Origin: Simplicispira psychrophila DSM 11588
Lineage (GTDB): Bacteria; Pseudomonadota; Gammaproteobacteria; Burkholderiales; Burkholderiaceae_C
Assembly (NCBI RefSeq): GCF_000688255.1
Contig: NZ_JHYS01000002.1
Coordinates: forward strand, 62,001-126,000
Direction of reading: 5' to 3'
Length of the DNA: 64,000 bases
Position numbers and translations under genes: made by a program. Under the pieces are notes generated by a model. It did not search any database, was not told where the DNA came from, and worked only from the letters and a program-made list of their open reading frames with translations. Positions 1 through 64,000 of the stretch are shown one piece after another. Every line of letters starts with the position of its first letter. The first letter of the stretch is position 1.

Positions 1-1750
1 CCTTCAGCGCCAGTTGCACTTCAGAGCCGGTGGCAATGAGGACGGCCTGGGCCTTGCCCTTGAGGCCAACGTCGCTCGGCTCGGACAGCACATAGGCGCC
101 ACGGCTGATGTCACCCAGGTCGCGCTTGGGGGCGTAGGGCAGGTTCTGGCGGCTCAGCAACATGGCGGTGGGCTTATTGCGGTTGGTCAGCGCTACCGAC
201 CAGGCGACGGCGGTTTCTGCCGTGTCCGCCGGGCGCCACACGTCCAAGCCCGGAATCAAGCGCAGGCTGGCAGCGTGCTCAATCGACTGGTGGGTCGGGC
301 CGTCTTCGCCCAGGCCAATCGAGTCGTGCGTGAAAACGTGGATCACGCGCAGCTTCATCAGCGCGGCCATGCGGATGGCGTTGCGGCTGTAGTCGCTGAA
401 GGTCAGGAAGGTGCCGCCGTAGGGGATGAAGCCGCCGTGCAGCGCCACGCCATTCATGATCGCCGCCATGCCAAACTCGCGCACGCCGTAGTTGATGTGG
501 CGGCCGCCGACCATCTGGCCGTTGACATCGGTTTGCACCACGTCACCCGTTGGGTCAAAACGCAGCGCGGGGGTGCTTTTGGTGTTGGTCAGGTTCGACC
601 CGGTCAGGTCGGCGCTGCCGCCCAACAGCTCGGGCAGCGCGGCGGTGAAGGCTTCCAGCGACAGCTGGCTGGCCTTGCGGCTGGCGACGGTGGCGCCTTC
701 GGTGTGCGCGTGCACCACGGTATCGACCGCCGTCTGGGCAAATGCCGCCGGCAGGTCACCGTTCATGCGGCGCGTGAATTCAGCGGCCAATGCGGGGAAG
801 GCTTTGCTGTAGGCGGCAAAGCGCTTGTCCCAGGCGGCTTCGGCCTTGGCGCCAGCAGTTTTGGCATCCCAGTCGCGGTAGACGTCGGCAGGAATTTCGA
901 ACGGGACATGCGTCCAGCCCAGCGCAGCGCGCGTCAGGCCGATTTCTTCCGCGCCCAGCGGCTCGCCGTGCGCCTTGGAGGTGCCAGCGCGGTTGGGTGA
1001 ACCCTTGCCGATAGCCGTTTTGCAGACGATCAGCGTCGGGCGCTCGGACTGCGTCTTGGCCTGTGTCAGTGCGGCGGCAATGGCGCCGGCGTCGTGGCCA
1101 TCGACGGCGTCGATGACGTTCCAGCCGCAGGCGGCAAAGCGCTGCGGTGTGTTGTCGATGAACCAGGGCGCGACCTGGCCGTCAATGCTGATGCCGTTGT
1201 CGTCGTACAGCGCAATCAGCTTGCCCAGCTTCCACGCGCCAGCCAGACTGATCGCCTCTTGGCTGATGCCTTCCATCAGGCAGCCGTCGCCCAGGAAGGT
1301 GTAGGTGTGGTGATCGACCACATTGTGGCGCGGGCGGTTGAATTCTTTGGCCAGCAGTTTTTCGGCCAGCGCAAAACCGACGGCGTTGGTGAGACCTTGA
1401 CCGAGCGGGCCGGTGGTGGTTTCCACGCCCGGCGTGATGCCGAACTCGGGGTGACCAGCGGTCTTGCTGTGCAGTTGGCGGAAATTCTTCAGCTCTTGCA
1501 TCGGCAGGTCGTAACCGCTCAGGTGCAGCACCGCGTACAACAGCATTGAGCTGTGGCCGTTGGAGAGCACAAAACGGTCGCGGTCAAACCACTGCGGGTT
1601 GACGGGGTTGTGCTTGAGGTTTTGACCCCACAGCGCCACCGCCATATCGGCCATGCCCATCGGGGCGCCGGGATGGCCGGAATTGGCTTGTTGAACAGCG
1701 TCCATTGCGAGTGCGCGGATCGCATTCGCCATTTGTTGTGAGTTGGCCAT
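1..1750 (-). CDS. tkt: Transketolase, 3' end cut off by the window edge
   Basis: Thiamine-diphosphate enzyme that moves two-carbon ketol units between sugar phosphates in the pentose phosphate and Calvin-type pathways (cytoplasm). The 583 residues present show the N-terminal HPGAPMGMA stretch (about residues 25-33), the TPP/metal motif GDGCLMEG (about 155-162), and the pyrimidine-domain stretch [13 protein letters not shown] (about 415-427). The family is usually about 670-680 residues, so roughly the last 95 are outside the window. The ATG at 1750 gives the usual N-terminus [20 protein letters not shown]. It is divergent from the MurU-like gene. Confidence 0.97.
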
Positions 1751-1852
1751 CAGGGCAGGTCCGGTGAGAAAGAAGAGAGAAAACCGCAGATTTTAACGGC
1801 GCCGTCACCAGCGCAGCCCAGCGCGCCCTCAACCGCCCCTGCGATCAACGCG

Positions 1853-2692
1853 ATGTCCATCCGGTGCACTACAGTGCCGCCCATGCATCACCCGCCCACC
1901 GCCCCCCCTTTGCACGACGCGCCAGCGCCCACCACTATTGTCCCGGCCACTCTCCCCGCGTTACTGTTGGCCGCAGGGCGGGGCGAGCGGATGCGCCCCT
2001 TGACTGACACCACGCCCAAGCCTTTATTGCAGGTGCAAGGGCAGCCGCTGCTGCAATGGCATTTGCAGGCCTTGGCCCGTGCCGGGGTGACGCAAGTGAC
2101 CATCAACACCGCTTGGCTGGGCACACAGATCAGCGATTACTTTGGCAGTGTTTTCAGCCCCCAGCCCTTGCTGGAATGGCGCCAACAGCTATCAATCGCA
2201 TACTCGCACGAAGGCCAGGACTTTGGCGCAGCACTGGAGACCGCCGGCGGCATTGCGCGCGCGCTGCCGCTGCTGGGTGAGCTGTTCTGGCTGGCAGCGG
2301 GCGACGTATTTGCGCCCGATTTCGTCTTTGCCCCCGAGGCAGTGCAGGCCTTTGCCGCCAGCGACCAGCTGGCCCACCTGTGGCTGGTGCCCAATCCGGC
2401 GCACCATCCGCGCGGCGACTTCGGCCTCTCGCCCGGCGGCCTGGCGCTGAACCTGGCGCAAGACGATCCGGCGCCGCGCTACACCTACAGCACCATCGCC
2501 CTGCTGCGCACGCAGTTGTTTGCGCCGCCCTGGTGCGATATTGCGCCGGGCAACCCGCAGGGCGTGGCTGCGCCGCTGGCACCGCTGCTGCGCCGCGCCA
2601 TGGACGCTGGCCGCGTCAGCGCCTCCCTCTACACCGGGCGCTGGACCGACGTCGGCACGCCCGAGCGTCTGCAGGCACTGAACACACCCTGA
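1853..2692 (+). CDS. murU: MurU-like sugar-1-phosphate nucleotidyltransferase
   Basis: Probable N-acetylmuramate alpha-1-phosphate uridylyltransferase of the peptidoglycan recycling route that bypasses de novo MurA/MurB. The nucleotide-binding signature LLAAGRGERMRPLT...PKPL begins about residue 38, and the rest follows the compact Rossmann-type NTP-transferase fold (SHEG, ETAGGIARALPLLG, AAGDV). Family members usually start just before the signature, so the Pro-rich first 35 residues are doubtful. ATG at 1883 is an alternative start, and neither has a strong ribosome site. The usual partner kinase AmgK is not adjacent. A generic glucose-1-phosphate-type transferase is the alternative. Confidence 0.8.
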   Translation: MSIRCTTVPPMHHPPTAPPLHDAPAPTTIVPATLPALLLAAGRGERMRPLTDTTPKPLLQVQGQPLLQWHLQALARAGVTQVTINTAWLGTQISDYFGSVFSPQPLLEWRQQLSIAYSHEGQDFGAALETAGGIARALPLLGELFWLAAGDVFAPDFVFAPEAVQAFAASDQLAHLWLVPNPAHHPRGDFGLSPGGLALNLAQDDPAPRYTYSTIALLRTQLFAPPWCDIAPGNPQGVAAPLAPLLRRAMDAGRVSASLYTGRWTDVGTPERLQALNTP

Positions 2693-2837
2693 ATGAGCGC
2701 CCACCGGGCGCCCTGCGCGGCGACACAGCCCCGGACTACACGTCCATGCGCAGTCATCCGACACAGCGAACCGAGCAAAAAATCACAATCGGCAGATGGG
2801 CGCTGATGGCTGCGCCTGCTTTGACGAGGAGGTCCAC

Positions 2838-3128
2838 ATGTTTGAATTTTTCAGCCTGGGCACCAAGGCCTACTACCGGCGCGCGGAAATCATGCTGCGC
2901 GAAGCCCGTTTTGCCCAACTCGAACATGAGGCCGCCGCCGAGCACCACCAAGCGCTGGCACGGATGTATGCCGAACGCGTCGCCCGACTGGAAGGCCGGC
3001 ACAGCGAAGTGAAACAGAGCGAAAAAACGCCGCTGCCGCCCACGCCCATGGTGGAGAGCCAGCGCAGCGAACGTGCACCGTTTCGCGTGCTGACCCAAAC
3101 ACCCAACGGCACCCAGGGCGCCGTGTAA
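2838..3128 (+). CDS. Small charged protein, function unknown
   Basis: 96 residues starting MFEFFSLGTKAYYRRAEI. The ATG at 2838 is preceded by a strong GAGGAGG ribosome site, which decides against the in-frame ATG at 2796. Residues 10-60 are predicted helical and rich in Glu, Arg and Ala (coiled-coil-like); the tail is Pro/Thr/Gln-rich. There is no signal peptide, membrane segment or recognisable domain. It lies in the same direction between the MurU-like gene and pepP. Confidence 0.6.
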   Translation: MFEFFSLGTKAYYRRAEIMLREARFAQLEHEAAAEHHQALARMYAERVARLEGRHSEVKQSEKTPLPPTPMVESQRSERAPFRVLTQTPNGTQGAV

Positions 3129-3202
3129 AAACGTGCTGCAGACGCCCTGTACCTGTCAGTACAGGCGCTGCCAATACCTGCTGGCGGCAGTACGATGCAC
3201 GC

Positions 3203-4585
3203 ATGAACTCTGTCTATGCTCAACGCCGCGCCGCTTTGGCGCAGCACCTTGGCCCTGGCGCCATTGCCATCATTCCCACCGCTCCCGAGCGCCAACGCAA
3301 CCGCGACAGCGATTTTCTCTACCGCCACGACAGCTACTTTTATTACCTCACCGGCTTCACCGAACCACAGGCGTGGCTGGTGCTGACCGGCGACGGCCAC
3401 AGCACGCTGTTTTGCCAGCCCAAGGACGTTGAGCGCGAAATCTGGGATGGTTTTCGCCTGGGTCCACAAGCGGCGATTGCCGCCTTGGGCGTGGACAGTG
3501 CTTGGTCGCTGGGCGAGCTGGACACACGTCTGCCGCGCCTGCTGGAGAACCATGCCAGCGTCTGGTACCCGTTCGCCACGCACAGCGGCTTGGCCGCACG
3601 CGTGGAAAGCTGGCTGGCACCAGTGCGCGCGCGCGTGCGTTTGGGCGCGCTGTGCCCGACGCAGCAAAACGATCTGTGCGTGCCGCTGGATGAGATGCGC
3701 CTGATCAAGGACGCGCAGGAACAGGACACCATGCGCCGCGCCGCACAGATCAGCGCTGGCGCCCACATCCGCGCCATGCAGCGCTGCGCCGCCATGCTGC
3801 GCGCCGGCCAAGAGGTGCACGAATACCATCTGGATGCCGAGCTGCTACACGAATTTCGCCAGCACGGCTCGCAATATCCAGCCTATGGTTCCATCGTCGC
3901 CGCCGGCGCCAATGCCTGCGTGCTGCACTACCGCGCCGACGCTGCACCGATCCGTTCGGGCGAACTGGTGCTGATCGACGCCGGCTGCGAGCTGGACGGC
4001 TATGCCAGCGACATCACACGCACCTTTCCGGCCAACGGCCAATTCACCGGGCCACAGCGCGCGTTGTACGAACTGGTGCTGGCCAGCCATGGGGCCGCGG
4101 TCGCTGCCACGCGCCCTGGCAACCGCTTCAACGACCCGCACAACGCCGCCGTGGCCGTGCTGGCACAGGGCCTGCTCGACCTGGGCCTGCTCGACAAAAA
4201 TAAGCACGGCAGTGCGCAGGAGGTGATCGCCAGCCGCGCCTACTTCCAGTTCTACATGCACCGCACCGGCCACTGGCTGGGCATGGACGTGCACGACTGC
4301 GGCAGCTACGTCGAGCCCTCCGAGGTCGGCCAAATCAGTCAGCGCACGGATCCGCTGTCGGGCGACACCCTCGTCGATCGCCCCAGCCGCATCCTGCGCG
4401 CCGGCATGGTGCTGACCATCGAGCCCGGTCTGTACGTGCGCCCCGCGCCCGGCGTGCCAGAGCAGTTTCACCACATCGGCATCCGCATCGAGGACGACGC
4501 CATCCTCACAACCACCGGTTGCGAACTGATCAGCGCTGGCGTACCCGTAGCACCCGACGAGATCGAGGCGCTGATGCGCGGATAA
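3203..4585 (+). CDS. pepP: Xaa-Pro aminopeptidase (M24B family)
   Basis: Cytoplasmic dinuclear-metal peptidase that removes an N-terminal residue preceding proline. It has an AMP_N domain (about residues 1-135) followed by the pita-bread catalytic domain. Metal ligands are visible: DAGCELDGYASDITRTF (two Asp, about residue 258 on), the His of HRTGHWLGMDVHD (about 353), the Glu of TIEPGLYV (about 408) and the Glu of GIRIEDD (about 432). At 460 residues it is the normal length. The start MNSVYAQRRAAL matches the family; a ribosome site is not obvious. Confidence 0.96.
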   Translation: MNSVYAQRRAALAQHLGPGAIAIIPTAPERQRNRDSDFLYRHDSYFYYLTGFTEPQAWLVLTGDGHSTLFCQPKDVEREIWDGFRLGPQAAIAALGVDSAWSLGELDTRLPRLLENHASVWYPFATHSGLAARVESWLAPVRARVRLGALCPTQQNDLCVPLDEMRLIKDAQEQDTMRRAAQISAGAHIRAMQRCAAMLRAGQEVHEYHLDAELLHEFRQHGSQYPAYGSIVAAGANACVLHYRADAAPIRSGELVLIDAGCELDGYASDITRTFPANGQFTGPQRALYELVLASHGAAVAATRPGNRFNDPHNAAVAVLAQGLLDLGLLDKNKHGSAQEVIASRAYFQFYMHRTGHWLGMDVHDCGSYVEPSEVGQISQRTDPLSGDTLVDRPSRILRAGMVLTIEPGLYVRPAPGVPEQFHHIGIRIEDDAILTTTGCELISAGVPVAPDEIEALMRG

Positions 4586-4622
4586 AGCCTGCGGGGCTGA
4601 TGTCGTGCGCCGCCTACGGACG

Positions 4623-4646
4623 TAAAAAACCCCGCGCTGCGGGGTC
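4623..4646 (-). terminator. Intrinsic terminator of the Cys-repeat protein gene
   Basis: Read on the minus strand it is ACCCCGC-AGC-GCGGGGT, a perfect 7-bp stem with a 3-nt loop, followed by six T. It lies just past the minus-strand stop at 4680. The + strand side has no T run, so it serves the minus gene and not pepP. Confidence 0.8.
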
Positions 4647-4679
4647 TGGCTGTTGCGGCTGACCGCACGGCACTTGTTT

Positions 4680-5258
4680 TTACTGCGCGTACTTGCGCTT
4701 GGCGTCGTCTACGCACTTGGACTGGGTGTCACCCGACAGGGCGTCGCAACGCTCCTTGGCCGCCTTGTAGTTGGCTTCGCGTTTTTCCTCAGCGGCGTCC
4801 TTCTTGACTTTGGCAACGTCGGCCTTCTTTTCTGCCATGTTGTCGGCTGGCTTGGCCTGGGCCTTGGCCACCTTGGCGTTTTCTACGGCTGTCACATGGG
4901 CCGCCTTGGCGTCCTTGTTGCAGACATCCTTGTCATTGCCGCTGTGGTCGTCGCACTTTTCCTTGGCCACAGCGTAGTCGGCATCGGCCTGGGCCTTGCG
5001 TGCCTTGTAGTGCGCCTTGTCAGTGGGCTTGTACTGGGCTGCCAGTTCGGCCTTGGCGACGTCTTCAACGCCCTTGGCTTGCTTGACGCAGACATCCTTG
5101 GCGTTGCCGCTCATGGCGTCGCACTGGTTCTTGCTGGCTTTGTATTCGGCGCTGATGCGTTGCTTGGCGGCGCTGTGTTCGGCCGCTGTCATGGCCATTG
5201 AGGCGGTGGCAAACAGGCCAGTGACCAACAAGGCCATCAGATTGCGATTGAAATGCAT
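4680..5258 (-). CDS. Secreted Lys/Ala-rich protein with three Cys-pair repeats
   Basis: 192 residues. It begins with a clear Sec signal peptide (MHFNRNLMALLVTGLFATASMA, cleavage near residue 23). The mature part is highly charged and helical and carries three copies of a unit of the form YKxAKxxCDxxSGxxxxxC, with Cys pairs about 12 residues apart (CDAMSGNAKDVC, CDDHSGNDKDVC, CDALSGDTQSKC). The repeats suggest disulfide-braced helical hairpins in the periplasm. The ATG at 5258 has AGGAGA upstream, which favours it over the longer frame opening at 5339. CsbD follows upstream on the same strand, so a stress-related role is possible. The function is not established. Confidence 0.8.
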   Translation of the reverse strand: MHFNRNLMALLVTGLFATASMAMTAAEHSAAKQRISAEYKASKNQCDAMSGNAKDVCVKQAKGVEDVAKAELAAQYKPTDKAHYKARKAQADADYAVAKEKCDDHSGNDKDVCNKDAKAAHVTAVENAKVAKAQAKPADNMAEKKADVAKVKKDAAEEKREANYKAAKERCDALSGDTQSKCVDDAKRKYAQ

Positions 5259-5346
5259 GGGCTTTTCTCCTAAATGGGAAAGGGGGACAAATCGATGAGA
5301 AAAAAACGCGTGGCAGCGGGCTGCCGCGCGCCCAGCCATCCATTCA

Positions 5347-5565
5347 TCAATCGTCGAAATTGAACTCGGGATGGCGCTTTTGCCAGTCGCTCAACTGGGT
5401 TTCTGCCACGTCGCGGGCCAGACCCTGACGCTCTTGCAGTTTGCCCAGGAACTGGTCCCGCTTGCCTGCAATGACATCAAAGTCGTCGTCGGTCAACTTG
5501 CCCCATTGCTCTTTCATCTTGCCGGTGAATTGCTTCCAGTTGCCCTTGATACGATCTTCATTCAT
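5347..5565 (-). CDS. CsbD family stress protein
   Basis: 72-residue CsbD-like protein: MNEDRIKGNWKQFTGKMKEQWGKLTDDDF, then GKLQERQG in the second half. This is a general-stress family whose biochemical function is unknown; proteobacterial members resemble E. coli YjbJ. The ATG at 5565 has AAGGGA upstream and fits the family start exactly, so the longer frame from 5604 is not used. It is probably transcribed near, or with, the secreted Cys-repeat gene at 4680-5258. Confidence 0.92.
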   Translation of the reverse strand: MNEDRIKGNWKQFTGKMKEQWGKLTDDDFDVIAGKRDQFLGKLQERQGLARDVAETQLSDWQKRHPEFNFDD

Positions 5566-5723
5566 GGTGTTGTTCCCTTGTAAATATTCGCGCCAGCCCT
5601 CCACCCGTTATGTGTGGAACCAACTGCTTGGTGCGATGAATTCACTGTAGGGCGCAAGCCCGGTGCAGCGCGTCAGTGCAGACCTACTCGCATGGTCAGA
5701 CAAAAGCGCTGGGGGCTACTGGT

Positions 5724-6446
5724 TCAGCGCCCCAGCTGCTCCAGCCACTGCGACAGTTGCTGCGCAGCCTGGGTGCTGGCCTCGGCCAAGGCGCGCGTAC
5801 CGCCCGCAGCGTCGGCACTGCGGGCCGGCTGCTGCACCACGAACAGGCGCTGGCCACGCAGTTTTTCGCCCTCCGCCGTGGGCTCCAGCAGCGTGGCACG
5901 CAGGCGCACCAAGCCCACGCTGTCGTGTGCGCTGGTGAAGACCTGGCTGAACTCTTCCAGCCGCACACGCAGCACATCGGGCAGGCTGCCGCCCATGCCG
6001 TTGGCGCTGCCTTCGCGCGCTGCCGCCAGTCCGTCTTCGATGCGCAGCACGGCACGGCGCTGGCCCAGCTGGGCGCGCAAGTCCTGCGCCACCAGTTGCG
6101 CCGGCGGCAAGCTCCAGCGCGCCAGCTGGTAGGGGCGCAGTTGGCGTGCATCGGCATAGGCCAAGCGGTACAGCACAGCCGTGCTGGCATCGACATTGCC
6201 GGCACCCTCGACCTCGGCCAGGGCGATGGCAGGCAGTGGCGCAGAGGACGTGGCAGACGTGTTGGAGACAGGGGGGACCCTCGACGACACTGCCACAGCG
6301 CCCAGCGCGCCGGGACCAAAGTCGTACAGCACCGGGCGCGGTGGCGGCGCGGGCAGGGACGAGCAGCCTGCCACAAAAATAGCAGTAAAAACGGCTGTAA
6401 TGCTTATGTGGCGTGCGCTTATAGCTATTGAATTAAAAGTATTCAT
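5724..6446 (-). CDS. MCE transport auxiliary lipoprotein (PqiC/ABC_trans_aux type)
   Basis: 240-residue lipoprotein with a hydrophobic signal ending in lipobox VAGC (Cys28), then LYDFGPG, a hallmark of the ABC-transport auxiliary family that includes PqiC. It would sit in the periplasm, anchored to the outer membrane, and work with the MCE protein encoded just upstream; the two genes overlap by 4 bases (ATGA). Oddly, the DNA coding for about residues 7-20 of the signal peptide is an in-frame copy of the dispersed repeat found elsewhere in this window. Confidence 0.88.
   Translation of the reverse strand: MNTFNSIAISARHISITAVFTAIFVAGCSSLPAPPPRPVLYDFGPGALGAVAVSSRVPPVSNTSATSSAPLPAIALAEVEGAGNVDASTAVLYRLAYADARQLRPYQLARWSLPPAQLVAQDLRAQLGQRRAVLRIEDGLAAAREGSANGMGGSLPDVLRVRLEEFSQVFTSAHDSVGLVRLRATLLEPTAEGEKLRGQRLFVVQQPARSADAAGGTRALAEASTQAAQQLSQWLEQLGR
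6385..6428 (-). repeat. Dispersed repeat copy inside the lipoprotein signal peptide
   Basis: On the minus strand it reads ATAGCTATAAGCGCACGCC, then CATAAGCATTACAGCC and a T-rich end. It aligns base by base with the copy at 53233-53284 (ATAGCTGCTACCGCACGCC, CATAAGGACTTGGAGCC). It is in frame and codes for signal-peptide residues. Confidence 0.7.
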
Positions 6447-7441
6447 GGGGTCTTTCCTGGCCCGGCAGAGGGCGCTGTGGGGGCGACAAAACCGCTTTCA
6501 CCGGGACCGGGAAAGGCGTGGCCACTGCCATAAATGAGCGACTGCGGGTTGTCGCTCACCCCTTCGGCGACACGGCCAAACTGGCGCGCCGCGCGCGCGG
6601 TGGCGTCGCTGGCGCGCTCGATGCGCGGCAGGGTGCTGGTGTTCAGCCGGTCGGCGGCGCGGACCAGCGTCTGGGCGCCCACCCGGGCCTGCTCCAGTGC
6701 GCCGTCGGGGGCATTGAGGCGCTCGGCCGTGCGGCCCATTTCACGCGCCATGACCGAGACATTCGCGCCCGCTGACTGCATCGACTCCAGCGCCTTGTCG
6801 GCATTGCGCGCCAGCGCCGGGAACGCCGCCAACGCCGGATCCAGGCGCTGCGTAACGGTGGCTTGCAGGCTCTGGCTCAGGCTGTTGACGCTGCCTGCGG
6901 CTTGGCCCATTTGCGTCAATGCCTGGGTGAACAGCTGTTGGTTTTGGTCGCTCAGCAAATCGTTGAGGTGGCGCATGGCGGTTTGCACCTGGGCCAGTAT
7001 TTCGGGGCCCTGGTCGGCCAGCTGGCTAAACGGCGAGGAGCGCAGCGGCAGGCGCGGGATGCCACTGGCACCGGGCGGCACAGCGGCCTGGGGCTCGCCA
7101 GCGTCGTTCAGCAGCACATAGGCCAGCCCGGTCACGCCCTGGTAACCCAGCACGGCAAAGGTGGTCGGCGTGATCGGCGTGCCATCTTCCACGGCAATGC
7201 GGATCAGCACATTGCCGCGCACCTGCGGGTCAAAGCCGATGTGCGTCACCTTGCCCACGGCCACGCCCTTGTAGCGCACCGCCGCTTGCGGTTGCAGGCC
7301 GCTGACACCTTCACGGCTGGTCAGTTCGTAGGAGTGGTAGCTGCCGTTGTCGCGTGTCAGCCACATGGCCAGACCGGCAGCCAGGGCGGCCATCAGAACG
7401 ACAAAGAGACCGGCCACGAGGGCGTGTGATTTGTTTTCCAT
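6443..7441 (-). CDS. MlaD-family MCE protein
   Basis: Periplasmic lipid-binding component of an MCE (Mla-like) phospholipid/lipid ABC transport system. There is one N-terminal membrane helix (about residues 8-28), then the MCE domain (YELTSREGVSGLQPQAAVRYKGVAVGKV, about 37-65 at its start), then a long helical region (about 140-290) like the helical barrels of MCE proteins. The 332-residue length resembles PqiB/MlaD relatives with a long C-terminus. Translationally coupled on both sides: its ATG overlaps the ATPase stop by one base, and its stop overlaps the lipoprotein start. Confidence 0.94.
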   Translation of the reverse strand: MENKSHALVAGLFVVLMAALAAGLAMWLTRDNGSYHSYELTSREGVSGLQPQAAVRYKGVAVGKVTHIGFDPQVRGNVLIRIAVEDGTPITPTTFAVLGYQGVTGLAYVLLNDAGEPQAAVPPGASGIPRLPLRSSPFSQLADQGPEILAQVQTAMRHLNDLLSDQNQQLFTQALTQMGQAAGSVNSLSQSLQATVTQRLDPALAAFPALARNADKALESMQSAGANVSVMAREMGRTAERLNAPDGALEQARVGAQTLVRAADRLNTSTLPRIERASDATARAARQFGRVAEGVSDNPQSLIYGSGHAFPGPGESGFVAPTAPSAGPGKTP

Positions 7442-8244
7442 CAGCGTTCCTTGACGGCGGTGACCGGAGCCATGGCCCGGCGGCCACGTTCTCCCTGAAA
7501 AAATTGTTCGACGAAAGGGTGGTCAAAATCGGCTACCGCTTGCGGCGTGCCAGTGACGATGACCTTTTTATCAGCCAGTACGGCGACGCGCGAGGACAGC
7601 GCAAACAGCGTATCCAGATCGTGCGTCACCATCACCATGGTCAGGCCGAGGGCGTCGTGCAGCTCGTGCAGTAATGCGCAAAATTCGTCCGAACCATGCG
7701 GATCGAGCCCGGCGGTCGGTTCGTCCAGCAACAGCAGCGGCGGGTCCATGATCAATGCCCGCGCCAGCGCCACGCGCTTGATCATGCCGCCGGACAGATC
7801 GGCTGGCATGCGCATGGCGTGCTCGGGTTGGAGGCCGACCATTTGCAACTTGACCAGCGCCGCGTCGCAGACCAGGTCCTGGGGCAGCGTGCCCTGCTCG
7901 CGCAGCGCAAAGGCAATGTTGTCGAGCACGTTGAAGGCGGAAAACAGCGCGCCATGCTGGAACAACATGCCGACCCGGCTGGCCGCGCCGGGCCCGCACA
8001 TCTCGGCCGCCGGGCGCCCGAGCGAGGTGACGCGCCCGCGCGTCGGCCGCATCAGCCCCAGAATTTGCCGCAGCAACACGGTTTTGCCAGTGCCCGAGCC
8101 GCCCACCAACGACAGCATTTCGCCGCGCTCCACGCGCAGATTCAAATCCTGGTGCACGGTGGTGGCCTGCGCGCCTTTGCCAAATACCGTCCACAGGCCC
8201 TCGATGTCGATCACGGCAGCCGTGTCAGTTGTAAGTTCAGCCAT
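7441..8244 (-). CDS. MlaF-like ABC transporter ATPase
   Basis: 267-residue ATPase of the MCE transporter. Walker A is GGSGTGKT (about residues 45-52), the signature is LSGGMIKR (about 149-156), Walker B is LLLLDEPTAGLDP (about 170-182), and the H-loop is VTHDLDTL. The ATG at 8244, one base after the permease stop, is chosen over the longer frame opening at 8286 because it gives tight coupling and the usual start. Energises lipid movement together with the 8246-9370 permease. Confidence 0.95.
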   Translation of the reverse strand: MAELTTDTAAVIDIEGLWTVFGKGAQATTVHQDLNLRVERGEMLSLVGGSGTGKTVLLRQILGLMRPTRGRVTSLGRPAAEMCGPGAASRVGMLFQHGALFSAFNVLDNIAFALREQGTLPQDLVCDAALVKLQMVGLQPEHAMRMPADLSGGMIKRVALARALIMDPPLLLLDEPTAGLDPHGSDEFCALLHELHDALGLTMVMVTHDLDTLFALSSRVAVLADKKVIVTGTPQAVADFDHPFVEQFFQGERGRRAMAPVTAVKER

Positions 8245-8245
8245 G

Positions 8246-9370
8246 TCAGATACCGACGTTCTTGAAGACGATGGCAAACAGCGCATCGACGACGATGACC
8301 ATGGTGATCGACGTCACCACCGAGGCGGTCGTGCCGGCGCCCAGGCTTTGCGTGTTCGGTTTGACACGCAGCCCCCAGTGGCAGCCGACCAGCGCAATCA
8401 ACAGGCCAAACACCACCGACTTGGACAGTGCCAGCGTCAGGTTGGCGGTATCGACGGCGCGCGGCAGCGCCTGGGCAAAGTAGGCCGGCGAGACGTCCAT
8501 GGCGATGTCCGCCGCCAACATGCCGCCGGCCAGCGCCGCCAGCGTGGTCCACACCGCAATCAACGGCATGGCGATGGCCAGCCCCAGTGCGCGCGGCAGC
8601 ACCAGACGAAAACCGTGCGGGATACCCATGACGCTCATGGCATCGAGCTCTTCGGTAACGCGCATCACGCCAATTTGCGCCGTGATGGCCGAGCCCGAGC
8701 GTCCGGCGACCAGAATCGCCGCCAGCATCGGCCCCAACTCGCGGATCAGTGAGATACCCAGGATGTTGACGATGAACGACTCGGCACCAAACTGGCGCAG
8801 CTGCAGGCTCATCAGATAAGCCAGTACCACGCCAATCAAGAATCCCACCAGCGCCGTGATCGGCAACGCCGTCGCGCCCATGCTGTAGAGGTGGCCCGAG
8901 ATGTCGCGCCAGGGCGCGCGGCGCGGCGCACGCAGCAGGCGCAGCACATCCAGCGCCAACTGGCCCACCAGCTGCACGATCTGGCGCGCATGGGTCAGGC
9001 CGTGCAGCACCAGCACCCCCAGGCGGTCCACCTCATCGCCCATCTGCCAGGGCGCGGGCGGCGGCGGATCGCGGCTGAAGCGCTCGGCGCGCTCCAGCAG
9101 GTCGCGCTGACTGTCCTGCAACGCCAGCCGCTGCGGCCAAGCACGGCCCCAGTGGTTCCAGAGCAACTGCGCGCCGACATGGTCCAGCCACTCCAGCTCG
9201 CGCAAGTCCCAGCCCAACTCGCCACGGGCGGGCAGCGCCGCCAGTTGACGCTTCAGAGAACGCCACTGCGCCCGCTGGCCCATGTCGGCCGCACCCCAGC
9301 GCCCATGCAACTGCGCACACGGCCCCTCGGGGGTGTCAACGCGCAGGAGGCGGGGAGCGTGGTCTGGCAT
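8246..9370 (-). CDS. MlaE-like permease with an N-terminal STAS-like extension
   Basis: 374-residue inner-membrane permease. Residues about 120-374 are the MlaE domain (MGATALPITALVGFLIG, AITAQIGVMRVTEELDAM, PRALGLAIAMPLI). The first ~115 residues form a soluble domain (LHGRWGAADMGQ...LGWDLRELEWLDHVGAQLLW) that resembles a STAS fold, which is common in MlaE proteins of this lineage. It is the first gene of the operon and is separated from the ATPase by one base. Confidence 0.93.
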   Translation of the reverse strand: MPDHAPRLLRVDTPEGPCAQLHGRWGAADMGQRAQWRSLKRQLAALPARGELGWDLRELEWLDHVGAQLLWNHWGRAWPQRLALQDSQRDLLERAERFSRDPPPPAPWQMGDEVDRLGVLVLHGLTHARQIVQLVGQLALDVLRLLRAPRRAPWRDISGHLYSMGATALPITALVGFLIGVVLAYLMSLQLRQFGAESFIVNILGISLIRELGPMLAAILVAGRSGSAITAQIGVMRVTEELDAMSVMGIPHGFRLVLPRALGLAIAMPLIAVWTTLAALAGGMLAADIAMDVSPAYFAQALPRAVDTANLTLALSKSVVFGLLIALVGCHWGLRVKPNTQSLGAGTTASVVTSITMVIVVDALFAIVFKNVGI

Positions 9371-9503
9371 GGGTGAATGGGTAAAGCAAGCGCACTATCA
9401 GCCCGTGGCGGCAAAAAGAGGCCATGGTAGCGGCTTCACAGCGGCCACACCGCACAATCACCGCACCCAAGCCGCAGCAGACGGCCGCCACACCGGAGAC
9501 ACC

Positions 9504-11216
9504 ATGGCCTCATCCACCCCCTCTAAGCCACCCACCACGGCCTTTGATTTCGTCATCATCGGCGGCGGCACGGCCGGCGCGCTGCTGGCCAATCGCCTCA
9601 GCGCCGATCCGCGCCACCGCGTCCTGCTGATAGAAGCCGGTACGCCGGATAACTACCACTGGATCCACATTCCCGTCGGCTACCTGTATTGCATCGGCAA
9701 CCCGCGCACCGACTGGCTGTATCAGACCGAGCCGGACGCGGGGCTGAATGGCCGGCGCCTGCGCTATCCGCGTGGCAAGACGCTGGGCGGTTGCAGCAGC
9801 ATCAACGGCATGATTTACATGCGTGGCCAAGCGCGCGATTACGACCAATGGGCGCAGCTCACGGGCGATGACACTTGGCGCTGGGACAACGTGCTGCCGG
9901 CCTTTCGCCAGCACGAAAACCACTGGCGCTTGGACACGCCTGCTCAGGCCAGCGCCGAGTTTGCGCGCCTGCACGGCCACCCGCGCAACGGCGGCTCGGG
10001 CGAGTGGCGTGTCGAAAAACAGCGCCTGCGTTGGGACGTGCTCGACGCCTTTGCCCAAGCGGCGCAGCAGGCCGGCATCCCGGCCACAGACGATTTCAAT
10101 GGCGGCAACAACGAGGGCGTAGGCTACTTTGAAGTGAACCAAAAATCGGGCTGGCGCTGGAACACCGCCAAGGCTTTTCTGCGCCCGGTCTGCGACCAGC
10201 GCGCCAACTTCACGCTGTGGACCGGGGCCCAGGCGACGCAACTGGTACTGGAGACGCAAGCCGATGGCCGCCGCCGCTGCACCGGCGTGCAGGTGCGCCG
10301 GGGCCAGGAGATGGTCACCGTGCACGCGCGCCATGAGGTACTGCTGAGCGCTGGCGCCATCAACTCGCCGCAGCTGCTGCAGCTTTCGGGCATTGGCCCA
10401 GGCGCGCTGCTGCAGCAGCACGGCATTGCGCTACTGCAGGACACCCCCGGCGTCGGCGCCAACCTGCAGGACCATTTGCAGATCCGCGCCGTGTTCAAGG
10501 TGCAGGGCGTGCCCACGCTCAACGTCCTGGCCGGCTCGCTGTGGGGCAAGGCGCGCATCGGGCTGGAATACGCCACCAAGCGCACCGGGCCGATGAGCAT
10601 GGCGCCGTCGCAACTGGGCGCGTTCACGCGCAGCAGCGCCGCTTATGCGCACCCGAACCTCGAATACCACGTACAGCCGCTGTCGCTTGATGCCTTTGGC
10701 GAGCCGCTGCACCGTTTCCCGGCGTTCACCGCCAGCGTCTGCAACCTCAACCCGACCAGCCGTGGCAGCGTGCAGATCAAAAGCGGCCGCTTTGAAGACG
10801 CACCGGCGATTGCACCGCACTACCTGAGCACGCCGGAAGACCGGCAGGTGGCGGCCGACAGCCTGCGCCTGACGCGGCGCATCGTGGCGCAACCGGCGCT
10901 AGCACCCTACCACCCCGAGGAATACAAGCCTGGTGTGCAGTTTCAAAGCGACGAAGAACTGGCAAGGCTGGCCGGTGACATCGCCACCACCATCTTTCAC
11001 CCGGTCGGCACTACCAAGATGGGGCGGGACGGCGACCCGATGGCGGTGCTGGATGCACAGCTGCGCGTGCGCGACGGCCAGGGCGGCGTGATAGCAGGTT
11101 TGCGCGTGGTGGATGCCGGCGCCATGCCCAGCATCACCAGCGGCAACACCAACGCGCCGACGCTGATGCTGGCCGAAAAAGCCGCTGGCTGGATCTGTGC
11201 GCAATACACGCCATAA
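9504..11216 (+). CDS. GMC family FAD-dependent oxidoreductase (choline dehydrogenase-like)
   Basis: 570-residue flavoprotein that oxidises an alcohol-type substrate, which cannot be assigned from sequence. FAD site VIIGGGTAGALLANRLS (residues about 15-31); GMC signature GKTLGGCSSINGMIYMRG (about 91-108); C-terminal catalytic region HPVGTTKMG (His, about 499) and SGNTNAPTLMLAEKAA. Normal length for choline-dehydrogenase-like GMC proteins. The ATG at 9504 leads straight to the FAD motif, so the longer reading frame from 9282 is not used. It stands alone, divergent from the MCE operon. Confidence 0.95.
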   Translation: MASSTPSKPPTTAFDFVIIGGGTAGALLANRLSADPRHRVLLIEAGTPDNYHWIHIPVGYLYCIGNPRTDWLYQTEPDAGLNGRRLRYPRGKTLGGCSSINGMIYMRGQARDYDQWAQLTGDDTWRWDNVLPAFRQHENHWRLDTPAQASAEFARLHGHPRNGGSGEWRVEKQRLRWDVLDAFAQAAQQAGIPATDDFNGGNNEGVGYFEVNQKSGWRWNTAKAFLRPVCDQRANFTLWTGAQATQLVLETQADGRRRCTGVQVRRGQEMVTVHARHEVLLSAGAINSPQLLQLSGIGPGALLQQHGIALLQDTPGVGANLQDHLQIRAVFKVQGVPTLNVLAGSLWGKARIGLEYATKRTGPMSMAPSQLGAFTRSSAAYAHPNLEYHVQPLSLDAFGEPLHRFPAFTASVCNLNPTSRGSVQIKSGRFEDAPAIAPHYLSTPEDRQVAADSLRLTRRIVAQPALAPYHPEEYKPGVQFQSDEELARLAGDIATTIFHPVGTTKMGRDGDPMAVLDAQLRVRDGQGGVIAGLRVVDAGAMPSITSGNTNAPTLMLAEKAAGWICAQYTP

Positions 11217-11410
11217 GTGCGCAAACACCGCCGATGCGCCACAAAATAAAACGTAACCACAGGAAAACCCCTATACGGACCGTTGGTATCTGCCCTTACA
11301 GTACGCCCACTCGAAAGCGCACTGCGGTGTGCAGAACGGGGGGCCGAGGAGACAACCAAAAGCCACAACCACTTTTCAAAGCATCCGATATGAGATGTTG
11401 ATCTCTCCCA
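11217..11410 (+). other. Non-coding stretch between GMC oxidoreductase and a distal terminator
   Basis: About 195 bases without a supportable reading frame. It contains ACAGGAAAACCCCTATACGG (11260-11279), several short inverted repeats and then, at 11411, a strong terminator. It may be only a long 3' untranslated region, or a small RNA using that terminator. No good promoter is visible, so I leave it unassigned. Confidence 0.3.
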
Positions 11411-11439
11411 GGCGCCACCCTCGTGTTGGCGCTTTTTTT
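11411..11439 (+). terminator. Intrinsic terminator downstream of the GMC gene
   Basis: GCGCCA, an 8-10-nt loop, then TGGCGC followed by eight T. It lies about 200 bases after the stop at 11216. Confidence 0.8.
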
Positions 11440-11459
11440 TGCCCATTTTTTGTTCAAAA

Positions 11460-11503
11460 CAGCTGCTAGCCCAATAGGGACAAGCGCTTCAAGCTCTTAA
11501 AAA
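11460..11503 (+). repeat. Dispersed repeat copy upstream of the TauE-type gene
   Basis: AGCTGCTAGCCCAATAGGGA followed by CAAGCGCTTCAAGCTCTTAA. It shares the AGCTGCTAGC head and the CTT-AAAA end with the copy at 45499-45550; the middle is diverged. Confidence 0.55.
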
Positions 11504-11532
11504 AATAGCGCAGCAATGCCACAATCACGCCC

Positions 11533-12291
11533 ATGGAATGGATTGTTATCACGCTGGCCTCGCTGCTGGCCGGCTTTGTGGATGCCATCGTCGGCGGCGG
11601 TGGGCTGATTTTGTTGCCAGCCCTGTTTGCCACCTTCCCCGGCGCGCCGCCGGCGACGCTGCTGGGCACCAACAAGGCCGGCTCGGTCTGGGGCACGGCC
11701 ATGGCCACCTGGCAATACAGCCGGCGCGTGCAGATTCGCTGGCACGCCATGTTGCCGGCGGCAGGGGCTGGGTTTGCCGGCGCCTTTGCCGGCGCCTGGG
11801 CCGTCACCGCCCTGTCACCCGATTTTTTGCGCAAACTGCTGCCGCTGGTGCTGGTGTGCGTGCTGGGCTACACGCTGGCCAAAAAGGAGCTGGGGCGGCA
11901 CCACACGCCGCGTTATGCGGGCCGCACCGAATGGGTCGCCGCCAGCCTGATCGGCGTCACCATTGGTTTTTACGACGGTTTCTTTGGCCCCGGCACCGGC
12001 AGTTTTTTTGTGTTTTTGTTCGTCCGCCTACTCGGCTACGACTTCTTAAACGCCTCGGCCTCGGCCAAGCTGCTGAATGTCTCGACCAACATTGCAGCGC
12101 TGATTTTGTTCTCGCTCAAAGGCCACATCTGGTGGCACTTTGCTGTGCCGCTGGCGGTGGCCAATGTGCTGGGCAGCGTGCTGGGCACGCACATGGCTTT
12201 GAAGCACGGCACCGGGTTTGTCCGCGGCATTTTCATCACGGTGGTCAGTGTGCTGATTCTGAAGACGGGCTACGATGGCTTTTTGCGCTGA
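11533..12291 (+). CDS. TauE/SafE (TSUP) family membrane transporter
   Basis: 252-residue inner-membrane protein with about eight hydrophobic segments arranged as two repeats. The first opens with LASLLAGFVDAIVGGGGLI and the second with IGVTIGFYDGFFGPGTGSFF, the duplicated signature of sulfite/organosulfonate exporter-like (TSUP) proteins. The substrate is unknown. It lies 24 bases before the arginase gene and may be co-transcribed with it. Confidence 0.92.
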   Translation: MEWIVITLASLLAGFVDAIVGGGGLILLPALFATFPGAPPATLLGTNKAGSVWGTAMATWQYSRRVQIRWHAMLPAAGAGFAGAFAGAWAVTALSPDFLRKLLPLVLVCVLGYTLAKKELGRHHTPRYAGRTEWVAASLIGVTIGFYDGFFGPGTGSFFVFLFVRLLGYDFLNASASAKLLNVSTNIAALILFSLKGHIWWHFAVPLAVANVLGSVLGTHMALKHGTGFVRGIFITVVSVLILKTGYDGFLR

Positions 12292-12315
12292 AGCCGCACC
12301 CCAAAGGAGGACTCC

Positions 12316-13242
12316 TTGACCCATCCATCCATCACTCTGATTGGCGCCCCCACCGACATCGGCGCCAGCGTGCTGGGCACCAGCATGGGGCCCGACGCAC
12401 TGCGCATTGCCGGCATCGTCATGGCACTGCGGGCACGCGGCCTGGACGTCATCGACCGGGGCAACCTGGGTGGCCCGGCCAACCCGCAACAGGGCGTGCA
12501 GGACGGCTTTCGCCACCTGATCGAAGCGACAGCCTGGAGCCAGACCGTGTTTGCCGCCGTCAGCGACACCCTGGCTGCCGGGCGCCTGCCGCTGCTGCTG
12601 GGCGGTGACCACTGCCTGGCCATCGGTTCCATCAGCGCCGTGGCGCAGCACTGCCGCCTGCAGGGCAAGCGCCTGAAGGTGCTGTGGCTCGATGCCCATG
12701 CCGACGCCAACACCCCCGACACCACCCCGAGTGGCAACCTGCACGGCATGCCCGTGGCCTGCCTGATGGGCCACGGTCCGACCAGCCTGACCGAACTGGG
12801 CGGCGTCATCGCCCTGCAACCCGAGCACCTCCAGCTGATCGGCATACGCAGTGTCGATGCCGCAGAAAAGCGTTTTGTCCACGCCTTGGGTGTGCAGGTC
12901 TATGACATGCGCTACATCGACGAAGTCGGTATGCGCAGCGTGCTCGAACAAGCACTGCACGGCATCGGCCACGATACCCACCTGCACCTGAGCTTTGACA
13001 TCGACAGCCTGGACCCGGACATTGCCCCCGGCGTCAGCACCGCCGTGCGCGGCGGCCTGACGTACCGCGAAGCCCAGCTGTTCATGGAGATGCTGGCCGA
13101 CTCCAGGCAGTTGGGCTCGATCGATGTGATGGAACTCAACCCGGCGCACGATGTGCGCAACCAGACCGCCGAACTGGTGGTGGATTTAATGGAGAGCCTG
13201 TTTGGCAAGACCACCCTGATGCGCAGGCCAGCGGGCCGATGA
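12316..13242 (+). CDS. rocF: Arginase (ureohydrolase family)
   Basis: Mn-dependent hydrolase that converts arginine to ornithine and urea. All family motifs are present: GGDHCLAIGS (about residues 96-105), DAHADANTPDTTPSGNLHGM (about 125-144, the arginase-type Asp/His ligands and substrate loop), SFDIDSLDPDIAPG (about 226-239) and ELNPAHD (about 274-280). 308 residues, normal. The start is a TTG at 12316 backed by CCAAAGGAGG 6-7 bases upstream. The product urea would feed the urease encoded further along. The next genes encode a polar amino acid ABC transporter, so arginine uptake plus breakdown is a plausible unit. Confidence 0.9.
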   Translation: MTHPSITLIGAPTDIGASVLGTSMGPDALRIAGIVMALRARGLDVIDRGNLGGPANPQQGVQDGFRHLIEATAWSQTVFAAVSDTLAAGRLPLLLGGDHCLAIGSISAVAQHCRLQGKRLKVLWLDAHADANTPDTTPSGNLHGMPVACLMGHGPTSLTELGGVIALQPEHLQLIGIRSVDAAEKRFVHALGVQVYDMRYIDEVGMRSVLEQALHGIGHDTHLHLSFDIDSLDPDIAPGVSTAVRGGLTYREAQLFMEMLADSRQLGSIDVMELNPAHDVRNQTAELVVDLMESLFGKTTLMRRPAGR

Positions 13243-13293
13243 TCCGCACGTTTGCAGGGTTGTCACCATAGGTACCGGCACAGAGCGGCAATT

Positions 13294-13401
13294 TATAATC
13301 GCCTGCTTTTTTGACATTCCCTACACCCGCTACCTCGGGTGTGTCCCAGCCGCTCTTTTGGCGCCCGTTCCGGCTTCGTTGATCCACAAGCCGGTTTTTT
13401 T
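13294..13401 (+). promoter_or_regulatory. Structured leader with internal terminator ahead of the amino acid ABC transporter
   Basis: A consensus -10 box TATAAT at 13294-13299 (no clear -35) is followed by hairpin ACACCCG-CTACCT-CGGGTGT (13323-13342). Then comes a second hairpin CCGGCTT-N11-AAGCCGG (13370-13394) with seven T (13395-13401), a complete intrinsic terminator only 28 bases before the ATG at 13430. If the TATAAT is the start point, transcription must pass this terminator. That suggests attenuation or a riboswitch-like switch. I do not recognise a known riboswitch class. Confidence 0.5.
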
Positions 13402-13429
13402 GTCCCTGACCATCCCACAGACAAGCCCC

Positions 13430-14191
13430 ATGAAGTTCTTCAAAGCCCTCGCCACTGCCGCCGCCCTGTGCGCTGCCTTCTCCGTCCAGGCCCGCCCGAT
13501 CGAGGCCATCCAGAAGGACGGCACCATCCTGCTGGCCACCGAGGGCCAGTTTGCCCCGTTCAACTACTTCAAGGGCAGCACGCTGACCGGCTTTGAAGTC
13601 GAAGTGGCCGAGCTGGTGGTCAAAAAAATGGGCCTGAAAGTCAAGTGGAAAACCATCGGTTTTGATGCCCTGCTCACCGGCCTGAAGCAAGACCGCTGGG
13701 ATCTGGTGATTGCCTCGCACGGCATCACCGAAGAGCGCGCCAAGGCTGTCACCTTCACCGCACCGCACTACTGCTCGGGCGGCATGGTGATCGCCATGGA
13801 CCCGGCAATTCGCAGCGCGAAAGACTTGGGCGGCAAAATCGTCGCTGTGCAGACCGGCACCAGCTACCTGGAGAACGTGCAAAAGGTCGCCACCATCAAG
13901 GAAATGAAGAATTTCCCGACCGACGTCGATGCCCGCAGCGCCTTGGTGTCCAAGCGCGTCGATGCCTGGGTGACGGATCGCTTCGTCGCCAAAGAAGTGG
14001 CTGCCAAAAACCCCGACGCCGGCTTCAAGCTGGGCGAGATGGTGTTCATCGAACAGATCGCTGCGGCCGTGAACAAGGGCAACACCGGCCTGGCCGACGC
14101 CTGGAACAAAGCCCTGGCCGCGACCATGGCCGATGGCAGCTACACCGCCATCTCGACCAAGTACTTCAACGAAGACGTGCGCTGCCATTGA
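13430..14191 (+). CDS. Polar amino acid ABC transporter, substrate-binding protein
   Basis: 253-residue family 3 periplasmic binding protein. Signal peptide MKFFKALATAAALCAAFSVQA, then the domain start ILLATEGQFAPFNYF, GFEVEVAELVVKKMG, WDLVIASHGITEERA, and the second-lobe stretch IVAVQTGTSYLENVQ. The ligand is probably a polar or basic amino acid; this cannot be fixed from sequence, although the arginase gene next door hints at arginine/ornithine. The ATG at 13430 opens the signal peptide; the upstream in-frame start at 13358 lies before the terminator hairpin and is rejected. First gene of a three-gene transporter operon. Confidence 0.93.
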   Translation: MKFFKALATAAALCAAFSVQARPIEAIQKDGTILLATEGQFAPFNYFKGSTLTGFEVEVAELVVKKMGLKVKWKTIGFDALLTGLKQDRWDLVIASHGITEERAKAVTFTAPHYCSGGMVIAMDPAIRSAKDLGGKIVAVQTGTSYLENVQKVATIKEMKNFPTDVDARSALVSKRVDAWVTDRFVAKEVAAKNPDAGFKLGEMVFIEQIAAAVNKGNTGLADAWNKALAATMADGSYTAISTKYFNEDVRCH

Positions 14192-14214
14192 GCAGGGACA
14201 CCTGACCTTTTTTC

Positions 14215-14993
14215 ATGCTCATCGCACTTTGGCCGCACCACTGGAGCCGCCAGCAACGCAGTAACGCCACGCTGGTCGCCGCCCTCCTGTTGATGGTGCT
14301 TGCGCTGGCCTGTTTAGGCCAGCTTCTGTCGTTTCTGCCCGAGCCGATTGGCTCCAACGCCCAGGCGTTCTCCGAAGGCGCGCGCGTCACGCTGTGGCTG
14401 ACGCTGGTCAGCGGCAGCGTCGGCTTGGTGCTGGGCACCAGCGCTGCGCTGGGGCGCACCTCGCGCTGGCGCGTGCTGCGCTGGTTGGCGCGGTTTTACA
14501 TCTGGCTGATCCGCGGCACGCCGCTGCTGGTGCAGATCCTGTTCGTTTACTTTGCCCTGCCGGTGCTGGTGCCAGGGCTGAACCTGCCCGACTTTGCCGC
14601 CGCCGTGCTGGCGTTGGGCCTGAACGTCGGCGCCTACAACGCCGAAGCCGTGCGCGCCGGCCTGCTGGCGGTACCGCGCGGCCAGACCGAAGCGGCACGC
14701 GCGCTGGGACTGGGACGGATGCATGTGTTTATGGACGTGGTGTTTCCGCAAGCCTTCAAGATCTCGCTGCCGCCGCTGGTCAGCAACTTTGTCGCGCTGC
14801 TGAAAGACTCGTCACTGGCCTACACCATTGGCGTGGTCGAACTGACCAACGTCGGCTACCGCATCCAGTCGGCCACCTTCCAGCCGATTGCCACGCTGTC
14901 CACCGTGGCCGTCACCTACCTGCTGCTGACCACGCTGGTGACGCAAATTTCCAACGCCGTGGAATACCGCTTTGACGTCGAAGGGCGCGGCCA

Positions 14994-14997
<4 letters not shown>
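14215..14997 (+). CDS. Polar amino acid ABC transporter permease
   Basis: 260-residue inner-membrane permease of the His/Glu/Gln type. It has about five membrane helices and the EAA-type loop [25 protein letters not shown] (about residues 143-167), which contacts the ATPase. The [18 protein letters not shown] stretch (about 98-115) is diagnostic. It begins 23 bases after the binding-protein gene and overlaps the ATPase start by 4 bases (ATGA). Confidence 0.95.
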
Positions 14998-15758
<761 letters not shown>

Positions 15759-15782
15759 CCGTCACCTCGTTGAACGCCTGCG

Positions 15783-15818
15783 GGCCCGACGCTTTTGCAG
15801 CGCCGGGCCTCTTTTTTT
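15783..15818 (+). terminator. Intrinsic terminator of the amino acid ABC operon
   Basis: GGCCCG-A-CGC, loop TTTTGCA, GCG-C-CGGGCC, then TCTTTTTTT. This is a nine-pair stem with one mismatch, 25 bases after the ATPase stop. It lies upstream of the ATG at 15854 and so argues against the longer EamA start at 15770. Confidence 0.85.
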
Positions 15819-15853
15819 GTGGTTTATCTCTTTTGTCTGTGGGTTGGTTTGTT

Positions 15854-16750
15854 ATGCGCCCTGAACGTCTTGGCCTGTTGGCCCTGCTCCTGGTCACCAT
15901 GGTCTGGGGCACCACCTTTCCGGCAATGAAGCTGCTCTCGGGCCAGCTCGATGCCGTGCAAATCATCTGGCTGCGCTTTGCCATCGCCCTGCTGGTGCTG
16001 GGCCCACTGTGGTGGGGAATGCGGCGCGACGAACGTCTGTGGGGCGGCCTGCTGGGCGCGCTGCTGTTTCTGGCGTTTTGGCTGCAAATTGAAGGACTGG
16101 CGCGCACCAGCAGCAACCGCAACGCTTTTGTCACCGGGCTGAACGTGCTGGTAGTGCCCCTGCTGGCCATGCTGGTGCTGGGCCGACGCTACGGCTGGCG
16201 CCTGTGGATGGCCTGCGCCATGGCGCTGGGCGGCATGGTGATGATGTTCCACGAGGACGAACCGTGGAACACCGGCGACACACTGACGCTGTCCAGCACG
16301 CTGTTTTATGCCCTCTACATCTTGACGCTGGAGCAATGCGCGCAGCGCACCCAAGCGCGCCCGCTGCGCGCCACGCGCATGGCGGCAGTGCAGGCCAGCG
16401 TGATGTTCGCCGCCGCCAGCGTGCTGCTGCTACTGCGGCCCGGCGGCATGGACTGGATGGCGAAATTGGCAGAGTTGGGCACGCCGGCGTGGACGGCGCT
16501 GATCTACTTGGGACTGCTGGCCAGCGTACTGGTCGTCACCCTGCAAGCCTGGGGACAGCAGCGCGTAGACGCGATGCGCAGCGCCATCGTCTTTGGCCTA
16601 GAACCGGTGTTTGCCGCCCTGACCGCCTGGGTAATGCTGGGCGAACGCATGGGCGGGATCGCCGTAGCCGGCGCTGCACTGGTGGTGGCAGCGCTGGTGT
16701 TCAGCCAGATGGAGCCACCATCTGCAGCGACCGGCGCTATAGATATATGA
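15854..16750 (+). CDS. EamA/DMT family transporter
   Basis: 298-residue drug/metabolite transporter superfamily protein with ten predicted membrane helices in two EamA repeats (LVTMVWGTTFPAMKLLSGQ at the start; LGLLASVLVVTLQAWGQQRV and EPVFAALTAWVMLGERM in the second half). Substrate unknown, probably a metabolite exporter. ATG 15854 is preferred over TTG 15770 because the latter runs through the upstream terminator. The last ~17 codons are duplicated in degraded form at 18562 and beyond. Confidence 0.88.
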   Translation: MRPERLGLLALLLVTMVWGTTFPAMKLLSGQLDAVQIIWLRFAIALLVLGPLWWGMRRDERLWGGLLGALLFLAFWLQIEGLARTSSNRNAFVTGLNVLVVPLLAMLVLGRRYGWRLWMACAMALGGMVMMFHEDEPWNTGDTLTLSSTLFYALYILTLEQCAQRTQARPLRATRMAAVQASVMFAAASVLLLLRPGGMDWMAKLAELGTPAWTALIYLGLLASVLVVTLQAWGQQRVDAMRSAIVFGLEPVFAALTAWVMLGERMGGIAVAGAALVVAALVFSQMEPPSAATGAIDI

Positions 16751-16790
16751 GCGTTTAGCGCACGTATCTATTGGAATTCAGATTGTTTAA
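16747..16790 (+). repeat. Dispersed repeat copy after the EamA gene
   Basis: ATGAGCGTTTAGCGCACG followed by TATCTATTGGAATTCAG and GTTTAA. A diverged + strand copy; forms an inverted pair with 16786-16832. Confidence 0.45.
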
Positions 16791-16832
16791 CTACTGAAGT
16801 CGTTTAACCGCGTGCGCTGACAGCTATCATTT
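16786..16832 (-). repeat. Dispersed repeat copy, minus orientation
   Basis: Minus strand: ATGATAGCTGTCAGCGCACG, then CGGTTAAACGACTTCAGTAG. Opposite orientation to the adjacent copy at 16747, and next to the chemoreceptor stop. Confidence 0.5.
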
Positions 16833-16840
16833 TTAAATGG

Positions 16841-18391
16841 CTAGCTGTTGCTACCGCGCTCGTTGACCTTGAACGCCCGCACCACATGCTCTAGGTTCTC
16901 GGCCTGCTGTTGCAGGGATTGCGCCGCTGCCGCGGCTTGCTCCACCAAGGCTGCGTTTTGCTGGGTGACCTGGTTCATGTTGTCGATGGCATTGCCCACA
17001 CGCGCAATGCCGCTGCTCTGAGCGGCACTCGCCGCCAAGATTTCGGCCATGGTGTCCGTCACGTGGCCAATACTGTCAACGATGTCGTTCATGGTGCTGC
17101 CGGCCTGCTGCACCAGACTGCTGCCAGCGTCCACTTTATTCACCGAGTCGCTGATCAGGCCCTTGATCTCGTGTGCGGCATCGGCCGAGCGCTTGGCCAA
17201 GTTGCGCACTTCGGCGGCCACCACGGCAAAGCCACGGCCCTGCTCGCCGGCCCGGGCGGCCTCTACCGCCGCGTTCAGCGCCAGAATATTGGTCTGGAAG
17301 GCAATGCCGTCAATCACCGAAATGATGTCCACAATGCGCTTGCTGGAGGCATTGATGGAGGCCATGGTGTCAATCACCCCTGCCACCACCGTGCCGCCGC
17401 GCACCGCTACGTCCGAGGCCGACTGTGCCAGCTGGTTAGCGCGGCGCGCGTGGTCGGCGTTTTGGTTGACGGCGGCCGTGACCTCGGCCATCGAGATCGC
17501 CGTGTTTTCCAGCGTGCTGGCCTGCTCTTCGGTGCGGCTGGACAAGTCCAGATTGCCACTGGCAATGTCACTGGAGGCGCTGAAGATGGTGTCGGTACCG
17601 ACCCGGACTTGCCGCACCACTTTCTCCAAACTGCCGTTCATCTCTTTGATGGCCTGCTGCAACTGGCCCATCTCGTTGTGTGAAGTCACTTGGACCTGTT
17701 GGGTCAGATCGCCGGCAGCGATGCCTTTGGCGACGGTAATGCAGTACTCCAGCGGCTGCGTCACCACCCGGCGGATGAACGGATAAATCAGCATCAGTAC
17801 CGGAATGCAGGTGACGAGGGCCATCAAGATGGACTTCATGCGCTGGTCGGCCAGACTGGCATTGACCTTGTCCAACGACACCTTCATGCTGACCACGCCC
17901 AGCACCGAGCCCTCAGGCACCTGGTGGCAGGTGGTGCAATCTTTACCCAGCGAATTCTTGGAGGCCAGCGCCGGCCGCACCGAGCGCAGGTACTCACCGT
18001 CCTGGTTGGATTCGACCAGCGAGATCGCCTTGCCCGATTGCAACACCTGTTGCTCTAATGCATCCGGTTTGGCGTCGTCTTTTTCGGTGCCGGCCCCAAA
18101 GGCTTGGATGACGGCTTCACCGCGCAAGACACGCACATCCCGAATCGAGCCCAAACTTTTGATCTGGTCCAGAAACACATCACGCTGGCCGACGGTGCCG
18201 GTCACCATCATGCCGGTGAGGCCGGCCATCGTGACATCGTGCATGGTGCTGGAAAAATCGCTCGCCTGCTCCAGCGCCGCCTGCCGCGTGACGTGGCCTT
18301 GCCAGAGGATCACGCAGGTCCAAACCACCACCAGCGCGGCGCCAATCGTGCCCAGAAGCTGAATCCAAATTTTGTATTTGACAGTGTTCAC
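16841..18391 (-). CDS. Methyl-accepting chemotaxis protein with a periplasmic c-type haem motif
   Basis: 516-residue membrane chemoreceptor. First membrane helix about residues 5-33, periplasmic sensor about 34-183, second helix about 185-206, HAMP, then the cytoplasmic signalling domain with the hairpin IISVIDGIAFQTNILALNAA. The sensor contains CTTCH (residues 152-156, bases 17924-17938), a CXXCH covalent haem-binding motif, so it may sense redox state, oxygen or NO through haem c. Start: the GTG at 18391 has AGGAAA 7 bases upstream and is preferred over GTG 18430. The gene is flanked by a direct duplication. Confidence 0.93.
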   Translation of the reverse strand: MNTVKYKIWIQLLGTIGAALVVVWTCVILWQGHVTRQAALEQASDFSSTMHDVTMAGLTGMMVTGTVGQRDVFLDQIKSLGSIRDVRVLRGEAVIQAFGAGTEKDDAKPDALEQQVLQSGKAISLVESNQDGEYLRSVRPALASKNSLGKDCTTCHQVPEGSVLGVVSMKVSLDKVNASLADQRMKSILMALVTCIPVLMLIYPFIRRVVTQPLEYCITVAKGIAAGDLTQQVQVTSHNEMGQLQQAIKEMNGSLEKVVRQVRVGTDTIFSASSDIASGNLDLSSRTEEQASTLENTAISMAEVTAAVNQNADHARRANQLAQSASDVAVRGGTVVAGVIDTMASINASSKRIVDIISVIDGIAFQTNILALNAAVEAARAGEQGRGFAVVAAEVRNLAKRSADAAHEIKGLISDSVNKVDAGSSLVQQAGSTMNDIVDSIGHVTDTMAEILAASAAQSSGIARVGNAIDNMNQVTQQNAALVEQAAAAAQSLQQQAENLEHVVRAFKVNERGSNS

Positions 18392-18607
18392 AAATTTTCC
18401 TGGTAATAAAGCGGATCCCAAAGCCGACACACTTCTTCACCAGTTTAAGCTGCCCTCGGTTGAATTCGGGGCTGGATGACGCCGCCTTCTTTTTAACTGC
18501 TGCAGTGAGGGGCTGCCTGTCTGCGCTGAGCTAGCCGCAGCCAGTGGCGCGGGCACAGACCTTCAGCCAGATGGAGCCAGCGTGCGTCGCAGGCAGCGCT
18601 ATTAATA

Positions 18608-18652
18608 AATGAGCTTATACCGCACGTATACAGTGGGTTTCATACTCTTTAA
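18608..18652 (+). repeat. Dispersed repeat copy within the right duplication
   Basis: AATGAGCTTATACCGCACG then TATACAGTGGGTTTCATAC and CTTTAA. Counterpart of the 16747-16790 copy. Confidence 0.45.
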
Positions 18653-18695
18653 TACCTGAAAACCAATAAATACTAGCGCTTTCAGCTACTATTTT
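18648..18695 (-). repeat. Dispersed repeat copy, minus orientation, within the right duplication
   Basis: Minus strand: AATAGTAGCTGAAAGCGCTA, then GTATTTATTGGTTTTCAGG. Counterpart of the 16786-16832 copy. Confidence 0.5.
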
Positions 18696-18719
18696 TGAAT
18701 GACTTCCAGGCTCTTTGCT

Positions 18720-20666
18720 TCACGGCACCGGGGCTTGTATTTGCATATCGACCACCCGGCGCGGTGTGCCGACCGGCGAAGAGGCCAGGCCTTTGCGCAC
18801 GGCGATCATGTCTTCTTCGCTAGGGTATTGCCCCTGCAGCAGGTAGTCAAATACGCGCCGCGCAATGGGGGCGGCCACCCCAGCGCCCCAGCCGGCGTTT
18901 TCGACGATCACCGCCAACGCAATCTGCGGATCGTTGGCCGGGGCAAAGGCGATATAGACGGCGTGGTCGCGCTGATGCTCCTGCAGCTTGGCGCTGTTGT
19001 ACTTGTCTTTTTGGCCAATCGTCACCGCTTGCGCCGTGCCGGTCTTGCCGCCCGAGAGATACGGCGCACCGGCAAATACCCGCGTCGAAGTGCCCTCTTG
19101 CGTCACGCCCACCATGGCCTTGCGCACTATGGCCATGTTCTCGGGCTTGTAGCCCAGGTTGACGGCCGGATCGCTCGGCACCGGCGTCATCACGCGGGTC
19201 ACGGCATCTTGCGTGCCAATCATCAGGTGCGGCTGGTGCTTGACCCCGTTGTTGGCCAGCACCGCCGTGGCCTGCGCCAGTTGCAGCATGGTGAAGGTGT
19301 TGTAGCCCTGGCCGATACCGAGCGAAATGGTTTCACCGGCAAACCATTTTTTCTGCTCGGGGCGGCGGTAGGCCTTGCGCTTCCATTCCTGGCTAGGCAG
19401 CACGCCGCGCACTTCACCGTTCACGTCAATACCGGTGATCTGACCAAAGCCCAGCGGCGCCATGAAATCGTGCATGGCGTCCACGCCCATTTCATTGGCC
19501 AGCGAATAAAAGTAGACGTTGCTGGATTTGACGATGGCACGGTGCATATCCACCGGCCCCAGCGCGCTACCGTGGCTGCGAAAGGTGTGGCCGCCAAAGG
19601 TCCAGGTACCGCCGTCCTGGATGATGGCGCTGGGCGAGCGCTTGCCCGTCTCCAGCGCTCCCAGCGCCATGAAGGGCTTGTAGGTCGAGCCCGGCGGATA
19701 GGTGCCGCGCAGCGCACGATTGATCAGCGGGCGTTCCAGCGAGGTGTTCAGCGCCTGCCAGCTCTCCTGGTCAATGCCATCGACAAACAGGTTCGGGTCA
19801 AACGTCGGTTTGCTGACAAAGGCCAGTATCTCGCCATTTTTCGGGTTGATCGCCACCAATGCGCCGCGGCGATCACCAAACAGGTCTTCGACCATTTTCT
19901 GCAGGCCAATGTCCAGCGACAGCATCACCGTACTGCCCGGCGTGGCAGAAAAACCGCTCAGGCGGCGCACCGCACGCCCCCCAGCCGAAGTCTCCATTTG
20001 CTCCACGCCGGTCTGGCCGTGCAGCTGCGCCTCGTAGCTTTGCTCGATGCCCAGCTTGCCGATGTATTCGGTGCCGCGGTAATTGGCCTCGTTGTCGGTG
20101 TCCTGGATCTGCGTCTTTTCAGACTGGTTGATACGCCCGATGTAACCAATGGCGTGGCTGGCCACTTCGCCCAGCGGGTAGCTGCGAAACAGCCGTGCCT
20201 TGACATCGACGCCCGGAAAACGGTAGCGCTGTGCGCTCAGGCGCGCCACCTCTTCATCGGTCAGGCGCGTGCGAATCGGCAGCGAGTCAAAGTTGCGCGA
20301 CTCTTCCATCAGGCGTTTGAAGCGGCGCCGGTCGCGCTGGTGGATATCGACCACCTCGGCCAGCGCGTCGATGGTCTCGTTCACGTTGTCCACCTTGGAG
20401 GGCGTGATCTCCAGCGTATAGGCGGCGTAGTTGGTGGCCAGCACGACGCCGTTGCGGTCGAGGATCAGCCCCCGGTTGGGCACGACCGGAATGATCGCGG
20501 TGCGGTTGCTTTCCGCCCGCTCGGACAGGGCGTCATAGCGCACCACCTGCAAAAAAACCAGCCGTGCCACCACCAGGCTAAAGGCCAGGAACACCACGAT
20601 GCCGACCACAATGGCGCGCTGGCGAAAGCGTGCGGCATCGACCTCGATACTGCGCAGTTCGGTCAT
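18720..20666 (-). CDS. mrdA: Penicillin-binding protein 2 (peptidoglycan transpeptidase)
   Basis: 648-residue class B PBP that cross-links wall peptides during elongation, working with the MreBCD rod complex. One N-terminal membrane helix (about residues 17-38), a dimerisation/pedestal region, then the transpeptidase domain with active-site serine in GSTYKPF (about residue 333), SSN (about 389) and KTGTAQ (about 545). Normal length. Last gene of mreB-mreC-mreD-mrdA. The elongation polymerase gene rodA, which often follows mrdA, does not follow here. Confidence 0.97.
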   Translation of the reverse strand: MTELRSIEVDAARFRQRAIVVGIVVFLAFSLVVARLVFLQVVRYDALSERAESNRTAIIPVVPNRGLILDRNGVVLATNYAAYTLEITPSKVDNVNETIDALAEVVDIHQRDRRRFKRLMEESRNFDSLPIRTRLTDEEVARLSAQRYRFPGVDVKARLFRSYPLGEVASHAIGYIGRINQSEKTQIQDTDNEANYRGTEYIGKLGIEQSYEAQLHGQTGVEQMETSAGGRAVRRLSGFSATPGSTVMLSLDIGLQKMVEDLFGDRRGALVAINPKNGEILAFVSKPTFDPNLFVDGIDQESWQALNTSLERPLINRALRGTYPPGSTYKPFMALGALETGKRSPSAIIQDGGTWTFGGHTFRSHGSALGPVDMHRAIVKSSNVYFYSLANEMGVDAMHDFMAPLGFGQITGIDVNGEVRGVLPSQEWKRKAYRRPEQKKWFAGETISLGIGQGYNTFTMLQLAQATAVLANNGVKHQPHLMIGTQDAVTRVMTPVPSDPAVNLGYKPENMAIVRKAMVGVTQEGTSTRVFAGAPYLSGGKTGTAQAVTIGQKDKYNSAKLQEHQRDHAVYIAFAPANDPQIALAVIVENAGWGAGVAAPIARRVFDYLLQGQYPSEEDMIAVRKGLASSPVGTPRRVVDMQIQAPVP

Positions 20667-20700
20667 GGTCCGGGCCGACAGCGCGGGAAGCGTTCAGAAC

Positions 20701-21219
20701 TCATAGCGGCCGATTTTTATCTTTGTCCGGTGGGCGCCGCTGCGGCGCCAGCAGCACCCAGCCTACCAGCGGCCACAGCATCGCCTCCAGCAGCGGCGCG
20801 TACAACACGTGCCAGCCCGGAAACAACCCGCCCGACAACAGCCGCACCAGTACCTGCAGCGCATGGACGGCGGCAAACAGGCCGATCATCTGCAGCGCCT
20901 GCACCCAGGACCCAAACCACAGCAGACGCCGGCGCACTTCCTGCACGCCAAACAGCAGCGCCGAGTAGGCCAGCGCATGCTGCCCCAGCAGCGCCGACTG
21001 GCTGACATCCATGCACAAGCCCAGCACAAAAGCCACGCCCATGCCAACGCGCGACGGCTGGTGCATGCCCCAAAACGCCAGCAACACCATCAGCAGGTCC
21101 GGCATCCACGGCACGCGCCCCAAAGGCAGCATGTTGAGCGCCAACCCGGCCACCAGACTGGCAACGATGAACACCGGATTGACCGGCATCAGCAGCGGTT
21201 GTCCACGCGGCATGATCAT
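20701..21219 (-). CDS. mreD: Rod shape-determining protein MreD
   Basis: 172-residue inner-membrane protein with about five hydrophobic helices (VFIVASLVAGLALNMLPLG, MPDLLMVLLAFWGMH, GMGVAFVLGLCMDV). Part of the elongasome that organises wall synthesis under MreB filaments. The length is typical. The start overlaps the mreC stop by 4 bases (ATGA); the ATG three codons in is an alternative. Confidence 0.93.
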   Translation of the reverse strand: MIMPRGQPLLMPVNPVFIVASLVAGLALNMLPLGRVPWMPDLLMVLLAFWGMHQPSRVGMGVAFVLGLCMDVSQSALLGQHALAYSALLFGVQEVRRRLLWFGSWVQALQMIGLFAAVHALQVLVRLLSGGLFPGWHVLYAPLLEAMLWPLVGWVLLAPQRRPPDKDKNRPL

Positions 21220-22139
21220 TTGCGCGCCCCCTTTTTGGCCGGCACCACCGAATCGGGCTGCGGACGCGCCGGCAGTTGTCCCGTCATGGCTTTGAGCAGC
21301 ATGACGTGGCGCGTGCCCTCGATCTGGGCCATGGGGCGGCAGTAAATGCGCGCAAACGCCGAGTCGGCGCGGCGCTCGACATGCAGCACCCGTGCCACCG
21401 GAAAGCCGGGCGGATAGACCCCATCCATGCCGCTGGTGGTGAGCAGATCGCCTTCTTTCACATCCGCGTTGGCAGAAACAAAACGCAGCTCCATGCCACC
21501 GCCATGGCTGGCCACCGGGTCGCCATAAGCCACGCCGCGTGCGCCAGTGCGCACATTGAGCACCGGAATCGCCTGTTCACGGTCGATCAGCAGCGTGACT
21601 TCGCTCAAGTACGGATAGACGTGCGTCACTTGGCCCAAAATGCCGGACTCATCCATCACCGGCGAGCCCAGTTCGACGCCGTTGCTCTCGCCCTGGTCCA
21701 CCACCACGCGGCGGCTATAGGGATCGGCGGTGTCATACAGAATTTGCGCCGCCTGGGCTGACGTGACCAGCCGCTCGCGCAAATCGAGCAGCTTGCGCAA
21801 GCGGTCGTTTTCCTGCATCAGTTGTTCGGCTTGGCTGGCGCGCTGTGACATCAGCACCAGCGCCTGGCGTGCGCCGGCCACTTCTTCCTGGGCTTTTTCC
21901 AGCGCCTGCAGATAGCCTGCGCCAAAACTCGTGAATTCGACCGGCTTGAGCATCAGCCACTGCACCGGATAGAGCACCAGCGCCACCACCTGGCGCAGCG
22001 GATCGGTGACCTTGAAACGTGCATCAGCCAGCATCAAAAACAGCGCCATTGCGCTGTACAAGACGATTTTCGATACCGCCGAAGGCCCCTGTCGCAAAAA
22101 CGAGGGCGTGCGCCGGTCAAGCGTTCCAGCCGGGGGCAT
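21216..22139 (-). CDS. mreC: Rod shape-determining protein MreC
   Basis: 307 residues. Short cytoplasmic tail, one membrane helix (about residues 24-42), a coiled coil (about 68-110, ALEKAQEEVAGARQAL...LMQENDRLRKLLDLRERL) and the two-barrel periplasmic domain (VVVDQGESNGVELGSPVMDESGILG). Links MreB to PBP2 across the membrane. It follows mreB after 70 bases. Confidence 0.96.
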   Translation of the reverse strand: MPPAGTLDRRTPSFLRQGPSAVSKIVLYSAMALFLMLADARFKVTDPLRQVVALVLYPVQWLMLKPVEFTSFGAGYLQALEKAQEEVAGARQALVLMSQRASQAEQLMQENDRLRKLLDLRERLVTSAQAAQILYDTADPYSRRVVVDQGESNGVELGSPVMDESGILGQVTHVYPYLSEVTLLIDREQAIPVLNVRTGARGVAYGDPVASHGGGMELRFVSANADVKEGDLLTTSGMDGVYPPGFPVARVLHVERRADSAFARIYCRPMAQIEGTRHVMLLKAMTGQLPARPQPDSVVPAKKGARK

Positions 22140-22209
22140 GGTTCAAGCGCTCAGGTAAGAAGATCGTCATACGGTTCGCCCGCACAGCTTGGCCAACGAA
22201 CCGATCGGA

Positions 22210-23253
<1,044 letters not shown>

Positions 23254-23455
23254 TCAAAAATCCTCTCGGGCACGGCATGCGCTTCGGCCTACCATCGCCG
23301 GGTTTATTGGGCCAAACGGGCTCTTTTTCGCACATTGACGAGGGTCGTCGAGGGTGTTGCGGCAAAGGCGGGATAATACCGCATCCCCTGTGAATAACTC
23401 TGCGCAGCTTGCGCCAGATCACGGCTTTACATCTCGTTTCCAAAGCTTTCTTCCT

Positions 23456-23755
23456 ATGGCACTGACCTCCCAGGACATCGGCCGCATCGCCCATTTGGCG
23501 CGGCTTGAACTCAGCCCCGACGAGAGCGCACACATGCTGCAGCACCTCAATGGCTTCTTTGCCACCGTCGAACACATGCGCAGCATCGACACCCAAGGTA
23601 TCGCGCCGCTGCCCCACCCGATCGCCGCGATCCAAAGCATGGCATTGCGCCTGCGCGAAGACATCGCCAGCGAACCCAACCAGCGCGAAGCCAACCAGCG
23701 CAGCGCTCCGGCCGTCGAGCGCGGCCTGTTCCTGGTTCCCAAAGTGATCGAATAA
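23456..23755 (+). CDS. gatC: Asp/Glu-tRNA amidotransferase subunit C
   Basis: 99-residue GatC, the scaffold subunit that holds GatA and GatB together in the enzyme that converts misacylated Asp-tRNA(Asn)/Glu-tRNA(Gln) to the amide forms. [20 protein letters not shown] at the start and the C-terminal [12 protein letters not shown] are family hallmarks. ATG 23456 is chosen because the longer frame from 23354 adds unrelated residues. Confidence 0.96.
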
Positions 23756-23769
23756 GCAAGGCCGCCCGC

Positions 23770-25269
23770 ATGACGCTCTCCACCACCCCCTTGCACGACC
23801 TCAGTCTGGCCGCACTGGTCAGCGCCTTGCGCCAGCGCGATATCAGCGCCACCGAAACCGCGCAGTATTTTCTCGCCCGCGCGCACCGCCACACTGATCT
23901 CGGTGCCTACGTCGCACTGAACGAAACCGCGACGCTGGCCCAAGCCGCGGCCGCCGACGCCCGTTTGGCGGCGGGCAGCGCCGGCACCCTCGAAGGCGTG
24001 CCGCTGGCGCACAAAGACATCTTCGTCACGCGCGACTTTCCCACCACCGCCGGCTCGCGCATGTTGCTCGGCTACCAGTCGCCGTTTGACGCCACCGTGG
24101 TCACGCAGCTGGCTGCGGCCGGTGCGGTGACACTGGGCAAGCTCAACTGCGACGAATTCGCCATGGGCTCGGCCAACGAGAATTCCGCCGTCGCCCCCAT
24201 CGGCTTTGATGCCCCGGCCCCGGTGCGCAACCCGTGGAACCGCGACCATGTGCCCGGCGGCTCGTCCGGCGGCAGCGCCGTCGCCGTCGCCGCGCGCCTG
24301 GTACCCGCCGCCACCGGCACCGACACCGGCGGCTCGATTCGCCAGCCGGCCAGCTTTTGCGGCATCACCGGCATCAAGCCGACCTATGGCCGCGCCTCGC
24401 GCTACGGCATGGTGGCGTTTGCGTCGAGCTTGGACCAAGCCGGCCCGATGGCCCGCAGCGCCGAAGACTGCGCACTGCTGCTCTCCGCCATGTGCGGCCC
24501 CGACCTCGACCGCGACTCGACCTCGCTGGACATGCCCGCGGAAGACTTCAGCCGTTCGCTGAACGATTCGCTGGACGGCCTGCGCATCGGCATCCCCCAA
24601 GAATTTTTTGGCGACGGCCTGGCGCCCGACGTGCGCGCCGCGGTCGATGCTGCCCTGAGCGAGTACGAAAAGCTCGGCGCCAAGCTGGTGCCGATCAGCC
24701 TGCCGCGCACCGAGCTGTCGATTCCGGTCTACTACATCATTGCCCCGGCCGAAGCCAGCTCGAATCTGAGCCGCTTTGACGGCGTGAAATTTGGCCACCG
24801 TGCCCACAATTTCACCGACCTAGAAGACATGTACAAAAAGACCCGCGCCGAAGGTTTCGGCCCCGAGGTCAAGCGCCGCATCATGACCGGCGCCTACGTG
24901 CTATCGCACGGCTACTACGACGCCTATTACCTGCAAGCGCAAAAAATCCGCCGCATGATTGCCGACGACTTCCAGCGCGCCTTCCAGGACTGCGACCTGA
25001 TTGCCGGCCCGGTGGCCCCCAGCGTGGCGCGCCAGCTGGGCGAGAACGCCAGCGACCCACTGTCGGACTACCTGGCCGACATCTACACCCTGCCGGCCTC
25101 GCTGGCCGGTCTGCCCGGCATGAGCGTGCCCGCAGGCTTTGGCGACGGCGGTATGCCCGTGGGCTTGCAACTGATCGGCAACTACTTCCAAGAAGCGCGC
25201 CTGCTCAACGCCGCGCACCGCTTGCAGCAAGCCACTGATTTCCACCTACAAAAGCCACAGGGCATCTAA
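23770..25269 (+). CDS. gatA: Asp/Glu-tRNA amidotransferase subunit A
   Basis: 499-residue amidase-signature subunit that releases ammonia from glutamine. The Ser-cisSer-Lys machinery is visible: Lys in [12 protein letters not shown] (about residue 83), PGGSSGGSA (about 161-169) and [12 protein letters not shown] (about 180-191). Middle gene of gatCAB; 14 bases after gatC and 3 before gatB. Confidence 0.97.
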
Positions 25270-25272
25270 GCC

Positions 25273-26721
25273 ATGACCGCCAAACTCATCCACGGCTACG
25301 AAGTCGTCATCGGCTTTGAAACCCACACCCAGCTGGCGACGAAAAGCAAGATTTTCAGCCGCGCCTCGACCGCCTTTGGTGCCGAGCCCAACACGCAGGC
25401 CTGCGCCGTCGATTTGGCGCTGCCCGGCACGCTGCCGGTGATGAACCGCGAGGCCGTCACCTGCGCTATCAAATTGGGACTGGCGCTGGGCTCCACCATT
25501 GCGCCCGAGAGCGTTTTTGCCCGCAAAAACTACTTCTACCCCGACTTGCCCAAGGGCTACCAGATCAGCCAGTTTGAGATTCCGGTGGTGCAGGGCGGCG
25601 AGCTGTCTTTCTTGCTGGGTGAAGAAAAGAAAACCGTGCGCTTGGTGCGCGCGCATCTCGAAGAAGACGCGGGTAAATCGCTGCATGAGGACTTCATCGG
25701 CCAGTCGGGCATCGATCTGAACCGCGCTGGCACGCCGCTGCTAGAAATCGTCACCGAGCCCGATATGCGCTCGTCCGAAGAAGCGGTGGCCTACGCGCGC
25801 GAGCTGCACAAGCTGGTGACATGGATTGGCATTTGTGACGGCAATATGCAAGAGGGGTCGTTTCGCTGCGATGCCAACGTCTCGGTACGCAAGCCCGGCG
25901 CCGAACTGGGCACCCGCCGCGAGATCAAGAACCTGAACAGCTTCAAGAACATGCAGCAGGCAATCGACTACGAAATCCGCTGGCAGATTGAAGAGATTGA
26001 AGATGGCCGCAGCATCCAGCAGGCCACGGTGCTGTTCAACCCCGACACCGGCGAAACCCGCGCCATGCGCACCAAAGAAGACGCCGCCGATTACCGCTAC
26101 TTTCCCGACCCGGATTTGCCGCCGCTGGTGGTGGCCGCGGAGTGGGTTGAGCGCGTGCGCGCCGAAATGGCCGAACTGCCGCGCGTGATGGCCGCGCGCT
26201 TTGTGCAGAGCTACGGCCTGCCCGAGTACGACGCCACGTTGCTGACGCAAAGCAAGGCGATGGCGGCCTACTTTGAAACCGCCGCAAAAACCAGCGGCCA
26301 AGCCAAGCTGGTCAGCAACTGGGTGATGGGCGAAATCTCGCGCCGCTTGAATACGCAAGAAGCGGGCATTGAGACCGCCCCGGTCAGCGCGGCACAACTG
26401 GCGCACATGGTGGCGCGCATTGCCGACGGCACCATCAGCAACGCCGCAGCACGCCAAGTGTTTGAAGCGCTGTGGAGCGGCGAAGCCACCGATGTCGATG
26501 CCGTCATCGAGGCCAAGGGCTTGAAGCAAATTCAAGATACCGGCGCGCTGGAGAAAATCGTCGATGAGGTGATTGCCGCTAACCCCGGCAACGTCGAGCA
26601 GGTCAAGGCCGGCAAAGACAAAGCCTTTAACGCGCTGGTCGGTCAAATCATGAAAGCCAGCCAAGGCAAGGCCAATCCGCAGCAGGCCACCGACTTGCTG
26701 CGCGCGCGCTTGGGCGGCTAA
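25273..26721 (+). CDS. gatB: Asp/Glu-tRNA amidotransferase subunit B
   Basis: 482-residue subunit that activates the misacylated aminoacyl-tRNA and uses the ammonia delivered by GatA. Motifs: IGFETHTQL (about residues 14-22, GatB signature), [29 protein letters not shown], and the C-terminal YqeY-like tRNA-binding tail from about residue 330. Convergent with ureG. Confidence 0.97.
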
Positions 26722-26751
26722 AAACCGCCACCGCGGCAGCGCCTAGGCTGG

Positions 26752-27429
26752 TCAACAGCCGGCTGTGCTGCCCGGCTCCAACATGCCCCGGTCGATGATG
26801 AAATCCACCACCTGCGCCAAACCATCTAAGGTTTTGAGGTTGGTCATGACAAACGGCTTGAGCCCGTGGGCGTTGGTGCGCATGCGCCGGGTGTCGGCGT
26901 CCATCACGGCCAAGTCGGCGCCCACGTGCGGCGCCAGATCGGTCTTGTTGATGACGAACAAATCGCTTTTGGTGATGCCGGGGCCGCCCTTGCGCGGGAT
27001 TTTTTCGCCCGCCGCCACGTCGATGACGTAAATCGTCAGGTCGCTCAACTCGGGGCTGAAAGTGGCCGCCAGGTTGTCGCCGCCGCTCTCAATAAAGACG
27101 ATGTCGGCATTGGGAAACTGCACCAACATGCGGTCAATCGCTTCGAGGTTGATGGACGCGTCCTCGCGGATGGCGGTGTGCGGACAGCCGCCGGTTTCCA
27201 CCCCCAGGATGCGCTCGGCAGGCAGCGCGCCGCTCACCGTGAGCAGGCGCTGGTCTTCCTTGGTGTAGATGTCGTTGGTGATGGCGATCAGGTCGTACTG
27301 CTGGCGCAGCGCTTTGCAGAGCATTTCCAGCAGCGTGGTCTTGCCCGAGCCGACGGGGCCACCGATGCCCACGCGCAGCGGTGGCAGGGGTTTGGTGCGG
27401 TTTGGGATGTGGTGCAGGGCGGTGGTCAT
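26752..27429 (-). CDS. ureG: Urease accessory GTPase UreG
   Basis: 225-residue SIMIBI GTPase that drives nickel insertion into urease with UreD, UreE and UreF. P-loop [16 protein letters not shown] (about residues 22-37), the CPH metal motif in [13 protein letters not shown] (about 80-92), and the guanine motif [10 protein letters not shown] (about 157-166). Last gene of the minus-strand ure cluster; overlaps ureF by 4 bases (ATGA). Confidence 0.97.
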
Positions 27430-28133
27430 GAGCGAAACAGTCGGGAGTATTGGGTTTCATGCTGGGCCGACAGGATGGCCAGCATGGGCGAAAAAGACTG
27501 GCGCTGGTCGTCTGTCAGCGCCAGCGCATGGTCGGCGGCGGCGGGAATGGCGGCGGCCAGGCGCGCCAAGATGCGCTGGCCGGCGCTCTGGCCCAGCGGC
27601 ACCGCCTTGAGGGCGGCTTGCACCAGGTTCTCGGCCCAGCCAAAGGCGTAGGCCAGCAGCACGTCGCGCGCATCCGCTTCGGTGCTGGCAGCGGCCAGGG
27701 CGAAGGACACCGGGTAGGTCGGCGGCAGTGCTGCCAGCACGGCCACGTCGTGCAGGCGCTCAGGCGCATCGGCGTGCTGGTTGCGCAGCCAGTCGGCCAG
27801 GGAGCGGCCCATTTGCTCGGTCTGCAGGCGCATTTCGCTGCTCTCGCGCGTGTGCAGCACCCAGTCGTTCAGCGCGCGCACGGTGGCGTGGTCACTGCGG
27901 CGCCAGGCGGCCAGGGCCTGGGCCAGCACGGCCAGATCGGCGCGCGCCTGGGTCAGCCGCAGTTGGTCGATGAGCCAGTCGGATGCTGCACTTTCTGTAG
28001 CTACTCCCGCACGCTCCACGGCCACTTCCAGCCCTTCGGAGTAAGAAAACCCGCCCACCGGCAACGCCGGCGAGGCCAGCCAGATCAGTTGCAGCAGGCT
28101 GGCGGCGGGCAGGGGTGCGGGGGCGGTGGTCAT
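27426..28133 (-). CDS. ureF: Urease accessory protein UreF
   Basis: 235-residue helical accessory protein that joins UreD and UreG in the activation complex. Conserved stretches: [21 protein letters not shown] (about residues 16-36) and the C-terminal helices with [33 protein letters not shown] 28133 overlaps the ureE stop (TGATG-type coupling), so the longer frame opening at 28421, which runs antiparallel through ureE, is not used. Confidence 0.95.
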
Positions 28134-28633
28134 CAATGGCCATGCGCGTGGGGATGGCCATGCCCATGGCTGACAGCGTGGTCGCCGTAGGCGCCGCTTT
28201 CGGGCTCGAACGCCGCCTGCTGCTCCTGCACCGTCAGGTGCATGGCGCGCAGCATGTCGGCCAGCACATGGTCGGGCTCGATCTGCAAATAGGCGGGGGT
28301 CAGCTCGATGGGCACATGGCGGTTGCCCAGGTGGTAAGCGGCGCGGGTCAGGTCGAATGGCGTGCCGTGCTGCGCGCAGGGCGTGATGCGCAGCACCGCC
28401 TGCGCCGCAGCGCGCACGCACACCAGCGCGCCGTCCTCGGCCACCAGCACGTCGCCGCCGCGCACCACGCTGCCGCGCGGCAAAAACACGCCCAGCGTGC
28501 GGCCCTGGCTGTCGGTGGCCTGGAAGCGGCTTTTCTGGCGCGTGTCCCAGTCCAGCACGACCTCGGCGGCGCGCTCAAGCAGCACCGGCGCCAAGCGCTG
28601 GCCACGGGGCAGTAGTTTGGAGACTTGGAGCAT
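28133..28633 (-). CDS. ureE: Urease nickel chaperone UreE
   Basis: 166 residues. N-terminal peptide-binding domain ([20 protein letters not shown]), metal-binding core around [10 protein letters not shown], and a histidine-rich C-terminal tail [12 protein letters not shown] that would bind extra Ni(II). ATG 28633 (MLQVSKLLP) fits the family; the start at 28657 adds eight residues and overlaps ureC. Adjacent to ureC with 20 bases between. Confidence 0.95.
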
Positions 28634-28653
28634 GGTGGTTCGGGGCCCAGGGT

Positions 28654-30372
28654 TCAAAACAAAAAGTAGCGCTGCGCCATCGGCAGGCTGGTGGCGGGTT
28701 CGCAGGTCAACAGTTGGCCGTCGGCGCGCACCACGTAGGTTTGCGCGTCCACTTCCATGCGCGGCGCGTAGTCGTTGTGCACCATATGCCGCTTGCCCAG
28801 GCCGCGAATGCCTTTGACGGCACTCAGCGTTTTGTGCAGGCCAAAGCGCCCGCCAATCCCCGCCGCCAGCCCAGCCTGCGAGACAAAGGTCAGCGAGGTC
28901 TTAGCGATGGCCCCGCCAAAGGCGCCAAACATGGGCCGATAGTGCACCGGCTGCGGCGTGGGAATGGAGCCGTTGGGGTCGCCCATGGCGGCCATGGCGA
29001 TAAAGCCGCCTTTCAAAATCAGCGACGGCTTGACGCCAAAAAACGCTGGTTTCCAAACCACCAGATCGGCCCATTTGCCGACTTCGATGCTGCCCACCTC
29101 GTGGCCGATGCCGTGCGCAATGGCCGGGTTGATGGTGTATTTGGCGATGTAGCGTTTGATGCGGAAGTTGTCGTTGCGCGCACTGTCGCCGGGCAGTGCG
29201 CCGCGCTGCTGCTTCATCTTGTGCGCCGTCTGCCAAGTGCGGATGATGACCTCGCCGACGCGGCCCATGGCTTGGCTGTCGCTGCTCATCATGCTGATGG
29301 CGCCCAGGTCGTGCAGGATGTCTTCAGCGGCAATGGTTTCCTTGCGGATGCGGCTCTCGGCAAAGGCCAAGTCTTCGGCAATCGCCGGACTGAGGTGGTG
29401 GCACACCATGAGCATGTCCACATGCTCGTCCAGCGTGTTGATGGTGTAGGGGCGCGTCGGGTTGGTGGAGCTGGGCAGCACGTTGGCCTCGCCCACCACT
29501 TTCAAAATGTCGGGCGCATGGCCGCCGCCCGCGCCCTCGGTGTGGAAGGTGTGGATGGTGCGGCCCTTGAACGCCGCCACGGTGTCTTCGACAAAACCCG
29601 ATTCGTTCAGCGTGTCGGTGTGGATGGCCACCTGGGTGTCGGTTGCTTCGGCCACGTTCAGGCAGTTGTCGATGGCGGCGGGGGTGCTGCCCCAGTCTTC
29701 GTGCAGTTTCAGGCCGATGGCACCGGCACTGATCTGCTCGTGCAGCGCCGCAGGCAGGCTGGCGTTGCCCTTGCCCAGCAACCCCAGGTTCATCGGAAAA
29801 GCGTCGGCGGCCTGCAACATGCGCTCCAGATTCCACGGGCCGGGCGTGCAGGTGGTGGCCAGGGTGCCGGTGGCCGGGCCGGTGCCGCCGCCGATCATGG
29901 TGGTCACGCCGCTGGTCAGCGCTTCTTCGATCTGCTGCGGCGCAATGAAGTGGATGTGCGTGTCCACGCCGCCTGCGTTGACGATGTGGCCCTCGCAGCT
30001 GATGATTTCCGTGCCCGGGCCGATGACGATGTCCACGCCCGGCTGGGTGTCGGGGTTGCCGGCTTTGCCGATGGCTGCGATGCGCCCGCCCTGCAGGCCA
30101 ATATCGGCTTTGACGATGCCCCAGTGGTCAAAGATCAGCGCATTGGTCAGCACCGTGTCCATGGCGCCTTGCGCTCTGGAGCGCTGGCTTTGCGCCATGC
30201 CGTCGCGGATGGTTTTGCCGCCGCCAAACTTGACTTCTTCACCGTAGCTGCCGGCTTGCAAAGTGAAGTCTTGTTCGACCTCGGCGATCAGGTCAGTGTC
30301 GGCCAAGCGCACGCGGTCGCCCACGGTGGGGCCGAAAATTTGGGCGTAAGCGCGCCGTTCGATAGTGGCCAT
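28654..30372 (-). CDS. ureC: Urease alpha subunit (catalytic)
   Basis: 572-residue dinickel subunit that hydrolyses urea to ammonia and carbamate. The active site is complete: HIH in [12 protein letters not shown] (about residues 133-144), the carbamylated lysine in [12 protein letters not shown] (about 216-227), the flap Cys-His in [13 protein letters not shown] (about 321-333) and [18 protein letters not shown] near the C-terminal third. Standard length. Two bases separate its start from the ureB stop. Confidence 0.98.
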
Positions 30373-30374
30373 GG

Positions 30375-30680
30375 TCAGAGCTTTCCTTGGATGAGGGCGC
30401 GAAAGCCGAACACGGCGCGTTCGCCGGCGTAGTCCACCAGCGCGACGGTGCGCTGCTGGCCGGGTTCAAAGCGTACCGCTGTGCCGCTGGTGATGTTCAG
30501 CCGCATACCGCGCGCGGCCACACGGTCAAAGCCGAGCGCGGCGTTGGTTTCGGCAAAGTGGTAGTGCGAGCCGACCTGGATGGGCCGGTCGCCGGTATTG
30601 CGCACCACCAGGGTGAGCGTGCGCCGGCCGGTGTTGAGCAGGTGCTCGCCGTCGTCGATCAAGAGTTCGCCGGGGATCAT
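30375..30680 (-). CDS. ureB: Urease beta subunit
   Basis: 101 residues, [20 protein letters not shown]...[12 protein letters not shown]...ALIQGKL, the complete UreB family sequence. It packs with UreA and UreC in the trimeric apoenzyme. ATG 30680 fits exactly; the open frame continues upstream through hupE only as an accidental extension. Eight bases follow the hupE stop. Confidence 0.97.
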
Positions 30681-30688
30681 GGTCGGCC

Positions 30689-31273
30689 TCACGCCATGCG
30701 CACCAGCAGCACCGCGCCCAACAGCGCGGTGGACATGCCCGCCACTGCGGCCCACCAGCGGTGGCGCGCCACCACCGCGTGGCCCAGGACGATGCCCGTG
30801 CCGTGCAACAGCGCCGTGCTGCACACCATGCCCGCCAGCGCCAGCCATTGGCCCGCACCACCCAGCTCGCTGCCGTGCGCCGCGCCATGGAAGAAGGCAA
30901 AGCCGCCGACCAGCATGGTGGTCAGCGCCAAGGGCAGCGGGCGGCGCTGCGCCAGCAACAGGCCCAGCACCAGCAGCGAAGCAGCGATCATCGGCTCCAC
31001 GCCCGGCACCGCCACACCCACAAATCCCGCCACCGCACCCACGGCCAGCAGCGCCACAAAGGCCGCTGGCGCCAGCCACACCGGGCGCACCGCCAACGCG
31101 CTCCACACGCCCACAGCCAGCATGGCCGCCAGATGGTCGAGGCCGGTGAACGGATGCAGCAGGCCCGCCAGCAGGCCGCTGTGGCCGTGGGCGGCGTCGT
31201 CGGTATGGGCGCTGGCGAGTGCGGGCAGCAGGAACAGGGCGGCCAAGGCCATCGAATTTGCTTTATTTTTCAT
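30689..31273 (-). CDS. ureJ: HupE/UreJ family metal transporter
   Basis: 194-residue membrane protein that probably supplies nickel for urease, as inferred for HupE/UreJ genes within ure operons. Signal-like N-terminus ending ALASAH, the diagnostic [18 protein letters not shown] (about residues 40-57), the second His motif [11 protein letters not shown] (about 124-134) and about six membrane helices. It sits between ureA and ureB. Confidence 0.9.
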
Positions 31274-31322
31274 AGCTGTTAGCGTAGGCAGGTAAAGGGC
31301 TAGAGGCCTAAAAGGCTTGAAA
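31272..31322 (+). repeat. Dispersed repeat copy between ureA and ureJ
   Basis: ATAGCTGTTAGCGTAGGCAG then GTAAAGGGCTAGAGGCC and GGCTTGAAA. Very close to the 45499-45550 copy in the AAAGGGCTAGAGGCC core. Confidence 0.75.
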
Positions 31323-31323
31323 T

Positions 31324-31626
31324 TCAGACAATCGGCTGGTGCACGGTGACCAGCTTGGTGCCATCGGGAAAAGTGGCTTCAACCTGGATGTCGGGAATCA
31401 TCTCGGCGATGCCGTCCATCACGTCAGCGCGGGTGAGTACGTTGCGGCCCGCGCTCATCAGCTGGGCCACGGTCTGGCCGTCGCGCGCGCCTTCCATCAC
31501 GGCGGCGCTGATCAGCGCCACGGCTTCGGGGTAATTGAGCTGCAGGCCGCGCGCGCGGCGGCGCTCGGCCAGCAGCGCGGCGGTGAAGAGCAGCAGCTTG
31601 TCTTTTTCGCGGGGCGTGAGTTCCAT
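31324..31626 (-). CDS. ureA: Urease gamma subunit
   Basis: 100 residues, [20 protein letters not shown]...[11 protein letters not shown]...VTVHQPIV, the complete UreA sequence. First structural gene of the ure cluster. The sigma-54-type element at 31661-31676 lies 35 bases upstream on the same strand, predicting NtrC-dependent expression under nitrogen limitation. Confidence 0.98.
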
Positions 31627-31660
31627 GGAGGCTCCGTTGTGCGGGATGTGCAGATCTATC

Positions 31661-31676
31661 AGCAAACTTCGTGCCG
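31661..31676 (-). promoter_or_regulatory. Sigma-54 promoter of the urease operon
   Basis: On the minus strand, CGGCACGAAGTTTGCT. GG and GC are at the required -24/-12 spacing, and 15 of 16 positions fit TGGCACRNNNNTTGCW (only the first T is C). Transcription would start about 20-25 bases before the ureA ATG. It also overlaps a possible GTG start (31671) of the divergent kinase gene, which therefore more likely starts at 31701. Confidence 0.75.
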
Positions 31677-31700
31677 ACACGGGTGCCACCGGGGCATGGC

Positions 31701-34700
31701 ATGAAAACTGCACCGGACAAGTCTGTGCCCCTACCGCTGCCCACCCCCCCACCCCTCCACCCAAGCGCCCCGCCCTCGGGTGCACCGCCGCAACAGGTGG
31801 TGAAGGTGCGCCGCGACTACAACCGCTGGGTGGCGACCGAAACCATGGAGGACTACGCGCTGCGCTACACGCCGCAGCGCTTTCGCCAGTGGTCTGAATG
31901 GCGCGTGGCCAATACCGCCTTTGGCGCGGCCTCGTTCCTGGTGCTGGAGGCGGTGGGCGCCACGCTGCTGGTGCAGTACGGCTTTGTCAACGCCTTCTGG
32001 GCCATCCTGGCCACGGGGCTGATCATCTTTTTGGCGGGACTGCCGATCAGCGTGTACGCCGCCCGCTATGGCGTGGACATGGACTTGCTGACGCGCGGCG
32101 CGGGCTTTGGCTACATCGGCTCGACGGTCACGTCGCTGCTCTACGCCACCTTCACCTTCATCTTCTTTGCGTTGGAGGCTGCGGTGATGGCCTACGCGCT
32201 GGAGCTGGCGCTGGACGTGCCGCCGCGCTGGGGCTACCTGCTGTGCGCGCTGGTGGTGATTCCGCTGGTGGCGCATGGCGTGTCCACCATCAGCCGGCTG
32301 CAGATATGGACGCAACCGCTGTGGCTGGTGATGCTGGTGGTGCCGTTCGTGTTTGTGCTGGTGCGCGATCCTGGTGCGTTTGCCGGTGTCACGCACTACG
32401 GCGGTGAATCGGGTCTGGCCACGGCGTTCAGTCTGCCCCTGTTTGGTGCAGCCCTCACCGTGGGCATTGCGCTGATCACCCAGATGGGCGAGCAGGCCGA
32501 CTACCTGCGCTTTATGCCCGTGCACACGCCGGCCCATCGCTGGCGCTGGTGGCTGGGTGTGCTGGCGGGCGGACCGGGCTGGGTGGTGCTGGGCGTGTGC
32601 AAGATGCTGGGCGGCGTGCTGCTGGGCTACTTGGCCATCAGCCACATGGTGCCGGTGGAGCGTGCGGTGGACCCGAACCAGATGTACCTGGCGGCCTACG
32701 AATACGTGTTTCCGCACTACGGCTGGGCGGTGGCGGCGACGGCGCTGTTTGTGGTGGTATCGCAGCTCAAGATCAACGTCACCAACGCCTATGCCGGTTC
32801 GCTGGCGTGGAGCAACTTCTTCTCGCGCCTCACGCACAGCCATCCGGGGCGCGTGGTGTGGGTGGTGTTCAACACGCTGATCGCCTTCATGCTGATGGAG
32901 ATGAACGTCTTTCAGGCGCTGGGCGAGGTGCTGGGCCTGTACTCCAATCTGGCGATTGCCTGGATCATGGCCGTGGTGGCCGACCTGGTCATCAACAAAC
33001 CGCTGGGCCTGTCGCCCAAGGGCATCGAGTTCAAGCGCGCACACCTGTACGACATCAACCCGGTGGGCGTGGGCGCCATGGCATTGGCCTCGCTGCTGTC
33101 GATCGCGGCGCACCTGGGCCTGCTGGGGGCACTGGCGCAGGCGTTTTCGGCGGTGATCGCCATGGTCACGGCCTTTGTAGCGGCGCCGCTGATCGCCTGG
33201 GCCACCCAGGGCCGCTACTACCTCGCCCGGACATCGGCCTGCGCCGCGCAGCCGGCCAGCGAGCAGCGCTGCGTGGTGTGCGAGCGCAGCTACGAAGCGC
33301 CCGACATGGCGCATTGCCCCGCCTACCGCGGCGCCATCTGCTCGCTGTGCTGCACGCTGGATGCGCGCTGCGGCGACATGTGCAAGCTCCACGCCAGCCT
33401 AGCGGTGCAGTGGTCGGCCGCCTTGCATTGGCTGTTGCCACGGCGTGTATGGCAGTCGCTGGACAAGGGACTGGGGCATTTTTTGCTGCTGATGCTGGTC
33501 ATCGCGCCGTTGCTGGCAGCGGTGCTGGGGCTGCTTTATCACCAAGAGTTGCAGACGCTGGCGCTGGCCCCGGCCGAGGGCACGGCGCAGCAGGCGCCGG
33601 TCACGGCCTTGCAATCGGGCCTGCTCAAGGCCTACCTGGCGCTGCTGCTGATTTCCGGCATCGTGGCCTGGTGGCTGGTGCTGGCGCACCAAAGCCGCCA
33701 GGTGGCGCAGCAAGAATCCAACCGCCAAACGCATTTGCTGCAGCGTGAAATCGCCCTGCACCGCCAGACCGACCAGGCCTTGCAGGAGGCGCGGCGCGTG
33801 GCCGACGTGGCCAACCAGGCCAAGAGCCGCTACATCAGCGCCATCAGCCACGAACTGCGCACGCCGCTCAACAGCATCCTGGGCTATGCCCAGCTGATGG
33901 GCGACGACGCCAGCGTGCCGCCGCACCGCCAGCAGGCGGTGAACGTGATCCGCCGGGGTGGTGAGCACCTGCTGTCGCTGATTGAGGGCACGCTCGACAT
34001 TGCGCGCATCGAGTCCGGCAAGCTCACGCTGGACGTGCGCCCCCTGCGCTTGGCCGACGGCCTGCACGACATGGCCGAGCTGTTCGAGCTGCAGGCCGCA
34101 GCCAAGGGGCTGGCGTTTGTATTCGACGTGCAGGGCGTGGTGCCCGAGGTGGTGCGCGCCGACGAAAAACGCTTGCGCCAGATCCTCATCAACCTGCTGG
34201 GCAACGCCATCAAGTTCACGGCGCAAGGCAGCGTCACGCTGCGGGTGCGCTACGCCCGCGAGATGGCGCGCATCACGGTCGAAGACACCGGGCCGGGCCT
34301 GACGGCGGCCGAAATCGACCAAATATTTGAGCCGTTCGCGCGTGGCGGCAGCGCGCTGGCGGGCGCCAGCACCGCGCCGGCGGCGCCGGGCGCGGGCCTG
34401 GGGCTGACCATTGCGCGGATGCTCACCGTGCTGATGGGCGGCGACCTCACGCTGACCAGCCAGCCGGGTGTGGGCTCGGCCTTTCACGTCAAGCTGTTCC
34501 TGCCCGAGGTCCATGCCGACGCCGGGGGCAACGCCCCGGCCACAGGGCACATGGCACGGCCACGCCGCGCCTACGCCGGCGCACGCCGGCGCATTCTGGT
34601 GGTGGACAACGAAGAGACCGACCGCGAACTGTTGGTGCAACTGCTGGCTCCCCGGGGCTTTGAGTTGCGCCAAGCCTGCAGCGGGCACGATGCGCTGGAC

Positions 34701-35237
34701 CTGCTGGCCACGGGCTACCGGCCCGACGCCCTGCTGCTGGACCTGGCCATGCCGGGCATCGACGGCTGGGAGACCTTGCGGCGCGTACGCCAGATGCCGC
34801 TGCACGGTCTGCGCTGCGCCATCGTCTCGGCCAATGCCTTTGACAAGGGGTTGGAGAACGCACTGGGCATCCGCCCCGAGGATTTCATCGTCAAGCCGAT
34901 CCGCCACAGCGAACTGCTCGACTGGCTGGAGCGCGCGCTGGGGCTGGTGTGGCTCGATACGGCGCCGCCAGCCACCGTGCCGCCTCTCGCCCCGGCTGCC
35001 CTGGCAGCGGCTTTGTCGTTTCCGGGCGGCACGGCGTTGGTGACGCTGCAGCAGAGCGTAGCGCTAGGCTATTACCGGGGCATCCTGAATGCGCTGGACG
35101 AGATCGAGCGCGACCAGCCCGAGCACGCGGCCTTTGTGCAGGCCATGCGCGCGCTGGCAGCACAGTTCCAGTTCGAGGCCATGGAGCAGATTCTTCAACA
35201 GGTACCCCATGCACTCCCCCCTTCCCCTCCCTTGTGA
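31701..35237 (+). CDS. NCS1 permease-like transporter fused to a hybrid histidine kinase
   Basis: 1,178 residues. Residues about 50-515 are a complete 12-helix-type NCS1 (purine/cytosine/allantoin permease) domain ([34 protein letters not shown]). Then a module with eight Cys in 38 residues (524-561), two more membrane helices (about 590-612 and 640-660), a HisKA domain ([17 protein letters not shown], phospho-His about 717), HATPase ([25 protein letters not shown]), a receiver with Asp about 1014 and an all-helical tail. It should sense, and perhaps import, a nitrogenous solute. Divergent from ureA; overlaps its response-regulator gene by 29 bases. ATG 31701 preferred over GTG 31671. The architecture parallels SLC5-kinase fusions such as CbrA/CrbS. 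Ligand unknown. Confidence 0.9.
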
Positions 35238-36240
35238 GCCCGCGTTGGCGCCCTCGATCCTGGACCGCGCGCACAGCGACGTGGTGCTGATCGTCGATGA
35301 CGTGCCCGACAACCTGGCCGTGCTACACGATGCGCTCGAAGAATCGGGCTACACCGTGCTGGTGGCCACGCGCGGCGCGGCAGCGCTGCAACGCGCCGCA
35401 CAGGCACTGCCCGACATCGTGCTGCTGGACGCCTTGATGCCGGGCATGGACGGCTTTGAGGTGGCGCGGCGCCTCAAGGCGATGGCGCAGACGGCACACA
35501 TCCCGATCATCTTCATGACCGGGCTGACCGAAACCGAGCACTTGGTGGCGGCGCTGGAGGCCGGCGGCGTGGACTACGTGACCAAGCCGATCAAGCCCAA
35601 AGAAGTGCTGGCGCGCATGAACGTGCACCTGCAAGGCGCACGCCGCGCCCGCCAAGAAGTGCGCCAGGCCGGGCAGGCACGCAATGCACTGGATGCCTTT
35701 GGCTACGCCAGCATCACGGTGCGCGTCAGCGATGGCCGGCTGATGTGGCAGACGCCGTTGGCGCGCGACCTGCTGCTCGACTACTTTGGCAGCAGCGCGC
35801 CCTATGCGCCCACCGTGGTGCTGGACTGGCTGCGCCAGCACCTGCCCGAGCTGGAGCGGCTGGCGCAGCAGCAGCTGGAGCCGCCGCGCCTGAGCGTGCA
35901 GCAGGGCGCACGCTGCCTGGGTTTTCGGCTGCACCGCCAGACCGGTGACGGCGAGGGCAGCGGCGACTGGCTGATCGTGATGCACGAGGTGTCTGACGCC
36001 GCCGTGATGGCCTCCCTGGGCTTGGGTTTTCGGCTTACAGCACGCGAGGCCGAGGTGCTGTACTGGCTGGTCAAGGGCAAGACCAACCGCGACATCGGCG
36101 AGATTCTGGGCAGCAGCCCGGCCACGGTCAAAAAACACCTGGAGCGGGTCTACGTCAAGCTGGGCGTGGAAACACGTACCGCTGCCGCCGGCATGGCGAT
36201 GGCCCGCATTCGGCAGTCACACCCGCAGTTCGAGGGCTAG
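35209..36240 (+). CDS. LuxR/NarL-type response regulator, partner of the transporter-kinase
   Basis: 343 residues: receiver domain (about 22-142; acidic DDVPDN, phospho-Asp74 in LLDALMPGMDG, Lys in TKPIKPKE), a ~130-residue linker domain of unknown fold containing a PAS-like stretch (ITVRVSDGRLMWQTPLARDLL), and a C-terminal GerE/LuxR helix-turn-helix (LTAREAEVLYWLVKGKTNRDIGEILGS... split as TAREAEVL and TVKKHLERVYVKLG). ATG 35209 lies inside the end of the kinase gene, so the two are coupled. It probably controls genes nearby; a TAGGG-N5-CCCTA palindrome overlaps its stop codon. Confidence 0.92.
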   Translation: MHSPLPLPCEPALAPSILDRAHSDVVLIVDDVPDNLAVLHDALEESGYTVLVATRGAAALQRAAQALPDIVLLDALMPGMDGFEVARRLKAMAQTAHIPIIFMTGLTETEHLVAALEAGGVDYVTKPIKPKEVLARMNVHLQGARRARQEVRQAGQARNALDAFGYASITVRVSDGRLMWQTPLARDLLLDYFGSSAPYAPTVVLDWLRQHLPELERLAQQQLEPPRLSVQQGARCLGFRLHRQTGDGEGSGDWLIVMHEVSDAAVMASLGLGFRLTAREAEVLYWLVKGKTNRDIGEILGSSPATVKKHLERVYVKLGVETRTAAAGMAMARIRQSHPQFEG

Positions 36241-36252
36241 GGCTTATCCCTA
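36238..36252. promoter_or_regulatory. Palindrome TAGGG-N5-CCCTA upstream of a sigma-54 promoter
   Basis: Perfect 5+5 inverted repeat TAGGGCTTATCCCTA, starting at the response-regulator stop codon and ending 23 bases before the -24 element at 36275. Candidate operator for the LuxR-type regulator or another factor. Partial CCCCTACC half-sites also occur near 31726 and 40488. Inference only. Confidence 0.4.
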
Positions 36253-36274
36253 CCGAAGGCCAAGACCGGCAACG

Positions 36275-36290
36275 TGGCACAGTTTTTGCT
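36275..36290 (+). promoter_or_regulatory. Sigma-54 promoter of the ATP-grasp/Anbu operon
   Basis: TGGCACAGTTTTTGCT matches all positions of TGGCACRNNNNTTGCW with exact -24/-12 spacing, 31 bases before the ATG at 36321. Predicts activation by an enhancer-binding protein, most likely NtrC. Confidence 0.85.
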
Positions 36291-36320
36291 TAACACAAAA
36301 CTCTAGCCCACGGAGTTTCC

Positions 36321-37748
36321 ATGCACGCATTGACCTTACCCGCTGCGGATCATTACGACGAGATGTTGCTGCCCAGTGGCGCCATCCGGCCGCATTACCA
36401 ATCCTTTGCCAACTGGCTGCAGGCGCAAACGCCCCAAGCGCTGGCCAAAAAGCGCACCGAAGCCAATTTGTTGTTTCACCGGGTCGGCATCACCTTTGCC
36501 GTGCATGGCGACGAGGCCGGTGCCGAGCGGCTGATTCCGTTTGACACGGTGCCGCGCATCGTGTCCTCGAATGAGTGGAAGATGCTGGAGGCGGGCCTGC
36601 GCCAGCGGGTAACGGCGCTCAACCGTTTCTTGTGGGACATCTACCACGACCACCACATTATCAAAGCTGGGCTGATCCCCGCCGAACAGGTGTTCGCCAA
36701 CGCCCAATACCAGCCGGCCATGCAGGGCCTGGACTTGCCGCACGGCATTTACGCCCATATCACCGGGGTCGATCTGATTCGCCATTCGGATGGCGGCTAC
36801 TACGTGCTGGAAGACAACCTGCGCGTGCCCTCGGGCGTGAGCTACATGCTGGAAAACCGCAAGATGATGATGCGGCTGTTTCCCGAGTTGTTTGCCCACT
36901 ACCCCATTGCGCCGGTGGCGCATTACCCGACCTTGCTGCTGGAGACCCTGCGCCACTCCAGCGAAGCGCAAAACCCCACCGTGGTGGTGCTGACACCGGG
37001 GCCGTGCAATTCGGCCTATTTTGAGCACGCTTTTCTGGCCCAGCAAATGGGCGTCGAACTGGTCGAAGGACAAGACCTGTTTGTCAAAGACGACTACCTG
37101 TATATGCGCACCACCGTCGGTGCCCAACGGGTCGATGTGATCTACCGGCGCATTGAGGACGCCTTTCTTGACCCGCTGGCCTTCAACGCCGACTCCATGC
37201 TGGGGGTGCCCGGTCTGCTGTCGGTCTACAAACAGGGCCACCTGATTTTGGCCAACGCCATTGGCACCGGCGTGGCCGACGACAAGTCGATTTACCCCTA
37301 CGTGCCCGACATGATCCGCTTCTACCTGGGCGAGGAGCCGATCCTGCACAACGTACCGACTTGGCAGTGCCGCAAGCCGGGCGACCTGGCCCATGTGCTG
37401 GAACACATGGCCGAGCTGGTGGTCAAGGAAGTACATGGGGCCGGCGGCTACGGCATGTTGGTCGGGCCGGCCTCCACGGCGGCAGAAGTGGCCGACTTCA
37501 AAGAGCGGGTGCGCGACAACCCCAGCAACTACATCGCCCAGCCCACGCTGTGCCTGTCGAGCTGCCCGACGTTTGTCGAGAGCGGCATTGCGCCGCGCCA
37601 CATCGACCTGCGCCCGTTTGTGCTCAGTGGCCGCGAGGTCTCGATGGTCGCGGGCGGCCTGACGCGCGTGGCCTTGAAACAAAACTCGCTGGTGGTGAAC
37701 TCGTCCCAAGGTGGTGGCACCAAGGACACCTGGATTCTGGAGGCCTGA
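36321..37748 (+). CDS. Circularly permuted type 2 ATP-grasp protein
   Basis: 475-residue protein of the circularly permuted ATP-grasp family, thought to form an amide/peptide-type bond with ATP. Features: YDEMLLPSGAIRPHYQ at the start, RHSDGGYYVLEDNLRVPSG (about residues 153-171, ATP-grasp metal region), ANAIGTGVADDKSIYPYVPD and VVKEVHGAGGYGMLVGPAS toward the end. Normal length. It heads a four-gene operon (ATP-grasp, alpha-E, transglutaminase, Anbu) that recurs in many bacteria. A sigma-54 promoter lies directly upstream. Confidence 0.94.
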   Translation: MHALTLPAADHYDEMLLPSGAIRPHYQSFANWLQAQTPQALAKKRTEANLLFHRVGITFAVHGDEAGAERLIPFDTVPRIVSSNEWKMLEAGLRQRVTALNRFLWDIYHDHHIIKAGLIPAEQVFANAQYQPAMQGLDLPHGIYAHITGVDLIRHSDGGYYVLEDNLRVPSGVSYMLENRKMMMRLFPELFAHYPIAPVAHYPTLLLETLRHSSEAQNPTVVVLTPGPCNSAYFEHAFLAQQMGVELVEGQDLFVKDDYLYMRTTVGAQRVDVIYRRIEDAFLDPLAFNADSMLGVPGLLSVYKQGHLILANAIGTGVADDKSIYPYVPDMIRFYLGEEPILHNVPTWQCRKPGDLAHVLEHMAELVVKEVHGAGGYGMLVGPASTAAEVADFKERVRDNPSNYIAQPTLCLSSCPTFVESGIAPRHIDLRPFVLSGREVSMVAGGLTRVALKQNSLVVNSSQGGGTKDTWILEA

Positions 37749-37749
37749 G

Positions 37750-38718
37750 ATGCTGTCACGTACCGCTGCCCAACTTTTTTGGATGAGCCGCTACCTTGAG
37801 CGTGCGGAAAACCTGGTGCGTATGCTGGATGTGACGCACTCGCTGTCGTTGCTGCCGCAATCGCGCGGCGCCATGACCGAGTTTGCCGCACCGCTGGCCG
37901 TCACCGGCACGCTGGATCCGTACATGGCGCAAAACCGCAAGCTCGAAGGCGACGCGCTGTTTCACTACATGGCGCTGGATTTGGAAAATCCGGCCTCGGT
38001 GCTGTCCTGCCTGAAGTTGGCACGCGAAAACGCCCACGCCGTGCGCGGCAAAATCACCACCGAAATGTGGGAAGCGATCAACGCCAGTTGGCTCGAAGCG
38101 CGCGAGATGCCCAAGCTCGGCATCACCGATGTGTCGGGATTTTTTGACTGGATCAAAGAGCGCTCCCACCTGTTTCGCGGCGCCACCTTCGGCACCTTGC
38201 AACGCAACGATGCCTACTGCTTTATCCGTTTAGGCACTTTCATCGAACGCGCGGACAACACGGCCCGCTTGCTGGATGTCAAGTCCCAACTGATCGAGCC
38301 GGCCGTCGCTGGTTTGGCCCCGGTGAATCTGCCGCAAGAAAGTGCCTCCGAGTTCTATGCCTGGAGCGCCCTGCTGCGCTCGCTGTCGGCCTTTGAGGCC
38401 TACCACGAGGTGTACCGCGATGCGCTGGATGGTCGCCGGGTCACAGAACTACTGGTCTTGCGCCCTGACGTGCCGCGCAGCCTGCGCGCTTGCTGCGACG
38501 AAATACGCGCCATCCTGCCGGAAATCCAGGCCCTGCCAGGCTCTCTGGACGCGGGCCGCGAGGTCAAGATGCTGGCGGGAAAGCTGGCGCTGAAGCTGGA
38601 ATATGGCGTGGTCGATGACATCCTGGACGCCGGCGTGCACCGCTGGTTGACCGAGTTTCTGGCCCAGTCGGCCCATTTGGGCGAAGCCATTGGCAAGGCC
38701 TACCTCGAAGCCAACTGA
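37750..38718 (+). CDS. Alpha-E domain protein
   Basis: 322-residue all-helical alpha-E protein, MLSRTAAQLFWMSRYLERAENLVRML..., typically encoded next to the circularly permuted ATP-grasp enzyme. Its biochemical role is unknown; comparative genomics places it in a peptide-synthesis or peptide-tag system. ATG 37750 comes two bases after the ATP-grasp stop; the start at 37711 would overlap it more and lacks the family N-terminus. Confidence 0.94.
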   Translation: MLSRTAAQLFWMSRYLERAENLVRMLDVTHSLSLLPQSRGAMTEFAAPLAVTGTLDPYMAQNRKLEGDALFHYMALDLENPASVLSCLKLARENAHAVRGKITTEMWEAINASWLEAREMPKLGITDVSGFFDWIKERSHLFRGATFGTLQRNDAYCFIRLGTFIERADNTARLLDVKSQLIEPAVAGLAPVNLPQESASEFYAWSALLRSLSAFEAYHEVYRDALDGRRVTELLVLRPDVPRSLRACCDEIRAILPEIQALPGSLDAGREVKMLAGKLALKLEYGVVDDILDAGVHRWLTEFLAQSAHLGEAIGKAYLEAN

Positions 38719-38748
38719 GTCTGTTTTAGTTACCCACAAGGAAACGAT

Positions 38749-39555
38749 ATGCACCTGCTCATCGCCCACGAAACCGTTTACCGCTACGACCGACTGCTCC
38801 AGCGCAGCACGCAGTACCTGCGCCTCACACCGCGCCCCGGCCACGGCTTGAAGGTGCTGTCCTGGCAGCTCACCCTGCCGGCACCAGCATCGCGCTGCCT
38901 CGACGCCTACGGCAACATCATGCATGTGCTGACGCTGGACCAGCCCACCAGTGAAATCCACCTGATGGCCCGGGGCGAGGTCGAGACCGACGACAGCCGG
39001 CCCACGCCCGACCCCGAAGACGCATTGCCCGCACAGCTGTTCCTGCGCGATTCCCCGCTGACGCGCGCCGACGCTGCGCTGCGCCAGTTTGCCCACGGGC
39101 ACGCGGCGCAGGTGGCCTCCGACCCGCTGGCGGGGTTGTTGCAAATGATGCAGGCGCTGGTGGTGGTCATGCCCTACACGCCCGGCACCACCGACGCGGC
39201 CACCCCGGCGGCCGAAGCCTTTGCCAACAGAAACGGCGTTTGCCAGGACCACGCACAGGTTTTTGCCACCTGTGCGCGGCTGCTGCGCCTGCCCGCGCGT
39301 TACGTCAGCGGCTATCTGGCAGCCGATACCGAGCATGTGGCCAGCCACGCCTGGGCCGAAGTGCGCCTGCCCCAAGGCTGGCTGGGCTTTGACGTGTCCA
39401 ACCAATGTCTGGCCGACGGACGCTACGTGCGCTTGGCTATCGGCGCCGACTATGCCGACGCCTGTCCGGTACGCGGTATGCGTCTGGGCGGGGGGGTAGA
39501 GCACCTGCAAACGGCCGTGCAGGTCAGCCACGGCGCCAAAGAGTCTGAACAGTGA
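38749..39555 (+). CDS. Transglutaminase-like cysteine protease of the Anbu operon
   Basis: 268 residues: N-terminal beta domain (MHLLIAHETVYRYDRLLQRSTQYLRLTP split as HETVYRYD and QYLRLTPR) and a transglutaminase core with catalytic Cys in NGVCQDHAQVF (about residue 165), His in ASHAWAEV (about 202) and Asp in GFDVSNQ (about 217). Probably a peptidase or amidase acting on the product of the ATP-grasp enzyme. AAGGAA ribosome site before the ATG. Confidence 0.94.
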   Translation: MHLLIAHETVYRYDRLLQRSTQYLRLTPRPGHGLKVLSWQLTLPAPASRCLDAYGNIMHVLTLDQPTSEIHLMARGEVETDDSRPTPDPEDALPAQLFLRDSPLTRADAALRQFAHGHAAQVASDPLAGLLQMMQALVVVMPYTPGTTDAATPAAEAFANRNGVCQDHAQVFATCARLLRLPARYVSGYLAADTEHVASHAWAEVRLPQGWLGFDVSNQCLADGRYVRLAIGADYADACPVRGMRLGGGVEHLQTAVQVSHGAKESEQ

Positions 39556-39613
39556 GCCGGGCAAGGGATAATCCCGCCGATTCAACGCGCCCGCTCCTTT
39601 TTTCTCTCACACC

Positions 39614-40357
39614 ATGACCTACTGTGTTGCCATGCGGCTGGATGCCGGCTTGCTGTTTGCCTCGGACTCGCGCACCAATGCCGGGGTCGATCACATCGCC
39701 ACCTTCCGCAAGATGAGTGTGTTTGAAGTGCCCGGTGAACGCCTGATTACGCTGCTGAGCGCCGGTAATCTGGCGACCACCCAAAGCGTGGTCAGTTTGC
39801 TGCGCCAGCGGCTGGCACACCCTGGGGGGACTGAAAGGGAGCACTTGCTCAATCGCCCTTCCATGTACGACGTGGCCGAGCTGGTAGGGCGCACCATCAA
39901 GGAAACGGTGGCCCGCGATGCCAATGCCCAAAGCCTGGGGCAAGGGGTGGATTTTGGCGGCAATTTTCTGGTGGGCGGGCAGATTCGCGGCGAAGAACCC
40001 CGGCTGTTTCACGTCTATGCCCAGGGCAATTTCATTGAAGCCGGGCAAGACACGCCGTATTTCCAGATTGGTGAGTCCAAATACGGCAAGCCCATCATCG
40101 ACCGCGTGGTGCGCTACCAGACCTCGCTGAAAGAAGCCGCCAAGTGCACGCTGATTTCGTTTGACTCGACGATTCGCAGCAACCTGTCGGTGGGTTTGCC
40201 GATCGACATGCTGCTCTACCGCACCGACTCCTTTGCCAAGGTCGAGCCCCACCGCATTGGCGCCGATGACCCTTATTTCAACAAGCTCAGTCGGGGATGG
40301 GGCGATGGGCTGCGGCGCGCCTTTGCCAAGCTGCCCGACGAAGACTGGTTTCGCTAA
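39614..40357 (+). CDS. Proteasome-type protease Anbu (bacterial proteasome beta-subunit-like)
   Basis: 247 residues of the Ntn-hydrolase proteasome/HslV superfamily, Anbu branch. After removal of Met1 the N-terminal Thr (MTYCVAMRLDAGLLFASDSR) would be the nucleophile; Asp and Lys of the site are in DSRTNAG and FRKM (about residues 19 and 33). Anbu subunits form open helical or ring assemblies; the physiological substrate is unknown. Last gene of the sigma-54-linked operon and immediately upstream of urtA. Confidence 0.94.
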   Translation: MTYCVAMRLDAGLLFASDSRTNAGVDHIATFRKMSVFEVPGERLITLLSAGNLATTQSVVSLLRQRLAHPGGTEREHLLNRPSMYDVAELVGRTIKETVARDANAQSLGQGVDFGGNFLVGGQIRGEEPRLFHVYAQGNFIEAGQDTPYFQIGESKYGKPIIDRVVRYQTSLKEAAKCTLISFDSTIRSNLSVGLPIDMLLYRTDSFAKVEPHRIGADDPYFNKLSRGWGDGLRRAFAKLPDEDWFR

Positions 40358-40515
40358 CCGACGTGGTGCCGGGCCGCGCCAGCGCGGTGTACGCCACCTA
40401 GCGTATTGGCCGGACACCAGGGTGTCTCCAGAATCGGTGCATCGCTGATAAGACTGCCGCCAGCACAGCGCGGCAGACACAGCGACCCCTACCCTTTCAC
40501 TTCCTGGAGCCGCTC

Positions 40516-41787
40516 ATGCACCGTCGATCCACCCTCAAGGCACTGACTGCCGCCCTGGCCCTGGCGGGCCTGGCCTCCTTCTCCGCCCACGCCGCCGACA
40601 CCATCAAGGTGGGCGTGCTGCACAGCCTGTCGGGCACCATGGCCATTTCGGAAACCGTGCTCAAAGACACGGTGCTGATGGCGATTGACGAAATCAATGC
40701 CAAGGGCGGTGTGCTCGGCAAAAAGCTCGAACCCGTGGTGGTAGACCCCGCCTCCAACTGGCCGCTGTTCGCTGAAAAAACCAAGCAACTGCTGGGACAG
40801 GACAAGGTCGCGGTGATCTTTGGCTGCTGGACGTCGGTCAGCCGCAAATCCGTGCTGCCGGTGGTGGAAGAAATGAACGGCCTGCTGTTCTACCCGGTGC
40901 AATACGAAGGCGAAGAGCTGTCGAAAAACGTCTTCTACACCGGCGCCGCGCCCAACCAGCAAGCCATCCCGGCGGTGGATTACCTGATGGGCAAGGACGG
41001 CGGCGGTGCCAAGCGCTGGGTGCTGCTGGGCACCGACTACGTCTACCCGCGCACCACCAACAAAATCCTGCGCGCCTACCTGAAAAACAAAGGCGTGAAG
41101 GACAGCGACATCGACGAGAAGTACACGCCGTTTGGCCACTCGGACTACCAGACCATCGTCGCTGACATCAAGAAGTTCAGCCAGGGCGGCAAGACAGCGG
41201 TGGTGTCCACTATCAACGGCGACTCCAATGTGCCGTTCTACAAAGAGCTGGGCAATGCCGGCCTGAAGGCCAAAGACGTGCCGGTGGTGGCCTTCAGCGT
41301 GGGCGAAGAAGAGCTGCGCGGTGTGGACACCAAGCCGCTGGTCGGCCACCTGGCGGCATGGAACTACTTCATGTCGATCAAGAACCCGACCAACACCGCC
41401 TTCATCCAGCAGTGGAGCGATTACGCCAAGGCCAAGAACCTTGCCGGCCACAAGGACAAGCCGCTCACCAACGACCCGATGGAAGCCACCTACATCGGCA
41501 TCCACATGTGGAAGCAGGCAGTAGAAAAAGCCCAGAGCACCGACGTGGACAAAGTGATTGCCGCCATGGCCGGCCAGACCTTCACCGCGCCCAGCGGCAT
41601 CGTCAGCAAGATGGACGAGAAGAACCACCATCTACACAAGAGCGTGTTCATTGGCGAGATCAAGGCCGACGGCCAGTTCAATGTGGTCTGGAAGACGCCC
41701 GGCCCGGTCAAGGCCAAGCCTTGGAGCCCGTACATCCAGGGCAACGACAAGAAGAAGGACGAGCCGCAAGGCAAATCCGCGCTGTGA
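40516..41787 (+). CDS. urtA: Urea ABC transporter substrate-binding protein
   Basis: 423-residue periplasmic binding protein of the branched-chain/amide family. Signal peptide MHRRSTLKALTAALALAGLA...HAA, then DTIKVGVLHSLSGTMAISE, AVIFGCWTSVSRKSVLPV, LLFYPVQYEGEE and TDYVYPRTTNKILRAYL, which are characteristic of UrtA and of FmdD-like amide binders. With urtBCDE directly downstream and urease in the same island, urea is the likely ligand. No sigma-54 element was seen in the 158-base gap upstream. Confidence 0.95.
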   Translation: MHRRSTLKALTAALALAGLASFSAHAADTIKVGVLHSLSGTMAISETVLKDTVLMAIDEINAKGGVLGKKLEPVVVDPASNWPLFAEKTKQLLGQDKVAVIFGCWTSVSRKSVLPVVEEMNGLLFYPVQYEGEELSKNVFYTGAAPNQQAIPAVDYLMGKDGGGAKRWVLLGTDYVYPRTTNKILRAYLKNKGVKDSDIDEKYTPFGHSDYQTIVADIKKFSQGGKTAVVSTINGDSNVPFYKELGNAGLKAKDVPVVAFSVGEEELRGVDTKPLVGHLAAWNYFMSIKNPTNTAFIQQWSDYAKAKNLAGHKDKPLTNDPMEATYIGIHMWKQAVEKAQSTDVDKVIAAMAGQTFTAPSGIVSKMDEKNHHLHKSVFIGEIKADGQFNVVWKTPGPVKAKPWSPYIQGNDKKKDEPQGKSAL

Positions 41788-41866
41788 TAGCCCCGGCCCC
41801 GGTGCCCCGCGTTGCAGCGGGGGCCGGGGCCCGCATGACACCTACCGCGCACTGCGCCCCCGCCCC

Positions 41867-43453
41867 ATGCCTTCCACCCTTCTTTATCGCTGGCTCGTCT
41901 GCCTGCTGCTCTGGTGCGCAGCCGTGCCGGCACAGGCCCTCACGCCCGAGGCGGCGCACGCCATGGCCACAGGCGATACCGACGCGCGCATCGCCGCGCT
42001 GCAACAAGCCACGGCCACGCCCGACGAGGCCACGCTGGCCTTCATCCGCGCCATGGCCGACGACGCCGTCAAGGTGGTGGGCGCGCGCGCCATCGTGATG
42101 CAGGATGGCAAAGGCCGCGACCCGGTGACCGGCGCCGAAGTGCCCGTGCCCGACGATGCAGCAGACATCGTCAACAACAACCGGATGCGCGGCGAGTTTG
42201 ATGCCGCGCTGGCCGCGTTGCAATTGCGCTCGCCCGACACGGCCCAGCGCCGCGCCGCCATCGAGGCGCTGAAAGAAGACACCGACGAGGCGCGTTTGCC
42301 GCTGGTCGAAAAGGCATTGGCCCAAGAAAAAGACGCCGGCCTGCAAGGCCAGCTCCAAGCCATTCGCGCCCGCATCCTGCTGGCCAGCAGCGACGCCAGC
42401 CGCCGCCTGGAAGCCGCGCAGTATTTGGCCCACAGCGGCAACCCGGCCACGCGCACCGTGCTGCTGGAGCAACTGCGCCATGAGCCAGACCCGCAGGTCA
42501 AGGCCGCCATCCAGTCGGCCTTGCGCGCGGTGGAAGAACGACTGCAGTGGGGCGAAAAACTAGCCGCGCTGTTCTCGGGCCTCAGCCTAGGCAGCATCTT
42601 GCTGCTGGTGGCGCTGGGCCTGGCCATTACCTACGGGCTGATGGGCGTCATCAACATGGCGCACGGCGAGCTGATGATGATTGGTGCCTACGCCACCTAC
42701 GTGGTGCAGGGCCTGTTCCAGCAATACCTGCCCGGCGCCTTTGACTGGTACTTGGTGGCGGCCCTGCCGGTAGCGTTTGGCGCATCCGCGCTGATGGGCG
42801 CGGTGCTGGAGCGCAGCGTGATCCGCTTCCTGTATGGCCGACCGCTGGAAACGCTGCTGGCCACCTGGGGCATCAGCCTGGTGCTGCAACAACTGGTGCG
42901 CAGCGTGTTCGGCGCGCAGAACGTCGGCGTAGAAAACCCCGCCTGGATGAGCGGCGGTGTGCAGCTCATGGACAACCTGCAACTGCCCTGGAACCGCGTG
43001 CTCATCGTCGCCTTCGCCTTCGCCGTGCTGGCGGGCGTGGCCTTTCTCATCGGCCAGACGCGGCTGGGCCTGTTTGTACGCGGCGTGACGCAAAACCGGC
43101 CGATGGCCGCGTGCATGGGCGTCAACACCGCGCGCATCGACACCTACGCCTTCGCGCTGGGCTCGGGCATTGCTGGTCTGGCCGGTTGCGCCTTGAGCCA
43201 GGTCGGCAACGTGGGCCCCGATTTGGGCCAAAGCTACATCGTCGATGCGTTCATGGTGGTGGTGCTGGGCGGTGTCGGCCAGTTGGCGGGCACGGTGTAC
43301 GCAGCGCTGGGACTGGGCGTGCTGAACAAATTTCTTGAAGGCTGGACGGGCGCCGTGCTGGCCAAGATCGCCGTGCTGGTCTTCATCATCATCTTCATCC
43401 AAAAGCGCCCCCAAGGCATCTTTGCCATGAAAGGCCGCAGCGCGGAAGCCTGA
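41867..43453 (+). CDS. urtB: Urea ABC transporter permease UrtB
   Basis: 528-residue LivH-type permease. A signal peptide (LLYRWLVCLLLWCAAVPAQA) is followed by a ~200-residue periplasmic helical domain (HEAT-like, ARLPLVEKALAQEKDAGLQG) and then the membrane domain from about residue 235 (SLGSILLLVALGLAITYGLMG, NMAHGELMMIGAYATYV, GRPLETLLATWGISL). The long N-terminal domain is usual for proteobacterial UrtB. ATG 41867 opens the signal peptide; the longer frame from 41558 overlaps urtA and is rejected. Confidence 0.95.
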   Translation: MPSTLLYRWLVCLLLWCAAVPAQALTPEAAHAMATGDTDARIAALQQATATPDEATLAFIRAMADDAVKVVGARAIVMQDGKGRDPVTGAEVPVPDDAADIVNNNRMRGEFDAALAALQLRSPDTAQRRAAIEALKEDTDEARLPLVEKALAQEKDAGLQGQLQAIRARILLASSDASRRLEAAQYLAHSGNPATRTVLLEQLRHEPDPQVKAAIQSALRAVEERLQWGEKLAALFSGLSLGSILLLVALGLAITYGLMGVINMAHGELMMIGAYATYVVQGLFQQYLPGAFDWYLVAALPVAFGASALMGAVLERSVIRFLYGRPLETLLATWGISLVLQQLVRSVFGAQNVGVENPAWMSGGVQLMDNLQLPWNRVLIVAFAFAVLAGVAFLIGQTRLGLFVRGVTQNRPMAACMGVNTARIDTYAFALGSGIAGLAGCALSQVGNVGPDLGQSYIVDAFMVVVLGGVGQLAGTVYAALGLGVLNKFLEGWTGAVLAKIAVLVFIIIFIQKRPQGIFAMKGRSAEA

Positions 43454-43455
43454 GC

Positions 43456-44606
43456 ATGACCCCCTCCTCCTCTCCCTCTCTTGCCGCTGGCGCACCGGCA
43501 TTGCAGCTCCCCACCCCGGCGCCGCTGCTGACGCGCGCCGGCTGGTCGGCTTTTATCCTGGCGCTGGTGGTGGTGTGCGCAGTGGCGCCGCTGCTCAATC
43601 TGTGGGTGCCCGCAGGCAGCCCGCTGCACCTGAGCGACTACGCCGTGGCGCTGCTGGGCAAAATCATGTGCTACGCCATCTGCGCGCTGGCTATGGATTT
43701 GATCTGGGGCTACACCGGCATCCTCAGCCTGGGCCACGGCCTGTTCTTTGCCCTGGGCGGCTACGTGATGGGCATGTACCTGATGCGCCAGATTGGCCGC
43801 GACGGCAACTACCACAGCGACCTGCCCGACTTCATGGTGTTCCTGGACTGGAAGGAGCTGCCCTGGCACTGGGCGCTGTCCGACAGCTTCGTTGCCACGC
43901 TGATTCTGGTGCTGGCCGTGCCGGGCGTGATCGCCTTTGTGTTTGGCTACTTTGCCTTTCGCTCGCGCATCAAGGGCGTGTACTTTTCCATCATCACGCA
44001 GGCGCTGACGTATGCCGCCATGCTGCTGTTTTTTCGCAACGAGACCGGCTTTGGCGGCAACAACGGCTTTACCGATTTCAAGCGCATCCTGGGACTGCCG
44101 CTGGCCACGCAAAACATGCGCATGACGCTGTTTGTGCTGACCGGGCTGGCGCTGCTGGGCTTCTTTTTGCTGGCGCGCTGGCTAGTGCGCAGCAAGTTTG
44201 GCCGCGTACTGCAGGCGGTGCGCGACGCTGAAACACGGGTGATGTTCTCGGGCTATGCGCCGCTGCCCTACAAGCTGACCATCTGGACCATCAGCGCCAT
44301 GATGTGCGGCGTGGCCGGAGCGCTGTATGTGCCCCAGGTCGGCATCATCAACCCCGGCGAGATGAGCGCCGCCAACTCCATCGAAATCGCCGTCTGGGCG
44401 GCCGTGGGCGGGCGCGCCACGCTGATCGGGCCCATCGTCGGCGCCTTCATCGTCAACGGTGCCAAAAGCTGGCTCACCGTCACGGCGCCCGAGTTCTGGC
44501 TGTACTTTCTGGGCGCGCTGTTCATCGCCGTGACGCTGTTTTTGCCCCACGGCGTGGTCGGCCTAGTGAAAAAACTCCAGAACAAAACCAGCCAAGGAGA
44601 CGCGCA

Positions 44607-44610
<4 letters not shown>
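43456..44610 (+). CDS. urtC: Urea ABC transporter permease UrtC
   Basis: 384-residue LivM-type permease. Membrane helices from about residue 30, with LIWGYTGILSLGHGLFFALGGYVMGMYLM split as SLGHGLFFALGGYVMGMYL (about 91-109), GFGGNNGFTDFKRILG (about 196-211) and GRVLQAVRDAETRVMFSGY (about 250-268). Pairs with UrtB. Two bases follow the urtB stop; overlaps urtD by 4. Confidence 0.96.
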
Positions 44611-45482
<872 letters not shown>

Positions 45483-45498
45483 ATTTTGCTATTAACCC

Positions 45499-45550
45499 AA
45501 TAGCTGCTAGCGCTTACAGATAAAGGGCTAGAGGCCAAAAACACTTAAAA
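45499..45550 (+). repeat. Dispersed repeat copy between urtD and urtE
   Basis: ATAGCTGCTAGCGCTTACAG then ATAAAGGGCTAGAGGCC and CACTTAAAA. This is the cleanest copy in the window and fills most of the 72-base gap inside the urt operon. Confidence 0.8.
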
Positions 45551-45554
45551 CTCC

Positions 45555-46259
45555 ATGCTCACCGTTCAGAACCTCCACCAGTACTACGGCGGCTCCCACA
45601 TCCTGCGCAACGTGGGCCTGAGCGCCACCCCCGGCAAAGTCACCGTGCTGCTGGGTCGCAACGGCGTGGGCAAGACCACACTGCTCAAAAGCCTGATGGG
45701 TTTGGTGCCCATCCGCAGCGGCAGCATCACCTGGAATGGCCAGCCCATACAGCACCAAACGCCCTACGAGCGCGCCCGCAGCGGCATCGGCTTTGTGCCC
45801 CAAGGCCGCGAAATCTTTGGCCGCCTCACCGTCGAAGACAACCTGCGCATGGGCCTGGCCTACAAAAGCGGCTCCACCCCCATCCCCGAGCACCTGTACA
45901 CGCTGTTCCCGGTGCTCAAGCAGATGCTGAAACGGCGCGGCGGCGACCTCTCGGGCGGGCAGCAGCAGCAGCTGGCGATTGCCCGCGCGCTGGCGCCCAG
46001 CCCCCGCCTGCTGATCCTGGACGAGCCCACCGAGGGCATCCAGCCCAGCATCATCAAAGACATTGGCCGCGTCATCCGCCAGCTGGCCGACCACGGCCTG
46101 GACGGCCACCCGGTGGCGGTGCTGCTGTGCGAGCAGTACTACGACTTTGCCGAAGAGCTGGCCGACGAGTACCTGGTGATGGAGCGCGGCGAAGTCATCG
46201 CCCACGGGCCGGGCAACGAGATGCAGGAGAAAGGGATTCAGCGGCTGGTGGCGATTTGA
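45555..46259 (+). CDS. urtE: Urea ABC transporter ATPase UrtE
   Basis: 234 residues of the LivF type: NLHQYYGGSHILRNV, Walker A GRNGVGKTTLLKS (about residues 35-47), signature LSGGQQQQLAIARAL (about 135-149), Walker B LLILDEPTEGIQPS (about 155-168). Completes UrtABCDE. The only non-tight junction of the operon, caused by the repeat before it. Confidence 0.96.
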   Translation: MLTVQNLHQYYGGSHILRNVGLSATPGKVTVLLGRNGVGKTTLLKSLMGLVPIRSGSITWNGQPIQHQTPYERARSGIGFVPQGREIFGRLTVEDNLRMGLAYKSGSTPIPEHLYTLFPVLKQMLKRRGGDLSGGQQQQLAIARALAPSPRLLILDEPTEGIQPSIIKDIGRVIRQLADHGLDGHPVAVLLCEQYYDFAEELADEYLVMERGEVIAHGPGNEMQEKGIQRLVAI

Positions 46260-46286
46260 GGCAGCGCGCAGCCCGCCTTACACGCC

Positions 46287-47159
46287 TTACACCACGCACG
46301 GCCCCAGCCACACGCCGCTGCGCAGGCGCTCGGGCGCTTGCTGCGCCCACACCTGGGCGCTGGCGTCCCAGGTGTCCACCTGCACATGCAGCCCGGCAAA
46401 CACGCCGTAGCCCGCGCCGGCGCAAATATCCTCGCCAGCAGACAGGCTCTCGCCGGCCTTGATCGAGCCGTTGACATGGATGCGCTCACCCGCCTTGATG
46501 CCCCAACCCGCTTCCAGGTGCTGCACGCCGGTGATGGCGCCGCCGACCCAAATGCCCTGCCCGACGCGCAGGCTCTCGGCACCCGTCAGGTGCCCGCCGA
46601 CGCGCACGCCCTTGTCGCACGCCACGCTGGCGTGGGCGATCAGGTCTTGCCCGACAAACGCGCCGCCCTTCAGCGCCAGCTTGCCGTGGCACACCACATC
46701 CCAGCCGGCGCGCAGATCGCCACCGCAGCGGATATCGCCCTGGGCCTCCACGCCCCAGTCGGCGCGCACATCACCGCCCACTTGCAACAAACCCCGGCTG
46801 ACGACGGCACCCGCGACACGCAGGTCCTCGCCCACCACGATCGACTCTCCGGCCCGCAAACCACCACCCGCCCGGATGGAGCGGCCCGTCTGCAACACGC
46901 CCGACACCTCGACATTGCCGCGCACCACCAGCGTGCCGGCAAAGACGATGGCATCGGCCTCCAGCTGGTCTAGCGTCAGCACCTCATTGGTCGGGCCAAA
47001 CTGCGACAGCAACCAGCACGCATCGCCCACGCGCCCGGCGTTGACCAGGGTGTCCAGCGCCTCTTGGTAGCCGCTGCCGTCCTCGACATGGCGGCTGAAC
47101 CAACGAAAACCGTCCGCGCAGGGGTTCTTGGCGCGCAAGAATTTTTTGGTGAATTCCAT
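46287..47159 (-). CDS. Gly/Val-rich repeat protein, probable beta-solenoid (bactofilin-like)
   Basis: 290 residues. Residues 1-60 are a helical N-terminus (MEFTKKFLRAKNPCADGFRW). From about 65 to the end it consists of short repeated strands such as VVRGNVEVSGVLQTG, LLQVGGDVRADWGVEAQGDI and GVRVGGHLTGAESLRVG, with Gly/Ala turns every 5-6 residues. This fits a right-handed beta-solenoid as in bactofilins or pentapeptide-like shells; no exact family is recognised. ATG 47159 has AGGGGT 8 bases upstream; ATG 47165 is nearly as good. Convergent with urtE. Confidence 0.75.
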   Translation of the reverse strand: MEFTKKFLRAKNPCADGFRWFSRHVEDGSGYQEALDTLVNAGRVGDACWLLSQFGPTNEVLTLDQLEADAIVFAGTLVVRGNVEVSGVLQTGRSIRAGGGLRAGESIVVGEDLRVAGAVVSRGLLQVGGDVRADWGVEAQGDIRCGGDLRAGWDVVCHGKLALKGGAFVGQDLIAHASVACDKGVRVGGHLTGAESLRVGQGIWVGGAITGVQHLEAGWGIKAGERIHVNGSIKAGESLSAGEDICAGAGYGVFAGLHVQVDTWDASAQVWAQQAPERLRSGVWLGPCVV

Positions 47160-47824
47160 GGCCATCACCCCTGGCATGGCCGCGCTAATGCGGGCGGTGG
47201 ATGGACAGGGTACGAACAGATGGGCGTAGGCCCACCAACAAAATCTGGGTGCATGGGACATCTCCGAAGGGAGCGGCCCAGGCTGGTGCATGGAAGAGCA
47301 CATCAGCCGGCCGCCATCGCGCTGGGCGGGTGCCCGGCGATGGATGTTCTGCGCAGAGGGGGGAGGAAGGGTTATCGCCGGGCGGAGGAATGTGCGACCG
47401 GCTTGTAGGGCCAGATCTCACGCGCCACCCCGCCCCAGCCCACGATCAGGCCGCCGCGCAAGGGGCTTGGCTGGAAGTGCATGGAGGGCTGGGAAGGCAT
47501 AGGGGCGCGATCGTAGCAGCGAGGGGGTATCGCACTGGGGTGGGTGGGTTTTGGCGGGGCGGGGGAGTGCCGTCGGGGGTATGCGATGTTGGAGCGTTAC
47601 GGAATGGCTGGATTCGGCCAGGAGCAGTGATCAGCCAACGACTGCTGCTGAAGGGCTTCACGCTCGATTTTTGTCGGATTTATTTCTGACATTTTTTGAC
47701 TTTGAGCTGATGCGTCTACCTAGATTAGAGGCAGTATTCGCGACCGTTGGCAAACGTATTACCTGCAGAAACTGCTGCAGGGAGCGCGATTGCTATCCAA
47801 TTTGCGCGACCGTTTCGGGGACGG
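47160..47824. other. 665-base stretch with no confident gene
   Basis: Between the solenoid protein and the LysR gene. Only one weak candidate small frame (47372-47500) was found. The right part (47640-47780) is AT-richer than the surroundings (TTTATTTCTGACATTTTTTG), consistent with an edge of foreign DNA carrying the LysR/VOC pair. Confidence 0.5.
47372..47500 (-). CDS. Candidate 42-residue small protein
   Basis: MPSQPSMHFQPSPLRGGLIV followed by GWGGVAREIWPYKPVAHSSA and RR. The frame uses G or C at almost every third position, as host genes do, and the Gly/Trp-rich centre looks protein-like. There is no clear ribosome site and no family known to me. Could be a chance frame or a fragment of a lost gene. 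Confidence 0.25.
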   Translation of the reverse strand: MPSQPSMHFQPSPLRGGLIVGWGGVAREIWPYKPVAHSSARR

Positions 47825-48724
47825 TCATCGAGGTCCCTTTTTTGGATGCTCTGCCAGCGAGTAGCGCAGCCGCAGCCTCTCCAGAACCAGCTGGGCTCGG
47901 GCCGATAGCGGCCACTCCGCACGGTGCAGCAGCCACAACGTATCGACGACCTGCGGGGCCCCGTCTACGACCTGGATATCTTCGGGTCGTGAGAAGCCTA
48001 GTCGGGCAAACTGTGGCAACACACTGAAGCCCAAACCGCGGGCAACCGGCTCGAGGATCAGACTGATCTGGTTGATGAACCCGTGGCACGGCAGGCTTCG
48101 CACGCTGGGCTTGCCGGGGAATCGGCGGCTTAGCAGGCGCCCAGCCATGGCCAGACCGTCAGGGTGGTCAATGAATCCGAGGCGCTCAAGGTCGATCCAT
48201 CCTTTGACGGACTCGCCGGCCGGCGCCACCAGCTCCAGGGGTTCTTCGGCGAATCGGCTGACTTGCAAGCGTGGGTCCTCCGGCCGGAGGGTCACCAGGC
48301 CCAGCTCGAACTGGTTCTCCAGCACGGCCGCCAGTACCTCGCTGTCGGGGGCGAAGCGGTGGCGGATGCTCAGGCCAGGGTGTGCATGCTGAAGGTCTAG
48401 CAGATCCGGGTAGAGCGCCAGGCCGATGCTGCCGGGCGTGATCAGGCTGACTTCACCTTGCTCTGCTTCGCCTGCGGTCAGTTGCTGTTGCAAGCGATGG
48501 TCGGCTGCCGCGACTTCGGCGCAATAAGCGAGCAGTGCATGGCCCGCCGGGGTCAGCTCGAGCTGGCGCGGACGCCGGATCAGCAGGGACCCCAAGCGTT
48601 CTTCGAGGCGCTGCACATGTTGGCTGACAGCGGCCTGCGTGATATCCAGGCGCTCGGCGCAGCGGGTGAAGCTGCCGAGCTCGGCTAGATTGGCAAAGCT
48701 TCGCAGCCATTGGGGATTCAACAT
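47825..48724 (-). CDS. LysR-type transcriptional regulator
   Basis: 299 residues: N-terminal winged helix (FANLAELGSFTRCAERLDIT then QAAVSQHVQRLEERLG, about residues 9-45) and the LysR effector domain from about 90 (GEVSLITPGSIGLALYPDLL). Divergent from the VOC gene, the usual arrangement for a regulator and its target. The ATG at 48724 is preferred over the GTG one codon earlier. Effector unknown. Confidence 0.93.
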   Translation of the reverse strand: MLNPQWLRSFANLAELGSFTRCAERLDITQAAVSQHVQRLEERLGSLLIRRPRQLELTPAGHALLAYCAEVAAADHRLQQQLTAGEAEQGEVSLITPGSIGLALYPDLLDLQHAHPGLSIRHRFAPDSEVLAAVLENQFELGLVTLRPEDPRLQVSRFAEEPLELVAPAGESVKGWIDLERLGFIDHPDGLAMAGRLLSRRFPGKPSVRSLPCHGFINQISLILEPVARGLGFSVLPQFARLGFSRPEDIQVVDGAPQVVDTLWLLHRAEWPLSARAQLVLERLRLRYSLAEHPKKGPR

Positions 48725-48819
48725 CACGATATCTTATCGATACGATCACTCAGACGTCATTGTGTTTATGGATGAGCATTCTTAGACTCGGTCTCATCCA
48801 CCCACACAAGGAATTTCAA
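48725..48819. promoter_or_regulatory. LysR/VOC divergent promoter region
   Basis: Contains the palindrome TATCGATA (48735-48742) inside ATC-N10-GAT (48731-48746), a plausible LysR-type binding site next to the regulator start. AAGGAA at 48809-48814 is the ribosome site that supports the TTG start of the VOC gene. Confidence 0.4.
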
Positions 48820-49350
48820 TTGATACCTAACGTCTACCCCCGCAGCTTTTCTCACATCGGCCTGTCGGTCACTGATCTCGACGCCGCCGTGAAGTTTTAC
48901 ACCGACGTCATGGGCTGGTACCTGATCATGCCGCCGACCACCATCAGCGAAGACGACTCGGCCATCGGTGTGATGTGCACCGACGTGTTCGGGGCGGGCT
49001 GGGGCTCTTTCCGCATCGCCCATCTCTCCACCGGTGACCGTATCGGCGTAGAAATTTTCCAGTTTCGCAACGCCGAAAAACCGCAGAACAACTTCGAATA
49101 CTGGAAGACAGGGATCTTCCATTTCTGTGTGCAGGACCCCGATGTCGAAGGATTGGCGGCGAAGATCGTGGCGGCCGGCGGCAAGCAACGCATGCCAGTG
49201 CGCGAATACTTCCCCGGCGAGAAGCCCTACCGCATGGTCTACATGGAAGACCCGTTCGGCAACATCCTGGAGATTTACAGCCACAGCTATGAGCTGACCT
49301 ACGCCGCGGGCGCGTACGAGAAGGCGCCATTGGCTACGCACGTTGGCTGA
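48820..49350 (+). CDS. VOC family protein (glyoxalase/dioxygenase fold)
   Basis: 176 residues: FSHIGLSVTDLDAAVKFYTD (about 9-28) opens the first beta-alpha-beta module with a metal-type His; GIFHFCVQDPDVEGLAAKI (about 95-113) and PFGNILEIYSH (about 145-155, with Glu) the second. Could be a lactoylglutathione-lyase-like isomerase or ring-cleavage enzyme; the substrate is unknown. The TTG at 48820 has a good AAGGA site; ATG 48772 is the alternative. Probably regulated by the divergent LysR gene. Confidence 0.88.
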   Translation: MIPNVYPRSFSHIGLSVTDLDAAVKFYTDVMGWYLIMPPTTISEDDSAIGVMCTDVFGAGWGSFRIAHLSTGDRIGVEIFQFRNAEKPQNNFEYWKTGIFHFCVQDPDVEGLAAKIVAAGGKQRMPVREYFPGEKPYRMVYMEDPFGNILEIYSHSYELTYAAGAYEKAPLATHVG

Positions 49351-49762
49351 GCTTTCGACAGATCGGTATCGGTTTGCACCGCTTGCGGGACGAGGTCTTC
49401 ACTGGACCGCGCAAAGCACTTGGGACTGGCCTGCGCAGATGGCGAGCTCGACCCTGAGGGGCCCAGCGACGGCTTTCAGGCATCCACGCCGAGAGCCTGT
49501 GTGGCTGCAATGGGTAGATACCGCTAGTCCAGGTGCCGGCGAAGCGGTCATTGGCGCGGAGCTAGTCGGGCCGCAGAAGCCCGAAGACCGCTGTACCTCG
49601 TACAGGCGCCATACAGACCCGCGCCGGCCACCTTGCCCAACGGCCGCTTCAAGGTAGTCAGCGAGAGCATGCCTGGCAGCACCCACCGGCGGCTGTCGCT
49701 GCATAGCAGTCATTGATTTGCGCGATGCGACTGACTGCAACGGGTCGAAACCAGCCCACCAA
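49351..49762. other. 412-base stretch with no recognisable gene
   Basis: Lies between the VOC gene and the ureD stop. Frames on both strands are short with unnatural composition, and no terminator or known element was seen. Probably the right-hand junction or debris of the LysR/VOC insertion. Confidence 0.45.
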
Positions 49763-50593
49763 TCACATCGCCCAAATCCGCAACCTCTGCGCTTCCAACT
49801 GCCAGAAATGCGCCCGCCACGCGGCCCAGACCTGTTGCAGCAGGGCCATAGCGGGCTCCACCATCGGGGCCAGGGCGCGCACCACCACCACTTGCGGGTT
49901 CGGGCTGGTGGCGCCTGCGGTGGCTGCCAGCGGGTGGGCGTCGATCACGGCGCGGGCCAAGTCCAGGGCGGTGTCGCGCCGGGTGCGCTCCAGCGTCGAT
50001 CCGGTGATGAAAAAGATCGACGCCATGCAGCGCTGCCCGGCCAGTCCCAGCGGGCTGTTCAGCAGCAGGTGGTCGGCGGCGTCGATGCTGCCGCGCTCTA
50101 GCCACACGCCAGGCACTTCGATGTGCTGCACAAAGCGGCCCGCCGCAAAGGGCTGGTCGGCGTGCGGCAGGCCCAGGGCGGTGGCGTCCCAGCCCAGGAA
50201 TTCGGCGCCCGGCGCCAGCTCCAGCGTCAGGCGGTTTTCGGCCTCGCAGTCGCTGTAGGCAATCGCTTCCAGCGGCAGCCATTCCAGCCGGGCGCCTGCG
50301 TCCAGCACGGCGTGGGTGCGTTGCAGCGCCAGTTCGCCCGTGGAGCGGTAAAAGCGCGTGGCCCCCGGCGTGGTGACCAGGGCGTGCGCGCCGCTGGCCA
50401 CCTGGGCGTGGATGTCCAGCGTGTCGCCGCCGACCAAGCCGCTGGGCGGGTGCACCAGCACGTTGTGACAGACCGCGTCGCCTTCGGGGTACAGGCTTTT
50501 CAGGACGCGCAACGGGCCGTTGTGCTGGTGGCGCACCACGGTGCGGGCGCTTTCCAGGCGGTAATCAAGTTGGAGGTGGGCGTGCCAAGACAT
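49763..50593 (-). CDS. ureD: Urease accessory protein UreD (UreH)
   Basis: 276 residues: LLVHPPSGLVGGDTL-type motif (NVLVHPPSGLVGGDTLDI, about residues 43-60), TTPGATRFYRS (about 76-86), LEWLPLEAIAYSDCEAEN (about 101-118). Scaffold that binds apo-urease and recruits UreF/UreG for nickel loading. It normally precedes ureA; here it stands about 18 kb away from ureA but on the same strand. ATG 50593 preferred to TTG 50602. Confidence 0.95.
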   Translation of the reverse strand: MSWHAHLQLDYRLESARTVVRHQHNGPLRVLKSLYPEGDAVCHNVLVHPPSGLVGGDTLDIHAQVASGAHALVTTPGATRFYRSTGELALQRTHAVLDAGARLEWLPLEAIAYSDCEAENRLTLELAPGAEFLGWDATALGLPHADQPFAAGRFVQHIEVPGVWLERGSIDAADHLLLNSPLGLAGQRCMASIFFITGSTLERTRRDTALDLARAVIDAHPLAATAGATSPNPQVVVVRALAPMVEPAMALLQQVWAAWRAHFWQLEAQRLRIWAM

Positions 50594-50686
50594 GGGCAGC
50601 AAGTGTAGGGGCGCCCGCTGGCCCTGGGCATCAGCAGCTATTCACGGTGGTAGGTAAGGAGTGGCTGAACGGTGAACAATGGCGCC

Positions 50687-51379
50687 ATGACTACACCCCA
50701 CATTCCTCCCACCCTGCGCGTCGACTTCGTCTCCGACGTCTCCTGCCCGTGGTGCGCCGTCGGCCTGGGCGCATTGCAGGCGGCGCTGGCTAACGTAGCG
50801 CCAGGCATCACTGCCGAACTGCACTTTCAGCCGTTCGAGCTGAACCCCCACATGAGCGCCGAAGGTCAGGACACCATCGAGCACCTGACGCAAAAATATG
50901 GCATCTCCGCCGAGCAAGCCCGCGCCAACGGCGAAACCATTCGCCAACGCGGCGCCGCCGTCGGCTTCACCTACGATCCCGAACGCCGCAGCCGTGTCTG
51001 GAACACCTTTGACGCCCACCGCCTGCTGCACTGGGCCGAACTGGAAGGGCCAGCGCAGCAACTGGCTTTGAAGCAGGCGCTGCTCAAAGCGTACCTGACC
51101 GATGGCAAAAACCCGTCCGACCCTGTGCTGCTGGTGCAGCTGGCCGGCGCGGCGGGCCTGAGCACCGACCGGGCCCGCGAGATTCTGGCCAGCGACACCT
51201 ATGCCGACGCCACGCACGCGCGCGAGCAGGAATTTCTGGACGCCGGTATCCATTCGGTGCCCGCCATCATCCTCAACCGCCAGCATCTGATTTCTGGCGG
51301 CCAGCCAGTGCAAGTGTTCGAGCGCGCGCTGCGGCAGGTGGCCGGGGAAGTCCCACCCGCTCAGGAAACAACCGCATGA
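50687..51379 (+). CDS. DsbA family oxidoreductase (FrnE-like)
   Basis: 230 residues of the thioredoxin-fold DsbA/FrnE group: VDFVSDVSCPWCAVGLGAL with the CPWC redox motif (about residues 18-21), LHFQPFELNP, and the closing VPAIILNRQHLISGGQP with cis-Pro (about 192). No signal peptide, so cytoplasmic; role in disulfide or selenium/polyketide-type chemistry unknown. GTG 50672 with AAGGAG ten bases upstream is a serious alternative start. Overlaps the LprI-like gene by 4 bases. Confidence 0.92.
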   Translation: MTTPHIPPTLRVDFVSDVSCPWCAVGLGALQAALANVAPGITAELHFQPFELNPHMSAEGQDTIEHLTQKYGISAEQARANGETIRQRGAAVGFTYDPERRSRVWNTFDAHRLLHWAELEGPAQQLALKQALLKAYLTDGKNPSDPVLLVQLAGAAGLSTDRAREILASDTYADATHAREQEFLDAGIHSVPAIILNRQHLISGGQPVQVFERALRQVAGEVPPAQETTA

Positions 51380-51771
51380 ATGCCATTACCACCTATTGCA
51401 CTGCCGTGGTACTCGCCTGCGCCTCGTTGACCGCCAGCGCACAGGACGCCGCGCTCAGCCCGCAGTACGCGACGTGCATGGACCAATCCGGCGGCGTCAC
51501 CGTGGGCATGATCGACTGCACCACTGCTGAAACCAGCCGCCAGGACGCACGCCTGAACCGGGCCTACAAGACGGCCATGGCGGCGCAGTCGCCCGAGCGC
51601 AGAAAACAGCTGCAAACCGCCCAGCGCGCCTGGATCAAATTTCGCGATGCCAACTGCGATTTTTACAACGACCCCGACGGCGGCAGCATGGCCCGGGTCA
51701 GCGCCAATCAGTGCATGCTGACCAGCACGGCCAATCGCGCCCAAGAGATAGAAAAATTCAGCCTGGAGTGA
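51376..51771 (+). CDS. LprI-like (DUF1311) secreted protein
   Basis: 131 residues with a signal peptide (cleavage after TASAQ, about residue 23) and the LprI-type domain: CMDQSGGVTVGMIDCTTAE, LNRAYKTAMAAQSPERRKQL, QRAWIKFRDANCDFY. Two Cys pairs probably form disulfides. Family members include lysozyme inhibitors; the function here is unproven. Start overlaps the upstream stop (ATGA), so it may be expressed with the DsbA-family gene. Confidence 0.9.
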   Translation: MNAITTYCTAVVLACASLTASAQDAALSPQYATCMDQSGGVTVGMIDCTTAETSRQDARLNRAYKTAMAAQSPERRKQLQTAQRAWIKFRDANCDFYNDPDGGSMARVSANQCMLTSTANRAQEIEKFSLE

Positions 51772-51881
51772 CGGGCTGGCTGGCGCAACACCACCCACAG
51801 CCGCAGCCCTCAGGACGCAGGCGAGACAATACGCCGGCCTGCCTGCGCCACCGCGCTGGCCACACCTGCTTTTTTCTATCC

Positions 51882-53561
51882 ATGCCCACTCTCGACTGGC
51901 TTAACCGCGCCCCATCTTTCACCACCGCCGCGCAGGTACCGTACCGCTTGTTGGACAACGTTTCCACCCACGGCGATCTGCAATCGGCCGCTGGCAATCT
52001 GCTGATCCAAGGCGATAACTTGGAAGCGCTCAAGGCGCTGCTGCCGTTTTATCGGGGACAGGTGAAGTGCATTTTTATTGACCCGCCCTACAACACCAAA
52101 AGCGCGTTCGAGCATTACGACGACAACTTGGAGCACTCGCAGTGGCTGTCGATGATGCTGCCGCGCCTGCAATTGCTGCGCGACCTACTCAGTGAGGACG
52201 GCTCCATCTGGGTGACGATTGACGACAACGAGGGGCATTACCTCAAGGTGTTGATGGACGAGGTGTTTGGGCGGCGGAATTTTGTAGCGACTTTTGTTTG
52301 GCAAAAGGTTGATAGCCCAAATGACAATAAACCTGCTATCGCTCCAGATCACGAATTTCTACTGAGCTACGCACGTAATTCAGCCGCAGCCAAATTTCAT
52401 AAAAAAAGGGCTGAGTCGCTTTTAGATGCCTATGGAATGGTTGATGAGAGTGGCCGGCGCTGTAGAGACCGGCTTCTCAAAAAAAATGGCAAGAATAGTC
52501 TGCGCGTTGATCGCCCTTCCATGTTCTTTAAGCTTGATGCACCAGACAACACGCCCGTTTGGCCTATCCATGACGATGGCCGAGAAGCGCGCTGGTCTCA
52601 CAGCCAACTAGGCATCGACGCGGCACAAGCAGAAGGCCGCTTGATCTGGAAGCAGCGAGAAAAAGCTGGAAAGGTAATTTGGATTCCATACATGCGTGAG
52701 TTCGCACCAGATATCCCGATTCGACCGCACCCAACGATTCTTCTTGATGTCAAAACTAGCAGACAGGCAAAGGCGCATCAAAAAGAGTTGTTACCCGATG
52801 CAGAACAGTTCGACACCGTCAAACCAGAACAATTGTTAGAGCGTGTTTTCGATATCGCCACCAATCCCGGCGACCTCGTTTTGGACAGCTTCCTCGGATC
52901 GGGCACCACCGCCGCCGTGGCCCACAAGATGGGCCGGCGCTGGATTGGCATCGAAATGGGCGAGCACGCCACCACCCACTGCTTGCCACGCCTGCAAAAA
53001 GTGATGGACGGCGAACAAGGCGGCATCAGCGCGGCCGTCGGCTGGCAGGGCGGCGGCGGCTTTCGCTACTGCACGCTGGGCGCGCCGATTTTTGATGCCG
53101 ACGGCTGCATCCACCCCGACGTGCGCTTTGCCACGCTGGCCGCCTTCATCTGGCAGCAAGAAACCCACACCGCCTTCGACCCGGCGCACGCCACGCCCAA
53201 CACGCCGCACTTGGGAACACACTCTGTTTTTGATAGCTGCTACCGCACGCCCCATAAGGACTTGGAGCCTATTTCACCTGAAATTGACACCGCAGAGCCT
53301 GCGCCCGTGCTGGAACCCATCCTGCGCAGCCGCACCGCTTATTACTTGCTGTTCAACGGCATCTTGGGCGACAAGCGCCCGGCCAGCGGCAATGTGCTGA
53401 CCTCCGCCGTACTCGATGCACTGCTGGCGCTGCACGCCACCACGCCCCACCCCGACGCGCCGCTGGTGGTCTACGGCGAAGCCAACCGCTTGGGCGACGC
53501 GCGCTTGGCACTGGCGCGGGTGACGTTCAAACACATCCCGTATGACGTGAAGGCGCGCTAA
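51882..53561 (+). CDS. mod: Type III restriction-modification methyltransferase (Mod)
   Basis: 559-residue beta-class N6-adenine methyltransferase. Catalytic DPPYNTKSAF (DPPY at residues 67-70) precedes the AdoMet motif FLGSGTTAAVAHKMGRRWIG (about 336-355); the region between (about 135-325) is the target recognition domain. That region is strikingly AT-richer than the rest of the gene, suggesting specificity exchange. Near the C-terminus (about residue 450) an in-frame copy of the dispersed repeat codes for VFDSCYRTPHKDLEPIS. ATG 51882 gives the natural N-terminus. Confidence 0.94.
   Translation: MPTLDWLNRAPSFTTAAQVPYRLLDNVSTHGDLQSAAGNLLIQGDNLEALKALLPFYRGQVKCIFIDPPYNTKSAFEHYDDNLEHSQWLSMMLPRLQLLRDLLSEDGSIWVTIDDNEGHYLKVLMDEVFGRRNFVATFVWQKVDSPNDNKPAIAPDHEFLLSYARNSAAAKFHKKRAESLLDAYGMVDESGRRCRDRLLKKNGKNSLRVDRPSMFFKLDAPDNTPVWPIHDDGREARWSHSQLGIDAAQAEGRLIWKQREKAGKVIWIPYMREFAPDIPIRPHPTILLDVKTSRQAKAHQKELLPDAEQFDTVKPEQLLERVFDIATNPGDLVLDSFLGSGTTAAVAHKMGRRWIGIEMGEHATTHCLPRLQKVMDGEQGGISAAVGWQGGGGFRYCTLGAPIFDADGCIHPDVRFATLAAFIWQQETHTAFDPAHATPNTPHLGTHSVFDSCYRTPHKDLEPISPEIDTAEPAPVLEPILRSRTAYYLLFNGILGDKRPASGNVLTSAVLDALLALHATTPHPDAPLVVYGEANRLGDARLALARVTFKHIPYDVKAR
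53233..53284 (+). repeat. Dispersed repeat copy inside mod
   Basis: ATAGCTGCTACCGCACGCCC then CATAAGGACTTGGAGCC and CACCTGAAA. In frame with mod, encoding about 17 residues near the C-terminus. Confidence 0.7.
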
Positions 53562-53564
53562 AGC

Positions 53565-55244
53565 ATGAATACATTCGCTACTGCCAAAGAACTGCAAGTT
53601 TAGCTGCGCACGCAATTTCCCAAAGAAGATGAGCGCGTTGAGTGGAAGGGATGGCGCAGCCTGAAGCACCACATCAATGGCCGGGTAGGAGAAGACGTTA
53701 TCTCCTACGTCTCAGCATTAGCCAACATGGAGGGCGGCACGCTGGTTCTCGGGGTTGCCGATGGGTCTTTACAACTGGTGGACATGGATGTTCATGACCT
53801 GACAGCGGACAAATTGAAGTTCCGCTTGACGCAGCATTGCGTCAATCTACAGGCAGAAAAACTAGAGATAGAGGAGTGCATAGCATCCGATACCCATGCG
53901 CGCGTGTGGCTCATACGCATTCCCAAACATGCACTGCGCCAGCCGGTGCTGGCACATAGCAAGGCATGGCAGCGTGTGGGCGAAAGCCTGACGGAGCTGC
54001 GCGAAGACCGGCGACGCGCCATCCTGACCGAGTTAATTGCAGACCAAGACTGGAGTGCGCACATCGTGGCAGGAGCCACTTTGACCGATCTGGACGCGGC
54101 AGCCATTGCCAAGGGGCGCGCCAAATACACCGAGAAGCACCAGAACGAGCGCTGGGCCAGCGAGATAGCGGACTGGAGCGTGGAGCAGTTTTTGGCCAAG
54201 GCCAAGATGACAACGCATGGCCAGCTCAATCGCGCGGCCTTGTTACTGTTGGGCCGGGCTGAATGTGTTGATTGGCTGTCACCCCAGCCTGCAGAAATAC
54301 TCTGGAAGGTGCCCGCAGATCGTATTGCGCTGCCTTTTGGCCCGCCATTCGTACTCACGACGACCGAAGTCGGCCAACGCATACGCAACCCCAACTTCAA
54401 GCTCTTTCCTGAAACAGAGTTGCTGGCGGTGGAGTTGCCACGCTACGACGCGCAGGTGATCTTGGAAGGGTTGCACAACTGCATTGCCCACCAGGACTAC
54501 GAGCAGGCAGGCCGCGTGGTGGTAGAGGAGTGGCAGGGCTACTTGCGCCTGACCAATCCCGGCGGCTTTGTTGATGGGCGTCCTGAAGACTATTTTGATG
54601 GTCGACGCTCGCCGGAGAAATACCGCAATTACCGGCTGTTGGAAGCCATGCGCCTGATCGGGATGATCGATCGGGGAGGCTTTGGCATCCGTGACATGGT
54701 GGCCACCCAGCGCAAACGCTATCTGCCGCTGCCAGACTATGAAGGCAGCAGCGCCAATCAGACGGTGTTCAACATCTACGGCCAAACCATCGACAAAAAC
54801 TACAGCCAATTGCTGATGGAGCGATCCGACCTGCCTTTGGAACAAGTCGTCTGGCTGGATCGGGTGCAGAAAAAACACCGCATTGCCGACGACCAAGCTG
54901 CCACGCTGCGCCGGGCCAAGCTGATCGAGGGGCGCAAACCCAACTTCTTTGTTTCTGCCCACGTGGCCGATGCCACCAACACCCGCACGCAATACACGCG
55001 CAACAAGGGACTGAGCGACCATTACTACAAGACGCTGATCTTGCAGCACATCCAGAAATTTCGGTCGGCCTCAGCGGCAGAGTTGCGCGCCCTGCTGCTC
55101 GACAAGCTGCCCGACTCACTGACACCGCAGCAAAAGCTGGTGAAGATCAAAAATCTGCTGGCAGCCCTGCGTTCAAACGGTTTAGAGGGCACCAAGATTG
55201 GCGTCACCAGCTCTGGGAAAAATGCACGCTGGGAGATTCGGTAG
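53565..55244 (+). pseudogene. AlbA_2/HATPase (Schlafen-like) protein with an in-frame amber codon
   Basis: From ATG 53565 the frame reads 12 codons, then TAG at 53601-53603, then continues open to 55244. The sequence past the stop (EDERVEWKGW, NGRVGEDVISYVSALANMEG, GTLVLGVADG) is the conserved start of an AlbA_2 nucleic-acid-binding domain. It is followed by a GHKL ATPase-like part (LHNCIAHQDY, LRLTNPGGF, about 250-290) and a C-terminal winged-helix-like region. No ATG, GTG or TTG lies between the TAG and ATG 53727, which would delete the first AlbA strands. One C-to-T change of a CAG explains the stop. Sits between mod and res. Confidence 0.75.
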
Positions 55245-55399
55245 GGAGCGATAGTCCTTCGGATAGCAGGACGAAAATTCTTCGTATTTATCCGAACAAC
55301 CAACCGAAAAATAAAAATAAAAACATACATATCAATAACTTACTTCAGATAAAAGCAAAAAAATTATCCGAAGCATCGCTCTTTTTATCCCTGATCCGC
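55245..55399. promoter_or_regulatory. AT-rich regulatory gap upstream of res with three TATCCGAA sites
   Basis: Markedly AT-rich in a GC-rich region. TTCGGATA at 55258-55265, TATCCGAA at 55289-55296 and again at 55365-55372. The first two form an inverted repeat enclosing ACGAA-N5-TTCGT. Candidate operator or promoter region for the restriction gene. Confidence 0.45.
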
Positions 55400-58126
55400 A
55401 TGACCTCCCTCACCCTCAAGTCCTACCAACAAGCCGCCCTCGACACCCTGAGCGCCTTTGCCCGCACCGCGCAGACCCAAGGCCCGGCGCTGGCTTTTGG
55501 CGCGCTGGCGGGTCGCGCCTACAACGCCGATGCGTTTGGTGCGCAGGTGCCGTGCGTGTGCCTGCGCATTCCCACGGGCGGCGGCAAAACGGTGATGGCG
55601 GCGCACGCCGTACCCCTACTGGCGCGCGAGTGGTGCAGTGTGGATGCGCCGGTGGCGGTGTGGCTGGTGCCCAGCGACGCGATTCGCCAGCAAACGCTCA
55701 AGGCATTGCAAACACCCGGTCACCCCTACCGCACAGCGCTCACCGCCGCCTATGGCGAAACGCTGCAAGTGTGCGTACTGGACGACGTGGCGCAAATCGC
55801 CCCGCCCGACTGGGGCCGCAGCGCCATCGTGGTGGTGGCGACTATCCAGAGTTTTCGCATTGAGGACGCAAGCCAGCGCAATGTCTACAGCTTCTCCGAA
55901 AGCTTTGAGCCGCACTTCAAAGGCGCACAGGCGCAGGACGGCGGGCGCAGTCTGCAAAGGCTGCACGACTTGCACGGCCTGCCCGACGCGGTGGTGACAG
56001 CAGCAGACGCCGCCCGCGACAGCACCGGCGTGCTGCAAGGCTTTGTCGGCCAGCCGCGCTGGAGTTTGGCCAACTGGCTGGCGTTGCACCGGCCCATCGT
56101 CATCGTGGACGAGGCGCACAACACCAAGACCGACAAAAGCTTCACCGCCTTGCAACGGCTGAACCCAGCGTTCATCTTGGAGCTGACCGCCACGCCGATA
56201 GCGCACCAGACCAATGTGCTCTACCACGTCAGCGCGCAAGAGCTGGCCGCCGAGAACATGATCAAACTGCCCATCGTGCTGGCCGAGCACCCCGAGGGCT
56301 GGCCGCAAGCGGTGTTCGGCGCCGTTCAAACCCAGCGCCGGCTAGAGGCCGAAGCACTGAAAGACGAGGCCGAAGGCCACGGCTACGTGCGCCCCATCGT
56401 GCTGTTTCAGGCGCAGAACGTGGGCGACGAGATGCCGCCCGAAGCGCTGCGCGGCTACCTCATCGACGAACTCCAACTGCCTGAGAACCAAATCGCCGTG
56501 GCCACTGGCACCACGCGCGGCTTGGAAGACATCGACTTGGCAGCGCGCCACTGCCCGGTGCGTTATGTCATCACCGTGCAAGCGCTGCGCGAGGGCTGGG
56601 ACTGCCCGTTTGCCTATGTGCTGTGCAGCCTGCAAAAGCTCACCAGCGCCACGGCGGTGGAGCAACTGCTGGGGCGCGTGCTGCGGATGCCCTACGCCAG
56701 CCGGCGCGGCCGCGAGGCACTGAACCGCGCTTATGCCCATGTGTGCGCGGCAGAATTTTCGAGCGCCGCCCATGCACTGGCCGACCGGCTGATAGGCCAC
56801 ATGGGGTTTGAGGCGCTGGATGTCGCCTCGATGATTACCGCGCCGGCGGCTTACCCGCTGTTTGGCGATGATTTTGAGTCAAATCAGCCTCTAGCCCTTA
56901 TTCCACCAGCGGTAATAGCTACTAATTTTGAAGCAGTTACCGCCAGCCCGGCACTGCTGGCGCTGCCCGGCGTGCAGCTGCAAACCATTGCCGGCACTGA
57001 GCAAGTGGTGGTGACCGGGCACATCCCCTTCGCCACTGAAACGCAGCTGCTGACCCAAGTACGCGGTGCCAAAAAGCAGCAGCAGGTGCGCGAACAGGTG
57101 GCACAGCACAACGCCTTGGTGGCCGCGCAACAAGCACCCGCGTCGCGCGGCGTGCCGTTTGCGCCGCTGCCGACACTGGGCTACCGCACTGACGCACAAG
57201 CGCCGCTGTGGCCGCTGGAGCGCAGCGCGGTGCTAGAAGCCGTTGAACTCGACTTGCTCAGTCCGCACGCGGTGCAGCTGCCGGGTTTTCATGTGGCGCA
57301 AGAGTCAGACGTGTTTGAAATCGGCATGAAAGATGCCCGCGTGACACTGCGCCGCACCGGTGCCGAACAAATGCCGATGGAGTACGGCCACAGCAGCATC
57401 ACCGCGCCAGACTTGGTGCGCTGGCTCGATCAGCTGCTGTTCAAACCGCTGCACTACCTGACGCAAAGCCAGCGCCGCGCCTATCTGGCCGCCGTGGTCA
57501 ATCACCAACTGCACGCCTGCGGTGTGCCGCTGGTGGCGCTGGCGCAGGCGCGCTTTCAAATGGCGCGCAGCATCGAATCACACGTAGGCGCGTTGCGCGA
57601 TGCCGCAGCGCAGCAGCAGTTTCGCCAGCGCGTGTTGCAACCGGGCGATGCTGGCGCTTGGCTGGTCGAGCCGGACTGGGCACGGCCCCATGTGTTTGAA
57701 CTGAGCCGCTACCCAGCGCCTGTGGCCTCGCGCTACAGCGGGCGCTACCAGTTTCCCAAGCACTACTTTCCGGTGCTGGCCGACCTGAAAGAGAACGGGC
57801 AGGAGTTCCAGTGCGCGCAGCGCATCGACGCGCATCCCCAAGTGCGCCACTGGGTGCGCAACCTCGCCACTGCGCCCTGCGGCTTTGCGCTGCCCACCTC
57901 ACGCGGTCGCTTTTTTGCTGACTTCGTCGCCGAACTGGTCGATGGCCGGGTAGCCGTGCTGGAATTCAAAGGCGCGCATTTGGTGAGCGACGCATATGAA
58001 ATCGAAAAGAGCCAAGTTGGTGCACTGTGGGCACAGGCCAGCTCCGGCCGCGCCGTGTTTGGCTGGCTGACCATGGAGCAGAACGGCAAAGACGTAGCGC
58101 AGCAGTTGGATGCGGTGCTGGCATGA
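55400..58126 (+). CDS. res: Type III restriction enzyme subunit (Res), SF2 helicase-nuclease
   Basis: 908 residues: Walker A PTGGGKTVMAAH (about 58-69), DEAH-type motif IVDEAHNTKTDKS (about 235-247), motif III ELTATPIAH (about 262-270), motif VI QLLGRVLRMPYA (about 422-433), and a C-terminal PD-(D/E)XK nuclease (RFFADFV about 837-843 and VLEFKGAH about 852-859). Translocates on DNA and cuts when two sites lack Mod methylation. An in-frame dispersed repeat lies between the helicase and C-terminal parts (about residue 492-508). All motifs are intact, so the enzyme could be active. Confidence 0.93.
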   Translation: MTSLTLKSYQQAALDTLSAFARTAQTQGPALAFGALAGRAYNADAFGAQVPCVCLRIPTGGGKTVMAAHAVPLLAREWCSVDAPVAVWLVPSDAIRQQTLKALQTPGHPYRTALTAAYGETLQVCVLDDVAQIAPPDWGRSAIVVVATIQSFRIEDASQRNVYSFSESFEPHFKGAQAQDGGRSLQRLHDLHGLPDAVVTAADAARDSTGVLQGFVGQPRWSLANWLALHRPIVIVDEAHNTKTDKSFTALQRLNPAFILELTATPIAHQTNVLYHVSAQELAAENMIKLPIVLAEHPEGWPQAVFGAVQTQRRLEAEALKDEAEGHGYVRPIVLFQAQNVGDEMPPEALRGYLIDELQLPENQIAVATGTTRGLEDIDLAARHCPVRYVITVQALREGWDCPFAYVLCSLQKLTSATAVEQLLGRVLRMPYASRRGREALNRAYAHVCAAEFSSAAHALADRLIGHMGFEALDVASMITAPAAYPLFGDDFESNQPLALIPPAVIATNFEAVTASPALLALPGVQLQTIAGTEQVVVTGHIPFATETQLLTQVRGAKKQQQVREQVAQHNALVAAQQAPASRGVPFAPLPTLGYRTDAQAPLWPLERSAVLEAVELDLLSPHAVQLPGFHVAQESDVFEIGMKDARVTLRRTGAEQMPMEYGHSSITAPDLVRWLDQLLFKPLHYLTQSQRRAYLAAVVNHQLHACGVPLVALAQARFQMARSIESHVGALRDAAAQQQFRQRVLQPGDAGAWLVEPDWARPHVFELSRYPAPVASRYSGRYQFPKHYFPVLADLKENGQEFQCAQRIDAHPQVRHWVRNLATAPCGFALPTSRGRFFADFVAELVDGRVAVLEFKGAHLVSDAYEIEKSQVGALWAQASSGRAVFGWLTMEQNGKDVAQQLDAVLA
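56874..56924 (-). repeat. Dispersed repeat copy inside res
   Basis: Minus strand: AGTAGCTATTACCGCTGGTG then AATAAGGGCTAGAGGC and TTTGACTCAAAA. Core AAGGGCTAGAGGC is identical to the 45499 and 31272 copies. In frame with res, encoding SNQPLALIPPAVIATNFE. Confidence 0.8.
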
Positions 58127-58328
58127 ACCTCAGCACCCCGCCCAGCACGCCTCCCGCCCCGCCGCGCACTCCATCGACATTGCCCTGCTGGCCAGCGTCT
58201 TCGGTGTCGCGACTGTCACCCTGCGTTGAACGGCTGTTGCCGGCGCATTTCGGTGTGTGCTCTGCGCCCTGGGGCTGCTGGTGGGCAGCCGGATCGGTCG
58301 GGAGAGTGCGCTGGCACTACGCGAGCCA
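58127..58328. other. Intergenic stretch between res and the small membrane protein
   Basis: Two hundred bases with convergent genes on both sides. No terminator with a T run and no gene-like frame seen. Confidence 0.4.
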
Positions 58329-58580
58329 TCACCCGCGCCGCAGATCCACCCACAGGCCCAGGCACAAGGCCGCGCCCACGGCGTACAGCAGGCCGGTGGA
58401 CGAAAGGGCGTAGGGATAAAACATCAGCGCTACGCCCCACCAGCGCGTGCTGCGCTGGTGGGCCTTTTTGCCATGCCAATACGCGGCCATGCCAATAAGA
58501 CCAAACACAATGGCGCCGACGATATAGGCCGGACTGGGCAGTTCCAGTCCGAGGGCTTGCAGGGCAGAAAGGGTATCCAT
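58329..58580 (-). CDS. Small two-helix membrane protein
   Basis: 83 residues: two hydrophobic segments (YIVGAIVFGLIGMAAYW, about 18-34; WWGVALMFYPYALSSTGLLY, about 48-67, continuing to a third short one GAALCLGLWV). The KKAHQRSTRWWG loop between them is basic, so cytoplasmic. Resembles small uncharacterised inner-membrane proteins. ATG 58580 preferred over the longer start at 58619. Confidence 0.7.
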   Translation of the reverse strand: MDTLSALQALGLELPSPAYIVGAIVFGLIGMAAYWHGKKAHQRSTRWWGVALMFYPYALSSTGLLYAVGAALCLGLWVDLRRG

Positions 58581-58682
58581 GGTAGGAAAGGAGAGCGGTG
58601 GCTGCGCACTATCCCACACCGCAGCAGGGCAGGCGCTACGCCGACCGGGAGGCCACCAGCAAACGCTGCTTCACTTAATTTG

Positions 58683-59393
58683 TCAGCGCCCCGGCGCTAC
58701 CACCACCGGCACGTCTGCAGGCGCGGGAGCGGGGGCAGTCTGCTGCGCTGCCCAGAGGCGCTGCAATTGCTCCAGTTCGGTATCAAAGCGCTGATGGATG
58801 CGGCGTTTTTCTTGCGCCTGACTGCCCAGAAAACGCTGCTGCTCCTGCACGCTTTCGTCGTTTTCTGCCAACTGGCGGCGCAGTGCCATCGGGGCTTTGC
58901 TGGGGTTCTTGCGATAGAACTCCATCTCCACTTCCAGCCCCTTGCGCTGCTCGCGCAGCAGCAAGATGTGCTTGGTGGCGGCATTGCTGACTTCATCGAC
59001 CAGATCAATGGCAGCGGTGCGCTCGATGTCGTGGGTGGCTTTGTCAGGGTAACGCGTGGTCAACACCCGTTCGCGCCGGCGCTCTTCGACCTGGCGCAGA
59101 CGCTCTTCCTGGTCTTTGCGCCGCCGCACCTCTTGCGCGATGCGTTCATCGTCGGTCAGGCTGGGACCCAGGATGCGGCGTACCGTGCCCGAAGGCCCCA
59201 GCTCGCGCTGCTCGCGGTCGATGCATTCGGCAATGGGGCGGTCAGAGGTGAGCTTGCGGCCCTGTTTGTCAACGCAGGTGTAAATGCTGTGGGTGCCGCC
59301 ATTGGCATTGCTGGCACTCTGCGCGCAAGCGCCACTCCACAGCCCCGCTAGGAGCCCCCCCGCGACCATGGTCTGTACCAGCCTGTTGTTCAA
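58683..59393 (-). CDS. DUF4124-like secreted protein with long coiled coil
   Basis: 236 residues. Signal peptide MNNRLVQTMVAGGLLAGLWSG...CAQ (cleavage near residue 25), then a small Cys-containing domain (IYTCVDKQGRKLTSDRPIAEC, about 38-58) typical of DUF4124, then Glu/Arg-rich coiled coil (about 80-215) and a Pro/Ala tail. Periplasmic; function unknown. It follows pyrE on the same strand with 5 bases between and may be co-transcribed. Confidence 0.85.
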   Translation of the reverse strand: MNNRLVQTMVAGGLLAGLWSGACAQSASNANGGTHSIYTCVDKQGRKLTSDRPIAECIDREQRELGPSGTVRRILGPSLTDDERIAQEVRRRKDQEERLRQVEERRRERVLTTRYPDKATHDIERTAAIDLVDEVSNAATKHILLLREQRKGLEVEMEFYRKNPSKAPMALRRQLAENDESVQEQQRFLGSQAQEKRRIHQRFDTELEQLQRLWAAQQTAPAPAPADVPVVVAPGR

Positions 59394-59398
59394 GAGAT

Positions 59399-60097
59399 TT
59401 ACCTTTCTTCAACACCGTAGCGCTGGCCATAGGCCAGCACCCGCTCATGGTGGGCGACCATATCGGCGCCCGCCGTGTGCGAAAGATACCGCAACAAGTC
59501 GGCCAGGGTGGCAATGGCGCACACCTGCAAACCCAACTGGTGGCGCACATACTGCACCGCACTGTGCGCCACGTCGTGGCCGTTCTCGGTGGCCATTTCC
59601 TGGCGATCCAGCGCAATGGCGACGGCGTGCGGCGTGGCGCCTGCGGCCTGGATCAGTGCGATCGACTCGCGTGCAGCGGTGCCGGCGGACATTACGTCGT
59701 CAATGATCAGCACCCGGCCCTGCAGCGGTGCGCCGACCAGCGTGCCGCCCTCGCCGTGGTCCTTGGCTTCCTTGCGGTTGTAGGCAAACGGCACGTTGCG
59801 GCCGCGCCGCGCCAGCTCGACAGCCACGGTGGCGGCCAGCGGAATGCCCTTATAGGCGGGGCCGAACACCATGTCGAACTCGATGCCGCTGTCGATCAGG
59901 GCCTGTGCATAAAATTGCGCCAGCCGATCCATCTTCGCGCCGTCATCAAACAGCCCTGCATTGAAAAAATACGGGCTCAGGCGCCCCGCTTTGGTCTTGA
60001 ATTCACCAAAGCGCAGCACCCCTGAAGCGACGGCAAAACCTACAAATTCTTCTGCCAGACCGCTGCTGTGCGGTGCTTGCGCGCTACCAACCACCAT
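59399..60097 (-). CDS. pyrE: Orotate phosphoribosyltransferase
   Basis: 232 residues; converts orotate plus PRPP to OMP in pyrimidine synthesis. Signatures: LRFGEFKTKAGRLSPYFFN (about residues 28-46), YNRKEAKDHGEGG (about 105-117) and the PRPP loop VLIIDDVMSAGTA (about 128-140). ATG 60097 has AAGGAA upstream. Its start codon overlaps the possible ATG of xth on the other strand. Confidence 0.96.
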   Translation of the reverse strand: MVVGSAQAPHSSGLAEEFVGFAVASGVLRFGEFKTKAGRLSPYFFNAGLFDDGAKMDRLAQFYAQALIDSGIEFDMVFGPAYKGIPLAATVAVELARRGRNVPFAYNRKEAKDHGEGGTLVGAPLQGRVLIIDDVMSAGTAARESIALIQAAGATPHAVAIALDRQEMATENGHDVAHSAVQYVRHQLGLQVCAIATLADLLRYLSHTAGADMVAHHERVLAYGQRYGVEER

Positions 60098-60107
60098 GGG
60101 AAATTCC

Positions 60108-60911
60108 TTGTTCAAGTTAACCAGCCTCAACCTTAACGGCATTCGCTCGGCCACCCGCAAAGGGGTCGAACAATGGATGGCCGCCACGCAGCCGGATTGT
60201 ATTTGCGTACAGGAGGTCAAGGCGCAGGCGCCCGACGTGCAGGGCCAGTTTGAGCAACTGGCTGGTTTGCAGGGATATTTTCATTTTGCGCAGAAAAAGG
60301 GCTACTCGGGCGTCGGCATCTACACGCGCCACGCGCCCAGCGATGTCATCGTCGGCTACGGCTCGCCCGAGTTCGACGCCGAAGGGCGCACGCTGGAGCT
60401 GCGCTTTGACACGCCGGCGCGCAAGCTGTCCATCATTAGCGCCTACTTCCCCAGCGGCTCCTCGGGCGAAGAGCGTCAACTGGCCAAGTTCCGCTTTCTG
60501 GCCGGCTTCCACCCGCACCTGATGCGCGCCAAAAGCGAGCGCGAATTCATTTTGTGTGGCGACATCAATATCGCGCACCAGCAAATCGACCTGAAAAACT
60601 GGCGCAGCAACCAAAAAAACAGCGGTTTCACGCCCGAAGAACGCGCCTGGATGACGCAACTGCTGCACCCCACCGAGGCCAGCGGCGGCCTAGTGGATGT
60701 GTACCGCCACCTGCAACCAGAGACCACCGACGCTGCCTACACCTGGTGGAGTAACCGCGGGCAGGCCTATGCCAACAACGTCGGCTGGCGGCTCGATTAC
60801 CACCTGGCAACACCCGCACTGGCGGCGCTGGCGCGCAGCGAGCACATCTACAAGGCGGAGAAGTTCTCTGACCACGCGCCGATCACGGTGGATTACGACT
60901 TTGCCTTGTAG
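60108..60911 (+). CDS. xth: Exodeoxyribonuclease III family AP endonuclease
   Basis: 267 residues of the EEP nuclease family, base-excision repair. FKLTSLNLNGIRSA at the start, catalytic Glu in CVQEVKAQ (about residue 31), GYSGVGIYTRH, ILCGDINIAHQQIDL (about 149-163), and the closing SDHAPITVDY (Asp-His, about 257-266). The TTG at 60108 yields the family N-terminus M-FKLTSLNLNGI; the ATG at 60096 adds four residues and would overlap the pyrE start codon. Confidence 0.93.
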   Translation: MFKLTSLNLNGIRSATRKGVEQWMAATQPDCICVQEVKAQAPDVQGQFEQLAGLQGYFHFAQKKGYSGVGIYTRHAPSDVIVGYGSPEFDAEGRTLELRFDTPARKLSIISAYFPSGSSGEERQLAKFRFLAGFHPHLMRAKSEREFILCGDINIAHQQIDLKNWRSNQKNSGFTPEERAWMTQLLHPTEASGGLVDVYRHLQPETTDAAYTWWSNRGQAYANNVGWRLDYHLATPALAALARSEHIYKAEKFSDHAPITVDYDFAL

Positions 60912-60949
60912 GCGCACCCATCAGCGCACCAGCCAGCACGCGCCGATTT

Positions 60950-60997
60950 TTGATCAAATGACCTTCAAAGGCATACCAGACAAGCGCAGATAGCTAT
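60950..60997 (-). repeat. Dispersed repeat copy between xth and the tautomerase gene
   Basis: Minus strand: TATAGCTATCTGCGCTTGTC then TGGTATGCCTTTGAAGG and TTTGATCAAAAA. Diverged in the middle. Confidence 0.5.
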
Positions 60998-61017
60998 AAA
61001 AAAAGAAGTGCTTCTTC
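60998..61017 (-). terminator. Intrinsic terminator of the meta-cleavage operon
   Basis: Minus strand AAGAA-GCAC-TTCTT followed by a T run, starting inside the tautomerase stop codon. The stem is short and A/T-rich, so moderate strength. Confidence 0.55.
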
Positions 61018-61207
61018 AGCGCCCCAGGTCTTTAGCGCTGACCCCGGCAATGCCCCAGTTCTCTTTGGGCACGTCCTGGATCCAGACACGCACCGCTTCC
61101 AGCGGCGCGCCGGTAGCCTCGTGCAGGGCCTGGGTGACTTTTTCAATCACAGCTCTTTTTTGCTCGACGGTGCGGCCTTCGATCATGTAAATCTGGGCAA
61201 ATGGCAT
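61016..61207 (-). CDS. 4-oxalocrotonate tautomerase
   Basis: 63-residue tautomerase; after Met removal Pro1 (MPFAQIYMIEGRTVEQKRAV) is the catalytic base, with Arg in the VRVWIQDVPKENWGIAG segment (about 40-56). Converts the enol to the keto form of 2-oxohex-3-enedioate in catechol meta-cleavage (DmpI/XylH type). Last gene of the operon. Confidence 0.93.
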   Translation of the reverse strand: MPFAQIYMIEGRTVEQKRAVIEKVTQALHEATGAPLEAVRVWIQDVPKENWGIAGVSAKDLGR

Positions 61208-61260
61208 GGTGGTTTCCTTACGGTAATAGGCAGTGAGGGGGCGAGCGCAATGGTGGACGC

Positions 61261-62049
61261 TCAGACAAAGCGCAGCGACACGCTGCCCATACCCTGCACG
61301 CGGAGGCAGACGTTGTCGCCCGCCGCCACGGCCACGGCTTCGGTGATGCCGCCGGACAGAATCACACTGCCCGCTGGAATCTCTTGGCCGCGTGCGCCCA
61401 AGTGGTTGGCCAGCATGGCAATCGCCGCCGCCGGGTGGCCCAGCACCGCCGCACCAGCACCCAGCGCCACCGGTTCACCGTTTTTCTCCAGCACGATGCC
61501 GACGGTGCGCAGGTCGAGTTGATTCGGGCGCAGCGGCTGGCCCCCAACGACAAAACGTGAGGCCGAGGTGTTGTCGGCGACCACGCTTTTCAGGTCGAAC
61601 TTGAAGTCGCGGTAGCGGCTGTCGATGACTTCGATGCCGGGCATGACAAAGTCGGTCGCGGCCAGCACCGCGCCAATGTGGCAGCCGGGGCCGCGCAGCG
61701 CGTGTTTCAGCACAAAGGCAATTTCTGGCTCGACCTTGGGATGAATCAGTTCGCTGACCTTGACTTCGCCGCCTTCCGAGACGCTGTACTCGTCCACCAA
61801 AAAGCCAAACACCGGCGTTTCCACGCCCATTTGCTTCATCTTCGCGTGCGAGGTCAGCCCCGCCTTGAGACCAATGACGCGGGCGCCGCGCCCCAAGTGC
61901 CGCGCCAAAATGGCGTCTTGGATGGCGTAGGCGTCATCCCAATCCATGTCGGGATACTGGTCGGTAATTTTGGGCGTGTCTTGGGCGTTGCGCTGGCAGT
62001 TGTCCAGGTGCTCGGCGAGTTGGGCGATGGTGGCGGCGGAGAGGTTCAT
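61261..62049 (-). CDS. 4-oxalocrotonate decarboxylase / 2-oxopent-4-enoate hydratase family
   Basis: 262 residues of the FAH-like hydratase/decarboxylase group: VIGLKAGLTSHAKMKQMGV (about 59-77), HPKVEPEIAFVL (about 104-115, metal Glu pair), GIEVIDSRYRDF (about 138-149). Its place beside the tautomerase points to DmpH/XylI (decarboxylase); the hydratase DmpE is the close relative. ATG 62049 preferred to 62124. Confidence 0.9.
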   Translation of the reverse strand: MNLSAATIAQLAEHLDNCQRNAQDTPKITDQYPDMDWDDAYAIQDAILARHLGRGARVIGLKAGLTSHAKMKQMGVETPVFGFLVDEYSVSEGGEVKVSELIHPKVEPEIAFVLKHALRGPGCHIGAVLAATDFVMPGIEVIDSRYRDFKFDLKSVVADNTSASRFVVGGQPLRPNQLDLRTVGIVLEKNGEPVALGAGAAVLGHPAAAIAMLANHLGARGQEIPAGSVILSGGITEAVAVAAGDNVCLRVQGMGSVSLRFV

Positions 62050-62120
62050 GGGGAAGTCCTGGTCTTGAAAAGGAAAAAAAGAGGGGCGGCCGATGTCGCC
62101 ATGGCTGCCAGTGCGGCCAT

Positions 62121-63569
62121 TCAATGGCTTTGAAATAACTTGCCCATGCTCTGGCGCCAGCCCCCGGAGGAGGCCGCCGATGGGTCTGGGGTACTCAAGT
62201 GCGACAGGGTGTTTTTGACCAGGTCGTAGGCCGGGCGCACTTGCAGGGGCACTTTGGCGCGCACCTGGTCAAAGCGCTCGGCTTTGGCCAACGCCAACAC
62301 TTCGCCGCGTACGCCGCGATAGGCTTTCAATGCCGCAGCAAATTGCTGCGCCGGCGCCGCGGGTGCGTGACCACGCGGGCTGCGCAGGTAGCGCGCCCAA
62401 GTGCTGTCTATCAAGGTGTCGAGTTGGCCAATGCGCTCGACCACCGTCACGATGTCGCGGTAGGCATCGGCATTCATGACGAGGATGTTGCAGGCGCGCA
62501 GCTCTTCGATGCAGTCCGCCAGCACATCGACCTCGGCACGCCCGGGCAGCAACTGCGAGGTTTCGCGCTTGAGTTGGCCTATCAGGCCTTGCACGGTGCG
62601 CAACTGCCCGTTGCTGGTGCCCAGCCATTCCACCGATTGCTGCGCCGCCGCCGACAGGGCTTGGGCGTTTTGCACCAGGCGCTGACTCAAGCCTCCTTGG
62701 GTTTGCGCGGCCACGGCCAGGTCGTTGGCAGCGTTGAGCGTGCGGCCCGAGCGCGCGCGGATGTCCGCCAGCGCCGCACCGGTTTCGCGTGTGCGCTCAA
62801 TGCCGCCGTGTATGTCTTGCAGCACCTGCTGCAAATAGCTGTCGGCAGCCACGGTGCTGGTGGTGATGCCAGAAATCATCTGGCGGATTTGCACCGTGGC
62901 GTCATTGGTGCGCGTGGACAGCTTGCGCACCTCTTGGGCCACCACGGTAAAGCCGCGGCCCTGCTCCCCGGCACGCGCAGCCTCGATGGCGGCGTTGAGC
63001 GACAGCAGATTGGTCTGCATGGCGACTTTCTGGATCAGGTCAACGATGTTCTCAATCTCGTCTTTGTGGCGCATGACCTCGCGAAAGCGCTCTTCCAAAC
63101 CTTGTGCCGATGGCTCCAGCGCGGCAATGCGCTCCATGGTCTGGTTCAGCAGGCCATCGCCATGCACCGCCAGTTCGTGCATCGAATGAACCTCGTTGCG
63201 GGTGATGGCAGCCGACTGCACCATCGACGCAACGCTGGCATCCAGCGCGCCCACACCCTCAAGCAACTGCCCCAGAACAGACGACTGCTCGCGCGAGGCG
63301 CTGACCACCCGGGTAAACGACGACATCATGCTGGCGTTGTTCACGGTGACATCCAGGGCGTGTTTGTCCAGCCGCCCCAAGGCGCCAGCGTCTGCGCTGC
63401 CACCCCACCACCGGCGCCCGCTGCGGGCGCTGCCGACCACCCCGGCCAGAGCCATCAGGGTCAGGCACAAAAGAGCTGCCTCGTGCAACCCGTCCCAAGG
63501 GACAGACCACGCGGGCCATGCCAGTGCCGCCAAAGACAGCACCAAGGTCGAACTGAGCAGGGCGCCCAT
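62121..63569 (-). CDS. Chemoreceptor-like protein within the meta-cleavage operon
   Basis: 482 residues. Two N-terminal hydrophobic stretches (about 4-24 and 28-46) with almost no periplasmic loop, then the methyl-accepting signalling domain (about 60-330; hairpin [23 protein letters not shown]... split at [20 protein letters not shown]), then an unusual ~120-residue helical C-terminal domain (about 345-465) after the signalling part. It could sense a cytoplasmic or membrane-dissolved aromatic. Lies between the aldolase and decarboxylase genes in the same direction. Confidence 0.92.
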
Positions 63570-63583
63570 GTGCAGTTTTCGCC

Positions 63584-64000
63584 TTAGGCCGCCAGCAGAC
63601 CGCGTGCGCGCGCCATGGTCATGGCGGTGTCTTCAATCATGTCTTCCTGGCCGCCGACCATGCCCCGGCGCCCCATCTCGACCAGGATGTCGCGCGCGGG
63701 CACGCCGTATTTTTTCTGGGCGCGCTTGGCAAACAGCAAGAAACTGCCGTACACGCCGGCATAACCCAAGGTGAGCGCGTCGCGGTCGATGCGGATCGGA
63801 AAGTCCATGATCGGCACCACCAAGTCTTCAGCCACGTCTTGGATCTTGAAGACGTCCACGCCGGTCTCGATACCCATCAGGTCGCAGACAGCGATAAAGA
63901 CTTCCATCGGCGTGTTGCCCGCACCAGCGCCGAGGCCAGCCGCAGCGGCATCGATGCGATTGGCGCCGACTTCAATCGCCGCCAGGCTGTTGGCCACGCC
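63584..64000 (-). CDS. 4-hydroxy-2-oxovalerate aldolase, C-terminal part
   Basis: 139 residues up to the window edge: [44 protein letters not shown] and the C-terminal [20 protein letters not shown] match DmpG/BphI/MhpE. Splits 4-hydroxy-2-oxovalerate to pyruvate and acetaldehyde, which is channelled to an acylating dehydrogenase (expected beyond 64000). The 5' part is missing because the window ends. Confidence 0.93.

Follow-up and report, generated by a model that had tools for sequence, protein, structure and literature searches.

Divergently from the urease genes, the window (the whole 64,000-nucleotide stretch of DNA analysed) encodes a hybrid histidine kinase of the transporter-fused ("transceptor") kind, with an NCS1-type sensor instead of an SLC5 one. 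We consider it probable that this protein is an NCS1-type transceptor for urea or short-chain amides, and that its partner regulator induces the cognate ABC transporter in a system armed through sigma54 and nitrogen status.

The kinase frame lies on the forward strand and ends at 35237, giving 1,188 amino acids from the GTG at 31671, the longest version, and 1,178 from the ATG at 31701. Neither start is secure, as 31697-31712 is occupied by a conserved sigma54-type element; the GTG at 31725 (1,170 amino acids, 31725-35237), or a codon downstream of it, is likelier. The 1,178-residue frame described in the first-pass annotation is thus there as an open frame, but its start is doubtful. The fusion itself is real: one forward-strand frame joins an NCS1-type permease domain (31839-33212; alignment residues 17-474, from AlphaFold2, Foldseek, bridge-dependent hhalign and relatives), a Cys-rich module with eight invariant cysteines (33270-33383; alignment of homologues), two more helices that connect the permease with the kinase (33441-33737; structure model), the phospho-acceptor domain HisKA (33819-34019), HATPase_c (34161-34502) and a C-terminal receiver (34593-34925). 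The last three are strong Pfam matches, and the His and Asp motifs, read by eye, are intact. A chance fusion is excluded, since relatives are encoded on at least 577 GTDB genome stretches; in Pseudomonadota the family is a large one. The response regulator (35209-36240, forward strand; frame and Pfam) consists of a receiver, a middle part of about 130 residues and a LuxR/NarL-type HTH. Both its REC and LuxR HTH domains were matched, so that a hybrid kinase with a NarL/LuxR-type partner is present, and its start at 35209 gives the 29-base overlap with the kinase frame that had been described. The divergent arrangement was likewise recovered, with ureA, the first of the urease genes, at 31324-31626 and ureC at 28654-30372 (open frame and tblastn), both on the reverse strand. 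An antisense frame cluster at the position of the regulator was taken for a shadow frame, and an Rfam search of 31200-41000 gave no match.

The sensor is a divergent NCS1-type permease, of a kinship that is real but distant. In direct searches, the N-terminal ~690 residues found no match in Pfam, NCBIfam or PDB sequences, and none of 36 homologous kinase sensor domains matched PF02133. The assignment follows from the fold, from PF02133 matches of kinase-free relatives and from one bridging NCS1 protein. The five best PDB fold matches of the AlphaFold2 model (pLDDT 79.5, pTM 0.80) found by Foldseek were Mhp1/CodB, with a target TM of 0.63-0.75, and SSF-type folds ranked below NCS1 (best E 7.3e-5 vs 1.9e-8). 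Among seven distinct kinase-free relatives tested, L215 (44% identical, 31.8 bits), L326 and L327 exceeded the PF02133 cut-off of 23.5 bits; L328, L329, L330 and L201 gave no PF02133 match, and no kinase-free relative was matched to SSF models. Alignment by hhalign to ten NCS1-side proteins scored 99.1 over 408 columns; two of the ten, L028 (a PF02133 match) and L029 (not one), had been found with the query, and once they were dropped the score fell to 1.0 with the remaining eight, all PF02133 matches. The hhalign score for NCS1 thus depends on these two bridging proteins. Against nine SSF proteins the score was 5.6, and an SLC5/SSF identity was ruled out by the fold rank and by Pfam, which gave no SSF match. 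The earlier choice of NCS1 over SLC5 thus stands on the Foldseek order and the relatives, although the direct search proposed with it gave no match of the kinase's own domain to PF02133. Between permease and HisKA, the position of a STAC linker, Pfam matched nothing.

The neighbourhoods of the homologues bear out the predicted link to nitrogen genes: urease, urea-ABC or formamidase/amide-ABC genes were found at 142 of 166 scored loci, three of which are duplicates. The other 24 had no marker gene in the stretch examined; some of these end at a contig edge, but several (Zoogloea, Denitromonas, Azonexus) do not. The urease link is the form of one clade, and the sister clade is tied to formamidase/amidase; across 138 tree rows, the urea/amide context changes four times. 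Kinase-free relatives are the last gene in seven urease operons and the first in four formamidase-amidase operons. The suggestion of Anbu as a target was abandoned: it is a local neighbour, and three Anbu genes cluster at 3 of 110 loci, two of which are one sequence. Ten proteins from seven unlinked loci had no theme in common; they include a PilS/PilR-like pair, QueC, DUF2126, a gamma-glutamyltranspeptidase and others.

The eight cysteines are invariant across 22 aligned homologues and score 1.00 (rounded) in the kinase-labelled rows, and the module they form is probably metal-binding. Such conservation would suit an alternative in which this module senses a metal (e.g. nickel for urease) or the redox state, while the permease either anchors the protein or has its flux monitored. 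We regard this as unlikely, for the module is kept equally well by the amide clade and by four kinase-free relatives of the amide type, suggesting a structural role, and is degenerate in the kinase-free relatives of urease operons. Moreover, the polar permease positions E53, Q231, E234, D237, K327, N329 and N332 (all 1.00) and E129 (0.99) are conserved to the same degree as the cysteines. The two extra helices before HisKA span residues 551-592 and 601-649 of the AlphaFold2 model.

Judging by sequence, the regulator probably targets ABC transporter genes, either urt or the corresponding amide set. In the window, urtA (40516-41787, forward strand), which encodes the binding protein of the urea ABC transporter, heads the proposed target operon and is preceded by a candidate operator, TACGCCACCTAGCGTA (40390-40405, no strand assigned), the sole TACG-N8-CGTA of the window. 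TACGYYANNTRRCGTA has one perfect copy in the 3.6-Mb genome, this same site at 40390. The copy with one mismatch on contig 3 of this genome falls within a GGDEF/EAL-like frame and probably arose by chance; 10 matches per strand were obtained with the reversed control pattern. The palindrome has a NarL-like 7-2-7 layout of the TACGYCA-NN-TGRCGTA type; this resembles the arrangement of NarL heptamers, and thus fits a LuxR/NarL-type regulator.

TACG-N8-CGTA occurs in 37 of 50 gaps between kinase and binding protein (0.00 in six shuffles), and upstream of urtA (35/44), the amide SBP gene (37/48), ureC (1/70) and ureA (0/77); the exact site is absent upstream of 9 of 44 urtA and 11 of 48 amide SBP genes. 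Such a site lies upstream of urtA in all 16 kinase-bearing genomes but in 1 of the 14 that lack the kinase (Fisher p 1.2e-7, too small a value because the genomes are related). Eight amide loci have an extra copy 81-122 bases upstream of formamidase, and one locus (L050) has two sites, one before the amide SBP gene and one before a true urtA. In three genomes with an unlinked kinase, the sole pattern match precedes urtA, and in an unlinked genome a fourth site was located upstream of a porin-like gene instead of urtA; the negatives of this search, 11 out of 15, are uninformative, because the pattern omits the commonest urea-type site. Copies at places other than before urtA were seen at the urea loci L072, L081, L086, L094 and L131.

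It is improbable, in our estimate, that some other regulator travelling with the system binds the palindrome and that the kinase-regulator pair has different targets. The pairing of palindrome and regulator is one that we infer, and this alternative draws further on the site before the porin-like gene and on one kinase-negative genome, G052, which carries the palindrome upstream of urtA and has no regulator orthologue either. However, kinase and site co-occur even where urtA is on a different contig from the kinase (G026, G037), the amide-clade site sits in the gap adjoining the kinase, and the 7-2-7 layout suits the LuxR/NarL type of the partner regulator.

The gap between ureA and the kinase presents another picture. 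No clear regulator-like palindrome was found in these gaps, and the strong motif there is sigma54-like: in the window, a -24/-12 element, TGGCATGAAAACTGCA (31697-31712, forward strand), points towards the kinase, and CGGCACGAAGTTTGCT (31661-31676, reverse strand) towards ureA. With GG and GC cores and 9/12 agreement, such an element is present in 60 of 63 gaps (6.75 in shuffles), and at 10/12 in both directions in 36 of 63. Sigma54-like sites within 250 bp accompany ureA (50/77) and the kinase (76/161), and are seen once each for urtA (1/45), the amide SBP gene (1/48) and ureC (1/69). An NtrC-like box was found in 0 of 63 urea-clade gaps and in 6 of 50 other gaps, vs 0.6 in shuffles. No LuxR/NarL-type regulator is known to activate a sigma54-type promoter, and the promoter of ureA therefore argues against ure as the target. 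Of the ure, Anbu or urt genes previously put forward as controlled, urt is thus retained for its upstream site, and ure, with a site in none of 77 upstream regions, falls away along with Anbu.

Instead of a nucleobase, the likely ligand is urea for this sensor and short-chain amides for its sister clade, because of the gene neighbours and the operons of the kinase-free relatives; these same observations led us away from the cytosine, uracil, hydantoin or allantoin suggested at first. It is very improbable that the sensor binds such a heterocycle with the urea genes following as downstream steps of purine/pyrimidine breakdown: the solved NCS1 proteins matched do carry heterocycles and allantoin breakdown does yield urea, but the sister clade goes with formamidase and aliphatic amidase, enzymes that belong to no purine route, urease and formamidase operons house kinase-free relatives, and Phe204, a ring-stacking aromatic of CodB, aligns (by hand, and unsurely) with Leu228 of the sensor.

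For the urea/amide transceptor, the following mechanism may be proposed. The permease-fold domain would bind urea (in the sister clade, short-chain amides), with or without transport, and its state would be relayed by the Cys-rich module and the two helices to HisKA/HATPase, then to the built-in receiver and finally to the REC-LuxR regulator. Once phosphorylated, the regulator would bind the 7-2-7 palindrome and switch on the matching ABC transporter, which is urtABCDE in this genome; at other loci the amide transporter and formamidase would be induced. Sigma54-type promoters would drive the sensor operon and also, within the urea clade, that of urease. Because both operons start at such promoters, nitrogen limitation may arm the system, so that sensor and urease are made, and the ligand may fire it by inducing the transporter.

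Like this kinase, CbrA/CbrB and CrbS/CrbR combine a LeuT-fold transporter with a histidine kinase; however, CbrA and CrbS have an SLC5 fold, a STAC linker, histidine or acetate as ligands and other regulons, whereas here the Cys-rich module and two helices probably stand in place of the STAC linker. CrbR is a LuxR-family regulator that requires an imperfect inverted repeat (PMC5715377), and CbrA is termed a rare transceptor with an unclear trigger (PMC13022988). In RpuS/RpuR of Sinorhizobium fredii, a transporter-fused kinase works with a regulator that controls a transporter gene (PMC9100948), but the system is of the SLC5/STAC type and its target is the pyruvate symporter MctP. Mhp1 and CodB share the fold of the N-terminal domain, yet they are plain transporters of hydantoins and cytosine, and their sequence kinship to it is solely through the bridging proteins.

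The proposed targets are UrtABCDE and its amide counterpart. The fmdCABDEF genes of Methylophilus methylotrophus, for formamidase and the uptake of amides and urea, respond to formamide and urea by induction and to ammonia by repression, the behaviour expected from this sensor, and the only regulator named is a putative positive one (PMC10781810). In Bradyrhizobium japonicum, a cluster adjoining formamidase/amidase was interpreted in 2010 as amide transport (PMC3098086); "histidine kinase" and "sensor" are absent from the main text of that paper. In agreement with the first-pass annotation, no description of such a permease-kinase sensor was found in the literature searched. For substrate-induced amide/urea uptake, many genomes now offer candidates for the sensor, its regulator, the operator and the target, and the contrast that nature provides between urea and amide versions makes the question of regulation directly testable. 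The question of whether binding or transport triggers a transceptor kinase gains a second transporter family, for which the kinase-free relatives serve as a comparison.

Three relatives bear other outputs, a point against the main reading. We lean slightly towards a broader reading, in which NCS1 holds an unrecognised branch of permeases for urea and short-chain amides that carry a Cys-rich tail; from this branch, a lineage may have become a multi-output membrane sensor (two-component, c-di-GMP turnover), so that bacteria would have a transceptor dedicated to urea/amides and gating the urea/amide ABC transporter; in helix 1, Ala-Asp-(Gln/Phe) would mark the permease and Leu-Glu the sensor.

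The reading frame of the kinase lies on the plus strand, ends at 35237 and encodes, from the N-terminus, a membrane region followed by a Cys-rich segment, HisKA at residues 717-783, HATPase_c at 831-944 and a receiver at 975-1085 (numbered from GTG 31671), in agreement with the first-pass annotation. The start codon is uncertain because a conserved promoter-like element spans ATG 31701. The regulator, composed of REC and a LuxR HTH, overlaps the kinase by 29 bases (35209-35237), exactly as had been claimed, while ureA, HupE/UreJ and ureB lie upstream of the kinase and diverge from it. The permease-Cys sensor is a module used with several outputs: PAS-GGDEF-EAL at L213:7352-11020, PAS-PAS-kinase-receiver at L214:9023-12838, and a kinase lacking the receiver at L203.

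The membrane region had been taken for an NCS1 permease domain, an assignment that stands on fold and on relatives matching PF02133 but not on any direct Pfam match. No Pfam model matched the sensor region of the kinase or of 35 relatives, and PDB sequences yielded nothing relevant. A kinase-side profile (alignment of 22 homologues) scored 99.1 over 408 columns against ten NCS1 proteins (eight PF02133 matches plus L028 and L029, weak matches of the first search) versus 5.6 against nine SSF proteins; the NCS1 and SSF profiles scored 17.8 against each other. When L028 and L029 were removed, the kinase-NCS1 score fell to 1.0 (over 310 columns) and the NCS1-SSF score to 0.6, and therefore the profile comparison alone is not decisive. 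The NCS1 case does better on L028, the kinase-free relatives and the fold matches. L028, retrieved by the kinase domain (27% identity, E 1.8e-6), matches PF02133 at 35.3 bits (cut-off 23.5). Three of seven distinct kinase-free relatives tested exceed this cut-off (L326, L327 and L215, which is 99% identical to L326 and 44% identical to the kinase domain); L328, L329, L330 and L201 do not reach it. An AlphaFold2 model of the window's sensor domain (alignment with 35 relatives; pLDDT 79.5, pTM 0.80) gave Mhp1 or CodB as all five best PDB fold matches (E 1.9e-8 to 2.9e-7), ahead of the best SSF-type match (E 7.3e-5), which favours NCS1 in the NCS1 versus SLC5/SSF check. We call the sensor a divergent NCS1-type domain.

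Matches were found in 28 of 100 related genomes (26 without the weak G054 and G086), 18 of 369 genomes of the class sample and 60 of 398 of the phylum sample, eight of these 60 being weak or fragmentary. At least 577 stretches in GTDB genome contigs encode a relative; the best 80 were used for loci, a sample biased to near kin. Under uniform thresholds, urease, urtA, formamidase or an amide-type binding protein was present at 142 of 166 family loci: 29/30 for relatives and window, 65/80 for named best matches, 9/17 for the class sample (one a kinase-free protein) and 39/39 for the phylum sample (39 of 57 strong places, five others being already in other sets). Three of the 166 loci are present twice. 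The count omits L216 and L286, which did not reach the threshold, and enters L206 among the unmarked loci, although a second copy of this locus has an amide binding protein opposite. At 145 of 166 loci the regulator was matched over 200 residues or more within 5 kb. Two contexts recur: one has urease diverging from the kinase, often with urtABCDE on the downstream side, and the other has an amide-type ABC transporter with formamidase, often also amidase, diverging from the kinase. The proposed link to nitrogen genes is thus upheld, but not always as ure/urt. On a FastTree tree (165 rows), the urea/amide label requires four changes over 138 rows, a clustering favoured by near-copies among the rows; with unlinked and other rows counted, the urea label needs 16.

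Intergenic sequences were analysed in two sets, 63 ureA-kinase gaps and 50 kinase-binding-protein gaps (44 amide-type and 6 urea-type binding proteins). The motif fitted in the former, TGGCACGAAA-CTGCA, is a sigma54 -24/-12 element, and at 9/12 positions it occurs in 60/63 and 31/50 gaps (shuffles 6.75 and 7.25). At 10/12, 43 of the 63 carry it towards the kinase, 47 towards ureA and 36 both ways (shuffles 0.45 per strand); in the second set 19/50 gaps have one directed at the kinase and 2 have one directed at the binding protein. The physiology of sigma54 promoters underlies a reading in terms of nitrogen limitation. NtrC-like boxes were seen in 6/50 kinase-binding-protein gaps (0.6 in shuffles), unlike in the urea gaps.

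The kinase-binding-protein gaps contain a palindrome, TACG-N8-CGTA, in 37 of 50 cases (0.00 in six shuffles), and motif fitting gave TACGTCA-NN-TGACGTA; 7-2-7 is the layout of NarL sites. This candidate operator lies within 450 bases upstream of 35/44 urea-type urtA genes and 37/48 amide binding proteins, versus 0/77 for ureA and 1/70 for ureC. The window's single copy (40390-40405), about 110 bases before the ATG of urtA (40516..41787, +), matches TACGYYANNTRRCGTA perfectly, as no other site in its 3.6-Mb genome does. One locus, L050, has one palindrome before an amide binding protein and another before a true urtA. Among 12 amide-context loci checked for more copies, eight (L247, L248, L249, L250, L259, L265, L273 and L205) carry an extra one 81-122 bases before formamidase, hinting at a second target promoter. 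Control of ure, Anbu or urt genes had been proposed; the palindrome speaks for urt and not for ureA, and the Anbu-type cluster, judged by clustering, recurs in just 3 of 110 loci, two of them one sequence. In the window this cluster (36321-40354; CP_ATPgrasp, Alpha-E, transglutaminase, proteasome-like) sits between the regulator and urtA.

At E 1e-100, 38 of 100 relatives have a urtA match, and co-occurrence was counted on loci from 30. The palindrome precedes urtA in 16/16 genomes with a urea-type kinase, including G026 and G037, where urtA is on another contig, and in 1/14 without any kinase match (Fisher p 1.2e-7, computed ignoring kinship of genomes). The exception, G052 (locus L300), has the palindrome before urtA and no regulator orthologue (best match 45%, over the receiver); loss, an assembly gap or another regulator may each explain it. 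A related operator pattern matched in 4 of 15 further genomes, three times directly before urtA (a Denitromonas and two Zoogloea), the kinase being unlinked. The fourth match (L370:1501-2873, the only one in that genome) precedes a gene for a porin-like protein that resembles ExtI but scores under the cut-off of that model. The characterised porin nearest ExtI is, according to PMC5877670, FmdC of Methylophilus (19% identity), a likeness that is no more than suggestive.

The best, if circumstantial, evidence for the ligand class comes from the eleven kinase-free relatives examined (L360 is broken). Seven come after ureABCEFG, and four precede formamidase and amidase, facing a kinase; ABC markers were detected at 0/11 of these loci at the thresholds used, as if the kinase-free permease replaced the ABC pump. 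In helix 1, the kinase-free relatives seen have AD(Q/F), whereas kinases have LE (window 31944-31949, alignment residues 52-53; conservation of E53 is 1.00, rounded, in kinase-labelled rows), a possible sensor/transporter switch. In Methylovirgula pHY1, a 'hypothetical protein' (L366:10673-12322) follows a kinase-regulator pair near formamidase and amidase; it falls within the stretch of a two-piece tblastn match and is probably another kinase-free relative.

The sensor is real and conserved. From the observed architecture, linkage, motifs and co-occurrence we infer a mechanism in which nitrogen limitation would cause urease and sensor to be transcribed through sigma54, the permease-like domain would bind urea or an amide, the signal would pass the Cys module and then two helices, and phosphate would be handed to the regulator, which on the palindrome would induce uptake. 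The fmd cluster, which according to PMC10781810 is induced by formamide and urea and repressed by ammonia, agrees with this mechanism. CbrA is described in PMC13022988 as a rare transceptor with an unclear trigger. The proposed working mode is like that of SLC5-fused kinases, but the kinase uses another transporter family and probably another linker and regulon. The best-ranked results from open-licence PMC literature did not include a description of an NCS1-kinase fusion or of such a urea/amide sensor, so that it is apparently undescribed so far, as the first-pass annotation had held. Of the three public records examined, two name the kinase 'ATP-binding protein' and the other names it 'hybrid sensor histidine kinase/response regulator'.
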